A program made the translations under genes and the position numbers. Below, in pieces: positions 1 to 64,000 of a stretch of DNA of 64,000 nucleotides (its first letter is position 1; the number at the start of each line of letters is the position of its first letter). The notes under the pieces were generated by a model that saw only the letters and a list, made by a program, of their open reading frames with translations, ran no database searches and was not told the origin of the DNA. Source of the DNA: Dethiosulfovibrio faecalis (GTDB taxonomy: Bacteria > Synergistota > Synergistia > Synergistales > Dethiosulfovibrionaceae); the NCBI RefSeq assembly GCF_021568795.1, contig NZ_JAKGUE010000002.1, positions 1-64,000 on the forward strand, written 5' to 3'.

Positions 1-1
1 C

Positions 2-157
2 TGGGATACGTTGGCTATCAGTGTCCAAATGTCCCCTATTGGGGGAGCCTGGACTGAATTTGAATTAGTGGAGAACCGCATAACTCGTAGGCAGATTGTC
101 CCCCTCCCCGTCCTCATGTCCACTCTCCCCGCCAGCCTCACGCGTGGGTTCAAATAG
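2..157 (+). CDS. C-terminal end of a prophage structural protein (5' end outside window)
   Basis: An open frame runs in from the left edge and stops at TAG 155-157, giving about 51 residues. It ends just before the strong Shine-Dalgarno of the next gene, so it is probably the last part of a real gene. The visible piece has no motif I can name. Its position directly before a DUF4376-like gene and a lysis cassette suggests a tail-tip, tail-fibre or baseplate protein. That role is inferred from context only. Confidence 0.55.
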   Translation, partial: WDTLAISVQMSPIGGAWTEFELVENRITRRQIVPLPVLMSTLPASLTRGFK

Positions 158-168
158 GAGGTAATCAT

Positions 169-627
169 ATGATAGAACGAATCCATTTTCAGGGAACATC
201 CTACACGCCTTCGGAGTTTGCCTCGTACAAGGGGGCTCATCCGGAGGCGTTTTTGCCGCCGGAACCGGTGGAACCGACCATAGAACATCTTAGGGCTCGG
301 AAGCTGTCGGAGCTCGTAACGGCAAAAACTCAAGCGGAGTCCTCCGGAGTTACGACATCTATTGGACTGACAATGAAATACGGAGAGAACGACGTGGTTC
401 TGGTGGATGGCGTGATCCGATATGCCGAACTACGAAGCCTGTCTACCATCCCAAAGCTCATTGAGGCCGATGGTACCATCCACACCGACATATCCCTTAC
501 AGATGGGAAGACAGTGCTCATGGAACAGTTCGAGGCGGCATATGCTGCGGACGACAGAATATCTAGCCTTAAGCCCCAGATTGATGCCGCCACCACGGCG
601 GATGAACTGGAGGCGATAACATGGTGA
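169..627 (+). CDS. DUF4376-like phage tail-associated protein
   Basis: 152 residues, soluble, no signal peptide. The start ATG follows an excellent AGGAGGTAAT. The C-terminal two thirds (about 45-150) has the layout of DUF4376 domains, which often lie at the end of phage tail-fibre or tail-assembly proteins: a helix rich in K/L/A (RARKLSELVTAKTQAESSG), a short beta section, then a helical tail ending DAATTADELEAITW. The N-terminal part has a Pro-rich linker (LPPEPVEPT). Its stop overlaps the next start by a few bases, so the genes are translationally linked. Function is unknown; a tail accessory or chaperone role is an inference from position. Confidence 0.6.
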   Translation: MIERIHFQGTSYTPSEFASYKGAHPEAFLPPEPVEPTIEHLRARKLSELVTAKTQAESSGVTTSIGLTMKYGENDVVLVDGVIRYAELRSLSTIPKLIEADGTIHTDISLTDGKTVLMEQFEAAYAADDRISSLKPQIDAATTADELEAITW

Positions 628-935
628 TCCTGTGGGTGCTACTGGCCCCGATAATGCACGAGCTCGGGCATTGGATAGCGGCTCTCCTCTGCGGGAGCCG
701 CATTCACTTTGTGTTCGCGTGGGGGCGGCTGTGGAAGATCCCTGTCCCCCGGTGGACGTGGGAGTGGCCGGATGTGTCGGCACGTAAAATACGCTTTATC
801 TGTCAGGCCGGGTTCCTTCTGGAACTCGGCTTGATTCCTCTCATGCCCTGGCCGTATCAGGTGGCGGCCATTCTCCACCTCACCGCTTACCCCTGGTATG
901 CCGGGGACGAATCTGATTTTAGGGGGATGTTTTGA
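621..935 (+). CDS. Miniature HExxH membrane protein (M50/S2P-like metalloprotease fold?) in the prophage lysis cassette
   Basis: 104 residues. The N-terminal hydrophobic helix carries a zinc-protease-type motif, HELGH at residues 13-17, in the membrane-embedded setting typical of site-2 proteases (M50). A second hydrophobic stretch lies around 62-75, and a GDESDF motif near the C-terminus could supply an acidic third metal ligand. Canonical M50 enzymes are more than twice as long, so this is either a minimal relative or a non-proteolytic descendant. The start overlaps the previous stop, and the stop overlaps the endolysin ATG (TGA/ATG), so it belongs to the lysis operon. Motif identity is seen; protease activity is not shown. 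Confidence 0.6.
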   Translation: MVILWVLLAPIMHELGHWIAALLCGSRIHFVFAWGRLWKIPVPRWTWEWPDVSARKIRFICQAGFLLELGLIPLMPWPYQVAAILHLTAYPWYAGDESDFRGMF

Positions 936-1471
936 TGCGAATTGTCGTTGATCCCGGACACGGCGGCAAGGACCCAGGGGCAGTGCGGAGATGGACACCC
1001 TACAAAGGTCTCACCGAGGCTGAGGTGGTATTGGATATCGGACTGGACGTTAGAGATCGACTCGTGTCGTTGAGGCACGAGGTCCGTATGACTCGGGAGA
1101 CGGACGAGTTTATTTCCCTGTCGGATCGAGCCGCTATGGGAGACGGTGCGAACCTGTTCGTTTCTATCCATGCCAACGCCGCCACCAGCCAGTCGGCTCA
1201 AGGGACGGAGGTCCTGTATTATTCTGGATCGAAGCAAGGTCGGTCCTGCGCAGAGATGATCCTGCGTCATCTCGTCCACTATATGGGACTAAGGTCTAGA
1301 GGAACGAAACCACGAAAGAATCTCGCCGTTCTGAGGAGGACGAAATGTCCTGCCGTTCTCGTCGAGACGTGTTTTATCTCGAATCCAGAGGAAGGGATGA
1401 AGCTGGCCATACCGGAAATTCGACATTCCTTCGCTGTGGCCATAGTCGCTGGGATCGAGGCCTACCGATGA
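935..1471 (+). CDS. N-acetylmuramoyl-L-alanine amidase (Amidase_3), phage endolysin
   Basis: 178 residues from ATG 935, preceded by AGGGGG; a TTG one codon earlier is less likely. The whole protein is one Amidase_3 domain that cuts the bond between muramic acid and the stem peptide. Zinc ligands are visible: H9 in DPGHGG, a Glu in LTEAEVV (about 28-30) and H79 in FVSIHANA. The catalytic Glu lies in VLVETCFISN. There is no signal peptide, as expected for an endolysin released by a holin. It overlaps both neighbours by one to four bases, and the neighbouring small membrane proteins support the lysis role. Confidence 0.9.
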   Translation: MRIVVDPGHGGKDPGAVRRWTPYKGLTEAEVVLDIGLDVRDRLVSLRHEVRMTRETDEFISLSDRAAMGDGANLFVSIHANAATSQSAQGTEVLYYSGSKQGRSCAEMILRHLVHYMGLRSRGTKPRKNLAVLRRTKCPAVLVETCFISNPEEGMKLAIPEIRHSFAVAIVAGIEAYR

Positions 1472-1809
1472 TACAGGACTCCGGAGTGACCGACCATGCT
1501 CGTTCCATAGGGGCTTGTGTCGCTCATTTCGCATTAAACGCTCTCCCCTATATCGGTCTGGTGTTGATTGGGCATACGGCTACCTCGCTGGATCATCATG
1601 TCGATGACTGGCGGTGGGGGACCTATCTGATCTCCTGTGCCTCAACCGTGGTTCTCGGGATCGCTATCTACTGCGTGGTGTCGGCGCTGGCTGTCCCTCA
1701 GATGTGGGGATACGCACTGGCCGTGCTTGCCGGAAGGAATACGAAAGAGACTCTGGACATGTTCTCCAAGGACCTTTTGGAATGGATGAAGCGAGGAGCT
1801 GGAAAATGA
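1468..1809 (+). CDS. Small prophage membrane protein (holin/antiholin candidate)
   Basis: 113 residues from ATG 1468, which overlaps the amidase stop (ATGA). Hydrophobic segments lie at about 18-38 and 52-76, with a weaker one near 80-90. The C-terminus is charged (DLLEWMKRGAGK). I do not recognise the family. Position between endolysin and another two-helix protein, and size, fit a holin or an antiholin. This is inference from topology and gene order only. Confidence 0.55.
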   Translation: MIQDSGVTDHARSIGACVAHFALNALPYIGLVLIGHTATSLDHHVDDWRWGTYLISCASTVVLGIAIYCVVSALAVPQMWGYALAVLAGRNTKETLDMFSKDLLEWMKRGAGK

Positions 1810-2033
1810 AAATACGGCTCAAGCGAACCATGGTATGGGGATCGTTTTGGTTATCTGCCCTTGTCGTTCTCGTCGCCGTGGTTCGCTGGGAGCCAGTCCC
1901 GGAAGGGATTCCGGCTATTTTGACTGGACTCTTTGGTTTTGCCTTAACCGTGTACGGCGGAGCTCAGGCGGCGACGAGGATCGCCAGGAAGGACGAAGAG
2001 AATGGATGGAACGAAGATAAAGGAGATTGTTAG
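1806..2033 (+). CDS. Two-helix membrane protein, probable holin
   Basis: 75 residues from ATG 1806 (ATGA overlap with the previous stop). The N-terminus is positively charged (MKIRLKRT), followed by two membrane helices at about 9-27 and 36-58 and a charged C-terminal tail (RIARKDEENG). This is the standard build of a small phage holin that makes the inner-membrane hole and triggers lysis. There is no family-specific motif I can name. The next gene starts inside its last 32 bases. Confidence 0.55.
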   Translation: MKIRLKRTMVWGSFWLSALVVLVAVVRWEPVPEGIPAILTGLFGFALTVYGGAQAATRIARKDEENGWNEDKGDC

Positions 2034-2385
2034 AAAATACTGGTGGGTCGCTTTGGTCGTGATCCTTACTTGGGGCGCCGTCTCCCTCTGGAGAACGGAG
2101 CAGGCAATAAAGCCCTCTCCGACAGTACAGGAGGTCACGGACAGGGCGATATCCTCCACAGAGGAGATAGACCGCCAGTTGGAGATACTACAAAACCGGG
2201 TGAGCGAAGCGGAAAGAGAGGTGAGGTCCCATGCTTGGAAGGCTACGGCGGAGGTTGCGGATCTGGATTGTCAGGCTCTTGCCGCTCGCTGGAATCGTAT
2301 TGTTGCTGATGAGCGCGCCAGGCGAAGCGGGGTTTCAGCCGATGCGACATCCCCAGACTGGGGAGGATGGGGTCTGGGGGAGTAA
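2002..2385 (+). CDS. Rz-like inner-membrane spanin candidate
   Basis: 127 residues. One N-terminal membrane helix (about 13-30, WWVALVVILTWGAVSLW) is followed by a long charged helix with coiled-coil character (about 45-80, EEIDRQLEILQNRV then SEAEREV) and a flexible Gly/Ser C-terminus. This matches an i-spanin (Rz-type), which disrupts the outer membrane in the last step of phage lysis in diderm hosts. The ATG lies inside the previous gene with GGAAGGA upstream. The following gene begins inside this one in another frame, as in Rz/Rz1 pairs. Confidence 0.55.
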   Translation: MDGTKIKEIVRKYWWVALVVILTWGAVSLWRTEQAIKPSPTVQEVTDRAISSTEEIDRQLEILQNRVSEAEREVRSHAWKATAEVADLDCQALAARWNRIVADERARRSGVSADATSPDWGGWGLGE

Positions 2386-2644
2386 GCAGGACTTCCTTGA
2401 TGCGACTATAGCCTACGAGGTCCAGAAGGCCAGAGCGGACACGTGGGAGGCGACCGCCCGGCAGATGAGCGAGGACGCAAAGGTCGCCAGGGAGGAAGCA
2501 CAGGAGACCGCAAAACAGATAGCCCGCATTCCCGGACTGGTTGAACAGGAACGCAAGGACGCTTACAAGAAAGGTCGGTCACAGGGGAGACAGGATGCGG
2601 GGATATTGGCCGTGGTCGGAGCTGTTGTTATATGGATATTGTAA
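2231..2644 (+). CDS. Out-of-frame overlapping spanin-partner candidate with N-terminal signal and C-terminal membrane helix
   Basis: 137 residues; the first 155 bases overlap the previous gene in another frame. The start is well supported by GAGGTGAGG just upstream of ATG 2231. It has an Arg-rich N-terminus and a hydrophobic signal-like segment (about 10-29) ending near GEAG. A charged helical middle (about 55-112, heptad-like, rich in A, E, K, R) follows, and a C-terminal hydrophobic helix closes it (AGILAVVGAVVIWIL). Classical o-spanins (Rz1) are small lipoproteins, but no lipobox Cys is visible, so if this is a spanin partner its anchoring is different. It is the last gene of the prophage operon. 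Confidence 0.55.
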   Translation: MLGRLRRRLRIWIVRLLPLAGIVLLLMSAPGEAGFQPMRHPQTGEDGVWGSKQDFLDATIAYEVQKARADTWEATARQMSEDAKVAREEAQETAKQIARIPGLVEQERKDAYKKGRSQGRQDAGILAVVGAVVIWIL

Positions 2645-2650
2645 TGAAAT

Positions 2651-2688
2651 AGCCCTCTCGGGGATCTCCTCGGGAGGGCTGTTTTTTT
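2651..2688 (+). terminator. Rho-independent terminator of the prophage late operon
   Basis: Hairpin AGCCCTC ... GAGGGCT with an inner CG-rich extension, followed by a run of seven T. It lies seven bases after the last prophage stop codon. Confidence 0.88.
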
Positions 2689-2848
2689 GTTTGTAATCAT
2701 GGTGGGGAGATTGTAGAATTATGAGGACGAGAACCGGTAGAAAGAGCTTGACCATTCTTGATTTTATCGTGATCGTACAATAAACCGTACAACGCAAGAC
2801 TTGATTAACCCTGTTATCCTTTGTGGTCGCTGGGATACCTTATTTTTG

Positions 2849-2871
2849 TTCGAATCCAGGCGGGGCAGCCA
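2849..2871 (+). repeat. tRNA 3'-end fragment, probable prophage attachment site (attR)
   Basis: The stretch begins with a T-loop (TTCGAATCC), continues with what would be the 3' strand of a T-stem and acceptor stem (AGGCGGGGCA), and ends G-CCA. The bases upstream do not fold as the rest of a tRNA. This is what integration into a tRNA 3' end leaves at the far end of a prophage. An acceptor starting U1-A72 with G73 would fit tRNA-Gln, but that is a guess. Confidence 0.55.
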
Positions 2872-2996
2872 ATGCCTGTAGTTGTAAGGGTTGAGGACAC
2901 TTGGTGAAGTTGGAGAAACCTTCCAGCAACGACGGATTTACATAATAGGCAGTAGGTTAGTTATGGTCAGTTGTGACATGGTTTGTGATGTTAGGT

Positions 2997-3042
2997 CCCA
3001 TCTTCCCCCTGTGGTGACAGGGTTGAGGTGGGGCTTTTGTTT
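2997..3042 (+). terminator. Terminator-like hairpin after the attachment site
   Basis: CCCATCTTCCCCCTGT pairs with ACAGGGTTGAGGTGGG (about 14 of 16 positions, two mismatches, some G-T), loop GGTG, followed by CTTTTGTTT. It may be the original terminator of the tRNA gene whose 3' end is the attachment site. Confidence 0.55.
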
Positions 3043-3077
3043 GTGTAGGGATCGTCACGCTCTAAAAGTTAATGTTG

Positions 3078-3106
3078 TTGACGAGTATAAGATTATGAGG
3101 TAGACT
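3078..3106 (+). promoter_or_regulatory. Possible promoter for the riboswitch transcript
   Basis: TTGACG, 17 bases, TAGACT. The -35 is good and the -10 is weak. A start near 3113 would place the riboswitch at the very 5' end of the transcript. Confidence 0.35.
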
Positions 3107-3136
3107 TCATCGTAATTTTTATGGACAATCGCTACC

Positions 3137-3286
3137 GAAGATGAAAGGCATCGGGATGTGGAAGTCCGGTGAAAATCCGGCACAGCCCCGCTACTGTAAT
3201 CATGACGAAATCACATGGAGCCACTGCAAGGCCTGGTCTTGTGGGAAGGCGTGAGAGTAGGACGATTGAGAGTCAGGATACCGCCC
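3137..3286 (+). promoter_or_regulatory. Cobalamin (B12) riboswitch
   Basis: The conserved core is readable. A P3-type stem-loop TCCGG TGAAAA TCCGG is followed by CACAGCCCCGCTACTGT; GCCACTG lies near 3229 and GGGAAGGC near 3243. The B12 box is AGTCAGGATACCGCC at about 3271-3285. This aptamer binds adenosyl- or other cobalamins and usually represses downstream genes. Its 3' end runs into a terminator hairpin, so control is probably by premature termination. It lies upstream of the ABC transporter genes that follow. Confidence 0.95.
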
Positions 3287-3332
3287 CTTGCCTTTAACGG
3301 TTTTCCGTACGAGGGTATGGGGGCTTTTTTTT
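3283..3332 (+). terminator. Riboswitch expression platform (intrinsic terminator)
   Basis: Outer stem GCCCC with GGGGC and inner stem ACGG TTTT CCGT, followed by an eight-T run and a further T-rich stretch. It shares bases with the end of the B12 box, so aptamer and terminator folding are linked. Confidence 0.8.
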
Positions 3333-3404
3333 ATTTTTTAGGTCCTTGTATACCCTCCCTGTGGTTTTATTTCTTTAATGGTTTTAGGGATGGGTGGGGT
3401 TGCA

Positions 3405-4346
3405 TTGAAAGGTATAAACATCATTGGGAGATTATCGCAGATTCTGATAGTCCTTATCGGCGTTACCTTTATCTCCTTTTCTCTCATGAGCCTCTCTCCT
3501 GGAGATCCTGCGGAGGCCATGCTCATGTCTGGAGGACAATCTGTCTCTCCTGAACTTCTCGAGGCTACCAGGCAGGAGCTAGGTCTTAACCGTCCTTTCC
3601 TCGTACGTTACATGTCTTGGCTCTGGGGCGTTTTTAGAGGAGATCTTGGTATTTCATACACCTCTAAACAGCCTGTAGTCGACAGGATGATCGCTTTTTT
3701 CCCCGCCACGTTGAAGTTGACCGTAGCCTCTTTGGTCATAATGTTAATTGTGGCAATCCCCTTCGGTATACTTTCCGCTTTATATTGCGACAGATGGCCC
3801 GATTATCTGATAAGAGGATTTACCTTCTTAGGGGTATCCGTCCCCAATTTCTGGGTCGGTCTCATGTTTCTCAGCTTTTTTGCCCTCAGGCTACATCTCG
3901 TTCCGGTCGTCTCCAGCGGTCAGGGGTTTTCGGATCTTCTTCTGCCTGCCGTTACCTTGGCCTTCGCCATGTCCGCTAAATACACCAGACAGGTTCGCAC
4001 CGCCGTTCTCGAGGAGCTTCACCAGGACTATGTCCTCGGAGCGGAGGTTCGAGGGGAATCTAGAGTCTCCGTTCTCTGCAGAGAGGTGCTTCCCAACGCG
4101 GTCCTGCCGCTTATAACCCTTTTGGGGCTCTCCTTAGGAAGTCTTCTAGGAGGAACCGCCGTCGTGGAGATTATCTTCTCCTGGCCTGGCCTGGGGAATC
4201 TGGCGGTTCACGCCATAACGGCCAGGGACTATCCTATGGTCCAAGGTTATGTGCTTTGGATTTCCCTCATCTATATGACGATAAACCTCATCGTTGATAT
4301 CTCCTATGGTCGTCTCGATCCCCGTATCGGAAGGTCCTCCAGGTGA
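3405..4346 (+). CDS. ABC transporter permease, DppB/NikB family (first permease)
   Basis: About 313 residues from TTG 3405, chosen because GGTGGGG lies six bases upstream and because the product then starts KGINIIGRL like other family members. ATG 3378 and 3390 are in frame but have poor ribosome-binding sites. It has six membrane helices, the long periplasmic loop after helix 1 with SPGDPAE and the family tract RQELGLNRPF, and the BPD permease loop (about residues 200-230, EVRGESRVSVLCREVLPNAVLP). It forms the membrane channel with the next gene. First gene after the cobalamin riboswitch, so the substrate may be cobalt, nickel or a corrinoid-related solute; family membership alone would equally allow peptides. 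Confidence 0.9.
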   Translation: MKGINIIGRLSQILIVLIGVTFISFSLMSLSPGDPAEAMLMSGGQSVSPELLEATRQELGLNRPFLVRYMSWLWGVFRGDLGISYTSKQPVVDRMIAFFPATLKLTVASLVIMLIVAIPFGILSALYCDRWPDYLIRGFTFLGVSVPNFWVGLMFLSFFALRLHLVPVVSSGQGFSDLLLPAVTLAFAMSAKYTRQVRTAVLEELHQDYVLGAEVRGESRVSVLCREVLPNAVLPLITLLGLSLGSLLGGTAVVEIIFSWPGLGNLAVHAITARDYPMVQGYVLWISLIYMTINLIVDISYGRLDPRIGRSSR

Positions 4347-4350
4347 CCTC

Positions 4351-5160
4351 ATGAGAAAAAGATTTGTAGCCTTTTCCTTGCTTTCCTTTTTTGTGTTCTT
4401 CATGGCTCTTTTTTCCCCTGTATTAGCTCCTAAAGACGCATTTGACGCTGTAATGAGGGATTCTCTAAAGGCTCCATGTGCGGAGTATCCCTTGGGGGCG
4501 GATAAGATGGGTCGGGATCTTCTCTCCAGGATTATTTACGGCACCAGGGCCTCTCTGTCCATGTCCTTCGCGGTGGTTATCTCGGTCTCTGTGGTCGGGA
4601 CTTTTTTGGGGCTTTTGTCCGGCTATTTTGGAGGTATCGTCGACGGGGCAATAATGAGATTCTCAGATATGATGATAGCCTTTCCCGGAATGGTTTTGGC
4701 GATAGCCATCGCCGGTATGCTCGGCAGCAGCGCCGTCAACGCGGTCATAGCCGTTTCCGCTGTCACTTGGCCCAAGTATGCTCGACTCGCCAGGAGCTTG
4801 GTTCTCAAGGCAAAGACCTCTCTTTACGTGGAAGGAGCCAGGCTTTCCGGTGCTACCACTGGCAGGATAATCTTTAGATACATCCTGCCGATCATATTTC
4901 CTACGATGCTCGTTACTGCCGTGACCGACATAGGGAGCATGATGTTGGAGCTAGCCGCCCTTTCCTTTCTCGGGCTTGGTGCCAGGGCTCCCAGTCCCGA
5001 ATGGGGGCTGATGATGAACGAGGCCAGGCCCTATCTCGCCAGGGCTCCTTGGCTGATGATATATCCCGGTTTGGCGGTGGTGATGGTCGTGTCTGTTTTT
5101 AATCTGTTTGGGGATAGCCTCAGGGATGTGTTGGATCCCAAACATGGCAGCTGTAGATAA
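4351..5160 (+). CDS. ABC transporter permease, DppC/NikC family (second permease)
   Basis: 269 residues from ATG 4351, which follows AGGTG by six bases and comes four bases after the previous stop. An N-terminal membrane helix is followed by the DppC/NikC signature YPLGADKMGRDLLSRIIYG at about residues 47-65. Several further helices follow, with the cytoplasmic coupling loop EGARLSGATTGRIIFRYILP. It ends with the LSFLGLGARAPSPEWG segment typical of this subfamily. Forms a heterodimer with the upstream permease. Confidence 0.92.
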   Translation: MRKRFVAFSLLSFFVFFMALFSPVLAPKDAFDAVMRDSLKAPCAEYPLGADKMGRDLLSRIIYGTRASLSMSFAVVISVSVVGTFLGLLSGYFGGIVDGAIMRFSDMMIAFPGMVLAIAIAGMLGSSAVNAVIAVSAVTWPKYARLARSLVLKAKTSLYVEGARLSGATTGRIIFRYILPIIFPTMLVTAVTDIGSMMLELAALSFLGLGARAPSPEWGLMMNEARPYLARAPWLMIYPGLAVVMVVSVFNLFGDSLRDVLDPKHGSCR

Positions 5161-5184
5161 ATTAACGTAGAGGAGTTTTGTCTT

Positions 5185-6750
5185 ATGATAAGAGAGCATC
5201 GTTTTTTCCGTTTTGTCGTCGTTCTTGCCCTCTGTGTGATGGCGTTTTCAGGTCCGAAGACCGCGTCTGCGTCCGAAAAGATCTTGAGGGTTGGAGTGAC
5301 GAGTTTTGCCGATACTCTGGAGCCTACGACCCAGTATTTTAGCTGGGTCGTCAGTCGCTATGGAGTAGGAGAGTGTCTTGTACGTTTCGACGAAAAGGGA
5401 GGTCTGAAACCCTGTCTGGCGGAGAGTTGGAGATGTTCGGATGACAAGAAGTCTTGGATCTTCAGGATCAGAGAGGGAGTGAAGTTCTCCAACGGTAGAG
5501 AGATGACGCCCGAGCTGGTCAAGGCCTCTCTGGAGCGTACTTTCACTATGAGCAAAAGAGCCGCGACCGCTTTCTTCAAATACGATTCCATTGAGGTGGA
5601 CGGGCAAAATCTTATTATAACTACCTCTAGTCCAACCTATAACGTTCCTGGAAGTCTCGCGGAACCGCTTTTTCTGATAGTCGATACCACCGTGGATACG
5701 GAGAGTTTTGCTTTAGAGGGTCCGATCTGTACCGGTCCGTATAAAGTGGTTTCGTTCAAGGCCTCCGAGATATGCGTAGTGGCTAGAAACGATCATTACT
5801 GGGGAGGCCCGGTCCCCTTCGACAAGGTCGAGTACAAGGTTATAGGGGATCAGGTGACCCGCGAGATGGCCCTTCAGGCCGGAGAGATCGATGTGGCCTA
5901 CAATCTCAAGTCCGGAAATGCCGCTACTTTTACAGATGAATCGAGATATAGCACCCTGTGTATCCCGGCTCTCAGGACTACTCTGGCTTTCATGAACCAG
6001 AAAGGTTTTCTTGGAGATAAGATACTGAGGCAGGCGATCATAAGGGCGTTGGACAGGGATACTTACGTAGAGGTCCTTTTGGACGGAGGGGCCACCGCTG
6101 GGAAGACGCCGGTTCCGCCTTCGTTGGATTTCGGTTTTGAGGATATAGAGGATCCTAATTCTTTCGATCCCGATTCCGCCAGAAAGATTTTGACTGATAA
6201 CGGCTATAAGGACATAGATGGAGACGGTTACGTCGAATCTCCGAATGGAGAGAAGATAGATCTGAATTTTGTAATATACGATAGCCGTGCGGAGCTTGGG
6301 ATCTATGCTCAGGCAGCTCAGATCAACCTTAAAGAGGTGGGAATCAAGGTCACGGTAAATACAGTAAGTTACGAGACCATGCTGGACAAACAGGAGGCAG
6401 GAGATTTCGACCTGATAATATGGTGTGTTTTGGCAGCTAACACGGGAGACCCCGAGAATTACCTTCGTGAATTTTGGAGGACTTACTCCAATGAAGCCCC
6501 CAATTCCAATAAGGCCGGTTATAGCAACTCTGAGGTCGACAGGCTCATGGACGAACTTTCCACGGAATTCGATCCGACAAAACGCAGAGACCTGGTCATC
6601 GATATTCAGCGACATATAGTCGACGATGCTGCCAGCGTGTTTTTCGGTTGCGAGGTAACCTATTTGTTCTCCTCCAGCAAGGTCACAGGCCTGAAAATCT
6701 ATCCGATCGACTACTATTGGATTACTAAGGACGTAGATATAGCAGATTAG
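5185..6750 (+). CDS. Periplasmic solute-binding protein, family 5 (NikA/DppA type)
   Basis: 521 residues. A cleavable signal peptide covers about 1-29 (hydrophobic core then TASAS); there is no lipobox Cys, so the protein is soluble in a periplasm, which supports a diderm cell. The SBP_bac_5 fold spans the rest, with the family's early block (LAESWRCSDDKKSWIFRIREGVKFSNG). A Ca-loop-like DIDGDGYVE at 343-351 is common in this family. Family members bind peptides, nickel or heme. The cobalamin riboswitch upstream favours a metal or corrinoid-linked ligand here, but no ligand residue can be assigned from sequence alone. SD is GAGGAG. Confidence 0.9.
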   Translation: MIREHRFFRFVVVLALCVMAFSGPKTASASEKILRVGVTSFADTLEPTTQYFSWVVSRYGVGECLVRFDEKGGLKPCLAESWRCSDDKKSWIFRIREGVKFSNGREMTPELVKASLERTFTMSKRAATAFFKYDSIEVDGQNLIITTSSPTYNVPGSLAEPLFLIVDTTVDTESFALEGPICTGPYKVVSFKASEICVVARNDHYWGGPVPFDKVEYKVIGDQVTREMALQAGEIDVAYNLKSGNAATFTDESRYSTLCIPALRTTLAFMNQKGFLGDKILRQAIIRALDRDTYVEVLLDGGATAGKTPVPPSLDFGFEDIEDPNSFDPDSARKILTDNGYKDIDGDGYVESPNGEKIDLNFVIYDSRAELGIYAQAAQINLKEVGIKVTVNTVSYETMLDKQEAGDFDLIIWCVLAANTGDPENYLREFWRTYSNEAPNSNKAGYSNSEVDRLMDELSTEFDPTKRRDLVIDIQRHIVDDAASVFFGCEVTYLFSSSKVTGLKIYPIDYYWITKDVDIAD

Positions 6751-6754
6751 ACCT

Positions 6755-7552
6755 ATGTTGGATATCAAAAACTTATCGGTTGTATATGCTTTGAAAGGGG
6801 GCTCTGCTAGACCTGCGGTTGAGCAGTTCTCTTTGTCTGTCGGTAAGGGAAAAATAGTTAGCCTGGTAGGGGAGAGCGGTAGCGGAAAGACGACGGTTAT
6901 TCGTTCCGTTATAGGAGCTCTCCCCTCTGGGGCTTCGATAACATCTGGAGATATCCTCCTTCATGGAGTTTCTGTATTGGGTTATTCCAGATCGCGATGG
7001 AGGGAGATCAGGGGGACCAATCTGTCCATGATATTTCAGGATTCGGGCAATATGTTGAATCCAATAAGGTCGGTTGGCTCTCAGTTTGTGCAGTATATAC
7101 GGATTCACTCGGAGGTTTCCAGATCAGAGGCCTGGAATAGAGCTGTGTCTATGTTGAGATCCATGAGGCTCCCTGCACCGGAGAACGTCATGGGCAGCTA
7201 TCCCTTCGAGCTCAGCGGGGGTATGAGGCAAAGGGTGGGTATCGCCATGGCTATGACCTTCCGCCCCGATTTATTGTTGGCAGACGAGCCTACCAGCGCT
7301 CTAGACGTCACCTCCCAGGCACAGATAGTCCGGCAGATGATGGAGCTAAGGGAACGATATGGAACCACCATACTGATGGTTACCCACAATATCGGGGTAG
7401 CCGCCTATATGTCGGACCATATGGTGGTCATGAAGGACGGTCGTATGCTGGACAGAGGAGATAGAAAGGATATCCTTTCCCGTGCCGGTTCGAGTTATAC
7501 GAAAAACCTTCTGGATGCTGTGCCGGAAATAGGGGGAAGTCGCTTTGTGTAG
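6755..7552 (+). CDS. ABC transporter ATP-binding protein, DppD/NikD family
   Basis: 265 residues. Walker A is GESGSGKTT (about 38-46), the Q-loop is MIFQDSGNMLNP, the ABC signature is LSGGMRQRVGIAMA, Walker B is LLLADEPTSALD, and the switch His is in VTHNIG. It starts four bases after the binding-protein stop. The C-terminus lacks the Cys-rich oligopeptide extension seen in longer DppD proteins, making it closer in size to NikD. It powers the importer together with the next ATPase. Confidence 0.92.
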   Translation: MLDIKNLSVVYALKGGSARPAVEQFSLSVGKGKIVSLVGESGSGKTTVIRSVIGALPSGASITSGDILLHGVSVLGYSRSRWREIRGTNLSMIFQDSGNMLNPIRSVGSQFVQYIRIHSEVSRSEAWNRAVSMLRSMRLPAPENVMGSYPFELSGGMRQRVGIAMAMTFRPDLLLADEPTSALDVTSQAQIVRQMMELRERYGTTILMVTHNIGVAAYMSDHMVVMKDGRMLDRGDRKDILSRAGSSYTKNLLDAVPEIGGSRFV

Positions 7553-8624
7553 ACATGGCGAGGAAATCGTTCGTATAGAAGGAGTTACGAAAGAGTTTTT
7601 CTGCTCCGGTGGTGCTAGTTTCAACGTAGGACGGCGTTGTGGCAGGATTATTGGGAATCTCTGTGGTTGTCGTCGCGGCAGATTCCGGGGTAAAAGTCGA
7701 GGTCGTTCTCTGATAGCCTGTAACGATGTCTCATTGACCCTTCGGCGAGGGGAGACCTTGGGTATTGCCGGAGAAAGCGGCTGTGGCAAGTCAACTCTTG
7801 CTAAGATGCTTTTGTCCATGGAATCTCCCTCTAAGGGGCGGATACTGTACAGAGGTCGGGATCTGACCGCCATGGAAGGAGAAGAGCGTCGACGGAACTG
7901 TAAGAATATCCAGATGGTCTTTCAGGATTCTCTGGCGTCCTTCCATCCTAGGATGAGGATAGTGGATATAGTTACGGAGCCTCTGGTAAACCTAAAGTTT
8001 TTGAAGAAGATGAACAGAGAGGCTAAGGCCTTGGAGTTACTGGAGACGGTGGAGCTGTCCGGTGATTTCCTGTGCCGTTATCCTCATACTTTAAGCGGTG
8101 GGCAGATACAGAGGGTAGGAATAGCCAGAGCTCTTTCTGTAAACCCGGAGATACTGGTATGTGACGAAGCAACAAGCGCTTTGGACGTCTCGGTTCAGAG
8201 AAACATAGCTCGGTTGCTAGTCGATCTTCAGAGAAAAAACGGAACGACCATGGTCGTCATCTCTCATGATGTCGCTTTTATAAACTCCATCGCCCATAGA
8301 TTAGCCGTCATGTACCTGGGCTCGATCATGGAGGTAATGCCTACTTCGAGGGATGTAAATAGAGTCGCTGCCCATCCCTACACTCGGGCGCTTTTAGGCT
8401 CGATCTTCTCGACCGGGATGGATTTTACGAAAGCCATAGAGAGCTTGGAAAGCGAAGCTCCAAGTGCCTTGGATATTCCGGAAGGATGTCCTTTTCAGGG
8501 CAGGTGTGACAGAGTCATGGATATATGCAGGTTTAAAAAGCCGACCCTTGCCCCTCTTAGGGGCGAGAAAGACCATTTGGTTGCCTGTCATCTATTCGAT
8601 GAAGGGGGATCTCTGTGGGGTTGA
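7545..8624 (+). CDS. ABC transporter ATP-binding protein, DppF/NikE family with Cys/Arg-rich insertion
   Basis: 359 residues from TTG 7545, which has AGGGGGAAG upstream and overlaps the previous gene by eight bases. Motifs: Walker A GESGCGKST, Q-loop MVFQDSLASFHP, signature LSGGQIQRVGIARA, Walker B ILVCDEATSALD, switch His in VISHDV. The C-terminal oligo_HPY region contains the Cys set CPFQGRCDRVMDIC. Unusually, residues 20-59, between the first strand and Walker A, carry five Cys (20, 32, 40, 42, 59) and many Arg. The equivalent linker in typical DppF is shorter and Cys-poor. Confidence 0.9.
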   Translation: MCRHGEEIVRIEGVTKEFFCSGGASFNVGRRCGRIIGNLCGCRRGRFRGKSRGRSLIACNDVSLTLRRGETLGIAGESGCGKSTLAKMLLSMESPSKGRILYRGRDLTAMEGEERRRNCKNIQMVFQDSLASFHPRMRIVDIVTEPLVNLKFLKKMNREAKALELLETVELSGDFLCRYPHTLSGGQIQRVGIARALSVNPEILVCDEATSALDVSVQRNIARLLVDLQRKNGTTMVVISHDVAFINSIAHRLAVMYLGSIMEVMPTSRDVNRVAAHPYTRALLGSIFSTGMDFTKAIESLESEAPSALDIPEGCPFQGRCDRVMDICRFKKPTLAPLRGEKDHLVACHLFDEGGSLWG

Positions 8625-9910
8625 AAAACAGGGAATATCTGGCGGTTGCGGTGCCGTTTATATTCTCTACGATCACTCAGCCTCTTTTAGGCTCGGTGGA
8701 TACCGCGGTTGTAGGTCACCTTGAAAACCCAGCCTTCATTGCCGGGGTCTCTGTAGGTGCAGTCATCTTCAACACGATGTACTGGATCTTTGGCTTTCTC
8801 AGGGTCAGCACGACCGGTTACAGTGCCCAGTCTCTGGACTCATCTGACGGAGACGATAGGATGATATCGTTCTACCGTCCCCTTGGAATTGCACTCCTGG
8901 TCGGCGTTGCTTTTATCCTTTTTCGTAAACTCGTACTAGAAGCAGCGGGAAATATGATATCTCCGGATCCTGAGGTCATGAGGATGGTAGCGACCTATTT
9001 TGGGATACTTATATGGGGAGCTCCGTTCGTCCTTTTTAACTACGTTATCTTAGGGTGGTTAATGGGACAAATGAAGATAAAGGCCTCGCTGATTATGCAG
9101 ATTTCCAGTAATCTGTTGAATATTTTACTGGACGTTTTGTTCGTCTACGTTTTCTCCATGGAAGTGGCGGGAATAGCTTTGGCTACGTTGATATCCCAGT
9201 TGACCTCTTTCGCTATAGGACTGTTTTTCATGGTTAGATACGGCGATTTTTCCTCCGTTCCTGTAAAAAAGGTCTTTGAGCGTTCTGCTATGGTGGCTAT
9301 ATTCAAGGTAAACGGAGACCTTATGATAAGGACCATCTGCTTGCTGATCCACGTAAATGTTTTTACGGCAGCCAGCGCCTCTTTGGGGACGGTAGTTTTA
9401 TCGTCCAACTCGGTTCTTCTACAGATACAGTCGTTGATGGCCTATCTTTTCGACGGATTTGCCAACGCCTCCAGTGTATTTGCAGGAAGGGCGGCTGGTA
9501 GGAAGGACGACGAAGCCCTGAGGTCGGTCTGGAGGATCAGTGCATTTTGGGGAGCCGGGATGGCTCTTTTGGTCGGTGGATTGTATCTTTCTTCTTTATC
9601 CGGATTGGTCTCTCTTTTTACAGATATCGACGAGGTGTATGGACAGGCCGTCAGGTATGGCCGGTGGGTCGCTCTCTATCCTTTATTTGCCGTTTGGGGG
9701 TTGGTGTTCTACGGCGTCTTCACGGGTGTTTCCGTTACCGGTCCTGTCAGAAACTCTACGATTATGGCTCTTGCCCTATTTATGGCCGGCTATTGGTTCT
9801 TTTTCGATCTTTGGGGCAACGATGGGCTTTGGTTGGCTCTCTTGCTATTTTATGCAGGAAGAAGCCTTTTCCTGATGCCCTTTTTACGACGAACCCTTGC
9901 TCGACGATAG
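8615..9910 (+). CDS. MATE family multidrug/metabolite exporter (DinF-like)
   Basis: 431 residues from GTG 8615, with AAGGGGGAT upstream and a ten-base overlap with the ATPase gene. About twelve membrane helices. Near the N-terminus lies the MATE-type tract LAVAVPFIFSTITQPLLGSVDTAVVGHL, here split by me into its first helix and the DTAVVGHL motif, which places it in the DinF branch. MATE proteins expel small organic molecules in exchange for Na+ or H+. Its overlap with the riboswitch-controlled ABC operon suggests that import and export are co-regulated, for example a metal-chelator or pathway intermediate; the substrate is unknown. Confidence 0.9.
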   Translation: MGLKNREYLAVAVPFIFSTITQPLLGSVDTAVVGHLENPAFIAGVSVGAVIFNTMYWIFGFLRVSTTGYSAQSLDSSDGDDRMISFYRPLGIALLVGVAFILFRKLVLEAAGNMISPDPEVMRMVATYFGILIWGAPFVLFNYVILGWLMGQMKIKASLIMQISSNLLNILLDVLFVYVFSMEVAGIALATLISQLTSFAIGLFFMVRYGDFSSVPVKKVFERSAMVAIFKVNGDLMIRTICLLIHVNVFTAASASLGTVVLSSNSVLLQIQSLMAYLFDGFANASSVFAGRAAGRKDDEALRSVWRISAFWGAGMALLVGGLYLSSLSGLVSLFTDIDEVYGQAVRYGRWVALYPLFAVWGLVFYGVFTGVSVTGPVRNSTIMALALFMAGYWFFFDLWGNDGLWLALLLFYAGRSLFLMPFLRRTLARR

Positions 9911-9958
9911 TGTAATATGGTTTTGTAGGTTTACGACCATAGACGAAGAGGAGGTGCG

Positions 9959-11497
9959 ATGATGTCGTCTTCTAAAAAGTTGAAGATAGCCTGCGTTCAA
10001 CTGAGATCTAGAGACGTGGAGGAAAGGCAAGAGTCTTTAAGAGAAGCCCTTGAGGGCATAAGGGAAGCCTCTGGGTTTGGTGTTCAGATGGTGGTCCTTC
10101 CCGAGGCTGTTTTTCCGGGATATGTGTTGGATCGCTGGTCCGAGGATCCTGACTCTCCGGATGAATCCCGAAGGGCTCTGGAAAGCTTTAGGGAATCCGC
10201 CATGGGAAACGGAGTCTATCTGGCCGTGGGGTTGGCACTTCACAAAAACGGAAGATGGATAAACGGAGCGGTCCTCATCGATCCGGATGGGAATATTATT
10301 CTGGAGGAAGGCAAGCGTTTTCTGTGGCATTTCGACGATCGATGGTTCGGAAAATCTCACTCCTATGATTTGGCCGATACCCCTTGGGGCAAGATCGGTT
10401 TGTCGATATGTGCGGATGCCAGAAATCCCGAGGTGCTTCGTAACCTCTCTCGTAAAGGAGCAGATCTGGTATTGGATCTTGCCAACCTCACATCTTCTGG
10501 AAAAGATGCTGATTTGCTTTCAAATCAGCAGGTAAATTTCATGCTACCGGTAAGGGCTTTTGAGAACTGTGTCTGGATAGCTATGGCCAACAAATCCGGA
10601 ATGGAAAACCGATCGGTCGTCTACTGTGGAAGATCCGGCATATACGATCCTTTAGGTCGCTCCGTAGCCGCCCTGGGATCTAAGGATCCAGGCGTGCTGG
10701 TGGAGCAAATCGACCTGTCCAATCGACCTAGCATGGTCCCACTCAAAGAGGGTATCTGTGCCCCCCTGATCGAGAAAAAAAAGCCTCATTTCCAGGGGGA
10801 AGCCACTGTGGTTATGGTCTCTTTAGCTCAATTGGACTGGGATTCGCTGGTCGTATTGAACAGGGTAAAAAGCTTTGTCCGCCAAGCTTGGCTTCAGAAA
10901 GCCGATTTGTTGGTCCTGTCTCCATTGTCAGACTCAGACGAGATGGAGTCCTTGGCGATGGAGCTTTTGCTGGATCTATCTCGGTCATATGAAAATATGT
11001 GGATCGTCTTTGCTAGAGAAAACGGTCCTAAAGGGCCGATCTCGTGGTCGATCAGAGATGGCCAGGTCTGTAATGTCTCTCTCGGTACCCACGGCCATGG
11101 TCTGGGAGATACGGTTCCCGTGATTCGAACCGACATAGGAGCCTGGGGAATCTCCATAGGAGAGGACGGTTACGTTCCGGAGGTTTCCAGAATACAGGCG
11201 ATCAAGGGGGCGGAGATGCTCGTTTGGTTTGCCCCCGATGGTCCTATGACGGAGCATCTGGCCAGAAGCAGGGCGGCGGAGAATAAGTTGTTCGTGGTTG
11301 CCGCAGCTTCTGCGTCCGTAGGAGGAAGCCTTATCGCGTCTCCCGACGGAGCCATTTTATCCCAAGCTTTTGTAGGAGAAGATCAGATGATATCGGCACT
11401 ATGTCCTCTGTGTTTATCCAGAGAAAAATCGGTAGTTCCCGGTACGGACGTGCTTTTAGACAGGTCTCCCGAGGATAATATCTTCAGGAACCGGTAG
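9959..11497 (+). CDS. Two-domain carbon-nitrogen hydrolase (nitrilase superfamily), second domain degenerate
   Basis: 512 residues with a strong GAGGAGGTG ribosome site. Residues about 8-260 form a nitrilase-superfamily domain with the full catalytic triad: E49 (VLPEAV), K119 (EGKRFLW) and C151 (LSICADAR). Residues about 280-490 look like a second copy of the fold (QLDWDSL, ADLLVLSPLS, GAWGISIGEDG), but the Glu position is Ser and the Cys position is Gly, so it should be inactive. Such enzymes hydrolyse amides or nitriles. No terminator separates it from the MATE gene (48-base gap), so it is probably part of the cobalamin-regulated unit. Substrate unknown. Confidence 0.82.
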   Translation: MMSSSKKLKIACVQLRSRDVEERQESLREALEGIREASGFGVQMVVLPEAVFPGYVLDRWSEDPDSPDESRRALESFRESAMGNGVYLAVGLALHKNGRWINGAVLIDPDGNIILEEGKRFLWHFDDRWFGKSHSYDLADTPWGKIGLSICADARNPEVLRNLSRKGADLVLDLANLTSSGKDADLLSNQQVNFMLPVRAFENCVWIAMANKSGMENRSVVYCGRSGIYDPLGRSVAALGSKDPGVLVEQIDLSNRPSMVPLKEGICAPLIEKKKPHFQGEATVVMVSLAQLDWDSLVVLNRVKSFVRQAWLQKADLLVLSPLSDSDEMESLAMELLLDLSRSYENMWIVFARENGPKGPISWSIRDGQVCNVSLGTHGHGLGDTVPVIRTDIGAWGISIGEDGYVPEVSRIQAIKGAEMLVWFAPDGPMTEHLARSRAAENKLFVVAAASASVGGSLIASPDGAILSQAFVGEDQMISALCPLCLSREKSVVPGTDVLLDRSPEDNIFRNR

Positions 11498-11672
11498 CCA
11501 TAGCCACCATAGGGCTCCTTTTTTCGAAGAACCCCGAGTTCTCTCGTTCCAGAATCCTGTCCGCCATAGCCTGTGCCGTGAGCACGGTTCGGCGGACCTT
11601 TTTTTTATGGTTGATGTCGTATCCTATGAAATGCCCATTTTCTACTATCAGTTTTATGGTCTCTCTGTCCAT
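11484..11672 (-). CDS. Unknown 62-residue protein, divergent from the LexA-like repressor
   Basis: The start is firmly set: on the minus strand GGAGGTGAT lies five bases before ATG, and a near-perfect promoter (TTGACA, 17 bases, TAATAT) lies upstream. The product is basic in the middle (NHKKKVRRT) with a hydrophobic C-terminus and no membrane helix. I recognise no domain. Its 3' end overlaps the end of the nitrilase gene by 14 bases, tail to tail. The promoter is overlapped by one arm of the palindrome at 11729-11768, so it is probably repressed by the neighbouring S24-type repressor and induced when that protein cleaves itself. Function unknown. Confidence 0.72.
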   Translation of the reverse strand: MDRETIKLIVENGHFIGYDINHKKKVRRTVLTAQAMADRILERENSGFFEKRSPMVAMATGS

Positions 11673-11701
11673 GGGATCACCTCCAGATATCTTTTATACA
11701 G

Positions 11702-11730
11702 ATATTACGATGTCTTTTTCATCGTGTCAA
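11702..11730 (-). promoter_or_regulatory. Promoter of the 62-residue gene
   Basis: On the minus strand: TTGACA (11730-11725), exactly 17 bases, TAATAT (11707-11702). The left arm of the palindrome overlaps the -35 element by two bases. Confidence 0.8.
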
Positions 11731-11768
11731 CCGATATTTTGGGAGTGGGGTTGTATAAAATATCGGTT
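11729..11768. promoter_or_regulatory. Perfect 12-bp inverted repeat, probable repressor operator
   Basis: AACCGATATTTT at 11729-11740 and AAAATATCGGTT at 11757-11768, spacer 16 bases. The left arm touches the -35 of the minus-strand promoter; the right arm lies between the -35 and -10 of the plus-strand promoter. It is the natural binding site for the HTH/S24 repressor encoded next door, which would then repress both itself and the small gene. Binding is inferred. Confidence 0.72.
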
Positions 11769-11779
11769 TGATAGATAAT
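11751..11779 (+). promoter_or_regulatory. Promoter of the LexA-like repressor gene
   Basis: TTGTAT, 17 bases, GATAAT. Transcription would start near 11786, about 25 bases before the ATG. The right operator arm fills the spacer, consistent with autorepression. Confidence 0.6.
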
Positions 11780-11810
11780 GGTATTAGATATGAGCCTTGG
11801 AGGTGATGCT

Positions 11811-12515
11811 ATGACTCGAGGGGAGAGATTACGTCGGACCAGAAAGGATCAAGGTCTTACTCAGACCGAGCTGGCTAGGTTGTCAGGGGTAAAACAAAAC
11901 ACCGTAAGTCAGGTCGAAAACGATAGAATAGGTCTCTCCATAGAGACTTGGGAAAGTCTGGCCTCTGTTTTGGGGTGTTCCGTAGGCTATCTCGTAAGTG
12001 GAGAGGGAGATCAAAAAAGTTTCGGTCACAGGGGGTCCGCCGGAAAACTCTCGTTTTCCCAGTGGATAGATGTCCCCATTCTCGACGATTCCGCTGTAGC
12101 CTGTGCTGGAAACGGCATAGGCGGAATGGCCGAGGTCTATGCCGGTGCGGAGGACTCTATAATGCTTCCCGGCGAGCTATTGGGAACCGTATCTGTGAAC
12201 GCCGATCGTCGTCCCTTTATAATCACGGTAGAGGGAGATAGCATGGAAGAGGCCGGAATCTTGGATGGAAGTCAAGTCGTGGTAAATCCGGAGGAAGAGG
12301 TGTACGATGGCGACCCCGCTTTGGTAAGCTTCGGACGAAATGGCGATTGGGCGGTCAAATGGGTCTATTGGCAGAGAAACGGAGCGGCGGAGATACGATC
12401 GTCCTCCTTGAGATATCCTCCCAGATCCTTTTCCGTGGAAGACATAGACGAAGGGCTATTCCAGATAATAGGTAAGGTTGTCAGGACGTTGGGTAAACCT
12501 AAAAGAGGGGCTTAA
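11811..12515 (+). CDS. LexA/CI-type self-cleaving transcriptional repressor (HTH_XRE plus S24 peptidase)
   Basis: 234 residues from ATG 11811 (GGAGGTGAT upstream); an in-frame TTG-type start at 11778 would lie on the promoter -10 and is rejected. Residues 5-60 are an XRE helix-turn-helix (LTQTELARLSGVKQNTVSQV). Residues about 85-225 are an S24 peptidase: scissile A99-G100 (ACAGNG), nucleophile S144 (EGDSM) and Lys K183 (WAVKW), spaced as in LexA. It should cleave itself when RecA filaments form, relieving repression. XRE-type DNA binding is closer to phage CI-like repressors than to canonical LexA, so a prophage origin or an SOS-linked host switch are both possible. Confidence 0.88.
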   Translation: MTRGERLRRTRKDQGLTQTELARLSGVKQNTVSQVENDRIGLSIETWESLASVLGCSVGYLVSGEGDQKSFGHRGSAGKLSFSQWIDVPILDDSAVACAGNGIGGMAEVYAGAEDSIMLPGELLGTVSVNADRRPFIITVEGDSMEEAGILDGSQVVVNPEEEVYDGDPALVSFGRNGDWAVKWVYWQRNGAAEIRSSSLRYPPRSFSVEDIDEGLFQIIGKVVRTLGKPKRGA

Positions 12516-12604
12516 GGCCTCTTTGTGGATCTTTACCCAGGACTTCCGAGATCAGAGAGGTCTACAACTGAAGAAAAGATCCGATTTGGGTCGGTGACGA
12601 AATC

Positions 12605-12636
12605 GAAGGCCTTGGGTATATATCCGGGCCTTCTTT
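12605..12636 (+). terminator. Terminator-like hairpin after the repressor gene
   Basis: GAAGGCC ... GGCCTTC followed by TTT. A second, weaker hairpin (AAAGAGG with CCTCTTT, 12502-12524) overlaps the repressor stop codon. Confidence 0.45.
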
Positions 12637-12640
12637 GAAT

Positions 12641-12683
12641 AAAACAGTAGCCGTCCGGGTGTTGGACTCTCCCGGACGGCTAC
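12641..12683 (-). terminator. Terminator of the tRNA-Ser gene
   Basis: On the minus strand GTAGCCGTCCGGG pairs with CCCGGACGGCTAC (13 bp), followed by TGTTTT. It lies directly downstream of the tRNA. Confidence 0.88.
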
Positions 12684-12694
12684 GAATATGCTAT

Positions 12695-12782
12695 TGGCGG
12701 AGGGTGTGAGATTCGAACTCACGGAAGCTTGCGCCTCAACGGTTTTCAAGACCGCCACCTTCGACCGCTCGGTCAACCCTCC
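12695..12782 (-). tRNA. tRNA-Ser (anticodon UGA)
   Basis: 88 bases with encoded CCA. The acceptor strands are GGAGGGT and ACCCTCC, with discriminator G. The anticodon loop reads CTTGAAA, giving UGA. It has the long variable arm of serine tRNAs and a T-loop TTCGAAT. It reads UCA codons (and possibly others of the UCN box). Confidence 0.95.
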
Positions 12783-12893
12783 CAGTTTACCCAGACATTA
12801 TAACAAGAAAAGCGGATAAGCCAAGGTCTCGTGATAAAATTGAGCTATACAGTGCGATATTCAGACTACGGCATTCAAAAAGGGGGAACAAAT

Positions 12894-13316
12894 ATGAATA
12901 CCAACGATCTTGTCGATAGAGTCCTATGTAATCCAGGAAAAATAGCGGTTATAGGAGCGTCGGACAAGGCAAGTCGTCCTGTCTACGACGTCATGTCCTA
13001 TCTTAAATCGGTCGGTGTGCAGCTGTATCCCATAAATCCGAGACTAAGGGAAAAGGAGATACTGGGGGAAAAATGCGTCTCCTCTTTGGCCGAGATAGAT
13101 GATCCGGTGGATATCGTATCGCTTTTCATATCCGCTAGATTTCAGGAAGGATTGAGGGATGAGTTAAACGCTCTTTCCTATAAACCGGCAGTGTGGTTCC
13201 AACCTGGAACTAAAAATCCCTCCCTGGAGGCCTCTTTAAGGGAGGATGGTTTCGAGGTGGTTAGCGATAATTGCATGAAGGTTGCGCATCTGCGGCGCTG
13301 TACAGTACAAAAGTAA
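12894..13316 (+). CDS. CoA-binding (YccU-like) Rossmann protein
   Basis: 140 residues from ATG 12894, which has GGGGGAA six bases upstream; an earlier in-frame start lacks one. Single CoA_binding_2 domain: KIAVIGASDKASRPVYDVMS near the N-terminus, LYPINPR, and VWFQPGTKN further on. The fold is the same as the CoA-binding part of ADP-forming acyl-CoA synthetases and succinyl-CoA synthetase. Isolated copies have no established reaction. The neighbours (thioesterase, arylpyruvate:ferredoxin oxidoreductase) suggest it deals with arylacetyl-CoA, which is inference. Confidence 0.85.
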   Translation: MNTNDLVDRVLCNPGKIAVIGASDKASRPVYDVMSYLKSVGVQLYPINPRLREKEILGEKCVSSLAEIDDPVDIVSLFISARFQEGLRDELNALSYKPAVWFQPGTKNPSLEASLREDGFEVVSDNCMKVAHLRRCTVQK

Positions 13317-13333
13317 ATAGTTTAAATATTCTA

Positions 13334-13364
13334 TTGTTTTTTTGAAGAGGTAAAACGGTATAAT
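13334..13364 (+). promoter_or_regulatory. Possible promoter upstream of the thioesterase-iorAB genes
   Basis: A perfect TATAAT at 13359-13364 with TTGTTT 19 bases upstream. The spacer is long. A start near 13371 would leave a short leader before TTG 13395. Confidence 0.4.
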
Positions 13365-13394
13365 GAAAGTGTTCATCGAATGGGAGGATTTTAC

Positions 13395-13805
13395 TTGAGG
13401 GAGAGCGTCTTTGTTTTTCGCGTCAGATATGCCGAGACCGACCAGATGGGAATAGCGCACCATGGAAACTATCTCACTTGGTTTGAGATGGGGCGTTCCA
13501 ACCTATGCAGGGAATGGGGAAAACCCTATGCAAGTTGGGAGGATGAGGGGGTCTTCCTGCCGGTGGTCGAGGCTTCCTGTAGGTATAAATCTCCGGCGAG
13601 ATACGACGAGGAGCTTTCCTTGCGTACCTCGGTGGAGCAGGTAAAACCCCATAGCGTTACGTTCAAATATAGGTTGTACAGAGGGGATAAGCTGTTGGCA
13701 GAGGGGAAGACCCGCCATGCCTTTGCTACTCCGGACGGTAAGTTGATCCGTGGCGGTCACCCCCTTATCCGATGGCTTGAGGAACGGTCGACAGAGGGGC
13801 CGTAA
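13395..13805 (+). CDS. Acyl-CoA thioesterase, YbgC/4-hydroxybenzoyl-CoA thioesterase family
   Basis: 136 residues from TTG 13395, with GGGAGGAT at the right spacing; ATG 13380 is in frame but lies within 16 bases of a predicted -10. Hot-dog fold with the family active-site block RYAETDQMGIAHHGNYLTWF, where the Asp of the ETDQMG motif is the expected catalytic residue. Hydrolyses acyl-CoA to acid and CoA. It sits directly before iorA, so a likely substrate is the arylacetyl-CoA made by the oxidoreductase. Confidence 0.88.
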   Translation: MRESVFVFRVRYAETDQMGIAHHGNYLTWFEMGRSNLCREWGKPYASWEDEGVFLPVVEASCRYKSPARYDEELSLRTSVEQVKPHSVTFKYRLYRGDKLLAEGKTRHAFATPDGKLIRGGHPLIRWLEERSTEGP

Positions 13806-13826
13806 TCCAAAAGAGGGGGAGTCATC

Positions 13827-15680
13827 TTGAGCAAGAGAAGCATATTGTTAGGTAACGAGGCCATAGCGAGGGGCATCGTGGAGGCCGGATGCGAGATAGC
13901 CACTGCCTATCCAGGAACGCCTTCTTCCGAGATCCTTCCTGCCGTAGCAGCCTATTCGGACCAATTGGGAACTAAGACCGCGGTCGAATGGGGAGCTAAC
14001 GAGAAGGTAGCCTATGAGATGGCGGTGTCGGCCTCCTTCGGAGGAAAGAGGACTTGCTGTATCATGAAGCAGGTCGGACTCAACGTGGCGGCCGATCCGT
14101 TTATGAGCACCGCTCATTTTGACCTCAAGGGCGGATTCCTGCTCGTGGTGTCCGATGATCCCGGTCCCCACAGTTCCCAGACGGAGCAGGATAGCCGTTA
14201 TTTCGCCATGTTCGCCAAGGTTCCATGCTTCGATCCGTCGACCGCCGAGGAGGCGAAGGAGATGGTCTTCGATGCCTACGACCTCTCTGAGAAACACGGT
14301 ATCGTAACCATGCTTCGTCCTACCGGCAAGGTGGACCACGCCAGACAGGACGTCCCCCTGAGGGACGAGGTCTTGCCGCCTAGGAAGGACGAGTTCAAGA
14401 AAGACCCTAAAAGATGGGTGTGTCTCCCCGCCGGAGTCAAGGTAAATCACCCCAGACTGAACGATAAAAACGATGCCATACGGAACGAATTCGAGGAAGA
14501 CTACGGAAAATACAACTACGTCGTGCCAGCTAAAGGTACCGTCCGTCTGGGCATCATCGCCGGAGGCACCACCTTTGCCTTCCTCTCCGACATGATCCGG
14601 ACCAGCGGCAGGGACGACATAGAGATCCTCAAGATAGGCACTCCCGTACCTCTTCCGGTCAAGCTGTGCGATGAGTTCATAGCCCGTCACGAAAAAGTGT
14701 TGGTCCTCGAGCAGACCTATCCTGTTATAGAGACCCAGCTGAACGACCGTACCAAGATAATGGGACGTTGGAACGGTTTCGTGCCGAGGGCGGGGGAGCT
14801 TCTGCCTGAGCTGATAGAGGGGATCATAGCTGAATGTCTTGGAGACAAGGTCGAGACGTCTATCGATGAGGACGTACGTTCGGCCATGGAGGAAATGCAC
14901 GTAACCCCCAGACCTCCCATGCTGTGTCCCGGATGCCCTCACAGGGCCAGTTTCTTCGCGATCAGAAAGGCCCTGCCGAAGGCGATCAACCCCTCCGATA
15001 TAGGGTGCTATACCTTGGGCATAATGCAGAAGGGAGTAGATAGCGCCATAGACATGGGGGCTGCCGTAACAGCTGCCTCCGGTTTTTACCTGGCCTCTAA
15101 GGTCGACGGGGAGGAACGTCCGGTGGTTGCCACCATAGGGGACTCTACCTTCTTCCACAGCGGCCTTACCGGTTTGGCCAGTGCGGTCTACAACCGTCAT
15201 GCCTTCGTACTTGCTATACTGGACAACCGCATCACCGCCATGACCGGAGGACAGTCCAGTCCCAACGTCGGGACGAAACTGAGAAAGGGCGATCAGGGAG
15301 TTCAGATAGATCTGGAGCAGGTCTGTCGGGGTTGCGGTGTCTCCTATATCAAGACTGTCGAGGCCTACGACGTGAACGAGAACGTCGACGTAGTAAAGGA
15401 TGCCTGGGCCTACGCTTGGGAGAACAAAGAACCGGCGGTCTTGATCTTCAAACATCCCTGTATAACCATCCTCAAGGAGCCTCCGACCCCGAGACCGGTA
15501 AGGGTGGATCCAGAGGTTTGCATAGGCTGTAAATACTGTATTACCTCCTTCAATTGTCCCGGGCTGGTTTTCGACGAGTCCTCCAAGAAGGCTTATATAG
15601 ACGAGAGATACTGCGTCAACTGCGGTGTCTGTATGAGCGTGTGTCCCCACGGGGCCATAGTTTCGAGGGAGGAGGCCTAA
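13827..15680 (+). CDS. iorA: Indolepyruvate:ferredoxin oxidoreductase alpha subunit
   Basis: 617 residues from TTG 13827 (GAGGGGGAG upstream). Oxidises aromatic 2-oxo acids to arylacetyl-CoA with reduction of ferredoxin, in amino-acid fermentation. Order: pyrimidine-binding domain at the N-terminus (GNEAIARGIVEAGCEIATAY), then a middle domain, the TPP-binding domain at about 360-540 (CPGCPHRASFF, then GDSTFFHSGLTGL with ILDNRITAMTGGQ), and a C-terminal ferredoxin domain with two Cys sets (CIGCKYCITSFNC, CVNCGVCMSVC). Only two bases separate it from iorB. Full family length. Confidence 0.97.
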   Translation: MSKRSILLGNEAIARGIVEAGCEIATAYPGTPSSEILPAVAAYSDQLGTKTAVEWGANEKVAYEMAVSASFGGKRTCCIMKQVGLNVAADPFMSTAHFDLKGGFLLVVSDDPGPHSSQTEQDSRYFAMFAKVPCFDPSTAEEAKEMVFDAYDLSEKHGIVTMLRPTGKVDHARQDVPLRDEVLPPRKDEFKKDPKRWVCLPAGVKVNHPRLNDKNDAIRNEFEEDYGKYNYVVPAKGTVRLGIIAGGTTFAFLSDMIRTSGRDDIEILKIGTPVPLPVKLCDEFIARHEKVLVLEQTYPVIETQLNDRTKIMGRWNGFVPRAGELLPELIEGIIAECLGDKVETSIDEDVRSAMEEMHVTPRPPMLCPGCPHRASFFAIRKALPKAINPSDIGCYTLGIMQKGVDSAIDMGAAVTAASGFYLASKVDGEERPVVATIGDSTFFHSGLTGLASAVYNRHAFVLAILDNRITAMTGGQSSPNVGTKLRKGDQGVQIDLEQVCRGCGVSYIKTVEAYDVNENVDVVKDAWAYAWENKEPAVLIFKHPCITILKEPPTPRPVRVDPEVCIGCKYCITSFNCPGLVFDESSKKAYIDERYCVNCGVCMSVCPHGAIVSREEA

Positions 15681-15682
15681 TT

Positions 15683-16237
15683 ATGCAGTTCGTCATAGTA
15701 GGTACCGGAGGTCAGGGTATTCTTTTCGCCAGCAAGTCTTTGGGACACATCGCCATGGAAAAAGGGCGTAGCGTCGTAGGCAGCGAGGTTCACGGCATGG
15801 CACAGAGAGGGGGCTCGGTCGTGAGCCACTTCAAGGTAGGGGAATACCTCAGTCCTCTAGTGAAGGTAGGAGAGGCCGACGTACTGCTCGCCTTCGACCA
15901 GAACGAGGCGGTTAGAAACCTTCATTATCTGAGGGACGGAGGTAAACTTGTCGTCAACCTTTACGATCCCGAGGCCTTCGAAAACGACAGGCTTCAGAGC
16001 TCTCTGGATCGCCGTAAGATAGAGGTTCATCCTGTAGAGGGATACTCTATTCTCAAAGAACATATGGGAGGGCGGTTTCTTTTCCTGAACGTCCTGATCC
16101 TAGGGGCGATGTGCGGTGCTGGAGTAGGGGGCGTGTCGATGGACGAGATGAGTCAAGCCATAAGGGATCTTGCTCCCGCCCGTTTCGTCGATGAAAACCT
16201 GAAGGTTCTCAAGCTGGGGTATGAAGCTGCCAGATAA
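15683..16237 (+). CDS. iorB: Indolepyruvate:ferredoxin oxidoreductase beta subunit
   Basis: 184 residues from ATG 15683, with GGAGGAGG at the end of iorA as ribosome site. It is the gamma-type (POR/KOR gamma) domain: VGTGGQGILFASKSLG at the N-terminus and EVHGMAQRGGSVVSHFKVG. It completes the IorAB heterodimer. A perfect bidirectional terminator hairpin follows 16 bases after the stop. Confidence 0.96.
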   Translation: MQFVIVGTGGQGILFASKSLGHIAMEKGRSVVGSEVHGMAQRGGSVVSHFKVGEYLSPLVKVGEADVLLAFDQNEAVRNLHYLRDGGKLVVNLYDPEAFENDRLQSSLDRRKIEVHPVEGYSILKEHMGGRFLFLNVLILGAMCGAGVGGVSMDEMSQAIRDLAPARFVDENLKVLKLGYEAAR

Positions 16238-16736
16238 CGGCGACGAAGAGGAAAAAAAGGGGGCAGAGGCCCCCTTTTTTCTTCCCCTTCGGGCCTACAC
16301 CTTGTTGGAGGTTCTGATCGTATCGTTTTTATTGTCCGTTGGGCTAGGGTCGGTTTTTTTAGTGATCTCCGGGGAAAACTGGAGAAATTACTGTGCCAAA
16401 GACGAGGCGTTCCGTATGACCCGATGGTTGACGAATCGTTATCAGCGGTCCATCATGTACCGTAGACCTTTCTATCTGATCATTTCCAAACACGGAATCG
16501 ACGTGGACAGGATTGGCCTTACTTGGACGAATCCGATCCAGAAGGAGATATTCAGGCTAAAATACTGTATCGTGTCCAGGTTGGGACCTTACAGCCTGTC
16601 TTTTTATTCTCCGATCTACCGAACCTTGTCCCCTGGAATGACCCTTAATATATATACGGATACAAGGAAGGCTCCCCTGGGAAAGATCGTCCTTCCCGTA
16701 AAGGGTTTTCCGTATATGCGGTGGTTCCGACATTGA
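16221..16736 (+). CDS. Lone type IV prepilin-like protein (pseudopilin candidate)
   Basis: 171 residues if it starts at ATG 16221 inside iorB. Residues 20-45 hold a prepilin-type N-terminus: charged leader, then LRAYTLLEVLIVSFLLSVGLG, i.e. cleavage after Ala rather than the usual Gly, with Glu at +5 and a membrane helix. The rest is a basic, beta-rich globular part with no family I know. A strong terminator hairpin (16253-16280) lies inside the leader-coding part, so the start is uncertain. A start after the hairpin would leave almost no leader. No other pilus or type II secretion gene is in the window. Confidence 0.6.
   Translation: MKLPDNGDEEEKKGAEAPFFLPLRAYTLLEVLIVSFLLSVGLGSVFLVISGENWRNYCAKDEAFRMTRWLTNRYQRSIMYRRPFYLIISKHGIDVDRIGLTWTNPIQKEIFRLKYCIVSRLGPYSLSFYSPIYRTLSPGMTLNIYTDTRKAPLGKIVLPVKGFPYMRWFRH
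16253..16280. terminator. iorAB terminator (bidirectional hairpin)
   Basis: AAAAAAGGGGGC, loop AGAG, GCCCCCTTTTTT: a perfect 12-bp stem with A-run and T-run. It starts 16 bases after the iorB stop and lies within the predicted leader of the prepilin-like gene. Confidence 0.9.
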
Positions 16737-16779
16737 TCTGGATGGAGAGACATATTTAAATTTGGAGGTTGTTCGCAGA

Positions 16780-17292
16780 ATGGCAGTAAAACCATGGTGG
16801 AGAGAGACCATCGAGACGATACTGTGGGCGGTAGTCCTTGCGTTGGTCATTCGTACCTTCGTGGTCCAGGCTTTCTGGATTCCTAGCGGCTCGATGATCC
16901 CTACCCTTTTACCTGGCGACAGGGTTTTGGTGTGCAAGTTTTGGTATGCCCTTCAGGAACCGGAAAGAGGACAAATTTTTGTATTCAAGTATCCGGTGGA
17001 TCCCAAGAGGGACTTCGTAAAACGGATAATAGGGTTGCCGGGAGACAGGGTCGCCATAAGACAGGGGGAGGTTTTCATCAACGGAGACCCAATAGAGGAG
17101 CCCTACGTCGGTTTCCCCGACGCCTACATCATGGACGAGGTTAAGGTCCCGGAGGGGCATTACTTCGCTATGGGAGACAACAGGCCCAATTCTCAGGACA
17201 GTCGTTTTTGGGGCTTCGTCCCTGAGGACAACATAAGGGGGCCCGTTTTTCTTCGTTATTGGCCGATCAAGCGGATAGGTCTGGTGGACTGA
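16780..17292 (+). CDS. lepB: Signal peptidase I
   Basis: 170 residues from ATG 16780. One N-terminal membrane helix (about 10-28), then catalytic S38 in PSGSMIPTLL and Lys K81 in DFVKRIIGLPGD, plus the GDNRPNSQDSR box. Cleaves signal peptides from secreted proteins at the outer face of the membrane. The short, single-helix build is the Gram-positive type rather than the two-helix enterobacterial one. Its stop overlaps the next ATG. Confidence 0.96.
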   Translation: MAVKPWWRETIETILWAVVLALVIRTFVVQAFWIPSGSMIPTLLPGDRVLVCKFWYALQEPERGQIFVFKYPVDPKRDFVKRIIGLPGDRVAIRQGEVFINGDPIEEPYVGFPDAYIMDEVKVPEGHYFAMGDNRPNSQDSRFWGFVPEDNIRGPVFLRYWPIKRIGLVD

Positions 17293-18116
17293 TGTCGGGA
17301 CGTACAGTTTGGTTCCCCGGCCATATGGCGAAGGGAACCAGAAAACTCGAGGGACTGGTCGGTAAGCTGGATCTTATCCTGGAGGTAAGAGACGCCAGAG
17401 CCCCGGAGGTCACTGCGTCGCCCCTAGCCCCGGCCATGTCCAAGATCTGTCCGGTCTGGAAGGTCCTGACCAAGAGCGACCTGGCGGACAAAAAGGTTAC
17501 CGACGCCTGGCTTTCTCTGTATAGAAAAGGCTCGGGCAAGGCCTGGGCGGTGGACCTGTTGAAGGGTAAGATCGAGCCTATGAGAAGGGAGCTGCTCAAG
17601 GCCTCTCCGTCCCACCGGGAACTGCGCCTAGCTGTCGTGGGGATCCCTAACGTCGGCAAATCCGCTCTTCTTAACTGTCTGGTAGGCAAGAAAAGCGCAT
17701 CGGTCGGAGGCATACCGGGAGTGACGAAGGGAGTCTCATGGTATAAGGGCAGAGGCTTCCTCGTGGTGGACTCCCCTGGAATACTGGACCCCAAATCGGA
17801 TGAACACATACAAAAAGCCCTGGCTTGGCTGGGATGCAGCAAGGCGGAGGTCATAGGAGGTTACGACGCTGTGGCTTTTCGTCTGGTGGAGTTCCTCTTG
17901 GAAAAGGACCTATGGTACGTCGTAAAGGACGTCTGGGGAGTGGAACCAGGAGAGGATCCCTACGAGACTTTGGAGTTCCTGGGCAGGCGACTAGGCTGTC
18001 TTCTGCCGGGAAACAAGGTGGATTTTACCCTGGCGGGACGGCGGTTTCTGGAGGCCTTCTCGGCGGGGAAGCTAGGGGCGTTCTCGCTGGAAAGACCGGG
18101 AGATCTCATAGGATGA
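17292..18116 (+). CDS. rbgA: Ribosome biogenesis GTPase (YlqF/RbgA family)
   Basis: 274 residues from ATG 17292 (overlaps the lepB stop). Circularly permuted GTPase: G4 TKSD at about 55 comes first, then G1 GIPNVGKSALLN at about 117, G2/G3 region with GVTKGV and DSPGI. The N-terminal WFPGHMAKGTRKL is the hallmark of RbgA. It assists a late step of 50S subunit assembly. Order lepB-ylqF-rnhB matches Bacillus subtilis closely. Confidence 0.95.
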   Translation: MSGRTVWFPGHMAKGTRKLEGLVGKLDLILEVRDARAPEVTASPLAPAMSKICPVWKVLTKSDLADKKVTDAWLSLYRKGSGKAWAVDLLKGKIEPMRRELLKASPSHRELRLAVVGIPNVGKSALLNCLVGKKSASVGGIPGVTKGVSWYKGRGFLVVDSPGILDPKSDEHIQKALAWLGCSKAEVIGGYDAVAFRLVEFLLEKDLWYVVKDVWGVEPGEDPYETLEFLGRRLGCLLPGNKVDFTLAGRRFLEAFSAGKLGAFSLERPGDLIG

Positions 18117-18697
18117 CCCTTTCCCCTGTCTTTGCCGGAGTGGACGAGGCGGGGAGAGGCCCCATGGCGGGACCGGTTGTCGCGGCGGCTGCCATATTGA
18201 CCGAGGAACAGTCGGAGAGGCTCGTTTCCGCCGGTCTCAGGGACTCAAAAAAAATGACCCCCCTGAGAAGGGAGAAGGTCTTCTCCTTGATGGGGGAACT
18301 CGGTGTGATCTGGGCCGCTCAGGCGGCATCGGTCGAACGGATAGACGAGATAAACATACTTCGAGCTACCTTGTGGGCAATGAGACGGTCGGTAGAGAGG
18401 CTCCCTTCCCGTCTGTTCGACGGCGTCTTGGTGGACGGAGACAAAGAGATCCCCGATCTTCAGTGGCCTCAGAGAGTCTGTCCCCACGGAGACGACGTAT
18501 ATCCTCAGATCTCCGCCGCGTCGGTGGTCGCCAAGGTCCTGAGGGACAGGGCTATGGTCGCTTTGGATCGTCTGTATCCCGACTACGGTTTCGCGTCCCA
18601 CAAAGGGTACGGGACCAAGGCTCATAGGAACGCCCTTGAGGCGATGGGGCCGTCGCCGATTCACAGAAAAAGCTTTCACTGGAGAGGTCCGGCATGA
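18113..18697 (+). CDS. rnhB: Ribonuclease HII
   Basis: 194 residues from ATG 18113 (four-base overlap). Removes ribonucleotides from DNA and RNA of RNA-DNA hybrids. Acidic catalytic residues: D11 and E12 in GVDEAGRGPMAG, the Asp of LVDGDKEIP near 107, and the one in SVVAKVLRDR. The C-terminal HKGYGTKAHRNAL and HRKSFHW blocks are typical. Full length for the family. Confidence 0.96.
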   Translation: MTLSPVFAGVDEAGRGPMAGPVVAAAAILTEEQSERLVSAGLRDSKKMTPLRREKVFSLMGELGVIWAAQAASVERIDEINILRATLWAMRRSVERLPSRLFDGVLVDGDKEIPDLQWPQRVCPHGDDVYPQISAASVVAKVLRDRAMVALDRLYPDYGFASHKGYGTKAHRNALEAMGPSPIHRKSFHWRGPA

Positions 18698-19734
18698 TAG
18701 ACGGAATAGGAAATCCCAACAATTTGAACATAGGGGTAGGAAGAGGACAGACCCCGGACATCTCGAAAGGGGCTATGACTCTAAAGGCCAAAGGCATCGC
18801 CGACGGAACCGTCGTGGAGGGGCGGGTCCTGTCCGCCGAGAACGGTACCTATACGGTCCGTATCGCCGGACAGAACCTCATGGCCCGATCCAACCTGACA
18901 CTATATCCGGGACAGCATTTCCAGGCACTCTGGGACGCCAAGGGCGACGTGCCGGTATTGCGGCTTCGTCCGGAGGACGCAGCTCTTTTGGGAAAGCTTC
19001 CTCAGGGAGATCGAGAAGCGGCGTCGCTGCTTTTGTCCAAGGGGCTTCCTCTGACCGATGAGCTCATGTTAGGCCTTCGAAGGGAGTTCCGCCGTCTGGG
19101 AGGCAACTCTGTTTCGATGAATTCTCTGGTCGAACTGATGGCTCGAGGCGAGGCAGTAACCTCTGAAAAAGCGAACCTGCTATCCTGGTATCTGTCGATG
19201 GACTCTAACTCTGTGGCAGGTCACTGGCGCAGGATAAGAGAGGAGCTTAGGGAAAGATCACGTCGAGGGGAAAACCCTCTCGAGTCGCTCCGCGATATGA
19301 AAGAGGGCGAGGACGAATCGGGCCTTTTTCTTCGGGCTCATTCTATGATCTCACGTCCTCCCCGTGAACCCTTCTCTCATGCGGCTCTTGCCGGGGCCTG
19401 GTGGCCCTCTCCCCACGAGGATTCCCTGCCCGCTAGGGTTAGATTTAGCTCCTCCGGAGGCGGTCCAGGAGAGGAACGCCGTTACTATCAGGTTTCCTTC
19501 GCCCTGGATGGAGTGGCCATAGGAGAGGTGTTCGGACGATTGGAATCGGACGGAAAGGCCCTGGCTGTATCTATAAATGCCGAGGATCCGGCAGGTCGAA
19601 ACAGCATATCGGAAAGACTTAACGAGCTTCGGAACGATCTATCCAACCTGGGGATGTCCCTTCAGTATCTAGGGGTAGAGGGCAGGAGAAAAGACGACGG
19701 CCGCCGCTATCTCAGATTGGATATAGAGGCATGA
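18694..19734 (+). CDS. ylqG: FliK-like hook-length protein homologue (YlqG type)
   Basis: 346 residues; the ATG overlaps the rnhB stop. The first 100 residues form a beta-rich part (GTVVEGRVLSAENGTYTVRI). The last 110 have the pattern of a FliK C-terminal domain (GVAIGEVFGRLESDGKALAVSI ... ERLNELRNDLSNLG). The position between rnhB and an FlhB-C-like gene is the same as B. subtilis ylqG-ylqH. The true fliK is elsewhere in the window, so this is a second, non-operon member. Its role is not established. Confidence 0.75.
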   Translation: MIDGIGNPNNLNIGVGRGQTPDISKGAMTLKAKGIADGTVVEGRVLSAENGTYTVRIAGQNLMARSNLTLYPGQHFQALWDAKGDVPVLRLRPEDAALLGKLPQGDREAASLLLSKGLPLTDELMLGLRREFRRLGGNSVSMNSLVELMARGEAVTSEKANLLSWYLSMDSNSVAGHWRRIREELRERSRRGENPLESLRDMKEGEDESGLFLRAHSMISRPPREPFSHAALAGAWWPSPHEDSLPARVRFSSSGGGPGEERRYYQVSFALDGVAIGEVFGRLESDGKALAVSINAEDPAGRNSISERLNELRNDLSNLGMSLQYLGVEGRRKDDGRRYLRLDIEA

Positions 19735-20006
19735 ACGACGGTGATAAAGGCCGCTTCAAGGCGGCAGCTCTGAAATACGACAGAGAGGAAAGAGATGCCC
19801 CACATCTCGTCGTATCCGGATCGGGAAGGATAGCCGAGAGAATCGTCGAGGTCGCCCGCGAGGCGGAGGTCCCTATAGTGGAGGACGCCGCTCTGGTCAG
19901 CGCCCTCCTGGCGTTGGATATAGGGGAGGAGATACCTCTCGACCTCTACGAAGCTGTCGCAAGGGTCTTGGCCTTCATATATAAAGTCGACGTGGGAAGT
20001 CGATAG
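19731..20006 (+). CDS. ylqH: Free-standing FlhB C-terminal-domain protein (YlqH/FlhB2)
   Basis: 91 residues, ATG overlapping the previous stop. It corresponds to the cytoplasmic domain of FlhB/YscU without the membrane part: AAALKYDREERDAPHLVVSGSG, RIVEVAREAEVPIVED, LALDIGEEIPLDLYEAVARVLAFIYKV. It begins just after where the autocleavage NPTH would be. Such short proteins can replace the cleaved FlhB domain in some bacteria and may act in export substrate switching together with the upstream FliK-like protein. Confidence 0.88.
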   Translation: MNDGDKGRFKAAALKYDREERDAPHLVVSGSGRIAERIVEVAREAEVPIVEDAALVSALLALDIGEEIPLDLYEAVARVLAFIYKVDVGSR

Positions 20007-20008
20007 CC

Positions 20009-20380
20009 GTGACCGCTCCTCATCTCGAAAAGGGCAGGCGAGGAGAGGACCTTGCCTGTCGTTACCTTCGAAACCTGGGATGGACCGTCCTGGAAAAAAA
20101 CGTCCGTTTTCGCAGGGGAGAGCTGGATATAGTCGCCAGGGATGGGGATACCCTGGTGATAGTCGAGGTCCGTTTCAGGACCACCGGTATAATAATGTCT
20201 CCCGAGGATTCGGTGGGACCGAGAAAACTCAGACGCCTCGTGATCGCCGGGGCGGCCTACGTAGAAAAGACGGGGTGGAACGGGTTCTGGCGGATCGATC
20301 TGATCGCCTTGACTGAGAGGCAGGGACGTTTGTTCCTGAATCATTGTCGGGACATCACGGGAGGAGATGTGGTGTTGTGA
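20009..20380 (+). CDS. YraN-family (UPF0102) nuclease-like protein
   Basis: 123 residues from GTG 20009, two bases after ylqH. Family pattern: KGRRGEDLACRYLRNLGWTVLEKN, then RFRRGELDIVARDGDTLVIVEVRFR, which holds the E...D...E-V-R(K) core of the restriction-endonuclease-like fold (here Arg in place of the more usual Lys of EVK). The function in vivo is unsettled, with links to DNA uptake or recombination; the next two genes (comM, dprA) fit that. Confidence 0.88.
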   Translation: MTAPHLEKGRRGEDLACRYLRNLGWTVLEKNVRFRRGELDIVARDGDTLVIVEVRFRTTGIIMSPEDSVGPRKLRRLVIAGAAYVEKTGWNGFWRIDLIALTERQGRLFLNHCRDITGGDVVL

Positions 20381-21876
20381 ACCCAGTAAAAGCCGTCACA
20401 TTGAGAGGTGTCGAGGCCAGAGAGGTGGACGTAGAAGTGGAGATGGCAGGAGGACTGTTCTCCATCTCCATAGTCGGACTGCCGGACGCATCGGTCAGGG
20501 AGTCCAAGGAGAGGGTCCGGGCTGCCCTCAGGTCCGTCGGCGTCTCTCTAAAGGGAAGAATAGCGGTGAACCTCGCCCCAGCTGACCTTCCCAAGGAAGG
20601 AACTCTCATGGACCTGCCCATAGCGGTGGGGTTGGCACTTCGTTCCGACAGATCCCCTCTGTCCAGGCCGTCTCTCTTCATGGGAGAGCTTGCCCTGGAT
20701 GGGAAAATACGCCCTGTGAGAGGGGCCGTGCCTGCCGCCATTTTGGCTCGAAAATCCGGCATGCCCCTATACGTCCCGGAGGGCAACGCCACCCAGGTCG
20801 GTCTAGTCTCCGACGTGGAGGCCTACGTGGTGGATCACCTGTCCTCTCTTCTGAGCCATATAAAATCCGGCTCGGACCTCCCTAGGGTGAAGTCGGAAAA
20901 ACCGGGATCGGACATACCGGCGGCGGATCCCGACTTTGGCGATATCAGAGGCCAATCTGCGGCAAAAAGGGCCTTGGAAATAGCCGCGGCAGGACACCAT
21001 AACGTCCTGTTGGTCGGGGCTCCCGGCAGCGGCAAGACGATGTTGGCCCGGGCGTTGAGGGGAATTCTGCCTCCCCTGTCGGATCGAGAGCTCCTGGAGA
21101 CTCTGACGGTCCGGAGCACCCTGGGCAGCGATGGACCTCTGGATCGTCAGCCCCCTTTCAGGATCGTCCATCATACGGCATCGACCGTGGCGGTCTGCGG
21201 TGGAGGCTCTGCCCTCAGGCCCGGTGAGATATCCCTGGCCCACAGAGGAGTTCTGTTTCTGGACGAGTTCACCGAATTTCGCCGAGATCTCGTCGAGGCC
21301 ATGAGACAGCCTCTCGAGGACGGAGCTATCTCGGTCAGCAGGGCCTCCGGAACGGTTGAATATCCCTCCAGAGTCCTATTGGTGTTGGCGGCCAACCCCT
21401 GTGGGTGCGGGTGGTACGGTGACCCCGTAGAGGCCTGTAGATGCTCCGCCTCAGAGTTGGAGAGATACAGACGTAAATTCTCCGGACCGATGATGGACAG
21501 GGTCGATCTCCATATATCGGTGCCTCGCCTATCCCCAGAGGAGCTGGTCGGACTGTCCGGGGCGGCGTCGGAAAAAAGCGATTCTATCCGAGATAGAGTC
21601 TGCAGGGCCAGATCAGTACAGAGGGAACGATGGCGTCGATGGGGCTATGGCTGCAACGCCGAGGTGCCGGAAAAACTTCTCAGAAAAGAGATGGCCCTAT
21701 CCCGGGAGGGAAAAGCCGTCCTGATCAAGATGGCAAACCGGTTGAACCTCTCGGGAAGGGGGATGTCCAGGGTCTTGAAGGTCTCCAGGACCGTGGCTGA
21801 TCTCGCCGGAGAGTCGGAGGTCTCTAAAACGGCCGTCATGGAGGCCCTGTCCTACAGAGGGGAAACTCGATCATGA
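20377..21876 (+). CDS. comM: ComM/YifB family AAA+ ATPase (Mg-chelatase-like)
   Basis: 499 residues from GTG 20377 (GGAGGAGATG upstream, four-base overlap). N-terminal YifB/Lon-like domain (FSISIVGLPDASVRESKERV), AAA+ domain with Walker A GAPGSGKTMLARAL, and a C-terminal Mg-chelatase domain with a Cys-rich finger-like stretch NPCGCGWYGDPVEACRC. In naturally competent bacteria ComM is a branch-migration helicase acting in transformation. It adjoins dprA, which supports a recombination role. Confidence 0.92.
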   Translation: MNPVKAVTLRGVEAREVDVEVEMAGGLFSISIVGLPDASVRESKERVRAALRSVGVSLKGRIAVNLAPADLPKEGTLMDLPIAVGLALRSDRSPLSRPSLFMGELALDGKIRPVRGAVPAAILARKSGMPLYVPEGNATQVGLVSDVEAYVVDHLSSLLSHIKSGSDLPRVKSEKPGSDIPAADPDFGDIRGQSAAKRALEIAAAGHHNVLLVGAPGSGKTMLARALRGILPPLSDRELLETLTVRSTLGSDGPLDRQPPFRIVHHTASTVAVCGGGSALRPGEISLAHRGVLFLDEFTEFRRDLVEAMRQPLEDGAISVSRASGTVEYPSRVLLVLAANPCGCGWYGDPVEACRCSASELERYRRKFSGPMMDRVDLHISVPRLSPEELVGLSGAASEKSDSIRDRVCRARSVQRERWRRWGYGCNAEVPEKLLRKEMALSREGKAVLIKMANRLNLSGRGMSRVLKVSRTVADLAGESEVSKTAVMEALSYRGETRS

Positions 21877-22949
21877 CCCGCAGCGAAAGGGCGTTGTTGG
21901 CGTTGAACTTCTCCGTAATTTGTCCGGGACAGTGGAGCCGTGCGCTGGACTCTCTGGGAGAGACTGCCGAATCCCTTATGTCGGATCGAAAGCTGGCCCT
22001 GTCCCTGGGGCTCAAGGAGGACCGCTGGGAGAGGATGACTCGCCTCTACGGTTCGGAGTGGCCGGAGGAGGAGATGGAGAGAGCCTCTCGTTTCGGTGCC
22101 AAGGTTCTTTTCAGAGGGGATCCACTTTTTCCCAACGGACTGGACTATTCGGACGACCCTCCCGTCGTCCTCTACGTAAAGGGATCCTGGCCCATATCCG
22201 GGCCCTGTGTCTCCATCGTCGGTACCAGAAGATGCTCTCCCTACGGTTCCCAGGTAGCTCGCGCTCTGGCGGAAAAACTGGCCTCGGCAGGGGTTCTGGT
22301 GATCAGCGGAGGAGCCATGGGTATCGACGGATCCGCTCACTCCGGCGCACTGGAGGGGCAAGGGGCTACAGTCGCTGTTCTTGGAACCGGCGTTGACGTC
22401 GTCTACCCTAGAGGACACGAGGAGCTTTTCTCAGCCATATCGGAAAGAGGAGGTGCCTTGATGAGCCGTTTCCCCATGGGAATCAGGGGAGACCGTTGGC
22501 ATTTCCCGAAGAGAAACGGTATCATTGCGGCGTTGGCAGATCACCTGGTTGTGGTGGAATCTCCTGTCAAAGGTGGGTCCATGATAACCGCCAGATTGGC
22601 CGGCGAGATGGGACGCCCCGTATGGGCCGTTCCAGGACCTATTGTTCAGAAGGTCTCACAGGGATCGAACAAGCTCCTATTCGACGGGGCGCAGCCCCTC
22701 TGGGATCTGGATGAATTCGTCTCTTTCGTCATAGGAAGGGACTCACAGCTGTCTCTTTTCCCCCTCGAGGAGACCCCTGAGCCGTCTCCTTTGCTGGAGG
22801 AAATAGCCATGTCTGGAGGGGTCACCGCCGACGGCCTGGCGGACAAACTGGGTATGTCCGTGCCGGAAGTCCTGGCGGCTTTGGCCGATCTTGAGGCGGA
22901 TGAAAAGATATATCGTTCCGGCCCGGGGCGCTGGTGCGCTCTTTTGTGA
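21873..22949 (+). CDS. dprA: DNA processing protein A
   Basis: 358 residues, ATG overlapping the comM stop. Rossmann-like DNA-binding domain at about 100-305 (VSIVGTRRCSPYGSQVA, VISGGAMGIDGSAHSGAL, GTGVDVVYPRGHEELF, FPKRNGIIAALAD), and a C-terminal winged-helix (about 310-358). Loads RecA on incoming single-stranded DNA. Position upstream of topA-trmFO-xerC mirrors Bacillus, although here ppsR-pucR-ppsA and a small gene intervene. Confidence 0.95.
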   Translation: MTRSERALLALNFSVICPGQWSRALDSLGETAESLMSDRKLALSLGLKEDRWERMTRLYGSEWPEEEMERASRFGAKVLFRGDPLFPNGLDYSDDPPVVLYVKGSWPISGPCVSIVGTRRCSPYGSQVARALAEKLASAGVLVISGGAMGIDGSAHSGALEGQGATVAVLGTGVDVVYPRGHEELFSAISERGGALMSRFPMGIRGDRWHFPKRNGIIAALADHLVVVESPVKGGSMITARLAGEMGRPVWAVPGPIVQKVSQGSNKLLFDGAQPLWDLDEFVSFVIGRDSQLSLFPLEETPEPSPLLEEIAMSGGVTADGLADKLGMSVPEVLAALADLEADEKIYRSGPGRWCALL

Positions 22950-22973
22950 GAACATAGAGAGAGGTGGTTTCTC

Positions 22974-23798
22974 GTGCTTTCCGAAGAAGGACAGGACCTC
23001 AATATATTCGTAATATCCGACTTTACCGGGGAGACCGCCCACAGCGTGGCCTTGGCCGCTGCTAGGCAGTTTCCTGACAAGAGGATAAAATTCACCCGCT
23101 ATCGTTACCTGAAGGAGCCGGACATGGCTCGTCAGGTCTGTGAGTTGGCTAAAGAATCCGGAGCAGTGATAGTCTGTACTCTCGTAGAACATAAGATAAG
23201 AGCCTGTTTTCGAAGGGAAGCCCAGAGATACGGTGTCGAGGTCGTAGATATATTCGGACCTCTCATGGATGCCTTTTCGTCTCATCTGGGAGTTTCGCCG
23301 CTCGAGGAACCGGGGCTGATGCATCAGATGGACGAGGCCTACTTCAAGAGGGTTAAGGCCATAGAATACTCGATCACCTGCGACGACGGGAGCAATCCCC
23401 ACCTTCTGGGAGAGGCCGACTTGGTCATACTGGGGGTCTCCAGAACCTGCAAGACCCCTCTATCCATGTATCTCGCCAACAAAGGCTATCGTACCGGCAA
23501 CATCCCCCTGGTCCCGGAGCTGGATCCTCCTGAGCAGCTTTTTCAGATACCTAGAGGCCGCATAGTGGGCTTGGTTATAGATCCCAACGCTCTGATGCAG
23601 ATTCGAAGAGAAAGGCTGCAGATGCTCGGCCTGGACCCGGAGAAAGCCTCTTACGCCCAGAGAGAGCGGGTCGAAAAAGAGCTCGTCTATGCCCGATCGA
23701 TCATGAACAGGGTCGATGCTACCGTATTCGACGTAACAGGCAGAGCCATCGAGGAGACCGCCCAGGAGGTTCTGGATTTTATAGGAAGCAACTCCTGA
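22974..23798 (+). CDS. ppsR: PEP synthase regulatory protein (DUF299; kinase/pyrophosphorylase)
   Basis: 274 residues from GTG 22974 (GAGAGGTGG upstream). DUF299 family: N-terminal FVISDFTGETAHSVALAA, then the P-loop-like GVSRTCKTPLSMYLANKG at about 150. These proteins use ADP to inactivate, and phosphate to reactivate, PEP synthase or pyruvate phosphate dikinase by phosphorylating a Thr next to the catalytic His. The nearby ppsA makes PEP synthase the probable target. Its 3' end meets the convergent regulator gene after five bases. Confidence 0.94.
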   Translation: MLSEEGQDLNIFVISDFTGETAHSVALAAARQFPDKRIKFTRYRYLKEPDMARQVCELAKESGAVIVCTLVEHKIRACFRREAQRYGVEVVDIFGPLMDAFSSHLGVSPLEEPGLMHQMDEAYFKRVKAIEYSITCDDGSNPHLLGEADLVILGVSRTCKTPLSMYLANKGYRTGNIPLVPELDPPEQLFQIPRGRIVGLVIDPNALMQIRRERLQMLGLDPEKASYAQRERVEKELVYARSIMNRVDATVFDVTGRAIEETAQEVLDFIGSNS

Positions 23799-23803
23799 AT
23801 CAC

Positions 23804-24934
23804 CTAAGGCCCCATGTCCTCTCTTATCTCGTCCATCAGACATGCGAGGGTCAGGTTGAGCTTGGCCATAGGGTCTTGGCCGTCTATGCCCAAGATCTCC
23901 CATATCCTGTCCTGACGGTATCTAAGGGTGTTGTAGTGTATATTAAGGTCAGCTGCGGCGGTCTTCAGATGCCAGCCGGATCGGACCAGGGACCTTAAAG
24001 TCTCTCTTGCGTCCTTGTCCTTTCGGATCACGTTCATGTAGCGATTTATGAACTTCGTGTTCTTAGCCGTCGGGGGAAGGCTCCTGAGCACGTCGTATAC
24101 CTCCATGTCCTGCCAGAAGGATATCGGTCCCTTGCCGAGGCGGCCTCCCAGGACGATGGCCTCCATCGCCTCCTCGTGGCTTTTCCACGCTTCCACCGCG
24201 TTGTCTACCACGGAACCTACCCCTATGGAGAACTCCTCTCTGTACTTTTGCTTTGAAAGAAACTCCGAGAGGACCGATTCCAGGTCGTTCCTCCACTCTT
24301 TCTCCTTTATCGGCAGAAGCAAGACCAGATCGTCCATTACCGTTCCCTGCAAAGCCGAGGGAAAACGGGATTGAAGCCAGCGAGACAGGAGATATACCGG
24401 CTCCGAGGCTTTTTTGCCTCCGTCGAACTCCGCCACGAGGACGAGCAGTGGGCCATTGATCCCCGTTCCCCTTTCGGCAGCCTTTCTCAGGGATCTCTCG
24501 GCCAGCCTTTTGTTCTTTGCCAGGATATCCCTGACAAGGTCGCCCTTCATCTGATGGCTCTCTTCCGATCTACCCTTTCTTTCCTCTATAGCCAGCCTCA
24601 GAGCCGTGGTCCCGAACCGGAGAATCTGGGATTCCCCGATTGGATCCGACCCATCCTCCCTGTAGTAAAGAACGTAGCCCAGCCTCTCCCCCTTGTCCTC
24701 GACTGTTCCGTGAGGGTATATAGCTATAAGCTCGTGGAGGGGCATCTCCTTGACCTGGGATATGAACTGGCCCGACTTTGCCGCCATGTGTAGATTTCCC
24801 GTGTCGTTTTCCCAGAAAGCCACGTTGCCCAGAAACTCCCCCAGGATCCGGACGGTCTCCTCGACTCCCTTCCTCTCCTCTATGAACCTCATGAATACAG
24901 ATGCCGGGTTGCCCTCGCCGTGTAGAGGGTCCAT
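23804..24934 (-). CDS. PucR/CdaR-type transcriptional regulator
   Basis: 376 residues; the ATG is preceded by GGGAGGGAG. N-terminal 1-110 is a sensory domain of no clear family. The middle (about 150-280) resembles the GGDEF-like middle domain of the CdaR/PucR group. The C-terminal 60 residues are the PucR helix-turn-helix: TLRSLVRSGWHLKTAAADLN, then IHYNTLRYRQDRIWEILG. It is divergent from ppsA and convergent with ppsR, so control of PEP synthase by a metabolite is a reasonable inference. Confidence 0.88.
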   Translation of the reverse strand: MDPLHGEGNPASVFMRFIEERKGVEETVRILGEFLGNVAFWENDTGNLHMAAKSGQFISQVKEMPLHELIAIYPHGTVEDKGERLGYVLYYREDGSDPIGESQILRFGTTALRLAIEERKGRSEESHQMKGDLVRDILAKNKRLAERSLRKAAERGTGINGPLLVLVAEFDGGKKASEPVYLLSRWLQSRFPSALQGTVMDDLVLLLPIKEKEWRNDLESVLSEFLSKQKYREEFSIGVGSVVDNAVEAWKSHEEAMEAIVLGGRLGKGPISFWQDMEVYDVLRSLPPTAKNTKFINRYMNVIRKDKDARETLRSLVRSGWHLKTAAADLNIHYNTLRYRQDRIWEILGIDGQDPMAKLNLTLACLMDEIREDMGP

Positions 24935-25134
24935 GTCAGTAAACTCCCTCCCCGTTTATACAGCACAAACCTCTTTTGCTTGTTTTATTTCATAATAAAG
25001 ATTGAATATAATGCTTCAGTGTGTCTATGCCATAGATTTATGCCGCTATTTGTGTCAAATAATACCACGTATCGCCCGTTTTTTCGGGGCATAATAGGGC
25101 AAGTTCGTTATGGATACCGGGGAGGAGATCTTCA

Positions 25135-27519
25135 ATGGCTTACAGATACGTGAGATGGTTCGACGAAATAGGCAAAGACGACGTCGCCTTGGTCGGGGGA
25201 AAGGGCGCTAACCTAGGGGAGCTGACCGTAAACGGTGTGGACGTGCCTCCCGGTTTCTGTGTAACCGCCCAGGCCTACGTCGACTTTATCAAAGGAGCCG
25301 GAATAGAGGGAAAGATACGGGAAGCCGTCGGCTCGGTAGACGTGGAAAGCTCTATCGATCTGTCCAGAGCCTGCGATTCGGTCAGAAGACTCATAGAGGA
25401 GTCTCCTATACCGGTGGATATGGAGGCGGAGATACGCACCGCCTACAGAGAGCTTTCCGAGTCGATCGATCTGAACGATCCGAGGGTGGCGGTCCGTAGC
25501 TCCGCGACCGCCGAGGATCTGCCCGACGCGTCCTTTGCCGGACAACAGGATACCTATCTTCACGTGATAGGGGCCGACTCTGTCGTGGCCCATGTCAGGC
25601 GCTGCTGGGCCTCTCTCTGGACCGCCAGGGCGACCTATTACAGACAACGACAGGGATACGATCATTTTCAGGTAGCCCTCAGCGCCGTGGTCCAGAAGAT
25701 GGTCTCCAGCGAGAGATCCGGAGTAATGTTTACAGCCAACCCCGTGACCAACAGTCGTTCTCAGATAATGATAGAAGCCAGTTGGGGGCTAGGAGAGGCG
25801 GTCGTCTCGGGAATGGTGACTCCCGACGAGTACATACTGGACAAGAGGGATCTGGCCCTCATGGACGTCAACGTAGCTGAGAAGAGGACCATGGTGGCGG
25901 AGAAGAAATCGGAGCAGGGTACGGTCTCCGTTCCGGTAGCCGACTTTCTGGGGCCTCAGTTCGTGGACAAACAGTGTCTGGGAGCGGAGGAAATAAGGGC
26001 CCTGGGATCCGCGGCACGGAGAATAGAAGAGATATACGGTGCCCCTATGGACATAGAATGGGCCTTCGACGGAGAAACGTCGCGGCTCTATATACTTCAG
26101 GCTCGCCCTATCACCACCCTCTTGGACGAGTCCAAGGCAAACGAGGAGGGGAAGACCGTGGAGGATAAAAAGGCGCTCAAGGTTTTGGTCAGAGGCTTGG
26201 CAGCCTCTCCGGGCATAGCTTCGGGAACTGTGGTGGTGGTTAAGACCCTCGACGAGATAGACAGAGTCGTAGACGGACAGATAATGGTTACCACCATGAC
26301 GAATCCCGACATGGTTCCGGCCATGAAGAGGGCCGCCGCTGTCGTGACCGACGAGGGGGGACGAACCTGCCACGCCGCAATAGTCTCCAGGGAGTTGGGC
26401 ATCCCCTGTATAGTGGGATCCAAGGACGGATCCTCCCGGCTTTCCGAGGGAGCGGTGGTCACTGTGGACGCCACCAGAGGCGTGGTCTACGACGGAGCTG
26501 TCTCTCTGTCCTCCGACGAGGATAAACACTCTCCTTTGGTCCCTGGGGCCGCCCCGTCCTACAGCAGGGACATGGTCTACGATCTGGCTCCCGTGACGGG
26601 AACCAAGATATACATGAACCTCGGCGACTCGTCGGTGGTGAATAAATATAAAAACCTTCCGTTCGACGGTATAGGGCTCATGAGGACCGAGTTCATATTC
26701 AACAGCCTGGGAGTGCATCCCATGTACATGGTCAAAAATGGCGAAGGGGACAAACTCATACACGAGATGTCCGAATCCGTTACTGCCGTCGCCCAGGCGG
26801 TATATCCCCGTCCCGTGGTTGTCCGTCTCAGCGACTTCAGGACCAACGAGTTCCGCGGCCTCAAGGGAGGGGAGGAGGTCGAGCCGGTGGAGAACAACCC
26901 AATGATAGGCTGGCGAGGGGTCTCCCGCTACATCTCCGACGAATACGAGGAGGGCTTCCGGCTGGAGTGTCGTGCCATCAAGAAGGTAAGAGACGAATAC
27001 GGCCTCATAAACGTCTGGGTTATGCTGCCCTTCGTCAGGACTACCTGGGAGCTGGAGAGGGTCAAGGAGATATTGGCCTCCGAGGGCCTGGTCCGAAACA
27101 AATCCTTCAAGCTCTGGATCATGGCCGAGGTCCCTGCGGTAGTATTCGCAGCCGACGAGTTCGCCCAGATGGTGGACGGCTTCAGCATAGGCAGCAACGA
27201 CCTCACCCAGCTGGTCATGGGAGTCGACAGGGACTCGTGTATACTGAACACCATGGGCTACTTCGACGAGAGGAACATCTCCGTCACCAGGGCGATAAAG
27301 ACACTGATAGAGGCGGCCCATCGTCACGACATCACCTGTTCAATCTGCGGTCAGGGACCGTCCTTATATCCCGACTTTGCCGAGTTCCTCGTTAGATCCG
27401 GCATAGACAGCATGAGCGTCAACCCCGACACGGTGGCCTACACCAGGAAACTGGTCGCCGGAGTGGAGCAGAGACTCATATTGAACGGAATAAGAGGGCT
27501 GACAGGGCTTGACCGTTAG
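25135..27519 (+). CDS. ppsA: Phosphoenolpyruvate synthase
   Basis: 794 residues, GGAGGAGA upstream of ATG. Makes PEP from pyruvate and ATP (AMP and phosphate released), the entry to gluconeogenesis for an amino-acid fermenter. N-terminal nucleotide-binding domain (GGKGANLGEL; AVRSSATAEDLPDASFAGQQDTY split across two motifs), the phospho-histidine domain with H413 in GGRTCHAAI and the preceding Thr as likely PpsR target, and a C-terminal PEP-binding TIM barrel (GIGLMRTEF, FSIGSNDLTQL). A strong terminator follows. Confidence 0.95.
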   Translation: MAYRYVRWFDEIGKDDVALVGGKGANLGELTVNGVDVPPGFCVTAQAYVDFIKGAGIEGKIREAVGSVDVESSIDLSRACDSVRRLIEESPIPVDMEAEIRTAYRELSESIDLNDPRVAVRSSATAEDLPDASFAGQQDTYLHVIGADSVVAHVRRCWASLWTARATYYRQRQGYDHFQVALSAVVQKMVSSERSGVMFTANPVTNSRSQIMIEASWGLGEAVVSGMVTPDEYILDKRDLALMDVNVAEKRTMVAEKKSEQGTVSVPVADFLGPQFVDKQCLGAEEIRALGSAARRIEEIYGAPMDIEWAFDGETSRLYILQARPITTLLDESKANEEGKTVEDKKALKVLVRGLAASPGIASGTVVVVKTLDEIDRVVDGQIMVTTMTNPDMVPAMKRAAAVVTDEGGRTCHAAIVSRELGIPCIVGSKDGSSRLSEGAVVTVDATRGVVYDGAVSLSSDEDKHSPLVPGAAPSYSRDMVYDLAPVTGTKIYMNLGDSSVVNKYKNLPFDGIGLMRTEFIFNSLGVHPMYMVKNGEGDKLIHEMSESVTAVAQAVYPRPVVVRLSDFRTNEFRGLKGGEEVEPVENNPMIGWRGVSRYISDEYEEGFRLECRAIKKVRDEYGLINVWVMLPFVRTTWELERVKEILASEGLVRNKSFKLWIMAEVPAVVFAADEFAQMVDGFSIGSNDLTQLVMGVDRDSCILNTMGYFDERNISVTRAIKTLIEAAHRHDITCSICGQGPSLYPDFAEFLVRSGIDSMSVNPDTVAYTRKLVAGVEQRLILNGIRGLTGLDR

Positions 27520-27535
27520 GCTCTGAATAGTCTAT

Positions 27536-27584
27536 AAAATCGAGGGCGAGACTCCTGTTTCGGGAGATACTCGTCCTCGATTTT
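27536..27584 (+). terminator. ppsA terminator
   Basis: AAAATCGAGG ... CCTCGATTTT outer stem with inner CGAG/CTCG and CTCC/GGAG pairs. A long, nearly perfect hairpin ending in TTTT. Confidence 0.88.
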
Positions 27585-27596
27585 GACGTCTTTCGG

Positions 27597-27624
27597 TTGA
27601 CAACTTCGCCGGTGAGGGTACAAT
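27597..27624 (+). promoter_or_regulatory. Promoter for the 90-residue gene and topA
   Basis: TTGACA, 16 bases, TACAAT, directly after the ppsA terminator. Starts a new transcription unit leading into topA-trmFO. Confidence 0.72.
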
Positions 27625-27659
27625 GTCGGTCGTTTCATATATTTTCAAGCGAGGAATTG

Positions 27660-27932
27660 ATGCCAGTGACTAGAACGCTACACGACGTGGAACGATGGTT
27701 CTTGGATATGGACGCTCAGACCATGGTCTATCGATATCTTGCCTGTAAGGACGTCCCCTCCGAGGTCGTTGAAAAAGCCATCGACGAGGCGGTAGCTTTC
27801 GGCAGAAGTCATCATCGTCCCGTCGACGCCGAGATATTTAGCGCATTCGTGGACACTTTTTTCATAGACATATGTCAAGGACCTGAATGGGCTATCCGTA
27901 AAAACGACGGGGCCCCTTCCTGGATCTGTTGA
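27660..27932 (+). CDS. Unknown 90-residue protein upstream of topA
   Basis: The start ATG 27660 has GAGGAA upstream; the longer in-frame version would begin on the promoter -35 and is rejected. The product is acidic and helical (VERWFLDMDAQTMVYRYLACKD) with no signal peptide, membrane helix or known motif. It lies 15 bases before topA under a shared promoter. No function can be assigned. Confidence 0.7.
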   Translation: MPVTRTLHDVERWFLDMDAQTMVYRYLACKDVPSEVVEKAIDEAVAFGRSHHRPVDAEIFSAFVDTFFIDICQGPEWAIRKNDGAPSWIC

Positions 27933-27947
27933 GAGAGGAGGCGACGG

Positions 27948-30077
27948 ATGGCTAACGCTAAGAAAAAAACTAAAAGCGATACCGGTACGGTTTTGGTGGT
28001 GGTAGAGTCCCCCACGAAGGCAAAAACCCTCACGAAGATGCTTGGTCCGGGCTACACCGTAAAGGCCAGCGTGGGGCACATCATGGATCTTCCTAAAAGT
28101 CGTCTGGCCATAGATGTAGACTCCAACTTTCAGCCGGAATACATATTGGTCAAGGGAAAGGCCAAGATCAAGAAGGAACTGGTTTCCTTGGCTTCCAAGA
28201 GTCGTAAGGTTCTTCTGGCCTCCGACCCCGATAGAGAGGGGGAGGCTATAGCCTGGCACCTGGCCGGTCTGATGGATATAGATCCCGAATCGGAATGCCG
28301 TATAAGGGTCCATCAGATAACGAAGGACGCGGTGGTTCGGGCCCTGGACGATCCGGAGCCTATCGACATGGCCAAGGTCAACGCCCAACAGGCCAGAAGG
28401 GTATTGGACCGTCTGGTGGGGTATACCCTCAGTCCGCTTCTGTGGAAAAAGATAAGATACGGCCTTTCCGCCGGAAGGGTTCAGTCTGTGGCCTTGACCA
28501 TACTTTGCCGTAGAGAAAAGGAGATAGAGACCTTCGAACCTCAGCCCTACTGGATAGTGGAGGTCGACGGAAGCTCGGAGGACGGTCGTAGTTATCGTCT
28601 GAAAGTCGAGAAAAAAGACGGGAAGACCCTCATGGTAAAGGGGCGCCCGATGAAGATCGACAGCGCCGAAAGAGCCCAGGAGATAGTCGATACCGTAAAG
28701 AGAGAGGGCATAACAGTCACCTCCTTCACGACCAGAGAGGGAAAAAGAAAAGCCCCTGCCCCTTTGAAGACCAGTACCCTACAACAGGAGGCCGCGAGGA
28801 GGCTTGGCTTCTCCCCTCGTCGAGCCATGAGGGTGGCCCAGTCCCTGTTTGAGGGCATAAACATACATGGCAGAGGGCTTACGGGTCTCATCACCTACAT
28901 GAGAACCGACAGCCTCAGACTGGCTCCCGAGGCCATAGACTCCATAAGGAACCTGATCTCCAATGGATGGGGTAAAAACTACCTTCCGGAAAAGGCAAAC
29001 TTCTTTTCCTCCAAAGGAAGATCTCAGGATGCCCACGAGGCCATCCGTCCCACCGACATATCCCTTAAACCGGAGAACATAAAGTCGGAGCTCACTCCAG
29101 AACAGTATCGTCTCTACGACCTCATCTGGCGTCGAACCGTGGCCTGTCAGATGGCTCCTGCCAAGATAGACAACTCGACGGTTGAGGCAGCCTCGGGGCC
29201 CTACGGTCTCAAGCAGAAGGGAGCTGTCGTCCGTTTCGAGGGCTGGGGTGTCGTCTGGCCCATAGAGACCAAGGACGACATAGTCTCTCCCGCCGTCGAA
29301 GGCGAGATTCTCTCGGTCGACGGAGTGGATCAGGAGAGAAAAGAGACCAAGCCTCCCGCACGTTTCACCGAGGCAAGTCTCATAAAGACACTGGAGGATG
29401 AGGGAGTAGGCAGACCATCTACCTACGCCTCCATAGTCGAAACCCTGTACGATAGGGCCTACGTCGAAAAAGACGAGGAAAAACACCTGGTCCCCACGGT
29501 ATTGGGACGTTCGGTGGACGGTTTCCTACTCGACCATTTCGACGGTGACAGCGTATCGCCGATAGTCAACTCCGGGTTCACAGCCACCATGGAGGAGTCT
29601 CTGGACCTGGTTGAGGAAAACGAAAGAGACTGGGTCGATGTCGTGTCCCAGTTCTGGGAACCCTTTACGAGGGCCATATCCGAAGCGGAAAAAGCCCCAA
29701 GGGTTCCGCCGCCTCCGCCGGAATTCATCGGCGAGGACTGTCCCGAATGCGGCAAACCTCTGGTGAAGAAAAGAGGACGTTTCGGCGAATTCATAGCCTG
29801 CAGCGGCTACCCGGAATGCAAGTACACCAGGCCTATCCTGAAGAAAATCGGGGTTCCCTGTCCTAAATGCGGCTCCGGAGAGGGCGGAGAGGTGGTCCAG
29901 AGGAAGAGCAAGAAGGGGAGGATCTTCTACGGCTGTTCCAGATATCCCGACTGTGATTTCGTCTCCTGGAACAAACCAGCCGCCGAGAGATGTCCCGAAT
30001 GTGGGGAACTTATGGAATACAAGGGCAGATCCCGTACTCCCGTATGTACCCAATGCGGCCATAAGGGGATCGAGTGA
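27948..30077 (+). CDS. topA: DNA topoisomerase I
   Basis: 709 residues. Relaxes negatively supercoiled DNA through a 5'-phosphotyrosine. TOPRIM domain at the N-terminus (VVVESPTKAKTLTKML; ASDPDREGEAIAWHL), catalytic Y317 in ITYMRTDSLRL, and three C-terminal zinc-ribbon-type repeats, the first two with CPECGKPL and CPKCGSG starts and the last ending VCTQCG. GAGAGGAGG precedes the ATG. Start codon of trmFO overlaps its stop. Confidence 0.97.
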   Translation: MANAKKKTKSDTGTVLVVVESPTKAKTLTKMLGPGYTVKASVGHIMDLPKSRLAIDVDSNFQPEYILVKGKAKIKKELVSLASKSRKVLLASDPDREGEAIAWHLAGLMDIDPESECRIRVHQITKDAVVRALDDPEPIDMAKVNAQQARRVLDRLVGYTLSPLLWKKIRYGLSAGRVQSVALTILCRREKEIETFEPQPYWIVEVDGSSEDGRSYRLKVEKKDGKTLMVKGRPMKIDSAERAQEIVDTVKREGITVTSFTTREGKRKAPAPLKTSTLQQEAARRLGFSPRRAMRVAQSLFEGINIHGRGLTGLITYMRTDSLRLAPEAIDSIRNLISNGWGKNYLPEKANFFSSKGRSQDAHEAIRPTDISLKPENIKSELTPEQYRLYDLIWRRTVACQMAPAKIDNSTVEAASGPYGLKQKGAVVRFEGWGVVWPIETKDDIVSPAVEGEILSVDGVDQERKETKPPARFTEASLIKTLEDEGVGRPSTYASIVETLYDRAYVEKDEEKHLVPTVLGRSVDGFLLDHFDGDSVSPIVNSGFTATMEESLDLVEENERDWVDVVSQFWEPFTRAISEAEKAPRVPPPPPEFIGEDCPECGKPLVKKRGRFGEFIACSGYPECKYTRPILKKIGVPCPKCGSGEGGEVVQRKSKKGRIFYGCSRYPDCDFVSWNKPAAERCPECGELMEYKGRSRTPVCTQCGHKGIE

Positions 30078-31417
30078 TGTCAGGAAGGGTAACGGTCGTA
30101 GGTGCCGGCTTGGCCGGCTCCGAGGCGGCCTGGCAGATCGCGAAGAGAGGCGTACCTGTCACTCTCGTGGAGATGAGACCTCAGGTTCCCTCCCCGGCCC
30201 ATAAGACCGACCTCTTCTCCGAGCTGGTGTGCAGCAACTCCCTGGGAGGGGATACCGAAACGACCCCGGCAGGCATACTTAAATCCGAACTTAGGACCTT
30301 GGGTAGCCTGATCATGAAGATTGCGGACGAAAACTCCGTTCCTGCTGGGAAGGCTCTTGCGGTCGATAGAGATGGCTTTGCCGCTTCCGTGACGGATAAG
30401 CTGCTATCCCACCCTCTAATACAGGTGGAACGACGGGAGGTCAAAGAAGTTCCGGAAGGTCCGGCGATATTGGCCACCGGTCCCCTTACCTCCGAGCCCT
30501 TGGCTAGATCCATAGGAGAGCTGGCGGGAGAAGACTCCCTCTTTTTTTACGACGCGGTAGCGCCTCTGGTGCTGTCTGACACCATAGATATGACCATAGC
30601 CTACAGAAAAGACAGATACTCCGAGGAAGAGGGCGGAGACTACATAAACTGTCCTATGGACGAGGAGCAGTATCGCGCTTTTCACAAGGCCCTTCTGGAG
30701 GCAGAGAGAGCTCCCCGTCACGACTTCGAGAGCACGATAAAGTACTTCGAGGGGTGTATGCCCGTAGAGGCCCTGGCGGAAAGGGGTCCCGATACCCTGT
30801 GTTTCGGCCCCCTGCGACCGGTAGGGCTGGAGCATCCCGTTACGGGAGAGCGCTTCTTCGCGGTGGTACAGCTCCGGCAGGACAATAGAGACGGTTCGGT
30901 CTACAACATAGTCGGTTTCCAGACCAACCTGAAGTGGGGGGAGCAGGACAGAGTCTTTCGGCTCATTCCGGGGTTGGAAAACGTCGAGTTCGTCCGCAAG
31001 GGAGTTATGCACAGAAACATATACGTCAACGCTCCCAAGGTCCTGGACGGATACCTCCGTTTCAAGGGTGGTGCCGAGGATATCTACCTTGCGGGACAGA
31101 TATCCGGGGTGGAGGGATACGTCGAGAGCGTTGCCATGGGTATGGTTGCGGCGCTAAATCTCCTGTCGTCGGACATGAAGCTTCCCCTTCCTGAATGGCC
31201 TGTGGAGACCGCCATAGGGGCCTTGTTGAACCGACTTTCGGACGACACTGTAAAGCGTTTTCAGCCTACCAACGTCAATTTGGGCATATTCCCCTCGTTG
31301 GGAGAGAGAATAAAACTGAAGCCCGAGCGATGCCGTAGAGTAGCCCTCAGGGCCCGAGACCGTATGGACGATTTTATTGCCGATCCCAGGTGGAAAAAAC
31401 TCTGGCCCGAGGGGTAG
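30077..31417 (+). CDS. trmFO: Folate/FAD-dependent tRNA uracil-54 C5-methyltransferase
   Basis: 446 residues from ATG 30077 (a GTG one codon earlier overlaps the topA stop). Methylates U54 in the tRNA T-loop using methylenetetrahydrofolate and FAD. N-terminal FAD motif VVGAGLAGSEAAWQIAKRG; ELVCSNSLGGD with a conserved Cys; C-terminal LAGQISGVEGYVESVAMG. Pairing with topA is the same as in Bacillus (topA-gid). Confidence 0.97.
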   Translation: MSGRVTVVGAGLAGSEAAWQIAKRGVPVTLVEMRPQVPSPAHKTDLFSELVCSNSLGGDTETTPAGILKSELRTLGSLIMKIADENSVPAGKALAVDRDGFAASVTDKLLSHPLIQVERREVKEVPEGPAILATGPLTSEPLARSIGELAGEDSLFFYDAVAPLVLSDTIDMTIAYRKDRYSEEEGGDYINCPMDEEQYRAFHKALLEAERAPRHDFESTIKYFEGCMPVEALAERGPDTLCFGPLRPVGLEHPVTGERFFAVVQLRQDNRDGSVYNIVGFQTNLKWGEQDRVFRLIPGLENVEFVRKGVMHRNIYVNAPKVLDGYLRFKGGAEDIYLAGQISGVEGYVESVAMGMVAALNLLSSDMKLPLPEWPVETAIGALLNRLSDDTVKRFQPTNVNLGIFPSLGERIKLKPERCRRVALRARDRMDDFIADPRWKKLWPEG

Positions 31418-31522
31418 ATGCCGATTTAGTTTCACCTGATGGATTTTTAAGGGCAATATTTCCAATTGTGCTGTTTTGTGGTATCCTTTTATGCCATTAA
31501 ACGGATCCCTTGGATCTATGGA

Positions 31523-31544
31523 AGAGGGCAAGAGCCCTCTTTTT
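31523..31544 (+). terminator. topA-trmFO terminator
   Basis: AGAGGGC, short loop, GCCCTCT, TTTT. Confidence 0.8.
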
Positions 31545-31599
31545 CTGTGTCTTTTGAAAACTTGGTGTTGTTTCTTCGAGGAGATGGTAAAATAGCCAA

Positions 31600-32487
31600 A
31601 TGAGTCTTCAGATATATTCCGCTATAGACGGATTTCTAGATCGTATGAACACATCAGGTCTATCAGAACATACGATTACAAATTACGGAGTCGATTTGGC
31701 GCAATTCGCCGAATTCCTGGAGACACAGGGAGTTTCGGATGTTTCCGACATAATCACCGAGGAGATCCGGGCCTTCATCAGATCCCTTTCCGGCTATGGC
31801 TTCGCTCCCGCTTCTGTGGGACGCAAACTGTCTGCCATAAAAAGCCTGATGAAGTACCTGCTTGAGGAGAGAGCCATAGAGAAGGACCCGTCCGGCAGGG
31901 TCAGAGGCCCCAGAAGGTCCGATCGACTTCCCAGGGCGATGTCGGTCGAGCAGGTCTCCAGGATGATCGACTGTGCCTACGATAACGACGAATATGGTTT
32001 GCGAAACGGCGCTCTGATAGAGCTGCTGTACGGGTGCGGCCTCAGGGTGGCTGAGGTTGTCTCGGTTCGTTGGGAAGACGTGGAGATAGAGGAACGGTGG
32101 CTTAAGGTCATGGGAAAGGGATCCAAGGAAAGAGCGGTTCCCTTTGGGTCCATGGCTCAGAGAGCACTTACGGGACTCAGGGCCCTGTCCATGCCGGGAG
32201 ACGAATACGTCTTTCCGGGCAAAAAAGGGGGATGTCTGACGGTCCGAACGGTACACAGAGTAGTCGTTGCCGCCGCCGCCAAGGCCGGAGTGGACGGGGT
32301 TACCCCCCACTCTCTCAGACACAGTTTCGCCACCCATTTGCTGGAGGGAGGAGCCTCCCTGAGGGTGGTACAGGAACTCCTGGGACATGAACATCTCACA
32401 ACTACACAGAGATACCTCAGGATAACCGCTCAGCATCTCAAGAAAAGCTATGAATCGGCCCATCCTAGGGCTGGAGGTGACGCTTAA
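31600..32487 (+). CDS. xerC: Tyrosine recombinase XerC/CodV type
   Basis: 295 residues. N-terminal SAM-like DNA-binding domain, then the catalytic domain: Arg in GLRVAEV, Lys in GKGSKERA, HSLRHSFATHLLEGG, His in LGHEHL and nucleophile Y272 in TTTQRYLRIT. Resolves chromosome dimers at dif with a partner recombinase. It is in the place of codV, first gene of the codV-hslV-hslU-codY set of Bacillus. GAGGAGA lies rather far (14 bases) from the ATG, and a TAAAAT lies just upstream, so the transcript may have almost no leader. Confidence 0.94.
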   Translation: MSLQIYSAIDGFLDRMNTSGLSEHTITNYGVDLAQFAEFLETQGVSDVSDIITEEIRAFIRSLSGYGFAPASVGRKLSAIKSLMKYLLEERAIEKDPSGRVRGPRRSDRLPRAMSVEQVSRMIDCAYDNDEYGLRNGALIELLYGCGLRVAEVVSVRWEDVEIEERWLKVMGKGSKERAVPFGSMAQRALTGLRALSMPGDEYVFPGKKGGCLTVRTVHRVVVAAAAKAGVDGVTPHSLRHSFATHLLEGGASLRVVQELLGHEHLTTTQRYLRITAQHLKKSYESAHPRAGGDA

Positions 32488-33015
32488 ATGTTCGAAGGAA
32501 CCACTATCCTCTGCGTCAGGCAGGGAGACAAGGTCGCCATGGCCGGAGACGGTCAGATGACCTTGGGAAACCAGATAATAAAATCCAACACGGTAAAGGT
32601 CCGCCGTCTTCATGGCGGAACTGTATTGGCCGGTTTCGCCGGGTCCACCGCCGACGCCATGACCTTGCTCGAACTTTTCGAGAAAAAACTCGAGGAACAC
32701 GGAGGAAATCTCATGAGAGCCGCCGTCGAGCTGGGAAAGCAGTGGCGTACGGATCGTATGCTGCGTCGTCTGGAGGCCATGATGTTGGTTGCCGACAGGT
32801 CTCACACCATCCTCCTGTCTGGAGCCGGCGACATCATAGAGCCGGAGCACGATGCGGCGGCCATTGGCTCCGGGTCGGCCTACGCTCTAGCCGCGGCCAG
32901 GGCATATATAGAATGCAGCGGCTGGGATGTCGATAAAATAGCCAGGAAATCTCTAGAGATAGCCTCAAGCATCTGCATTTATACCGATGACGTAATTTCC
33001 ATGGAGGTGCTGTAA
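32488..33015 (+). CDS. hslV: ATP-dependent protease peptidase subunit HslV (ClpQ)
   Basis: 175 residues; the ATG directly follows the xerC stop. Proteasome-beta-like N-terminal nucleophile hydrolase. The catalytic Thr is T5 (MFEG-TTILCVRQ), so a four-residue propeptide must be removed, unlike the usual MTTI start. GDGQMTLGN and the GSGSAYALAAARA block follow. Forms a hexamer pair that is gated by HslU. Confidence 0.95.
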   Translation: MFEGTTILCVRQGDKVAMAGDGQMTLGNQIIKSNTVKVRRLHGGTVLAGFAGSTADAMTLLELFEKKLEEHGGNLMRAAVELGKQWRTDRMLRRLEAMMLVADRSHTILLSGAGDIIEPEHDAAAIGSGSAYALAAARAYIECSGWDVDKIARKSLEIASSICIYTDDVISMEVL

Positions 33016-34439
33016 TGTTCGTAGAGGACGGATCCACCTTGGTGCCCTCCGCCATAGTCAGCTACCTGGACCGCTACATAGTCGGACAGGATAAAGCCAA
33101 AAGGGCGGTGGCCATCGCATTGAGGAACCGTTTCCGCAGGAGGATGCTCGATCCCGAACTGGCCAAGGAAGTCGCCCCTAAGAACATACTCATGGTAGGC
33201 CCTACCGGAGTAGGGAAGACGGAGATCGCCAGGCGGTTGGCCGAGCTGGTAAACGCGCCCTTCGTCAAGGTGGAGGCCACCAAATTCACCGAGGTTGGAT
33301 ATGTCGGACGGGACGTCGAGTCCATGGTCCGTGACCTGGTGGAGACGGCCATTCAGATGGTCAAGAAGAGAATGCTCGAGGACGTTCAGACTCCCGCCAT
33401 GGAAAGAGCCAGGGATAGGGTGGTCGATTTCCTGGTTCCCGGCAGGAAAAGCCGTTCCGGAGGCATGCCCACCTTCATGAGCGTCATCAAGGGGATGAGC
33501 GGAGAGGACGACTCCCAGGAAGAGGAGCAGGAGACGCCCGAGGAGGACAGGATGCGTCAGTCCACCCGTGCCAAGCTTCTGGACCTGCTTGCCCAGGGGA
33601 AACTGGACGACCGCGAGGTCGAGATAGAGATCCAGGAATCCCCCCAAATGGGAATTCCAATAATGGGCGGAGCCGGAATGGACGAAATGGGCATAAACCT
33701 CGGTGAGATGCTGGGTGGCCTGATGCCCAAGAAAAAAAAGCGAAAGACGATGAAGGTAAAAGATGCCCTCAGAGTCCTCCAGAACGAGGAAGCGGAGAAG
33801 CTCATAGATGTGGAGGCCGCGACCAGAATGGGGATGGAAAAAGCCCAGGAAGAGGGAATAATCTTCGTCGACGAGATAGATAAAATAGTCTCCAAGGGCA
33901 GCGGCGGAGGTGGCCACGACGTCAGCCGAGACGGAGTTCAGAGAGATTTGCTTCCGGTCGTCGAGGGATGTACGGTCCAGACGAAGCACGGCCAGGTGTC
34001 TACCGATCACGTCCTGTTCATAGCCGCCGGGGCCTTTCATCAGAGCAAACCGTCCGATTTGGTGCCGGAGCTTCAGGGCCGCTTCCCCATAAGGGTGGAG
34101 CTGGAGGCTCTGGACAAAACACAGCTGGCCAGGATACTTACCGAGCCCAAACATAGCCTCATAGAGCAATACGAAGCACTTCTGAAGACAGAGGGAGTAT
34201 CGCTCGTCTTCGAGGACGAGGGGGTCCGAGAGATCGCCTCCCTTGCCGAGAGGATGAATCTGGAGATGGAGAACATCGGAGCCAGAAGACTTCACACAAT
34301 GGTCGAACAGCTCCTGGAGGATATAAGTTTCGAGGCCCCCGAGCGCAAGGGGGAGACCTTCACCGTAGATGGATCTTTCGTAAAAGACCGTCTGGAACCA
34401 CTGGTGAAAGACAGCGACGTCAGACGTTACCTGCTTTAA
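33015..34439 (+). CDS. hslU: ATP-dependent protease ATPase subunit HslU (ClpY)
   Basis: 474 residues, ATG overlapping the hslV stop. AAA+ unfoldase: Walker A GPTGVGKTE with K68, pore motif GYVGRDVES, an acidic I-domain (about 125-260, EEEQETPEEDR), Walker B IIFVDEIDK, sensor FIAAGAFHQSKP, and a C-terminal tail ending DVRRYLL that inserts into HslV. Full length. Confidence 0.97.
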   Translation: MFVEDGSTLVPSAIVSYLDRYIVGQDKAKRAVAIALRNRFRRRMLDPELAKEVAPKNILMVGPTGVGKTEIARRLAELVNAPFVKVEATKFTEVGYVGRDVESMVRDLVETAIQMVKKRMLEDVQTPAMERARDRVVDFLVPGRKSRSGGMPTFMSVIKGMSGEDDSQEEEQETPEEDRMRQSTRAKLLDLLAQGKLDDREVEIEIQESPQMGIPIMGGAGMDEMGINLGEMLGGLMPKKKKRKTMKVKDALRVLQNEEAEKLIDVEAATRMGMEKAQEEGIIFVDEIDKIVSKGSGGGGHDVSRDGVQRDLLPVVEGCTVQTKHGQVSTDHVLFIAAGAFHQSKPSDLVPELQGRFPIRVELEALDKTQLARILTEPKHSLIEQYEALLKTEGVSLVFEDEGVREIASLAERMNLEMENIGARRLHTMVEQLLEDISFEAPERKGETFTVDGSFVKDRLEPLVKDSDVRRYLL

Positions 34440-34499
34440 GCTTTGTATGTTCGACGTAGCTCCGTTTTTGAACGGTAATAATTTAAGGAGGGTTTTTTG

Positions 34500-35321
34500 A
34501 TGGAAAAGGTAAATGACAACATAGTCTCCAACTCTGAGGAGATGCAGGATCTGCTTGAAAAGACCAGGTTGGTCGGAAGGGCTCTTCAGAGCCGCAGAGA
34601 GGGTACAAAGCCGGACTACAGCAAGTTGGCCAGGCTTTTAGGGGAGTTTTCCACGGCTAACGTCTACATCCTCAGTCGAGATGGGCAGATACTGGGCCAT
34701 TCCTGGGTAAGTGAGTACCACTCCGAGGCCATCGCGTCCTTCCTGGAGACCGGGTATATGCCGGAGAGTTTTATCGAGAGGCTTAATCAGCAGAGGGAAA
34801 GCCTCATGAGCAAATCCGACGCCTATATGTTCGACGATCCCGAGGAGAAGAGCTCCGAGCCGGAGAAAGACGCCCTTTTCGTTCCCATCTACGGTGCAGC
34901 CGAGAGACTGGGAACCTTGATGCTGGTCCGCTTCGCCGAGACCTTCAGGACAAAGGACTTTGTCTTGGCCGAATATCTCGCCACTTTGGTCGGCATAGAG
35001 ATCCTTCACGAGAGGACCAAGATAATCGAGGAGCGTGCCAGGGAGCGTCTGGTCGTACAGATGGCCATGAGGGCTCTCTCCTACTCCGAGGTAGAGTCTA
35101 TTAAGCACATAATCAAGGAACTCAATGCCTTCGAGGGCGTTGTCATCGCCAGCAAGGTGGCAGATAGAGTCGGAGTTACCAGAAGCGTTATAGTAAATGC
35201 TCTGCGAAAACTTGAAAGTGCCGGTATAATAGAGAGCAGGAGCCTCGGCATGAAAGGTACGTTCATCAAGATATTGAGCCCCCTCTTCATTGAGGAGCTG
35301 GGGATGGAAATCGGAGAGTAA
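34500..35321 (+). CDS. codY: GTP/branched-chain amino acid-responsive global regulator CodY
   Basis: 273 residues from ATG 34500 (AGGAGGG upstream). N-terminal GAF ligand domain, then a linker helix and a C-terminal winged HTH with the diagnostic ASKVADRVGVTRSVIVNALR and KLESAGIIESRSLGMKGTF. In Firmicutes CodY represses adaptation genes when branched-chain amino acids and GTP are high. Here it keeps its place between hslU and flgB, which suggests it may sense amino-acid supply in this fermenter. Confidence 0.97.
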   Translation: MEKVNDNIVSNSEEMQDLLEKTRLVGRALQSRREGTKPDYSKLARLLGEFSTANVYILSRDGQILGHSWVSEYHSEAIASFLETGYMPESFIERLNQQRESLMSKSDAYMFDDPEEKSSEPEKDALFVPIYGAAERLGTLMLVRFAETFRTKDFVLAEYLATLVGIEILHERTKIIEERARERLVVQMAMRALSYSEVESIKHIIKELNAFEGVVIASKVADRVGVTRSVIVNALRKLESAGIIESRSLGMKGTFIKILSPLFIEELGMEIGE

Positions 35322-35340
35322 AGCAAACGGAGGTGGCGCC

Positions 35341-35736
35341 GTGTTCGATTTAACCTGGAAGGTGATGGAAAAAGATCTTCAGGGGCTGGCTCATAGATTT
35401 CGTTCCGTAGGCCAAAACCTTGCCAATACCAACACTCCCGGCTACGCCAGGAGAGAGGTCTCCTTCGAGGATCAGCTGGACGATATCATCAACGGGCCTA
35501 AAAGGTTGCCCATGGCGACCACCGACCCGAAGCATATGAGCACTCACGCCAGATCGGTTGAGGAGGTTACTCCCAGAGAGGACCGAATTCCCGACCAGCT
35601 CTATCGTCTGGACAGAAACAACGTCGATCCCGAGATCGAGATGGCTAAGATGGCGGAGACTAAGATGGGTTACGATGCTATGACCCAACTGGTTTCCAAG
35701 AAGGTATCGGGTTACAAGACGGCCATGGGAGGATAG
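35341..35736 (+). CDS. flgB: Flagellar basal-body rod protein FlgB
   Basis: 131 residues from GTG 35341 (GGAGGTGGC upstream). Proximal rod subunit. N-terminal rod motif HRFRSVGQNLANTNTPGYARREVSF; C-terminal helix ETKMGYDAMTQLVSKKVSGYKTA. Nineteen bases after codY with no terminator, so it is probably read from the hslVU-codY transcript as in Bacillus. Confidence 0.95.
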   Translation: MFDLTWKVMEKDLQGLAHRFRSVGQNLANTNTPGYARREVSFEDQLDDIINGPKRLPMATTDPKHMSTHARSVEEVTPREDRIPDQLYRLDRNNVDPEIEMAKMAETKMGYDAMTQLVSKKVSGYKTAMGG

Positions 35737-35746
35737 GAGAGATAAA

Positions 35747-36169
35747 ATGAGAGTTTTCAAGTCGATAGACGTAGCGGCGAGCTCGCTTACCGCCCATAGA
35801 CTCTGGATGGATACCATCTCTCAGAACCTGGCCAACGTCAACTCTTCCAGAACGCCGGAAGGTGGCCCTTACGTCAGGAGAGTCCCGGTATTTCAGCAGA
35901 TACTGGACGAGATTGGAGAAGACGGCAAGGTCAAGGGCGGAGTAAAGGTGGTCGAGATTGCCAAGGACACCACCACCGCTCCCAGGCTGGTCTATCAGCC
36001 CGATCATCCCGATGCCGATCAGGAAGGCTATGTAGCTATGCCAAACGTCAGCGTGGTCAGGGAAATGGCGGATATGATGGTGGCCAGCAGGGCCTACGAG
36101 GCCAACCTGGCCGTCACCACCTCGGCCAAGAGTATGTGGTCCGGCGCTCTGGATATTCTCAAGGGATAA
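35747..36169 (+). CDS. flgC: Flagellar basal-body rod protein FlgC
   Basis: 140 residues. Rod subunit with N-terminal LTAHRLWMDTISQNLANVNSSRTPEGGPYVRR (split here from its flanking residues) and C-terminal PNVSVVREMADMMVASRAYEAN. Ten bases after flgB. A terminator follows, ending this unit before fliE, unlike in Bacillus. Confidence 0.96.
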   Translation: MRVFKSIDVAASSLTAHRLWMDTISQNLANVNSSRTPEGGPYVRRVPVFQQILDEIGEDGKVKGGVKVVEIAKDTTTAPRLVYQPDHPDADQEGYVAMPNVSVVREMADMMVASRAYEANLAVTTSAKSMWSGALDILKG

Positions 36170-36182
36170 CGATGGACTCTTC

Positions 36183-36208
36183 GAGGGGCCCCTTTAGGGG
36201 CCTCTTTT
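36183..36208 (+). terminator. Terminator after flgBC
   Basis: GAGGGGCCCC, loop TTTA, GGGGCCTC, TTTT, with a small bulge. Confidence 0.78.
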
Positions 36209-36284
36209 CTTCTCCTTGCCCCTTAGGAAAAGGTCCTGTAAAATCGATGCCTTGGAAATATCAAAAACACGGAGAGTGATATGT

Positions 36285-36920
36285 ATGATTCATCGAATAA
36301 GATCGGCCGTTTTACTGGCCCTTTGCGTCCTCCTGTATTCTTCGACTGCGGGATGGGCCACGTCTCATATGGAAAAGACCAAAATTCTGGACGAATACAT
36401 AAGAGATCAGTATCGTTCATCCCCTCAGTTCAAGACTCAGGAGGAAGAGGCGTCGTCGAAGGAAGGGCTTCGCAGAGCCATAGCGAAGGGCTTCAGACAC
36501 TATAACGGGGAGGTCTCTTGGGCGAACGCGTTAGAATACGCCGGTTACGTAATAGAGGCATGCGATAAATACGGGATAAACGACCCCACATTGATCGCCG
36601 GGATGATAGTCAAGGAATCCAGGGTCCGTCCCAGAGCCAGATCTCGCTACGCCTACGGGCTTATGCAGATATACTGGAAAGTTCATCGTAAATCTATAGC
36701 TCGAACCTTTCCTTGGATAAAGAACACCGAAAGCCTGATGTCTCCCAGGAACAACATATTGGTAGGGACCTGGATATTCTCCAACTATCTCAAGAGTGCG
36801 GGAGGCAACGTAGAGAAAGCCCTGCACAGATATCTCGGTGCCAGTAGCAGCAGATATGTCTCGAAGATAATGTCATATAGGGGGACCATGCGGCGGAACC
36901 TTACCGCGGTCTCAAAATAA
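36285..36920 (+). CDS. Lytic transglycosylase with signal peptide
   Basis: 211 residues from ATG 36285 (GGAGAGTGAT upstream). Signal peptide or membrane anchor at 1-25. SLT domain at about 88-200 with catalytic E111 in MIVKESRVRPRARSRYAYGL and LMQIYWKVH. Cuts peptidoglycan glycan strands from the periplasmic side. It follows flgC and could open the wall for the rod, but it has its own ribosome site and lies after a terminator, so independent expression is likely. Confidence 0.82.
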   Translation: MIHRIRSAVLLALCVLLYSSTAGWATSHMEKTKILDEYIRDQYRSSPQFKTQEEEASSKEGLRRAIAKGFRHYNGEVSWANALEYAGYVIEACDKYGINDPTLIAGMIVKESRVRPRARSRYAYGLMQIYWKVHRKSIARTFPWIKNTESLMSPRNNILVGTWIFSNYLKSAGGNVEKALHRYLGASSSRYVSKIMSYRGTMRRNLTAVSK

Positions 36921-36956
36921 AAAAAGCGATGATCACGCAATAAGGAGGAAATCGGG

Positions 36957-38831
36957 ATGAGTACCGTAAAAGAGACCCACAGTTTTGAGACCGAAGCCAA
37001 GCAGATACTGGACATGATGATCTACTCGGTTTACTCGAACAAGGACATTTTTTTGCGAGAGCTCATCTCCAACGCATCGGATGCGCTGGACAAGCTTCAC
37101 CTGGAATCCCTGACGGACCACGGCCTTAGCGAATGTGCCAAGGATCCCTTCATCCGCATAGTCAGGGATGAGCAGGATCGCAACCTGTCCGTTTCGGATA
37201 ACGGAATAGGGATGGACAAAGACGAGATCGTGTCCTACATAGGCACCATAGCCAAGTCCGGAACGAAGGAATTTCTGGACAGGCTGAAGGAAAAAAGGGA
37301 AGGCGACGCTGCCGAGATGCTCATAGGCCAGTTCGGAGTTGGATTTTACTCCGCATTCATGGTGGCCGACAGGGTAACTCTCCTAACCCGTAAGGCCGGA
37401 TCGGAAAAGGCCTGGCGCTGGGAGTCCTCCGGGGACGGAACCTACACGCTAGAGGAGGCGGAACGCCCCATTCCTGGGACCACGGTCACCCTTCATCTAA
37501 AAGAATCCGATCCGGACAACGGGATGAAGGATTACACCTCCGAATGGGTTATCCGTGAGATAGTTCGAACCTACTCGGATTTCGTCTCATATCCCATAAA
37601 AATGCAGGTCGAGAAACCCAAGGACGATAACGGCAAGGTCCTGGAGGACGAGACTTTAAACTCCATGAAAGCCCTTTGGATGCGCCAGGAGGACGAGGTC
37701 ACCGACGAAGAATACCGACAGTTTTACCGTCACGTCGCCCACGACTGGCAGGATCCTCTGGCGAGGGTAGTCTTCTCCACCGAGGGTGTAAACGAGATGC
37801 ACGGTATCCTCTTCATCCCTCCTAAGGCCCCTTACGACATGTTTATGAGGGAAGGTCGAAAAGGGATCGGCCTCTATGTCAAGAGGGTCTTCATCATGGA
37901 CGATTGCGATGAAATCCTGCCGGGATACCTTCGTTTCGTAAAGGGAGTCGTCGACTCGGAGGATCTCTCTCTCAACATCTCCAGGGAGATTCTCCAGCAA
38001 GACCGGCAGGTCAGGCTGATCCGTAAAAGCGTGGCGAGGAAGACCCTTCAGACCCTGAAAAAGATGCTTAAAGAAGACAGAGATAAGTACCTTAAGTTCT
38101 GGGGCGAGTTCGGGGTGGTCCTCAAAGAAGGGCTCATCCAGGGCGAAGGAGAGGAGGAGACGGTAAAGAAAATCTGTCTCTTCTCGTCCACCGCATCGGA
38201 AAAACTCACGACGTTGGACGAATATGTGGACCGTATGCCACAGGGGCAGGACGTCATCCACTACATAACAGGCCCATCCGTCGAGGTCCTAAGGAAATCT
38301 CCTCATCTTGAATCTCTTCTGGAGAGAGGAGAGGAGGTGCTTCTTCTGGCCGATCCGGCAGACGAGATGTGGGTTCAGGGAGCCTCGTTCCGGGAAAAGG
38401 AGCTTCGCTCCGTGGCTAGGGCTTCGGATGACGGAGCAAACGACGAAACCAGGGAAGACCTGGGAGGGTTGATCGACTTCATCAAAGATAGCCTAAAAGA
38501 GGAGATAAAAGACGTCAGGGTATCCTCTAGGCTCACGTCCTCTCCTGCCTGCCTCGTCGGTGACGAGGACGACATGACCCCTCAGATGGAGAGGATTATG
38601 AAGGCCATGGGACAGGATGTGCCGGAGGTCAAGAGGGTGCTTGAGATCAACCCGGATCATCGCGTTCTTAAGAGCATGGTCTCCATGTTGGAGAAGGGGG
38701 ACGAGGAGTCGCTTAGACCGTTCTGCTCCGTTCTCTACGGGCAGGCCGTCCTGGCGGAAGGGGGAACCCTCAAGGATCCCGCCGAATTCGGCCGTCAGTT
38801 GAGCGTTGTCATGGAGAAAGCCCTGAACTAA
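36957..38831 (+). CDS. htpG: Chaperone HtpG (Hsp90)
   Basis: 624 residues, AAGGAGGAAAT upstream. N-terminal GHKL ATPase domain: LRELISNASDALDKL, DNGIGM, QFGVGFYSAFMVAD. Middle domain with the catalytic-Arg region (LSLNISREILQQDRQV) and a C-terminal dimerisation domain. ATP-driven folding helper. Its place in the middle of flagellar genes is unusual. Confidence 0.97.
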   Translation: MSTVKETHSFETEAKQILDMMIYSVYSNKDIFLRELISNASDALDKLHLESLTDHGLSECAKDPFIRIVRDEQDRNLSVSDNGIGMDKDEIVSYIGTIAKSGTKEFLDRLKEKREGDAAEMLIGQFGVGFYSAFMVADRVTLLTRKAGSEKAWRWESSGDGTYTLEEAERPIPGTTVTLHLKESDPDNGMKDYTSEWVIREIVRTYSDFVSYPIKMQVEKPKDDNGKVLEDETLNSMKALWMRQEDEVTDEEYRQFYRHVAHDWQDPLARVVFSTEGVNEMHGILFIPPKAPYDMFMREGRKGIGLYVKRVFIMDDCDEILPGYLRFVKGVVDSEDLSLNISREILQQDRQVRLIRKSVARKTLQTLKKMLKEDRDKYLKFWGEFGVVLKEGLIQGEGEEETVKKICLFSSTASEKLTTLDEYVDRMPQGQDVIHYITGPSVEVLRKSPHLESLLERGEEVLLLADPADEMWVQGASFREKELRSVARASDDGANDETREDLGGLIDFIKDSLKEEIKDVRVSSRLTSSPACLVGDEDDMTPQMERIMKAMGQDVPEVKRVLEINPDHRVLKSMVSMLEKGDEESLRPFCSVLYGQAVLAEGGTLKDPAEFGRQLSVVMEKALN

Positions 38832-38944
38832 CCGGGGTTCCCATTTGCCCGCGATACCCCTTGTGTGATATCTTGGTCTCAAGAAGAGGACGCCGAAGGG
38901 CGAAAATATAAGCTAGTCATGACGAAATTCGAGGAGGAAAAGGG

Positions 38945-39250
38945 ATGGAAAGATTAGTCAACGACATATACCTTTCGGGGGTTCTCCACTTTGTAAAGGG
39001 GGACACCAGAGGAGAGAACCGTTTGGGTTCTTACTTCGAGTTCTCCCTGAAGAGGGAATACCGTGACATGGACGGAAGCGACAGAGTCGACTATCTCAGG
39101 ATGAGGGCTTTCGATCCTGAGATAATTCGTTGGCTGGAAGCTCAGGAGGAGAATACCCCCATATGGGTTGCTGGAGAGCTTAGGTCTTCTTTGGGAAGCG
39201 GTCGAATCTACGTTTTGGTTAAAAAAGTCCAAGTTCTCAATCAGCTTTGA
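38945..39250 (+). CDS. Small OB-fold protein resembling single-stranded DNA-binding protein
   Basis: 101 residues with GGAGGAAAAGGG upstream. The pattern is SSB-like: NDIYLSGVLHFVKGD, YFEFSLKREYRD, DYLRMRAFDPEIIRWLEA, TPIWVAGELRSS, IYVLVKKVQVLNQL. This corresponds to beta strands of an OB fold, but there is no acidic SSB tail. It may be a PriB-like or SSB-related protein. A terminator follows. The similarity is by pattern only. Confidence 0.6.
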   Translation: MERLVNDIYLSGVLHFVKGDTRGENRLGSYFEFSLKREYRDMDGSDRVDYLRMRAFDPEIIRWLEAQEENTPIWVAGELRSSLGSGRIYVLVKKVQVLNQL

Positions 39251-39269
39251 TATTCCTTTTGTGCTTTGT

Positions 39270-39294
39270 AGCCGCCTTATTGGCGGCTTTTTTT
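39270..39294 (+). terminator. Terminator before fliE
   Basis: GCCGCC, loop TTATT, GGCGGC, seven T. It separates the OB-fold gene from the fli operon, which therefore needs its own promoter in 39295-39423. CTGAAG, 17 bases, TAAAAT (39353-39381) is a weak candidate. Confidence 0.9.
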
Positions 39295-39423
39295 ATCTCT
39301 ATCTATGAGGCGAAAGACCCATTATACTTGAGATAGTAAGGGACTGAACTCCCTGAAGCGTACCTAATCTCATGGTAAAATAAGCCAGTTGGATTTTTTC
39401 AGATTTGAGGAGGAGTGTGAATC

Positions 39424-39732
39424 GTGGACGGCATTCGCATAGATTTTTACAGGATGCATGGCAGCAGCGATGTAGGTGACGTCTTCAAAAGCCGAGAAGC
39501 CGTCGCTCCGGCACGTTCCTTCGAGGATTCGCTGAAGGAAGCGGTTGTCGGAGTGAACGAACTTCAGATGGACTCGAGTGCCATGGTCCAGAAGTTGTCT
39601 CTGGGCGACGTTGACGACGTATCGGAGGTTACTCTCTCGGTGGAGAAGGCATCTCTCGCCTTTCAGCTGTTGGTTAGGGTCAGGGACAAACTGGTCGATG
39701 CCTATCAGCAACTGAGCAGAATGGCAGTATGA
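39424..39732 (+). CDS. fliE: Flagellar hook-basal body protein FliE
   Basis: 102 residues from GTG 39424 (GAGGAGGAG upstream). Joins the MS ring to the rod. Family features: SFEDSLKEAVVGVNELQMDSS and SVEKASLAFQLLVRVRDKLVD at the C-terminus. First gene of the main operon. Confidence 0.94.
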   Translation: MDGIRIDFYRMHGSSDVGDVFKSREAVAPARSFEDSLKEAVVGVNELQMDSSAMVQKLSLGDVDDVSEVTLSVEKASLAFQLLVRVRDKLVDAYQQLSRMAV

Positions 39733-39741
39733 TAGTTTGAT

Positions 39742-41313
39742 ATGGAACGTCTTTCAGAGATAAAAAACAAAATAGGGCTTCTTTGGTCCTCCCTCCAGAG
39801 GTGGCAAAAGGCCACTCTGGTGGGAATAGTGTCGCTTGTCTTCTTTGGCTTGATAGCACTGGTCATCCTTTCCGGTAGGGAGTCCTGGGAGCCTCTGTTC
39901 TCCGGACTTGAAATTCAGGACGAGGCCTCTATAGTGGCTTATCTTAAGGAAAACAAGATCCCCTACAGACTCGATCCCGGAGCGAGTGCCATACTTCTGC
40001 CGAAGGAACACGTGTATGAGGTCCGGCTTGAACTGGCCAGGGCCGGATTGCCCAAGGGCGGGGTAAAAGGGTACGAGATCTTCGACGATGTCCAGATGGG
40101 TATGAGTGAGTTTCAGCAAAAAATAACCTACGTCAGAGCGCTGGAGGGCGAGCTGGCCAGGACGGTGGCCCAGATTGACAGTGTGGAATATGCCAAGATA
40201 AACATCGTAATTCCTCAGCCCCATCTCTTTCTGGAGCAGCAACAGCCCGCTACCGCCTCTGTCCTGGTCCGCATACATCAAGGGGCCTCGATAAACCCGG
40301 AGCAGATAAAGGCGATCGTCCACCTCGTCAGCCACAGTGTGGAGGGCCTGCAGCCGGACGACGTGACCGTGGTGGACACCGATGGGAATGTTTTGTCGGA
40401 TCTCATTGAGGACGATATGTTCATCTACACTGACGGAGCGGGGCGAACAGTCTCCTCGGTTCAGCGAGAGCTTGAAAGACAACAGGAAAAGGAAATGGAG
40501 CGAAAGGTCCGAGCCATGCTGGAACGGGTCTTCGGTCCCGGAAGCGTAGTGGTCCGTATAAAGGTCGATCTTGACTTGGACAAAAAGAGAAACGCCTCTA
40601 CTCAGTACATCCCTGGCCCGACAGGTAAGGGCGTAGTCCGAAGCGAGCAAAACACCGAAGAGAGCTACGTCGGTCCTGGCGGCCCGACCGGGGGAGCTCC
40701 GGGAACAACTACCAATATTCCCGGTTATGCCATAGACACCGGTGCGGGAGGAGTAGGAGAGTACAACAAGACGGACACGGTAACCAACTACGAGATAACG
40801 ACTCACGAATCTGAGAACGTTGAGACCCCCGGTTCCATAAGGCGTCTCACCGCCTCCGTCCTGGTGGACGGCGACCTTTCGGACGAGCAACTGGGAGATA
40901 TTCGGGCTTTGGTGGCTCCCGCCATCGGTTTTGATTCCGGCAGAGGCGACCAGATCGCTATCCAGTCGATGAAATTCTCCACTACTCTGGCGGACCGCAT
41001 GGCCGAACAGCTGGCCGCCGAGAGACGGCAAAGGATAATCGCCGCAGTTACCTTGTTGGGTCTTCTGCTTCTGCTGTTGGCTATAGCTCTTTTTCTGTGG
41101 TATCGCAGACGTCGTAGGAAAAAGGCCCTCGACGCGGCAAGAAGAGCGGAGGATGCCGGACAGGTCCCCAGCCTTCAGGATCTTCTCTCCTCTCCGGGAT
41201 CTCTGGAGGCCCAGGGAGAGCTAGCCGTTTTGGAGGAACAGATTCGAAACTATGCGCTGAACAATCCGGAAGATTTTGCGGCCTTTATACGCGAATGGAT
41301 AGTCGAGGACTGA
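39742..41313 (+). CDS. fliF: Flagellar MS-ring protein FliF
   Basis: 523 residues. N-terminal membrane helix (about 26-46), the YscJ/FliF ring-building domains (SGLEIQDEASIVAYLKENKIPY; ARTVAQIDSVEYAKINIVIP), a second membrane helix near 432-452 and a cytoplasmic FliG-binding tail ending EDFAAFIREWIVED. Forms the base of the basal body around the export gate. Confidence 0.97.
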   Translation: MERLSEIKNKIGLLWSSLQRWQKATLVGIVSLVFFGLIALVILSGRESWEPLFSGLEIQDEASIVAYLKENKIPYRLDPGASAILLPKEHVYEVRLELARAGLPKGGVKGYEIFDDVQMGMSEFQQKITYVRALEGELARTVAQIDSVEYAKINIVIPQPHLFLEQQQPATASVLVRIHQGASINPEQIKAIVHLVSHSVEGLQPDDVTVVDTDGNVLSDLIEDDMFIYTDGAGRTVSSVQRELERQQEKEMERKVRAMLERVFGPGSVVVRIKVDLDLDKKRNASTQYIPGPTGKGVVRSEQNTEESYVGPGGPTGGAPGTTTNIPGYAIDTGAGGVGEYNKTDTVTNYEITTHESENVETPGSIRRLTASVLVDGDLSDEQLGDIRALVAPAIGFDSGRGDQIAIQSMKFSTTLADRMAEQLAAERRQRIIAAVTLLGLLLLLLAIALFLWYRRRRRKKALDAARRAEDAGQVPSLQDLLSSPGSLEAQGELAVLEEQIRNYALNNPEDFAAFIREWIVED

Positions 41314-41335
41314 TCGATCGAAAGGGTGTCTGAAA

Positions 41336-42355
41336 ATGACGAAGGATATGTCCTCCAGGCAGCTTAAGGGGAAGCAAAAGGGAGCCATCCTGATGGTTAC
41401 CCTTGGCAACGAAGTAGCCGCCAGGACCTATAAGAATCTGGACGAGACCAGCATAGAGGTACTTACACTGGAAATAGCCAATCTCAGAAAGGTCACCTCA
41501 GAACAGAGGTTGGCCGTCCTGAAGGATGCCCAGGAAATCATACTGGCCCGTGAATACATGGCCCAGGGAGGCGTCGACTATGCCAGGGAAGTCCTCGAAA
41601 AGGCCCTCGGTCCAGAAAGGGCTCAAAGCCTTCTCACCAGGATCACTGCCAGCCTTCAGGTCCGCCCCTTCGACTTTATGCGCCACAGCGATCCTCAGCA
41701 GTTGATAAGCTTTATACAGGGCGAACATCCTCAGACGATAGCTCTCATTTTGTCCTACCTAACTCCGGAACAGGCCGCCGCCGTAATAGGCCGACTCTCT
41801 GCCAGCATGCAGGCTGAGGTCACCAAGAGGGTCGCCAAGATGGACCGTATAACGCCGGAGGTTCTTCGGGAGGTGGAGAGAGTGTTGGAGAGGAAGTTCA
41901 GCACCATCATCGGCCAGGACTTCACCATGGCAGGGGGCATCGACTCGGTGGTGGAGATCATCAACCGTGTCGATCGCGGAACGGAGAGAAACATCATGGA
42001 GAACCTGGAGGAAAACGATCCGGAGCTGGCGGAGGAGATCAAACGCCGTCTGTTCGTCTTCGAGGACATCTCCGGACTGGACGATCGCTCCATCCAGAGG
42101 GTGCTTCGCGAGGTGGAGATGAAAGACCTCGGACTTGCCCTCAAGGGTGCTACGGAGGATCTCAAGACCAAGTTCACCAAAAATATGTCTCAGAGAGCTG
42201 CCGACATGCTCACCGAAGATATGCAGTACATGGGTCCCGTCCGTGTGAGGGATGTGGAGGAAGCCCAGCAGAAGATCGTCAACGTCGTTCGAGCCCTGGA
42301 GGACGCTGGCGAGATCGTCATAGCAAGAGGCGGGGAGGAAGAGCTGATTGTCTGA
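41336..42355 (+). CDS. fliG: Flagellar motor switch protein FliG
   Basis: 339 residues. N-terminal FliF-binding part (KQKGAILMVTLGNEVAARTYKNL), middle domain with HPQTIALILSYL for FliM binding, and C-terminal torque domain with the charged helix DLGLALKGATEDLKTKF. Works with the MotAB stator. Full length. Confidence 0.97.
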   Translation: MTKDMSSRQLKGKQKGAILMVTLGNEVAARTYKNLDETSIEVLTLEIANLRKVTSEQRLAVLKDAQEIILAREYMAQGGVDYAREVLEKALGPERAQSLLTRITASLQVRPFDFMRHSDPQQLISFIQGEHPQTIALILSYLTPEQAAAVIGRLSASMQAEVTKRVAKMDRITPEVLREVERVLERKFSTIIGQDFTMAGGIDSVVEIINRVDRGTERNIMENLEENDPELAEEIKRRLFVFEDISGLDDRSIQRVLREVEMKDLGLALKGATEDLKTKFTKNMSQRAADMLTEDMQYMGPVRVRDVEEAQQKIVNVVRALEDAGEIVIARGGEEELIV

Positions 42356-43211
42356 TTCCTCTCGTCGCCGTCTTATCCGTGCCGTCCGGCTTGTGCCTGA
42401 GGCGGTTCGGATAGGAATGGCTCCTGTAGAACCTGAAAACTCCGAGCTCGAATCGGAAGTCAGTGAAGAGGCAGAGACCCTTGAGCTGGAGGAGGCGCGT
42501 TGGCGTTCTGTCTGCGAGGATCTTGAGGCTCGTCTTCGGGCTTCCGAGGAGAGTTGCCGATCTCTTCAGGACCAATGGGATGAAAGAGAGGCCTCAAGGG
42601 AAAAAGAGACGGCCGAGCTTCGAGCCAAGATCGAGGAGGATGGGAAAAAAGCCTGCGAAGAGGGCAGGGCTAAGGGGTTTGCCGAGGGAAAAGAGAAGGG
42701 GCTTACGGAAGGACGATTGGAACTCGAAGCCGAGATAAGATCCGAGATGGAGAAAAAACTTTCCGGGGCCATCGAGCTCCTGAACGAAGTTCACCGGCAG
42801 ATAGAGGGCAACCTGGAGGAACTTCTTGCGGCCAATCCCTACCGATTGGTCCGACTCTGGCAAAAGGTTCTGTCGCGTCTTCTGGTCAGGGAGGTCGCCT
42901 TCGACCAGGAGGCGGCTCTTCGCCTTCTAAAGGGGCTGTTGTCCAGGGCAAGCGAAAAGGAGGATCTCAGAGTCTACCTGAATCCGGACGACCTGGACCT
43001 GATAGAGTCTCAGAAGGGCAACTTCGGAGATCTCATGCGGGGGATCCGTAACATAGAGTTCATGGCCGACGACGAGGTCGACAAGGGAAGCTGCATAGTC
43101 GAGACCGGCCTCGGCATATACGACGCTAGATGGCGCACCCAACTGGAGCAGATCGGAGTGGAGGTCGAGGGAGTCCTGACGGAGGGAATGGCCAATGACG
43201 AAGACCGTTGA
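42348..43211 (+). CDS. fliH: Flagellar export stator protein FliH
   Basis: 287 residues from TTG 42348 (GGGGAGGAAG upstream), overlapping fliG by eight bases. A long charged coiled coil covers about 35-155, with Gly-spaced repeats (GRAKGFAEGKEKGLTEGRLE) typical of FliH/YscL. The C-terminal globular part contains LRVYLNPDDLDLI and YDARWRTQLEQI. Holds the FliI ATPase and links it to the switch. Confidence 0.92.
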   Translation: MSDSSRRRLIRAVRLVPEAVRIGMAPVEPENSELESEVSEEAETLELEEARWRSVCEDLEARLRASEESCRSLQDQWDEREASREKETAELRAKIEEDGKKACEEGRAKGFAEGKEKGLTEGRLELEAEIRSEMEKKLSGAIELLNEVHRQIEGNLEELLAANPYRLVRLWQKVLSRLLVREVAFDQEAALRLLKGLLSRASEKEDLRVYLNPDDLDLIESQKGNFGDLMRGIRNIEFMADDEVDKGSCIVETGLGIYDARWRTQLEQIGVEVEGVLTEGMANDEDR

Positions 43212-44541
43212 TTTCAGACACCTTCTGGATTCCCTCGACTCCAGGCTGTCCCAGAGGGACCTGGTCAGAGTTAACGGACGGGTCGCGAAAGTCGTAGGAT
43301 TAGTGGTCGAGTCCAAGGGGCCGGATGTCCGGGTCGGTGACCTCTGCGATATCAGGTTTAGAAAGGGGCAAAAAAACCTGGAGGCCGAGGTCGTAGGCTT
43401 TCGAGAGGACCGGGTTCTTCTGATGCCTCTTGGGGAGCTGCGGGACATCGGCCCGGGATGCGAGGTCGTCTCTATGGGACGCCCATTGGGAGTCAACGTA
43501 GGTCCCGGTTTGTTGGGGAGGATTCTCGATGGACTGGGACGCCCCATGGACGAAAAGGGTCCGGTCGGTTCCAGCGAATTCTACCCTCTTTACGCAACCC
43601 CTCCCCATCCTTTAAGGAGACAGACCATATCGGAGCCTCTACCCGTTGGAGTCAGGGCGGTCGATGGCGTTCTGACCCTCGGCAGAGGACAGCGAATAGG
43701 CATTTTCGCTGGATCGGGAGTCGGTAAAAGCACCCTTCTAGGCATGATGGCCCGAAACACCGAGGCGGAGATAAACGTTATAGGTTTGGTAGGAGAGCGT
43801 GGTCGAGAGGTCCGGGAATTCATAGAGAGAGATCTGGGGCCGGAAGGACTAAAGAGATCGGTACTAGTCGTGGCCACCTCGGACCAGCCTCCGCTTGTCA
43901 GACTCAAAGCGGCCTTTACCGCCACTGCCGTCGCCGAGTATTTTAGAGATCAGGGCAAGGACGTGCTCTTGATGATGGACTCGGTTACCAGGGTGGCATA
44001 CGCTCAGAGGGAGGTTGGACTGGCGGTGGGAGAGCCTCCCGCTACCAGAGGATACACGCCCTCAGTCTTCGCCCTTCTTCCCAGACTACTGGAGAGGGCC
44101 GGTGCAGGAACCAAGGGAAGCATAACCGGCATATACACCGTTCTGGTAGAAGGGGACGATATGAACGAGCCCGTAGCCGACTCGGTCAGAGGGATTCTGG
44201 ATGGACACGTGGTCCTATCTCGAAAGATAGCGGCCAGAAACTTCTATCCCTGCATAGACATCCTCAACAGCGTCAGCCGTGTAATGCCCTCCATAATCGA
44301 TAAGGGACACCTAGACGGGGCCGGAAGGGTCAGAGAAGTCCTGGCCAGATACGCCGAGGCGGAGGACCTTATCTCGATAGGTGCCTATCATAAAGGGTCC
44401 AATCCTCGAGCGGACTGGGCTCTGGATAACTTGGGAGATGTAGAAGCCTTTCTTCGTCAGGGAATCGGAGAGGCCTCCTCCTTCGATGAAACGGTGGGGA
44501 TCATCGCTTCCATAGCCTCTCAGGGAATGACCGGCCGTTGA
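43195..44541 (+). CDS. fliI: Flagellum-specific ATPase FliI
   Basis: 448 residues; ATG inside the end of fliH. Rotary-ATPase relative: Walker A GSGVGKSTLLGMMAR with a Lys at about 178, GERGREVREFIE, Walker B VLLMMDSVTRVAYAQREVGL (motif core LLMMDS). Drives export of rod, hook and filament proteins. Full length. Confidence 0.97.
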   Translation: MTKTVDFRHLLDSLDSRLSQRDLVRVNGRVAKVVGLVVESKGPDVRVGDLCDIRFRKGQKNLEAEVVGFREDRVLLMPLGELRDIGPGCEVVSMGRPLGVNVGPGLLGRILDGLGRPMDEKGPVGSSEFYPLYATPPHPLRRQTISEPLPVGVRAVDGVLTLGRGQRIGIFAGSGVGKSTLLGMMARNTEAEINVIGLVGERGREVREFIERDLGPEGLKRSVLVVATSDQPPLVRLKAAFTATAVAEYFRDQGKDVLLMMDSVTRVAYAQREVGLAVGEPPATRGYTPSVFALLPRLLERAGAGTKGSITGIYTVLVEGDDMNEPVADSVRGILDGHVVLSRKIAARNFYPCIDILNSVSRVMPSIIDKGHLDGAGRVREVLARYAEAEDLISIGAYHKGSNPRADWALDNLGDVEAFLRQGIGEASSFDETVGIIASIASQGMTGR

Positions 44542-44987
44542 AGGACAGAATAGATCGGTTCCGGAAGATCTTGAAGGCCAAGGAGACCGCAAGGGACCTG
44601 GTCATAAAAGAACTGGCGGAGCTTAAAAAACAGGAAAAAACCTTCTTGGAGCATCTTAGAGAATTGAGAAACGAAAAACTGGAATATATGCGTCGATTCG
44701 AAAACATAGCCAGTGGAAACGTCACCATAGAGGATCTTCGTATCGGCAGCGAGGACATCTCCAGGACTGAGGACCATATCAAAGAGGGAATAGTAAAGGT
44801 CCTCAGCTTGAGAAAAAAGATGGAGGCCGTAGAGGCCGCGTTGCTGGAGAGACACAGGGACGTTCGTAAGGTGGAGACCTATCTTTTACAGATGGAACTT
44901 CAATGGGAAAAGGAATGTCAGAGGAAAGAACAGATGTCGATAGACGAGATAGCCGGAATGCTTCACCATCGCAGGAGCGGGAACTGA
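44538..44987 (+). CDS. fliJ: Flagellar export protein FliJ
   Basis: 149 residues from TTG 44538, overlapping the fliI stop by four bases. Entirely helical and charged, forming a two-helix coiled coil (DRIDRFRKILKAKETARDLV to HRDVRKVETYLLQMELQ). FliJ is the axle-like partner of FliI. The sequence is poorly conserved, so the call rests on position, length and coiled-coil build. Confidence 0.85.
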   Translation: MKDRIDRFRKILKAKETARDLVIKELAELKKQEKTFLEHLRELRNEKLEYMRRFENIASGNVTIEDLRIGSEDISRTEDHIKEGIVKVLSLRKKMEAVEAALLERHRDVRKVETYLLQMELQWEKECQRKEQMSIDEIAGMLHHRRSGN

Positions 44988-45009
44988 GATCGTCCGAGGA
45001 GGGCTGAAA

Positions 45010-45621
45010 ATGAGACATATATCGGGACCGGATTTCCAGGGAATCCGCGAGGTTATGGAGCGTATAGGGCACCTTCGTCGCAAGATGGGAATCGAAATAT
45101 CCCAGTCGCCAGTAGACTTCGATTCCGCCCTAAAGGAAGCTGAGGGCAATAGGGCTGTCGAACCGGAGGATAAAGAAAGCTCTAATCTTCGAGAGGACGG
45201 ACTTTCCGGGGCTGGAAGCATAGTCAGAAGCATGGTGGCCTCCGCCGGAGAATCCCTCAAGGATACAGCCTCCGAGATAGCCCGACGCTACGGCGTCGAC
45301 GAAAAGCTCGTACACTCGGTTATCTCGGTGGAATCGGCCTGGCGTCCCGATGCGGTCTCTCCGAAAGGGGCCGTAGGGCTCATGCAGCTTATGCCCGGCA
45401 CCGCTAAAATGCTGGGTGTCGACCCAGACGATCCGGTTCAGAACATCGAGGGAGGCGTCAAGTATCTGTCCCAGCTGTCCGAAAAATACAGTGGAGACCT
45501 CGAAAAAACCCTCGCAGCCTACAACGCAGGTCCCGGAAGGGTGGACTCCTACGGAGGGATACCGCCCTTTAGGGAAACGGAAAACTACGTACGTAAGGTG
45601 TTGGGACTCTACAGAGGATAA
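45010..45621 (+). CDS. Lytic transglycosylase of the flagellar operon
   Basis: 203 residues. About 85 N-terminal residues without a signal peptide, then an SLT domain (about 90-200) with E108 in SVESAWRPDAVSPKGAVG, LMQLMPGTAKMLG and TLAAYNAGPGRVDSYGG. Opens the peptidoglycan for the growing rod. The lack of a signal peptide, together with its place between fliJ and motE, suggests export through the flagellar type III apparatus, which is an inference. Confidence 0.88.
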   Translation: MRHISGPDFQGIREVMERIGHLRRKMGIEISQSPVDFDSALKEAEGNRAVEPEDKESSNLREDGLSGAGSIVRSMVASAGESLKDTASEIARRYGVDEKLVHSVISVESAWRPDAVSPKGAVGLMQLMPGTAKMLGVDPDDPVQNIEGGVKYLSQLSEKYSGDLEKTLAAYNAGPGRVDSYGGIPPFRETENYVRKVLGLYRG

Positions 45622-45633
45622 CGGAGGTCCGAT

Positions 45634-46305
45634 ATGGCTGAAGATAGAAACGTGCAGGATCCCATAGACGAGGGGAACGAGAAGCGGAAGGAAAAGAAAA
45701 AAACCGCTTCAAAGGGGCTTCGCAGATTCATGCTCCTCTTGTTTCTGCTCGTCGGAGTGGCAGGAGCGGCGATAGGACTTCAGTTCAGCGGGGTCTGGGA
45801 CGCCAGGCCTCTTTTATATTCCATAGTGCCAAAGCTTCCCTACGTGGGAGATCGGCTCTCGGATCTTCTGGAGGTTCCGGAGGTCTATACCATGACGGTG
45901 GAGGAGCGGCGGCGGTACGAACTTCGCCTGTGGGAGGACCGCCTGGCTGAAAAAGAGCTCTCTCTCGACGAGTTGGAGCGAAGGTTGGTTGCCCTTTCGT
46001 CGGATCTCTCGGCCAGGAGAGACCGAATAGAGATAGACGAGGCTCGGATAATCTCGATGGATCAGAGCCCTGAATCGGAGAAAGAACTTTCGGAGCTTGA
46101 AAAAGCCGACTTCGAGAGGGTCGTTCGCACCTATCAGGAGATATCGGCCCGTAGAGCGGCGAAGATAGTCGAGAGCCTGGATCCGGCCCTGGCTGTGAAG
46201 ATACTCAGATCTCTGCCGGAAGACGACAGTGCTAAGATACTTGGCCGCATGGACGCGGCGAAAGCGGCGTGGCTGACGGAACAGCTGGCTTCAAAAAAAC
46301 GGTAG
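45634..46305 (+). CDS. motE: MotE/YlxF-like flagellar membrane protein
   Basis: 223 residues. Basic N-terminus with one membrane helix (about 30-48), a charged coiled coil (about 90-170), and a C-terminal MgtE-N-like helical domain (ISARRAAKIVESLDPALAVKILRSLPE). MotE-type proteins act as chaperones or stabilisers of the stator unit. The same slot between fliJ and fliK is used by ylxF in Bacillus. Confidence 0.82.
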   Translation: MAEDRNVQDPIDEGNEKRKEKKKTASKGLRRFMLLLFLLVGVAGAAIGLQFSGVWDARPLLYSIVPKLPYVGDRLSDLLEVPEVYTMTVEERRRYELRLWEDRLAEKELSLDELERRLVALSSDLSARRDRIEIDEARIISMDQSPESEKELSELEKADFERVVRTYQEISARRAAKIVESLDPALAVKILRSLPEDDSAKILGRMDAAKAAWLTEQLASKKR

Positions 46306-46316
46306 GTGGTGTTGCC

Positions 46317-47930
46317 ATGCTTATAGGTTGTGACTTTACGATAAACGCCTCTAAAGGCATTTCCGTCTCTTCCGTTCGTAGCGGATCCGAGCCTCTTGAG
46401 AAAAAAGACGGGAAAAGCCTGTTCGAAGCCCTTCTTTCCGACTCCGGATCGGAGTCGGCCGGTAAAAAAGCCGGGGCCGAGTCTAAAGAAAATGCCCCCT
46501 CCGCCACGAAACACGCGCCAGATGAGGAGGCAGAGGAAGCCGGCGATGTCCTGGGATACGTGGAGGGAGGACTCTCCTCCTCGTCCAGGCTTTCGATCCC
46601 CAGCTTCATGAACATGGTCCCGGAGGGGCAACAGCCCGATGCCCTGGTCTGCACCGATCCCGTAGATTCGAACTCTATAAACGGGTCCGTCGACCCATCG
46701 GGTTTCGAGTCCTCCTACATGGGAGCAACCGAGGGCGGGGGAATCTCGAAATGGCTGTCAGGCCTTCTAGAAAAAGCCCTTCTTGGCGACGGGGAGGTCA
46801 GCGGCACCTTTTCCTCCGAATCGAACGGTGCCATCGGAAAACTTCGAGCCTTGATGAAATCATCAGGCGGAGATATCGACTGGAAAGAGGTCGAGTCTCT
46901 TTTAGGGGATTTCGATCTGTCCGAAGATGGCAGTCCTTCCCTTTCGGAACTTTCGGAGAGACTGGGGCTTGAGGTTAAAATGGAGGGAGAATCTCTCAGT
47001 ATATCCGGAAATTCCCCTTATTTTGCCCTCACGTTAGCCATCGACGAGGAACTTGACGAGGATCGCTCGGTGGTCGGGTCTTTCTCCCTATTTCTCGATG
47101 TCGATGAGGATGCTGGAGGCGATGCTCTCTTAGAGAGAGCCGATGAGGCTGATCTGCGCAAGGAAGGGCTTCTCTTTCTGGCGGATCTGATCCAAAAAGA
47201 GGGAGTCGATATCCGTATCTCCGAGACGGCTGACGATGTGGTGGCCTCCTCCGTTCCTTTAAAAGAAGGGAGATCGTCTTTCCTGGACGTCTCGCAAAAG
47301 GTCCCCTCGTCGGAGACGGCGCAGTCCGCTTCGGAAGAGGTCTCGTCGGAAAAAGTCAAGGTCCCTCTGCCCGCCAACTCTCCTGAACTTTCCGGTAGGG
47401 AGACCACCGACAAGGATTCTTCCCCGAAGGACGGTCTGGGAGCCTCTCTGGGGTCCTTGATCGACTCGATCGGATTGAGGGCAGGAAAAGAGGCCCCCGT
47501 GGAGGTCTTGCCTCAAAGAGGCGCTCCGGCGTTGCCCCAGGGTATAACAAATATAATACGTTTTATGCAGGCGAACGGAGAGACCAAGGCCCAGGTCGTG
47601 GTCGAGCCTCCTGCGATGGGCAGGGTTGAGATAGAGCTTCATGTGGTTCCCGGCGGCATGGAGGCGTCCATGAAGGTCGATAACGTGGCCGTCAGGGATA
47701 TGATCAGGACCCAGATGCCTCTTCTTCAAGACCTGCTTGCGGAGCAGGGAATATCCCTATCCGGCATGAGTGTGGATGTAAGAAGCGGTGACGGACAAAG
47801 ACAGCAGTGGAACGGAGAGTCCGCGGGAAATCGCGGTCTCGACGACGGCGAATCGCTCGACGGTTCGGAAGAGGATGCCTCGGTCGCTAGGATAGACCTA
47901 GAACAAGGGCTTCTCGTTTGGATGGCTTAG
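46317..47930 (+). CDS. fliK: Flagellar hook-length control protein FliK
   Basis: 537 residues from ATG 46317; the earlier in-frame start overlaps motE. A long, Ser/Glu-rich, low-complexity N-terminal part (ruler) precedes the FliK C-terminal domain at about 410-510 (VEPPAMGRVEIELHVVPGGM, MRTQMP-like IRTQMPLLQDLLAEQG). The C-terminal domain signals FlhB to switch from hook to filament export. Poor N-terminal conservation is normal. Confidence 0.9.
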   Translation: MLIGCDFTINASKGISVSSVRSGSEPLEKKDGKSLFEALLSDSGSESAGKKAGAESKENAPSATKHAPDEEAEEAGDVLGYVEGGLSSSSRLSIPSFMNMVPEGQQPDALVCTDPVDSNSINGSVDPSGFESSYMGATEGGGISKWLSGLLEKALLGDGEVSGTFSSESNGAIGKLRALMKSSGGDIDWKEVESLLGDFDLSEDGSPSLSELSERLGLEVKMEGESLSISGNSPYFALTLAIDEELDEDRSVVGSFSLFLDVDEDAGGDALLERADEADLRKEGLLFLADLIQKEGVDIRISETADDVVASSVPLKEGRSSFLDVSQKVPSSETAQSASEEVSSEKVKVPLPANSPELSGRETTDKDSSPKDGLGASLGSLIDSIGLRAGKEAPVEVLPQRGAPALPQGITNIIRFMQANGETKAQVVVEPPAMGRVEIELHVVPGGMEASMKVDNVAVRDMIRTQMPLLQDLLAEQGISLSGMSVDVRSGDGQRQQWNGESAGNRGLDDGESLDGSEEDASVARIDLEQGLLVWMA

Positions 47931-47942
47931 GAGGTGTCTAGT

Positions 47943-48401
47943 TTGGATATCAACCAGGTTTCTTCTTATACCGGTACCACGACTTCCGGTACCGCCAGAG
48001 AACCTAAATCGACGATGGACAAAGACGATTTTCTTCTTCTCTACATAGAACAGCTTAAGAACCAAGATCCGATGGATCCGATGGATACGAATGAGATGTC
48101 CTCTCAGATGTCCCAGTTCTCGACCTTGGAACAGCTTGTAAATATGAACGAGACCATGGAGACTATCGCCGATCAAAACATGATGAGTTCGTTGAGCTAT
48201 ATAGGCTTTCAGGTCAGCTACACCGTCGAATCCCTGGATGCCGAGGGAAACACCGTAACGGATGAAAAGTCGGGGGTGGTCGCCTCCATAAAGAAAAAGG
48301 ACGGAACCGTCTATCTCAAGATGCTGGACGGTACCGAGGTCGACTCCTCCAAGGTCTTTGCGGTGGAACTTCCTCAGGCTTCATCCGAGGAAAACGCTTA
48401 A
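47943..48401 (+). CDS. flgD: Flagellar hook cap/scaffold protein FlgD
   Basis: 152 residues from TTG 47943, with GGAGGTG seven bases upstream; GTG 47934 is in frame but lies within that ribosome site. N-terminal DKDDFLLLYIEQLKNQDPMD and DTNEMSSQMSQFSTLEQL are the FlgD hallmark. A shortish C-terminal domain follows. Caps the growing hook. Confidence 0.93.
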   Translation: MDINQVSSYTGTTTSGTAREPKSTMDKDDFLLLYIEQLKNQDPMDPMDTNEMSSQMSQFSTLEQLVNMNETMETIADQNMMSSLSYIGFQVSYTVESLDAEGNTVTDEKSGVVASIKKKDGTVYLKMLDGTEVDSSKVFAVELPQASSEENA

Positions 48402-48504
48402 ACATGGCGCAGGTTGTATGTCTTTTTGTTTCCCCCACGGACGGAGGGACTTTTGAAGATCGGCAAGGGAGTGCCCAGAGAAACTTTCTGAGGAGGAATA
48501 CACT

Positions 48505-50469
48505 ATGCTGAGGTCCCTTTTTACCGGAGTTACAGGAGTAAAAGCCCACCAGGTCAAGTTGGACGTGACGGGAAACAACATCGCCAACGTCAACTCCACG
48601 GGATTCAAGAAATCCACGACGATATTCCAGGACCTTCTGTCCCAGACGACAAGAGGCGCCATGGCTCCCGACGGCAACCGCGGAGGGGTCAACGCCATGC
48701 AGGTCGGCCTTGGGGTCGGGGTGGCTGGTATCGAGACCATCCACACCCAGGGTCCCATATCCTACACCGGCAACAGGACGGACATGGCCATTCAGGGAGA
48801 CGGTTACTACGTGGTCACCAACGGAACCCAGGACCTCTACACCAGGGCGGGCAATTTTACCACCGACGGCAACGGCAACCTGGTGATGTCCGGCACGGGC
48901 TACACCCTTCAGGGTTACGCCATGTCGGTGGATCCCAACGATCCCACCCGCTACGAAATGGACGGCGATCTCTCGTCGGTAAACATACCGATGGGTCAGA
49001 AGCTGGAGGCCAAGAAGACCGAGTTGGTGGGCTATCGTTGTAACCTGGATGGCCGGGTCGACGAGTATCTGCCCATGGGAATGTCCTCCGGCAGCAGGAC
49101 CATCTACGCATCCCTTGGCGGGAGCGACGTGGCCGTGAACGTGACCGAGGGCGCCACCACCGGTGACTTCGTTGCTTTCGATTTCGACGGCTCGACCGGA
49201 GGCCCCATTACCTTCGGGCTTGACGGCATAGACGCAGTCAACGGTCGCCCGGAGCTTACCCTTGGGACCAGCACCTTCGACCTGGACGGAGTCATCTATA
49301 CCGCCGTCTACGACGACACCAACGGGGTCATGACCATCTATTCCGACTACGGCGGTCCCGCCGAGGCAGAGGCCTGGAAGGCTAACCTGTTTGACATGAT
49401 GGACTACCAGTATATGGAGGTTCAGGACACGACAGTGACTCCTGTCGTTACCTACAACACCTTGATAGAGTTCAACGACGACCCCGTGACGGGCGAGAGA
49501 GAGATGATCGCCTGGTTCGATGACGGCGGAACCATGACCCGTCGCAGCCTTCAGCTAGGCGGAGCCGACGGTAACATCCCGATGAATACCGACGGCACGT
49601 TCGCTATCCCAACCTCCGTTCCTGCCGACCCAGCCGATCAGTACACCCTGACCATCGGGACCGTGGCTCTGGACGTCTTGGCCTCCTCGGACGGAAAGTC
49701 CATAAGGCTGGAGGACAGCGGAAGCCAGATCGGATCGGTGGCCCAGAGGACCGCCAGTATCCACGAGGCAAAGAGCACCATCTACGATAGCCAGGGCAAC
49801 GAGCACACTCTGGAGACCAGCTGGGAGAAGATCGACGACAACCGCTGGCGTTGGAGGGTGTGGACCGCTAACGAGGAGATCTCCATCTCTCCGAACACAG
49901 GGATTATGGAGTTCGGTCCGGACGGAAAGATAAGCGACACGTCCCAGACGGAGGTGGATCTCTCGGTCAGCTTCGGCGCTCTGGGGGCGGAAAACCAGAA
50001 CGTGAAGTTGGATTTCAGCGGCAGGAGCTTCGAGAAGGAGAAGATCGACGGGGTTACCCAGTACGGCTCGGACTTCACCACAAAACCCTACTACCAGGAC
50101 GGCTATGGGATGGGGGTTCTCAACGACTTCTCCGTAGGCAAGGACGGTACCATAACCGGCGTCTACGATAACGGTCAGAGCAAGGCCCTGTACCGTCTCG
50201 CCCTGGCCATGTTCTCCAACCCTCAGGGACTCGTAAAGGTCGGCGATACCTGCTTCGACAAGTCGGTTAACTCCGGTGCCGCCAGGATAACCACGGCCTT
50301 GAACGACGGTGCTGGAAGCATAGCTGGAGGCTCCCTGGAGATGAGCAACGTGGACCTTACAGAGGAGTTCACCCAGCTGATGATAGGACAGAGAGGATTT
50401 CAGGCCAGCGCTAGGGTTATAACGACCAGCGATTCCGTCCTGGAGGAACTTCTGAACCTCAAGAGGTAG
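48505..50469 (+). CDS. flgE: Flagellar hook protein FlgE
   Basis: 654 residues, GAGGAGGAATAC upstream. N-terminal rod/hook motif (HQVKLDVTGNNIANVNSTGF) and C-terminal motif (MSNVDLTEEFTQLMIGQRGF). Rich in Asp, Gly, Thr in the exposed middle, longer than the roughly 400 residues of enteric FlgE, so it carries extra surface domains. Confidence 0.96.
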   Translation: MLRSLFTGVTGVKAHQVKLDVTGNNIANVNSTGFKKSTTIFQDLLSQTTRGAMAPDGNRGGVNAMQVGLGVGVAGIETIHTQGPISYTGNRTDMAIQGDGYYVVTNGTQDLYTRAGNFTTDGNGNLVMSGTGYTLQGYAMSVDPNDPTRYEMDGDLSSVNIPMGQKLEAKKTELVGYRCNLDGRVDEYLPMGMSSGSRTIYASLGGSDVAVNVTEGATTGDFVAFDFDGSTGGPITFGLDGIDAVNGRPELTLGTSTFDLDGVIYTAVYDDTNGVMTIYSDYGGPAEAEAWKANLFDMMDYQYMEVQDTTVTPVVTYNTLIEFNDDPVTGEREMIAWFDDGGTMTRRSLQLGGADGNIPMNTDGTFAIPTSVPADPADQYTLTIGTVALDVLASSDGKSIRLEDSGSQIGSVAQRTASIHEAKSTIYDSQGNEHTLETSWEKIDDNRWRWRVWTANEEISISPNTGIMEFGPDGKISDTSQTEVDLSVSFGALGAENQNVKLDFSGRSFEKEKIDGVTQYGSDFTTKPYYQDGYGMGVLNDFSVGKDGTITGVYDNGQSKALYRLALAMFSNPQGLVKVGDTCFDKSVNSGAARITTALNDGAGSIAGGSLEMSNVDLTEEFTQLMIGQRGFQASARVITTSDSVLEELLNLKR

Positions 50470-50507
50470 TTTTAAGTGTTTTTAAATAAGAGATGGAGGC
50501 GTTTATC

Positions 50508-50705
50508 TTGATAGAGGTCTCCAGACTCAACGGATCGATGTTCATCCTGAACGCCGATTTGATAGAGACCGTGGAGGCCAATCCCGACACGGTGGTCACC
50601 TTGTTGAACGGCCATCGTTACGTCGTGAAGGAAACTCCCGAGGAAATAGTGGAACGGGCGGCGGCCTATCGGGCCAAACGAGGGGCGTCGCCCTCTTTGA
50701 CGTAG
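50508..50705 (+). CDS. flbD: FlbD/SwrD family small flagellar protein
   Basis: 65 residues from TTG 50508, with GGAGG at the right spacing; ATG 50493 precedes that site. Single family domain (EVSRLNGSMFILNADLIETV, PDTVVTLLNGHRYVVKET, EIVERA). In Bacillus the homologue SwrD increases motor torque. It directly precedes the stator genes here. Confidence 0.88.
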   Translation: MIEVSRLNGSMFILNADLIETVEANPDTVVTLLNGHRYVVKETPEEIVERAAAYRAKRGASPSLT

Positions 50706-50725
50706 CGGTGTCGTAGGTTTATTAT
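50697..50725 (+). promoter_or_regulatory. Promoter in front of motA
   Basis: TTGACG, 17 bases, TATTAT; the -35 overlaps the end of flbD. It would let motAB be made independently of the upstream hook genes. Confidence 0.6.
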
Positions 50726-50766
50726 TAACCTGACACTCGACTATTTTTAAAAATGGAGGCCTGAGC

Positions 50767-51561
50767 GTGGATCTGGCGACAGTCATCGGACTTTCTCTCT
50801 CTCTAATATTGGTGGTAGGAGGCATAGTGGCTGGAGGAGAATCCTCGGCTTTCATAAACCTTCCCTCTATGTTGATCACGATAGGCGGAACCATGGGTGC
50901 GGTTATAATGGCCAATCCTGTGGATAGAATCAAAAAGCTCGGAAAGATCACGAGAATCGCCTTTTTCTCTCAGACCCCTGATTTGGTGTCTTTGGTGCAG
51001 ACGATAGTCAGCTTTGCCGAAAAGGCCAGACGGGAAGGGTTGCTGGCGTTGGAGGCAGATGCCTCGGAGCTGGACGACGAGTTTTTGGCCAAGTCCATTC
51101 AGCTTGTCGTCGACGGCACAGACCCCGAGCTGGTAAAGGCGATTCTCGATACCGAGATCAGCGTGCTGGAGGAACGTCATTCCTCGAACAAGGGAATGTT
51201 CGATACTATGGGTGAACTGTTCCCCGCTTTCGGAATGTTGGGGACCCTCATAGGTCTTATAGCCATGCTCAGGAATCTTGACGATCCTGGTTCCCTTGGC
51301 CCAGGAATGGCGGTCGCTCTTATCACGACTTTTTACGGCTCTTTTATGGCTAATATCTTTGCCTTGCCCATATCCTCCAAGCTTGCGGCCAGGTCCTCGG
51401 AGGAGACGGTGGTCAGGGAGCTCATGGTGGAAGGAGTCCTGGCAATCCAGGCTGGAGAGAACCCCAGGATAGTGGAGGAAAAGCTAAAGGTCTTTCTTCC
51501 TCCGGAGCAGCGCAAGGAGCTTGAGGAACGCCACGATACCGAAAAGGGCGGAGAGGAATAG
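50767..51561 (+). CDS. motA: Flagellar motor stator protein MotA
   Basis: 264 residues from GTG 50767. Four membrane helices (about 3-22, 30-48, 145-165, 180-200), the family tracts PSMLITIGGTMGAVI and FPAFGMLGTLIGLIAMLRNL. Cytoplasmic loop with charged residues for FliG contact. Forms the ion channel with MotB. Confidence 0.96.
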   Translation: MDLATVIGLSLSLILVVGGIVAGGESSAFINLPSMLITIGGTMGAVIMANPVDRIKKLGKITRIAFFSQTPDLVSLVQTIVSFAEKARREGLLALEADASELDDEFLAKSIQLVVDGTDPELVKAILDTEISVLEERHSSNKGMFDTMGELFPAFGMLGTLIGLIAMLRNLDDPGSLGPGMAVALITTFYGSFMANIFALPISSKLAARSSEETVVRELMVEGVLAIQAGENPRIVEEKLKVFLPPEQRKELEERHDTEKGGEE

Positions 51562-51564
51562 CCC

Positions 51565-52287
51565 ATGGCGAGAAAAAAGAGGCAGAAAGAGGAGAAAGGC
51601 GGCGCTGGTTGGCTCGCTACCTACGGCGATATGGTGACTTTGCTCCTGACCTTCTTCGTGTTGCTTTTCGCCTTTTCATCCATAGACGTAGAGAAGTTCA
51701 AGAAGATGATGGTCTCCTTTCAGGGTGCTTTGGGGGTCTTGGATGGAGGTAAGTCCCTCCAGGAGGATCCTCTGCCCTACGGCGGTTCCTCCGGTTACGA
51801 TGCCGGAGAGGAACGACGTCAGACCCAGTCCACCTTCCAGGTGGACAGAGAGCTCCGCTCCTTCCTGAAAGAGCAGGAGATGGAGGAGGACGTATCGGTC
51901 ATTGTGGATCAAAGAGGTGTCACAGTGTCCCTGTCGGATCAGCTTTTGTTTCCTCTCGGTGGAGTCGAAATCCGTCCCGAAGGGAAACGTCTGCTCGCCA
52001 AGCTGGGAGAGTTCCTCAAGGGCAGGATTCCCGCTCTGGCGGTTGAGGGGCATACCGACGACAGACCTCTTCGAGGCGGCCCCTACAGGGACAACTGGGG
52101 ACTTTCCGCCATAAGAGCCGCCATAGTGGCTTCCTACTTGGTGGATGCCGCCGGAATATCCCCCTCTATATTACAGGCGGTGGGATACGGTCCCTTCCGT
52201 CCAGTGGTGCCTAACGACAGCGACGAAAACAGGTCCAGGAACAGACGGGTGGATCTGGTTATTCTCTCTAAGTACCCTAAACAGTGA
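51565..52287 (+). CDS. motB: Flagellar motor stator protein MotB
   Basis: 240 residues. Ion-binding D22 in TYGDMVTLLLTFFVLLFAF, one membrane helix, a plug/linker and an OmpA-type peptidoglycan-binding domain (AVEGHTDDRPL, NWGLSAIRAAIVASYL, NRSRNRRVDLVI). The stretch of small and Thr/Ser residues in the helix cannot alone settle H+ versus Na+ use. Confidence 0.96.
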   Translation: MARKKRQKEEKGGAGWLATYGDMVTLLLTFFVLLFAFSSIDVEKFKKMMVSFQGALGVLDGGKSLQEDPLPYGGSSGYDAGEERRQTQSTFQVDRELRSFLKEQEMEEDVSVIVDQRGVTVSLSDQLLFPLGGVEIRPEGKRLLAKLGEFLKGRIPALAVEGHTDDRPLRGGPYRDNWGLSAIRAAIVASYLVDAAGISPSILQAVGYGPFRPVVPNDSDENRSRNRRVDLVILSKYPKQ

Positions 52288-52309
52288 CGGCGGGGAGAAG
52301 GAGGTTTAT

Positions 52310-52765
52310 ATGCTCAAGAGGATATTGTTGATAGCGGTTGTCGCCTTGATCGCTCTCACCCTGGGTGCCGGGGGAGGTTATTTCATGGGGCTTCGTTTTG
52401 GTGCCGAAGAACGGAGCGTTACGGGGGTTTCCAGGGATCTGGAACGCCCCGGTCCCATCGTGGATTTCGGCGATTTCGTCATAAACTTGGCGGATAAAGA
52501 GCCTCATCTGGTAAACTTCGAATTGGCCTTGGAGGCATCCAGCACCAAGTCTGAGGCGGTCTTGACCGATGGCGGCTGGCGAAGCCACATCAGGAACGAG
52601 GTTCTCCTGACCGTCAAGGATCACATTGCCGACGATTTCAGAAGCGCCGAAGGAATCATGGAACTCAGTGACGACATGAAGCGCCGCATCAACGCCATTC
52701 TGCCTTCGGTAGAGGGGAAAGTTGCGGTAAGAAGGGTGCTTTTCAGGAAGTTTGTCACGCAATAG
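52310..52765 (+). CDS. fliL: Flagellar basal-body associated protein FliL
   Basis: 151 residues from ATG 52310 (GAAGGAGG upstream). One N-terminal membrane helix (about 4-24) then the periplasmic FliL domain (VDFGDFVINLAD, LVNFELALEAS, KVAVRRVLFRKFVTQ). Strengthens the stator. Confidence 0.92.
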   Translation: MLKRILLIAVVALIALTLGAGGGYFMGLRFGAEERSVTGVSRDLERPGPIVDFGDFVINLADKEPHLVNFELALEASSTKSEAVLTDGGWRSHIRNEVLLTVKDHIADDFRSAEGIMELSDDMKRRINAILPSVEGKVAVRRVLFRKFVTQ

Positions 52766-52802
52766 CCTTTAATTTGTTATGCTTGAAAGGTGGTGAGATC
52801 CG

Positions 52803-53807
52803 ATGACTCCCGACGTACTGTCTCAATCGGAGATAGATTCTCTGTTGGACGTTCTTACCAGTGGCGACGTCGACTTCGAGGAGATATCCCAGGCTTCGGC
52901 GGAAAAAAACGTCAAGGGATACGATTTCCGTCGTCCCGATAAGTTCAGCAAGGACCAGCTCAGGGCTATTCAGATGATTCACGAATCCTTCAGCAGACAG
53001 CTCACCACCAGCCTGTCGACCATGGTCCGATCCATAGTGACCTGCGAGGTCGCATCGGTGGATCAGGTTGCCTACGAGGAGTTCGTGCGATCCATGGTGC
53101 AGCCTACCGTGATGGGTGTTTTGGAGATGTATCCCCTGGAGGGAAACGCGGTCGTAGAGATGAATCCGAATCTTGTTTTCGCCATAATCGACAGATTACT
53201 GGGCGGAAAGGGAGAGGTTTTCGGAAAGCCAAGGGATCTGACCGATATAGAGTCCACCGTTATAGAGCGGGTTTTCATGAGGATGCTGGAGCTCTTGGAG
53301 GACAGCTGGAGTACCGTCATAGACGTTCGCTTCCGTTTCGATAGCATGGAGAGCAATCCTTTCTTCGTGCAGATCTGTCCCGGTACCGACATGGTTTTGT
53401 TGGTTACCTTGAGGGTGAGCATCGGCGACGTAGAGGGCATGGTCAGTCTTTGTATCCCTTACTTCGTCATGGAGCCGGTTATGGACAAGCTCAGCTCTCA
53501 GATCTGGTTCGCCTCGACCGGCAAGAATAAGGATCAGGATCACAGAGGTTACCTTACCGCCAGTCTCGGTACGGTGAAGGTGCCTGTCCATCTGGAGTTG
53601 GGCGATACCGTCTTATCCCTGTTTGACGTCATGAGACTTCGAGTCGGCGATGTTATTCGCTTGGATTCGGTGGTCGACGATCCCGCAAAGGTCCGTGTCG
53701 GGAGCAGGATCAAGTTTACAGGACGTCCGGGGACTATGGACGGACGCTATTCCGTAGAGGTCCTCGAGGTTGCGGACGATGGTTCTATCGAGGAAGAGGA
53801 GGAGTGA
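52803..53807 (+). CDS. fliM: Flagellar motor switch protein FliM
   Basis: 334 residues. N-terminal CheY-binding peptide (LSQSEIDSLLDVLTS), middle CheC-like domain (YDFRRPDKFSKDQLRAIQMI; a FliG-binding segment NPNLVFAIIDRLLGGKG) and C-terminal SpoA domain (LRVGDVIRLDSVV). Reverses rotation on CheY-P binding. Confidence 0.96.
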   Translation: MTPDVLSQSEIDSLLDVLTSGDVDFEEISQASAEKNVKGYDFRRPDKFSKDQLRAIQMIHESFSRQLTTSLSTMVRSIVTCEVASVDQVAYEEFVRSMVQPTVMGVLEMYPLEGNAVVEMNPNLVFAIIDRLLGGKGEVFGKPRDLTDIESTVIERVFMRMLELLEDSWSTVIDVRFRFDSMESNPFFVQICPGTDMVLLVTLRVSIGDVEGMVSLCIPYFVMEPVMDKLSSQIWFASTGKNKDQDHRGYLTASLGTVKVPVHLELGDTVLSLFDVMRLRVGDVIRLDSVVDDPAKVRVGSRIKFTGRPGTMDGRYSVEVLEVADDGSIEEEEE

Positions 53808-53809
53808 AC

Positions 53810-54913
53810 ATGTCTGACGAACTGCTCAGTCAAGACGAGATAAACGCTCTCTTGGAGGGCTCTGTGGGTGGAGGCTCCGATGATGGCGGAGGAGGAGAGT
53901 CTACCGGTCTGACCCAGGGACAGCTCGAGGCCCTGGAGGATTTAGCAGGGATGTTTTCCGACGCTACCACAGGGGTTATCGGCATGTTGGCTGGACGTGG
54001 GGTCTCCGTTCAGATCTCCGAGGTCAGCGAAAAAAGTCAGTCCGATGTGGTGGAATCCATCGGGGGAAACCGAAATTTGCTTTTTTCCGTCCGTTGCGAC
54101 GGTTTCGACGACGCTCCGGTCTCGGTTGTCATGAACGAGGGCGGGGTGGTTCTTCTCGCCGATCTCATGATGGGTGGAGAGGGCAAGGACCTCCCGGAAG
54201 AGGCCAACGAGCTGTTCGTCAACGCAGCCCAGGAAGGTCTCAGCCAGGTCGTAGGTTCCGCTATGACCTCCCTCAGTGGGAAGCTCAAGGGACGTAAGGC
54301 CATTCCGACCGATCCCGCCTCGGAGGTTACCGAAGACGAGTGGCTTCTTTTCCCGAACTTGGAAGGAGATGTCCCCGTTTGGTATGTCGTTATGGATGTA
54401 ACGATAGAGGGATTGGATAGTTTTAGAAGTTTCATCTCCATACCGTCGAGTTACGCTGCGTCCTTTGCCGACGCCTTGATGCAAGGCTCGGAGGAACAGG
54501 CGTCTTCCGCCTCTCAGCCAGCTCAGGGGAGCCGTACGGAGACTCCGCCTGAAAGACCGGCTCAACATCAACAGCAGGCTTCTCCTCCGGTCGACGTTCG
54601 TCCCGCCCAGTTCTCTCCGCTTCAGCCTGTCTCCGCTGATTCTTCTCTGCCATCGAATATCGGCCTTATCGCCGATATTCCCGTCAGAGTTACGGTGGAG
54701 TTGGGAAGAACGAGAAAGAGCGTAGGGGAAGTCCTGTCATTTGCCCCCGGTTCCGTGATAGAATTGGACAAGATGGCGGGAGAGCCGGTGGACGTTTTGG
54801 TTAACGGAAAATTGATCGCCAAGGGAGAGGTCGTCGTGATCGACGAAAACTTTGGCGTAAGGGTCACGGAGATATTGAACGTGGGAGAGAAAATCCAGTC
54901 GATCGGATCTTGA
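53810..54913 (+). CDS. fliY: Flagellar switch protein FliY/FliN with CheC-like domain
   Basis: 367 residues from ATG 53810 (AGGAGGAG upstream); GTG 53804 is a possible earlier start. CheY-binding-type N-terminus (LLSQDEINALLEGS), CheC-like middle (about 45-220), Pro/Gln/Ser-rich linker (about 225-275), C-terminal FliN/SpoA domain (IPVRVTVELGRTRKSVGEVL). The E-x-x-N phosphatase motif of active CheC/FliY is not visible in the expected helices (LAGMFSDATTGVIG; AAQEGLSQVVGSAMTSL), so phosphatase activity is doubtful. Confidence 0.93.
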   Translation: MSDELLSQDEINALLEGSVGGGSDDGGGGESTGLTQGQLEALEDLAGMFSDATTGVIGMLAGRGVSVQISEVSEKSQSDVVESIGGNRNLLFSVRCDGFDDAPVSVVMNEGGVVLLADLMMGGEGKDLPEEANELFVNAAQEGLSQVVGSAMTSLSGKLKGRKAIPTDPASEVTEDEWLLFPNLEGDVPVWYVVMDVTIEGLDSFRSFISIPSSYAASFADALMQGSEEQASSASQPAQGSRTETPPERPAQHQQQASPPVDVRPAQFSPLQPVSADSSLPSNIGLIADIPVRVTVELGRTRKSVGEVLSFAPGSVIELDKMAGEPVDVLVNGKLIAKGEVVVIDENFGVRVTEILNVGEKIQSIGS

Positions 54914-54953
54914 ATACTGAAGATGTATTGAATAGACGAACAGGAGGGGCATT

Positions 54954-55313
54954 ATGGCTACAGTCCTTATTGTCGATGACGCCGCTTTCATGAGGATGAT
55001 GTTGAAGGACATCCTCACGAAAAACGGTTTCGAGGTGGTCGGAGAGGCGGAAAACGGTCAGGTGGCGGTTTCCATGTACAAAGACCTCAATCCAGATATC
55101 GTTACGATGGATATCACCATGCCTGAAATGAACGGAATCGAGGCGGTCAAGGCAATAAAGGCCGTCAACCCCGGCTGTAAGATCGTCATGGTCAGTGCCA
55201 TGGGGCAGCAGTCCATGGTAATAGAGGCGATCCAGGCCGGAGCCAAGGATTTCATCGTCAAGCCTTTCCAGCCCGACCGCGTGGTAGACGCTTTGTCCAA
55301 GGTATTGGGCTGA
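54954..55313 (+). CDS. cheY: Chemotaxis response regulator CheY
   Basis: 119 residues. Stand-alone receiver: acidic pair D8-D9, phospho-acceptor D53 in TMDITMPEMNG, S81 and K103 (IVKPFQ). Binds the switch proteins encoded just upstream when phosphorylated. Same slot between fliY and fliO/Z as in Bacillus. Confidence 0.97.
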   Translation: MATVLIVDDAAFMRMMLKDILTKNGFEVVGEAENGQVAVSMYKDLNPDIVTMDITMPEMNGIEAVKAIKAVNPGCKIVMVSAMGQQSMVIEAIQAGAKDFIVKPFQPDRVVDALSKVLG

Positions 55314-55323
55314 TCGAAGTCTC

Positions 55324-55701
55324 TTGTACAGAAGATCTATCCTCGCTGTATCGTCCTTTTCGTTGTTGTCCGTCTTGTTTCTTGGCGGACCGGCTTGGGC
55401 CGATGCATCGTCTTCGATTGAGTCTTATCTGACAAAGATGATCCTGGCCGTCGCCCTTCTAGGAGGCGTCGGCTTTCTCCTCGTCCGTTGGGGACCGAAG
55501 CGCGTAAGGTCCTCTAGAAACGGGCTGGAGGTCCTGACGTCTCTGTCCTTGGGCAGAGGCGTTCTTTATGTGGTACGCTGCGGACCCGATATTCTCCTCC
55601 TGGCGGAAAGCAAGGAGGGAATATCGTTGATTCGGCGTTATCCTGGTGATGCATGGGAGAAATTCGATGAAGTTGAACCTGAAAACACCTGTCTTCATTA
55701 G
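55324..55701 (+). CDS. fliO: Flagellar export protein FliO/FliZ
   Basis: 125 residues from TTG 55324; ribosome site is poor. Signal-like N-terminus (about 5-27), one membrane helix (about 40-56) followed by a short cytoplasmic domain (LEVLTSLSLGRGVLYVVRCG) typical of FliO. Helps assemble FliP. It overlaps fliP by 35 bases. Confidence 0.85.
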   Translation: MYRRSILAVSSFSLLSVLFLGGPAWADASSSIESYLTKMILAVALLGGVGFLLVRWGPKRVRSSRNGLEVLTSLSLGRGVLYVVRCGPDILLLAESKEGISLIRRYPGDAWEKFDEVEPENTCLH

Positions 55702-56437
55702 TCTGTTAGCGGTTTTTCTACTATGCGGGGCTGCCTGGTCTCAGCCGAATCAACCGGAACTTCCGGTGCCGGCCTTGAAAGTTGCGGTTGAGGGAGCTAC
55801 CTCTCCTCAGGATGTCTCTGTCTCGCTTCAAATAGTAGCTCTTTTGACTATTCTGAGCGTGGCTCCTGCAATCCTCCTCATGGTAACGTCCTTCACCAGG
55901 GTCCTCGTCGTCCTGGGGTTCGTCCGAAATGCTCTGGGACTGCAGCAGACTCCTCCCAATCAGGTCATAGTTACTCTGGCTCTCTTTCTGTCTCTCTTCA
56001 TAATGGCTCCGACTTGGGACGTGATGTATCAACAGGGTCTCGCCCCATACATGGAGGGCCGAATCGGTTCGATGGAGGCTCTGGAAAACGTAACCACTCC
56101 TTTGCGCCGGTTCATGCTTGGTCAGACGAGGGAAAAGGAACTTTCTCTTATGGTGTCCATGTCGGGGTTGGAGAGGCCTTCTAATGCTGATGATATCCCC
56201 AATAAGGTGCTTCTTCCCGCCTATATGCTCAGCGAGCTCAAGTCGGCCTTTCAGATGGGAATAGTTATATACGTGCCTTTTATCGTTGTGGATATGATAA
56301 TATCCAGCGTCCTGATGAGCATGGGTATGATAATGCTTCCGCCCATGATGATATCCTTGCCGTTCAAAGTTTTGCTTTTCGTGATGGCCGACGGATGGAA
56401 TCTGGTCGTGGTCAGCCTTATCAGGAGTTTTCAGTGA
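55667..56437 (+). CDS. fliP: Flagellar export gate protein FliP
   Basis: 256 residues from ATG 55667 inside fliO. Signal peptide (about 1-25) and four membrane helices; family tracts VSLQIVALLTILSVAPAIL, FTRVLVVLGFVRNALGLQQT, AYMLSELKSAFQMGI and MGMIMLPPMMISLPFK. Pentamer forms the core pore of the type III gate. Confidence 0.97.
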   Translation: MKLNLKTPVFISLLAVFLLCGAAWSQPNQPELPVPALKVAVEGATSPQDVSVSLQIVALLTILSVAPAILLMVTSFTRVLVVLGFVRNALGLQQTPPNQVIVTLALFLSLFIMAPTWDVMYQQGLAPYMEGRIGSMEALENVTTPLRRFMLGQTREKELSLMVSMSGLERPSNADDIPNKVLLPAYMLSELKSAFQMGIVIYVPFIVVDMIISSVLMSMGMIMLPPMMISLPFKVLLFVMADGWNLVVVSLIRSFQ

Positions 56438-56459
56438 TGTCTAGAGGGAGGTCTTAACG

Positions 56460-56729
56460 ATGGAAGCCTTCAGCGTCAGCGATATGTTGATGGAGGCGAT
56501 CAAGGTTTCGTTGATGGCCTCTTTGCCCATATTGATAGTCGCCATGGTGGTGGGGCTTATCGTCGGCATTCTTCAGACCGCCACTTCCATCCAGGAGCAG
56601 ACTCTCTCCTTCGTTCCCAAGATACTTGCCATAATGGGAGCTCTCATAGTCATGGGACCGTGGATCTTCGGGGTGGTCAGGAAACTGGCCGTAGATCTTC
56701 TGGGACAGCTGGATCGTTTCGTTCGATGA
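56460..56729 (+). CDS. fliQ: Flagellar export gate protein FliQ
   Basis: 89 residues with two membrane helices (about 13-40 and 50-72); LMASLPILIVAMVVGLIVGI then LQTATSIQEQTLSFVPKI. Four copies wrap the FliPR core. Overlaps fliR. Confidence 0.95.
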   Translation: MEAFSVSDMLMEAIKVSLMASLPILIVAMVVGLIVGILQTATSIQEQTLSFVPKILAIMGALIVMGPWIFGVVRKLAVDLLGQLDRFVR

Positions 56730-57508
56730 TGGATTTAGACGCCCTTTTCCGCGTGGTTCCCCTCTATATGCTCGTATCGGTCCGTTTCCTAGGGATCATC
56801 TTCACCGCTCCGGTTTTTCTGGCCTCGTCGTTCCCAATGCCCTGCCTTTATTTTCTGTCCTTTTTCTTTGCCTTGATAACCGTACCTCAGTTGAGTGGAA
56901 CTCTCCCCGAAATCCTGTTTTCCGGGGTTATCCCCTTTCTGCTCTCTGCGGCTAGGGAGCTTCTCGTAGGGGCCTCGATAGCCTTCGTGGCCTCGGCTCC
57001 GTTCTACGCGCTTCAGATAGCGGGACGGATGATAGGCACCCGCATGGGACTGGCCATGGTCAGTGTTCTGGACCCTATCTCTCAGAGCCAGAGCTCCATA
57101 ATAGGACAGCTTCAGATCCTGATAGGTCTTTGGTTTTTCCTCTACTGGAACGGCCATATTCTTCTATTCCGAGCTCTGATGGAGAGCTTCAGACTACTGC
57201 CTCTCGGAGGAATGGGGTTGTCCGTGTCGTCCGATCTGGGATTGGCCGAATGGCTAGGGAAGCTCTTCGTTATGGCCTTCAAGTTCGCCATTCCGTTTTA
57301 CGGAGCCCTTCTTTTGGCGGATATTGGCCTCGGTTTTCTGGCTCGGACCGTTCCTCAGATGAACGTTTTTATTCTGGGATTGCCTCTGAAAATAGGTTTG
57401 GGACTCTTCCTGCTTATGGTCGTTTTGCCTATGACCGTGGATATGGTTCACGATCAGATAGAGCCCTATCTTCGCGTCGCTTTAGGGAGTCTGGCGGTAT
57501 GGCGATAA
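56726..57508 (+). CDS. fliR: Flagellar export gate protein FliR
   Basis: 260 residues from ATG 56726, overlapping the fliQ stop (a second ATG follows directly). Six or so membrane helices, family tract GRMIGTRMGLAMVSVLDP and GFLARTVPQMNVFILGLPLK. Single copy in the export gate. Overlaps flhB by ten bases. Confidence 0.95.
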   Translation: MMDLDALFRVVPLYMLVSVRFLGIIFTAPVFLASSFPMPCLYFLSFFFALITVPQLSGTLPEILFSGVIPFLLSAARELLVGASIAFVASAPFYALQIAGRMIGTRMGLAMVSVLDPISQSQSSIIGQLQILIGLWFFLYWNGHILLFRALMESFRLLPLGGMGLSVSSDLGLAEWLGKLFVMAFKFAIPFYGALLLADIGLGFLARTVPQMNVFILGLPLKIGLGLFLLMVVLPMTVDMVHDQIEPYLRVALGSLAVWR

Positions 57509-58593
57509 TCTTTAAAAATTTCCGGCTTCAGTTTTTCGCCGAGGAGAAGACCGAGCCGGCCACTCCCAGAAAGAGGCGCAAGGAAAGAGAGGAGGGACGG
57601 GTCGCCAAGAGCCAGGACATGGGTGCCTCTGCGGTTATAATTGCCGGTTTAATCGCTATCGTCCTGTTTGGGGAATGGATTTTCGACGTTATTCTGTCTT
57701 TCATAAGGGAGTGCATGGTTTTTATCGGAGACGGAACTATGGGGCATACCGGGTGGTTTCACTCTCTGACGATGAGGTCCATATCGGCCTACGGTTTGGC
57801 TATAATTCCCATGGTCGTTGGCTGTTTCCTAGCCGCGTTTTTTGTATCCGTAGCTCAGGTCGGCTTCGTTATGACCCCTAAGCCACTGATACCCAAGATG
57901 AACAGGTTCAACCCCATCTCGGGGCTCAAGAAAGTTATATCTCTAAGGTCTTTGGTCGAGATGGTGAAGGGGCTTCTCAAGGCCCTTATATTGGCTATAG
58001 TCCTTTATTCCGCTCTGGTAGGAGATCTTGCCGATATGGTGAGGGCCGTAAGGTACCCTATAGGCCCCGCTGTGTCTCTTATGTTGTGGCGAATCTGGTT
58101 GTTGTGTGTCAAGATGACCTTTTTGCTTCTGGTCATAGCGATCTTCGACTGGTCCTATCAGAAATGGGAGTTCGAGAAGAACATCAAGATGAGCAAACAG
58201 GAGATCAAAGAGGAGTACAAACAGATGGAGGGGGATCCTCAGATCAAGCAGAAGATCCGCCAGAAACAGAGGGAGATGGCCAGGCAGAGGATGATGGCCG
58301 ACGTCCCTAAGGCGGATGTGGTCATAACAAACCCGACGACCTTGGCGATAGCCCTTCAATATGACAGGGGAAAGATGGACGCTCCGGTGGTGCTTGCCAA
58401 GGGAAAGGATCTACTGGCCAAGAGGATCAGAGAGATTGCCGAGGAAAACGACGTGCCAGTTGTCGAGAACAAGCCTCTGGCCTGGGCTCTCTACGAGGCC
58501 GTAGAGATAGGCGAATCGATCCCTGAGGCGCTTTACAAAGGGGTTGCAGAGGTACTGGCTTTCGTCTATGGGATCAGTAAAAAGAGGTCTTAG
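57499..58593 (+). CDS. flhB: Flagellar export switch protein FlhB with NPTT in place of NPTH
   Basis: 364 residues from ATG 57499 within the end of fliR. N-terminal KTEPATPRKRRKEREEGRVA, four membrane helices, a cytoplasmic linker helix, and the FlhB-C domain. The self-cleaving Asn-Pro-Thr-His reads N278-P279-T280-T281 here, read directly from the bases. Asn and Pro, the bond-forming residues, are kept. The rest of the domain is normal (VPVVENKPLAWALYEAVEIG). Sets the order of export with FliK. Confidence 0.95.
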   Translation: MAIIFKNFRLQFFAEEKTEPATPRKRRKEREEGRVAKSQDMGASAVIIAGLIAIVLFGEWIFDVILSFIRECMVFIGDGTMGHTGWFHSLTMRSISAYGLAIIPMVVGCFLAAFFVSVAQVGFVMTPKPLIPKMNRFNPISGLKKVISLRSLVEMVKGLLKALILAIVLYSALVGDLADMVRAVRYPIGPAVSLMLWRIWLLCVKMTFLLLVIAIFDWSYQKWEFEKNIKMSKQEIKEEYKQMEGDPQIKQKIRQKQREMARQRMMADVPKADVVITNPTTLAIALQYDRGKMDAPVVLAKGKDLLAKRIREIAEENDVPVVENKPLAWALYEAVEIGESIPEALYKGVAEVLAFVYGISKKRS

Positions 58594-58686
58594 CTCTCTG
58601 GAAGGGCTCCTTGGTTTCTGGTAAAGTTCTAGAATATCGAATTCATCATCTTCATCATCTGAGGACAAACGAGAGGACGCGTGAAA

Positions 58687-60792
58687 ATGGCAGAGGAAAG
58701 GATGACTATGGTAGAGAGGATGCTTCGCTTTTCCGACGTAGGCGTGGCGGCGCTGATGGTTTTGGTCGTGGTCATGATGATCATACCTTTACCCACCTGG
58801 CTGCTGGACATTCTCCTTACCCTAAACATAACCTTCGGCGTGGTGGTCCTTTTGGTGACCTTCTATGTCAACAGAGCTCTCGAGATATCGTCGTTCCCAT
58901 CCATCTTGCTCATAGTAACCCTGTTCCGACTGGCCTTGAACGTCTCCACAACGCGATTGATCCTGCTTAAGGGGAATGCTGGAAACATTATCTCTTCCTT
59001 TGGAAACTTTGTCGTAGGGGGAAACTACGTCGTCGGTGCGGTGGTCTTTCTCATCTTGGTCATCATTCAGTTTCTCGTTATAACGAAAGGAGCCGAACGA
59101 GTGGCCGAGGTCGCTGCCAGGTTCACTCTGGACGCCATGCCTGGGAAACAGATGGCCATAGACGCGGATCTCAACGCTGGCTTGATAGATGAGCTCGGAG
59201 CCAAGGAAAGGCGAAGGGATATCCAGAGGGAGGCTGATTTCTACGGTTCTATGGATGGAGCCTCTAAGTTCGTCAAGGGTGACGCCATTGCCGGTCTCAT
59301 CATAACCATAATCAACATCCTGGGAGGGCTGGCCATAGGCGTATTTCAGCGAGGTCTGTCCCTTGGCCAGGCAGCTGGAGTCTACAGTCTCCTTACAGTT
59401 GGAGACGGGCTGGTGTCTCAGATACCGGCTCTGCTCTTTTCCACCGCTACCGGCATAATAGTAACCAGGGCCGCCGGCGACTCCAACCTTGGAAGGGATA
59501 TCTTTTCGTCCTTTATCAGGTATCCCAGGCCCCTCATGATAGGGACCGCCCTCCTTTTCGCTTTCGCCATGGTTCCAGGGTTGCCGACCTTCCCCTTCAT
59601 GTTGCTTGGGGTGTTTCTGGGAGTAATGGCCTATGGGGTGTATCGTGAGGCAAAGACCCAGGAAGGTATGGCCAGCGAGCCCGGGCAGAGAAAGGGTAAG
59701 GGGGCTTCTCCCGCAGGGGGAGAAGGAGATCACCCGACTCCTCAGACTCCCACCTCTCCGGAGGATGTGATGAAGCTTCTGGCAGTGGATCCCATGGAGA
59801 TGGAGATAGGCTATGCCGTGATACCTCTGGTCGATCCCGCCCAGGGGGGGGATATGCTCGATCGTATCAGCACCATAAGGAAACAGATGGCCATGGACAT
59901 GGGTTTGGTCGTTCCCTCCATAAGAATAAGGGACAACATTCAGCTGAAACCCTCCGAGTATCTGATAAGGGTCAAGGGAGCTCTCGAGGGGCAGGGAGAG
60001 CTGATGCCGGAGCACTACCTCGCCATGGATACAGGGAACGTCACAGAGGTAGTCGTCGGGGTGCCCACTACGGAACCCGCCTTCGGTCTTCCTGCTCTTT
60101 GGATCTCTCCTGAGCTCAGGGACAAGGCGGAGGCCAGCGGCTACACAGTTGTGGACGCTCCCTCCGTGTTGGCTACCCATCTGTCTGAGGTCATCAAACT
60201 CCACGGTGCCGATCTCATAACCAGACAGGAAGTTCAGAAACTCACCGAAATGGTCAAAGAGAGCAACTCCGCCGTTACCGAGGAGATGCTCAGCGTCCTC
60301 GGCCTTGGGGACATTCAGAAAGTCCTTCAGAACCTGGTGGCGGAGCATATACCCATCAGGGACCTGGTGACCATTTTCGAGACCTTGACCGATTACGGAA
60401 GGCTTTCCTCCTCGGTGGATTATCTGACCGAGAGGGTAAGAGAGAGCCTGGCCCGTATAATCTCTCTAAGGCTAAAGGAGAACGACGTCATAACCGTCTC
60501 AACCCTTTCCCCGACCTGGGAGCAAAAGATCAGGGACGCTCTGGAAGGCGATCTGGCCAAAGGTTGGCGTCTAAACATGGATTCTAGGGAGATCTCCAAA
60601 CTGGTCGCTTCCGTGTCGACAAAGTCGGAGGAGGCCATGCTTCAGGGATTCTCCCCCATCTTGCTCGTAAGTCCCGATGTCAGGCTGGTTGTCCGTCGAG
60701 TTCTGGAATCCTCGTTGCCTGGTCTGTTCGTGGTGTCTTATAATGAAATAAGTCAGGGTATAGATATCAAATCGTTGGGGATGGTGGAGTAG
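58687..60792 (+). CDS. flhA: Flagellar export gate protein FlhA
   Basis: 701 residues from ATG 58687; GTG 58681 is an alternative. Eight membrane helices, then the FHIPEP-type cytosolic loop (TKGAERVAEVAARFTLDAMP, GKQMAIDADLNAGLI), and a large C-terminal cytoplasmic domain from about 345 (EIGYAVIPLVDPAQGGDMLD; HLSEVIKLHGADLITRQEVQ). Nonameric docking ring for chaperone-substrate pairs. Confidence 0.97.
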   Translation: MAEERMTMVERMLRFSDVGVAALMVLVVVMMIIPLPTWLLDILLTLNITFGVVVLLVTFYVNRALEISSFPSILLIVTLFRLALNVSTTRLILLKGNAGNIISSFGNFVVGGNYVVGAVVFLILVIIQFLVITKGAERVAEVAARFTLDAMPGKQMAIDADLNAGLIDELGAKERRRDIQREADFYGSMDGASKFVKGDAIAGLIITIINILGGLAIGVFQRGLSLGQAAGVYSLLTVGDGLVSQIPALLFSTATGIIVTRAAGDSNLGRDIFSSFIRYPRPLMIGTALLFAFAMVPGLPTFPFMLLGVFLGVMAYGVYREAKTQEGMASEPGQRKGKGASPAGGEGDHPTPQTPTSPEDVMKLLAVDPMEMEIGYAVIPLVDPAQGGDMLDRISTIRKQMAMDMGLVVPSIRIRDNIQLKPSEYLIRVKGALEGQGELMPEHYLAMDTGNVTEVVVGVPTTEPAFGLPALWISPELRDKAEASGYTVVDAPSVLATHLSEVIKLHGADLITRQEVQKLTEMVKESNSAVTEEMLSVLGLGDIQKVLQNLVAEHIPIRDLVTIFETLTDYGRLSSSVDYLTERVRESLARIISLRLKENDVITVSTLSPTWEQKIRDALEGDLAKGWRLNMDSREISKLVASVSTKSEEAMLQGFSPILLVSPDVRLVVRRVLESSLPGLFVVSYNEISQGIDIKSLGMVE

Positions 60793-60795
60793 ACC

Positions 60796-62142
60796 ATGAG
60801 GGTTGTCCAACAGATTACCTTTGAGGCCAGAGACGATGCCGAGGCCATCAGGATCGCTGCCGATAGATTGGGCAGGGATGCGGTGGTGCTTTCGACCCGT
60901 CCTGTCAACAAGGGAGGCTTCCTTGGGTTGTTCGGAAAGCCCGCTCTGGTCGTGACGGCGGGTATTTTGGAGGAAGACGAGCCCAAAAGGAAAGAAGAGC
61001 CTCTTGGCGATAGGGTCCGGGCCTTTCAGCTGTTGCTGGAGGGTAAGAGAGAGAGCTTCCCCGTCGCCTCTGCGGATGAGAGATCATTGGGGGAAAAAGA
61101 GACCGGTGAAGCTTCGACTTTAGGGGAAGAGGACAGACTTGAATTGTCCTCGTCTATCGGCATTGCCTCCCGTCCTTCTGTCTCGAGGGAGAAAGTCGCT
61201 CAGGCTTATGGAAAAGACCCTAATCCCGTCGGAGAGGTAGAAAACAAAAATCTCTCCGACGACGTGGAGAGGATCCAACGCACCTTGTCCTCCGTTCTAG
61301 AGCGGCTAGACAGGGGAGCCGTGTCCGATGATGATGGGACGGACAAGATCCCAAGGCCGGATTTAACTTCTTCGCCCGATAACGATTGCCGGAGGCAGTG
61401 GCGTAACATGCTGTTAGAGGCCGATATGACCGAGCCCTTCGTTGAAACCCTTCTCGACCGTTACGATGGACCTCTGGACGACCGATCCTTTCGGGATTGG
61501 CTGAAGGGTTCCATAAGAGCCCCTTTCCGGGACGTCATAAGCGCCCTAGGCGGGACCAGAGTGATGTTTATAGGTCCAACAGGGGTCGGCAAGACCACTA
61601 CCATTGCAAAGCTTGCGGCGGCTAACTCTCTCTGGGAAGACCGCAAGGTCCTCCTTGCGACCGCCGATACCTACCGTATAGCGGCGGTTGAGCAGCTCAG
61701 GACATATGCCAAGATCTTGGGAGTCCCCGTCGAGGTGGTCTTTGACCCCAAGGATCTCAAGGGCATCAGGGAGAAAAGGGACGCCGAGCTTATCTTGCTC
61801 GATACGGCAGGGCGAAGCCAGAGAGATTCTCGCAGGCTGGATGAGGCAAAGGAGCTTTACGAGGCATTCGCTCCAGAGAGCGTTCATCTCGTTATCTCCG
61901 CTAGCTCCAAATACAGGGATATGCTCGACGTCATCGAGAGAATGGGAGATATGCCCATATCCCATCTCATATTCACGAAGCTTGACGAGACCTTGACTCT
62001 TGGACCGGTTCTGGAGATAGCTCTCAACTTCGATATCCCTGTGTCCTTTCTGACCGTAGGTCAGAATGTCCCCAACGACATAGAGGTTGCCTCTCCCGAT
62101 AGGCTTGTGGATATGGCATTAGGCGGTGAATACGGTGATTGA
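60796..62142 (+). CDS. flhF: Signal-recognition-type GTPase FlhF
   Basis: 448 residues. Variable N-terminal part (about 1-200), N domain, and SRP GTPase G domain: GPTGVGKTTTIAKLAA with K266, LATADTYRIAAVEQL, LLDTAGRSQRDSRRL, TKLDETLTLGPVLE. Controls placement and number of flagella together with FlhG. Confidence 0.96.
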   Translation: MRVVQQITFEARDDAEAIRIAADRLGRDAVVLSTRPVNKGGFLGLFGKPALVVTAGILEEDEPKRKEEPLGDRVRAFQLLLEGKRESFPVASADERSLGEKETGEASTLGEEDRLELSSSIGIASRPSVSREKVAQAYGKDPNPVGEVENKNLSDDVERIQRTLSSVLERLDRGAVSDDDGTDKIPRPDLTSSPDNDCRRQWRNMLLEADMTEPFVETLLDRYDGPLDDRSFRDWLKGSIRAPFRDVISALGGTRVMFIGPTGVGKTTTIAKLAAANSLWEDRKVLLATADTYRIAAVEQLRTYAKILGVPVEVVFDPKDLKGIREKRDAELILLDTAGRSQRDSRRLDEAKELYEAFAPESVHLVISASSKYRDMLDVIERMGDMPISHLIFTKLDETLTLGPVLEIALNFDIPVSFLTVGQNVPNDIEVASPDRLVDMALGGEYGD

Positions 62143-63061
62143 TCGCAGAGCTTCTATGGCGGATCAAGCCTCCGACCTGAGACGTATGGTGGCCTCCATA
62201 TCGGAGGATAAAAGGACCAACAGTTCCGGATTTCTCCGTTCCATCGCGGTTGTCGGAGGTAAGGGCGGCGTAGGTAAGAGCAATATTTCCGTCAACCTGG
62301 CTCTGGCTTTGGGGGAGATGGGCCATAAGGTGGCGCTCCTGGACGGAGATCTCGGCTTGGCTAACGTAGATATTCTAATGGGTATCCAGGCTCCATATAA
62401 TTTGATCCACCTAGTAAGAGGTGAGAGATCCCTCGACGAAATTCTGTACGATGTCGGGGACGGAGTCTCCGTAATACCGGGAGGCACCGGTATAGAGGAA
62501 TTGGCCAATATGGACGAATCGGCTCAGTCGTCTCTGATAAACGCCTTGGCGGATCTGGAGTCACTTGCCGAGATTATGGTGGTGGACACCGGTGCGGGTA
62601 TCCATAGAAACATGATCTCCTTCGCCCTTTCTGCCGATACGGTTATACTTGTTACTACGCCAGAGCCCACGTCCATAAGAGACGCATATGGGCTTCTCAA
62701 GTCTCTGGTGTTCGGTACTGTTGGAAAGCTGGACGTCCGAGTGCTGGTCAATATGGTTTCCTCCGAGGAGGAAGCCCGATCTGTGGCTGGACGTATGCGT
62801 TTTGCCGCCAGCCAGTTTCTTAGGGTAGACCTCGGCTACTCTGGGTATGTCTTGACCGATAATAGTCTGTCCGATTCGGTAAGGGCCAGAAAGCCTTTGA
62901 TTAGATTTGCTCCTCGTTCGGACGCATCCAGATGTTTTCGCAGGATAGCCAGGACCCTTATATCCGAAGGCGGCGAAGAAAACTCAGTCGATCTGGGGCG
63001 AGGGGTTAAGTCCCTGTTCTTCAAGCTTGCCAGAAGCCTCGGGGTCGACCGGAATAGATAG
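62126..63061 (+). CDS. flhG: MinD-like ATPase FlhG (YlxH)
   Basis: 311 residues from GTG 62126, overlapping flhF. The N-terminal DQASDLR is the FlhF-activating motif known from FlhG; ATG 62156 lies just before it. Deviant Walker A GGKGGVGKSN at about residue 44-53, LDGDLGLANVDILMG, VVDTGAGI. Limits flagellar number and stimulates FlhF GTP hydrolysis. Confidence 0.95.
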   Translation: MNTVIDRRASMADQASDLRRMVASISEDKRTNSSGFLRSIAVVGGKGGVGKSNISVNLALALGEMGHKVALLDGDLGLANVDILMGIQAPYNLIHLVRGERSLDEILYDVGDGVSVIPGGTGIEELANMDESAQSSLINALADLESLAEIMVVDTGAGIHRNMISFALSADTVILVTTPEPTSIRDAYGLLKSLVFGTVGKLDVRVLVNMVSSEEEARSVAGRMRFAASQFLRVDLGYSGYVLTDNSLSDSVRARKPLIRFAPRSDASRCFRRIARTLISEGGEENSVDLGRGVKSLFFKLARSLGVDRNR

Positions 63062-63071
63062 GGGGTAGAGC

Positions 63072-63749
63072 ATGGAAGCGACGACCCTTTTAAACAAAGA
63101 TCCTCAACTGATAGGTTCCAAAGTTGGCATCTCTATAGTGGCGGGGCTCTATAAAGGGGAATATCCATCACGCCTGGAGGACGGAGAAGGAGACGTATGG
63201 AAGCTCTCTCATCCGTTCCTCGGGGGGGGGCTTCTGCCTATGTTCCGTGGTGTGGAGCTGAAGCTTTCTCTGAGTTCCGATAAAAGCGTCTACAACGTAA
63301 CGGGTTCCGTTCTGGGTACGGTTCGGGAGGGGGCCGTCGTTATGTTGGTGGTGAAGGTTTTCGGCGAGGTCGATAAACTTCAGAGACGTCGTTTCGTAAG
63401 GGTCCCCTGTATGCTGAACGTCGAGGTAGCTCCTCTCGGTTTTTTCTTGGACAGCCATCATGGATGGCTCGACGGTATCGCCAAGGACGTCAGTCTAGGT
63501 GGCGTTAGGCTTGCGTTGAAGGGGAACTGTTCCTCTTCCTTCAGGGATATGTCCAGATTTATACTGAAATTCCCTTTAGATGATGTAGTGTCCTATCTCT
63601 CCTGTCGGCTAGTCGTGGTACGATATATAGAAGAACATGACGTTACCGAGTTGGCCCTGGCCTTCGATTTTCTTCCGGCTATTCTGGAGAAATCCTTGGG
63701 CCGTTTTATTCGGAAGAAAGAGCTGGCGTCTAAGGGGGATGGACGCTGA
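63072..63749 (+). CDS. YcgR-type PilZ c-di-GMP receptor (flagellar brake)
   Basis: 225 residues (AGGGGGTAGAG upstream). N-terminal YcgR-like beta domain (about 15-95) followed by a PilZ domain: RxxxR as R106-R110 in QRRRFVRVPC and the D/NxSxxG motif as DVSLGG from D139. Binds c-di-GMP and slows or stops the motor. Placed between flhG and cheB, as the ypfA-like brakes are associated with flagellar clusters. Confidence 0.88.
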   Translation: MEATTLLNKDPQLIGSKVGISIVAGLYKGEYPSRLEDGEGDVWKLSHPFLGGGLLPMFRGVELKLSLSSDKSVYNVTGSVLGTVREGAVVMLVVKVFGEVDKLQRRRFVRVPCMLNVEVAPLGFFLDSHHGWLDGIAKDVSLGGVRLALKGNCSSSFRDMSRFILKFPLDDVVSYLSCRLVVVRYIEEHDVTELALAFDFLPAILEKSLGRFIRKKELASKGDGR

Positions 63750-63767
63750 CGAGGGGAGGGTGGTCCG

Positions 63768-64000
63768 GTGAAAGGCATAAAAGTCCTGGTAGTGGACGAT
63801 TCCTCTTTCATGAGGAAAGTTCTAGGGGATATTTTGGAGGAAACACCGGGTATAACCGTGATAGCCAAGGCTAGAGATGGCGTGGATGCGCTTGATAAGA
63901 TAGATCGAGACAGACCCGACGTGGTTACTCTCGACGTGGAGATGCCGAGAAAGAACGGACTGGAGACCTTAAAGGAGATCATGGATCGTTTCCCTACTCC
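63768..64000 (+). CDS. cheB: Chemotaxis methylesterase CheB (truncated by window end)
   Basis: 77 residues visible from GTG 63768 (GAGGGGAGGG upstream). Receiver domain: VLVVDDSSFMRKVL with the acidic pair, and VVTLDVEMPRKNGLETL with the phospho-acceptor Asp. The sequence VEMPRKNGLE and the position after flhG/PilZ fit CheB rather than CheY. The methylesterase domain is beyond the window. Confidence 0.88.
   Translation, partial: MKGIKVLVVDDSSFMRKVLGDILEETPGITVIAKARDGVDALDKIDRDRPDVVTLDVEMPRKNGLETLKEIMDRFPT

Follow-up and report, generated by a model that had tools for sequence, protein, structure and literature searches.

Described switches and the Dethiosulfovibrio locus

FddR of Francisella is judged to be a co-opted phage repressor, with a core network in which it represses its own gene along with a divergently placed one whose function is unknown; it binds to its own promoter, as shown by EMSA, and its gene is induced by ciprofloxacin (PNAS Nexus 2026, PMC13148647). 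AlpR/AlpA of Pseudomonas aeruginosa involves a repressor that cleaves itself and acts chiefly on a single regulator gene, with AlpA serving as antiterminator of a lysis operon (PMC7969949). With IrvR/irvA of Streptococcus mutans, a LexA-like S24 repressor has one adjacent primary target, with IrvR being RecA-independent and irvA acting partly via its mRNA (PMC7101444). From these latter two systems it is seen that an S24 switch with one target can drive either lysis or surface remodelling (PMC7969949, PMC7101444).

The locus considered here is found in Dethiosulfovibrio faecalis, within a window, i.e., the whole stretch of DNA analysed, of 64,000 nucleotides. The kind of switch is already known, here with an orphan effector. 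FddR and the Dethiosulfovibrio repressor are alike in being genus-wide, phage-origin S24 regulators where there is no LexA-run SOS response and, as read from its DNA, the Dethiosulfovibrio locus also resembles FddR in its palindromic site within its own promoter, its divergent partner of unknown function, and its apparently tiny network. That is, the genus-wide S24 regulator, divergent partner, and own operator repeat of an FddR-type module were all found in Dethiosulfovibrio. The two nonetheless differ in that the FddR operator, GTG-N11-CAC, is unlike the Dethiosulfovibrio arms, the lineages are unrelated, and some Francisella species carry a dinB module whereas no Y-family polymerase was found in Dethiosulfovibrio. 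FddR, in addition, has EMSA and induction data. The likeness to AlpR is that of a self-cleaving-type repressor, as judged by sequence, with one apparent main target, though unlike AlpA the Dethiosulfovibrio small protein has no family and no lysis genes adjoin its gene. To IrvR the likeness is that of a LexA-like S24 protein with a single adjacent primary target, predicted in the case of the window repressor. Phage CI/Cro switches, having phrog_4 repressors, share with the locus repressor kinship, divergent promoters, and an operator in between, but the locus lacks both a Cro-like HTH gene and flanking phage genes, and its partner is not an HTH protein.

Gene order runs from an amidase to the small gene, the 138-bp gap which serves as shared control region, the divergent repressor, a tRNA-Ser, and then a CoA-binding protein gene:

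9959-11497, + strand: amidase gene
11484-11672, - strand: small gene, 62 codons
11811-12515, + strand: S24 repressor gene
12653-12690: GC-rich hairpin between repressor and tRNA-Ser, a possible terminator judging from sequence and alignment, also present in G001 and G005
12695-12782, - strand: tRNA-Ser(TGA), intact, 180 bp past the repressor stop

Strong Shine-Dalgarno sequences are seen with both the small gene and the repressor. No phage genes flank the repressor in the window, its neighbours being the amidase, tRNA-Ser, and CoA-binding genes.

A phage-type repressor outside of any prophage

The repressor is a CI/LexA-type S24 protein of 234 aa. Its start is best set at 11811, behind GGAGGTGAT, and an alternative start at 11778 was passed over in favour of this one. 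Both the N-terminal HTH and the C-terminal S24 domain of the CI/LexA-like family were found, i.e., HTH_3 at residues 7-61 (Pfam, 7e-15) and the Peptidase_S24 self-cleavage domain at residues 105-224 (Pfam, 1e-13), each over cut-off. The cleavage set, placed by motif (the repressor structure model having a pLDDT of 31), consists of the scissile pair A99-G100 along with S144 and K183, all of which are invariant in the aligned orthologues as well as in a 53%-identical paralogue. By analogy, this repressor would be expected to undergo RecA-stimulated self-cleavage. Its best phage family is phrog_4 (transcriptional repressor; 1.5e-34, full length), and against the NCBIfam LexA profile (TIGR00498) it reaches 31 bits, below the curated cut-off of 110.95 bits.

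The 53%-identical paralogue resides in one of the genome's prophages (contig C10), where it faces a Cro-like HTH gene, as does a third S24 gene at C2:302078 (L064:4734-5849, G000:C2). This third gene encodes a prophage-type repressor and shares its contig with the window, lying at about 302 kb. S24 homologues in other Synergistota genera likewise are mostly prophage CI repressors facing a Cro-like HTH gene. At the window locus, a divergent Cro-like HTH gene is absent, the Cro slot opposite the repressor being occupied by the small orphan gene, and the locus is outside of any prophage. Because homologues as well as the genome's own paralogues display the CI/Cro layout, the window repressor is therefore of phage type, yet outside a prophage, i.e., it appears to be a captured phage CI-type repressor that now would serve as a host regulator. 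One relative's copy of the locus does lie in an IMG/VR contig, a placement we read as reflecting an adjacent insertion.

From a different perspective, the repressor might mainly silence related incoming phages, as immunity or superinfection control, with the small protein then a passenger or antirepressor. The 53% identical prophage repressor in the same genome is what such a role would predict, and island insertions do adjoin the locus in relatives. The window operator, however, does not occur in the prophages that this genome carries, and the small gene is conserved, is paired with the repressor every time, and is not found in phage records, making this reading improbable.

The control region

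The 138-bp gap contains an inverted repeat, AACCGATATTTT / AAAATATCGGTT, whose arms match perfectly over 12 bp and lie at 11729-11740 / 11757-11768 with a 16-bp spacer. A repeat of 12 bp arose in only 5 of 20,000 dinucleotide shuffles of this gap. The elements of the region are as follows:

11674-11685, - strand: Shine-Dalgarno GGAGGTGATC of the small gene, from sequence
11684-11695, - strand, and 11697-11708, + strand: two arm-like sites picked out by the arm matrix, a possible second, weaker operator
11702-11730, - strand: small-gene promoter, TTGACA-17-TAATAT, near-consensus
11729-11740, + strand: predicted left operator arm, AACCGATATTTT, with 2-bp overlap (11729-11730) with the small-gene -35
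11751-11779, + strand: repressor promoter, TTGTAT-17-GATAAT, from sequence and alignment
11757-11768, - strand: predicted right operator arm, AACCGATATTTT on this strand, within the 17-bp spacer of the repressor promoter

An earlier, sequence-only reading of this DNA had pointed to the locus, and upon re-reading of the sequence all of its elements sit where it had placed them. Its ‘perfect 12-bp palindrome’ is indeed perfect over 12 bp but is an interrupted inverted repeat rather than a palindrome. An arm does touch the -35 of the near-consensus small-gene promoter, as had been claimed, while the claim that the arms fill the spacer of the repressor promoter holds for the right arm, which lies wholly inside. 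The full A-G / Ser / Lys cleavage set was also correctly recognised. Layout and sequence together support part of what that reading proposed, namely a putative S24 switch that is divergent and autoregulated and has a single small partner.

The small-gene -35 is TTGACA in five of six species and TTGAAA in G006, and ATACAGATATTA, across the -10, does not vary among the six in the alignment. The two additional arm-like sites cover this -10 along with the small gene's transcription start. Ranked by the arm matrix, they come third and fourth in five of the six genomes; in G006 the + strand site ranks third and the - strand site is not recovered. As the -10 itself constrains the same bases, a second operator here is suggestive, that is, a lead rather than a result.

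The arm pair is unique, being present once in the 2.67-Mb genome. With a looser core pattern, only this site is found in the window genome and in G001, with an unrelated hairpin-like match in G006. One-mismatch half-sites elsewhere are, all but one, within open frames, none of these having a good partner, and the exception, near a contig end, is without a good partner as well; these searches would miss operators elsewhere in the genome that are degenerate. In the more diverged species, arms occupy the same position but are weaker and altered, having changed from AACCGATA/TATCGGTT to AAGGGATA/TATCCTTT in G003 and G004, with G006 having an A-rich version. There the inverted repeat is short and is not significant on its own. 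The distance from GATA to TATC core is 24, 21, or 22 bp depending on species, and because arm spacing varies in this manner, it is more likely that each arm binds its own dimer than that a single rigid complex spans both.

The small protein

The small protein has 62 residues, of which residues 1-42 are a conserved core and the remainder a variable tail. Differences from diverged orthologues are concentrated at the third position of codons (e.g., 11/5/23 in 42 codons), a pattern which rules out an antisense-ORF artefact, and in comparisons between diverged species the core displays a pN of 0.18-0.27 with synonymous sites saturated. The small gene therefore is a real gene, one on which purifying selection acts in six genomes of Dethiosulfovibrio.

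That the small protein matches nothing known, as had been suggested, is borne out: nothing significant was found in Pfam, PHROGs, NCBIfam, PADLOC, or among PDB sequences. Outside of the genus nothing significant was found by phylum-wide profile search or among viral contigs, phages, plasmids, and genome contigs, the last by a scan which may omit near relatives and which confirmed none. Its sole viral-contig match is to one IMG/VR contig, of the same genus. There is no HTH match, nor a sequence match to the AlpA family (Pfam, NCBIfam). A degenerate Cro was considered and rejected, as profile comparison with the Cro-like protein from the prophage of this genome gave no match. An AlphaFold2 model, for which two sequences were input, is beta-beta-beta-alpha but of low confidence (pLDDT 64), and a fold search with this model returned no PDB or viral fold match below an E of 0.1. 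Likeness to an integrase arm-binding or AP2 domain was backed by no search.

The protein is basic and hydrophilic (pI 9.7, range 9.7-10.5; GRAVY about -0.5) and, for that reason, the earlier suggestion of a ‘toxin-like factor’ fares poorly if taken to mean a TisB-like membrane toxin, which is unlikely. Binding of nucleic acid or of a partner is the more likely role. Tentatively, the effector is most likely a nucleic-acid-binding regulator or host modulator that sits in the slot which Cro holds in phages and AlpA in alp.

Conservation of the pair

Repressor orthologues are found in seven of seven genomes of the genus, at 73-97% identity, with that of G002 a fragment (residues 74-234, 85% identical) whose contig ends before the gap. 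Repressor dN/dS is about 0.05 where measurable; between diverged species, pN is 0.11-0.19 and synonymous sites are saturated. The small gene is present in all six near-complete genomes, i.e., those with a readable gap and thus not including G002, and is divergent from the repressor every time, so that the pairing is indeed conserved in relatives. Among 188 Synergistota genomes the small gene is found in 6, all Dethiosulfovibrio. A partial second copy in G003 was dismissed as assembly overlap, the contig end matching the end of the gene-bearing contig.

The amidase of G006 is broken (L062:8346-9192), only residues 1-128 and 332-499 being recognisable. It is a decayed remnant with approximately 200 residues gone from its middle, and beside it both repressor and small gene are intact. 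As judged from these sequences, the gene pair is kept by selection rather than decaying. Of the notion of a ‘relic of a phage switch’, then, the phage origin of the repressor stands and the decay does not, given purifying selection, genus-wide retention, and intactness beside a decayed amidase.

LexA and the size of the network

LexA over the curated cut-off was found in 0 of 122 Synergistota genomes, all at least 90% complete, using a profile which, as a control, gave scores above the cut-off for 6 of 14 named genomes. The window orthologue is the only LexA-profile match in four of the six near-complete Dethiosulfovibrio genomes. A RecA gene is present.

The repressor might accordingly be viewed as a LexA replacement, one that also runs repair genes via degenerate operators, with the small gene the nearest of several targets. 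In addition to the absence from the phylum of LexA over cut-off, related circumstances make this conceivable: in another genus, g11, a related S24 regulator is divergent from a UmuC-like polymerase gene (L021, G044), and phage-like repressors of Bacteroidetes run larger SOS networks, as cited in PMC13148647. The operator pair, however, occurs once, with other half-sites in coding frames or unpaired, and the genus has no Y-family polymerase to control. We consider this reading rather unlikely. Matches related to the g11 arrangement are seen also in G030, G037, and G049, and that S24/UmuC-like pair is a possible LexA substitute in its own Synergistota lineage.

The proposed circuit

The best account, and one we hold to be fairly probable, is that of a captured phage repressor switching one small gene upon DNA damage, the locus probably being a minimal switch for DNA damage in bacteria without standard LexA. 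Repressor dimers, we infer, would bind the arms of the shared operator, thereby blocking the near-consensus small-gene promoter while also limiting the repressor's own. Upon DNA damage, RecA filaments would form and stimulate cleavage at A99-G100. Loss of repression would then permit a burst of the small basic protein, lasting until repressor re-accumulates. The circuit apparently would have one target besides the repressor itself.

The trigger instead might be a stress other than DNA damage, resulting in self-cleavage or repressor loss. There is precedent for this with IrvR in Streptococcus mutans (PMC7101444), and an S24 domain by itself is no proof of RecA dependence. The window repressor, however, possesses the full cleavage set and is close to prophage CI repressors, such that a trigger independent of DNA damage seems very improbable. 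Prophage CI repressors as a class respond to RecA.

Going further than the captured-repressor account, the small protein could found a genus-specific family of DNA-damage-induced effectors, with this one gene being the whole S24-controlled SOS response of a lineage lacking both LexA and Y-family polymerase; we view this as possible though on the doubtful side. On the captured-repressor account, the locus would supply an independent case, in a phylum other than that of Francisella, of the route put forward for the latter, that is, a captured phage repressor plus one divergent target where LexA is missing.

Surroundings of the locus

In relatives an island is found directly 3' of the repressor (L058:4063-9250 in G001, also L059 and L057), its boundary fused to sequence which in the window is the start of the tRNA-Ser. 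The island of G001 contains IrrE-like, DUF4917, GHKL ATPase, Vsr, and cytosine methylase genes. By appearance, the tRNA-Ser is where a defence or modification island integrates. In G003 and G004 the tRNA-Ser is 5-7 kb away from the repressor, with other genes intervening. Elsewhere in the window, at 2749-3040, approximately 120-200 bp are 79-83% identical to locus-adjacent sequence in G001, G005, and G004, with similar sequence located near tRNA-Gln in G001 and G005. A cobalamin riboswitch (RF00174, 83 bits) is found at 3113-3302 on the + strand.
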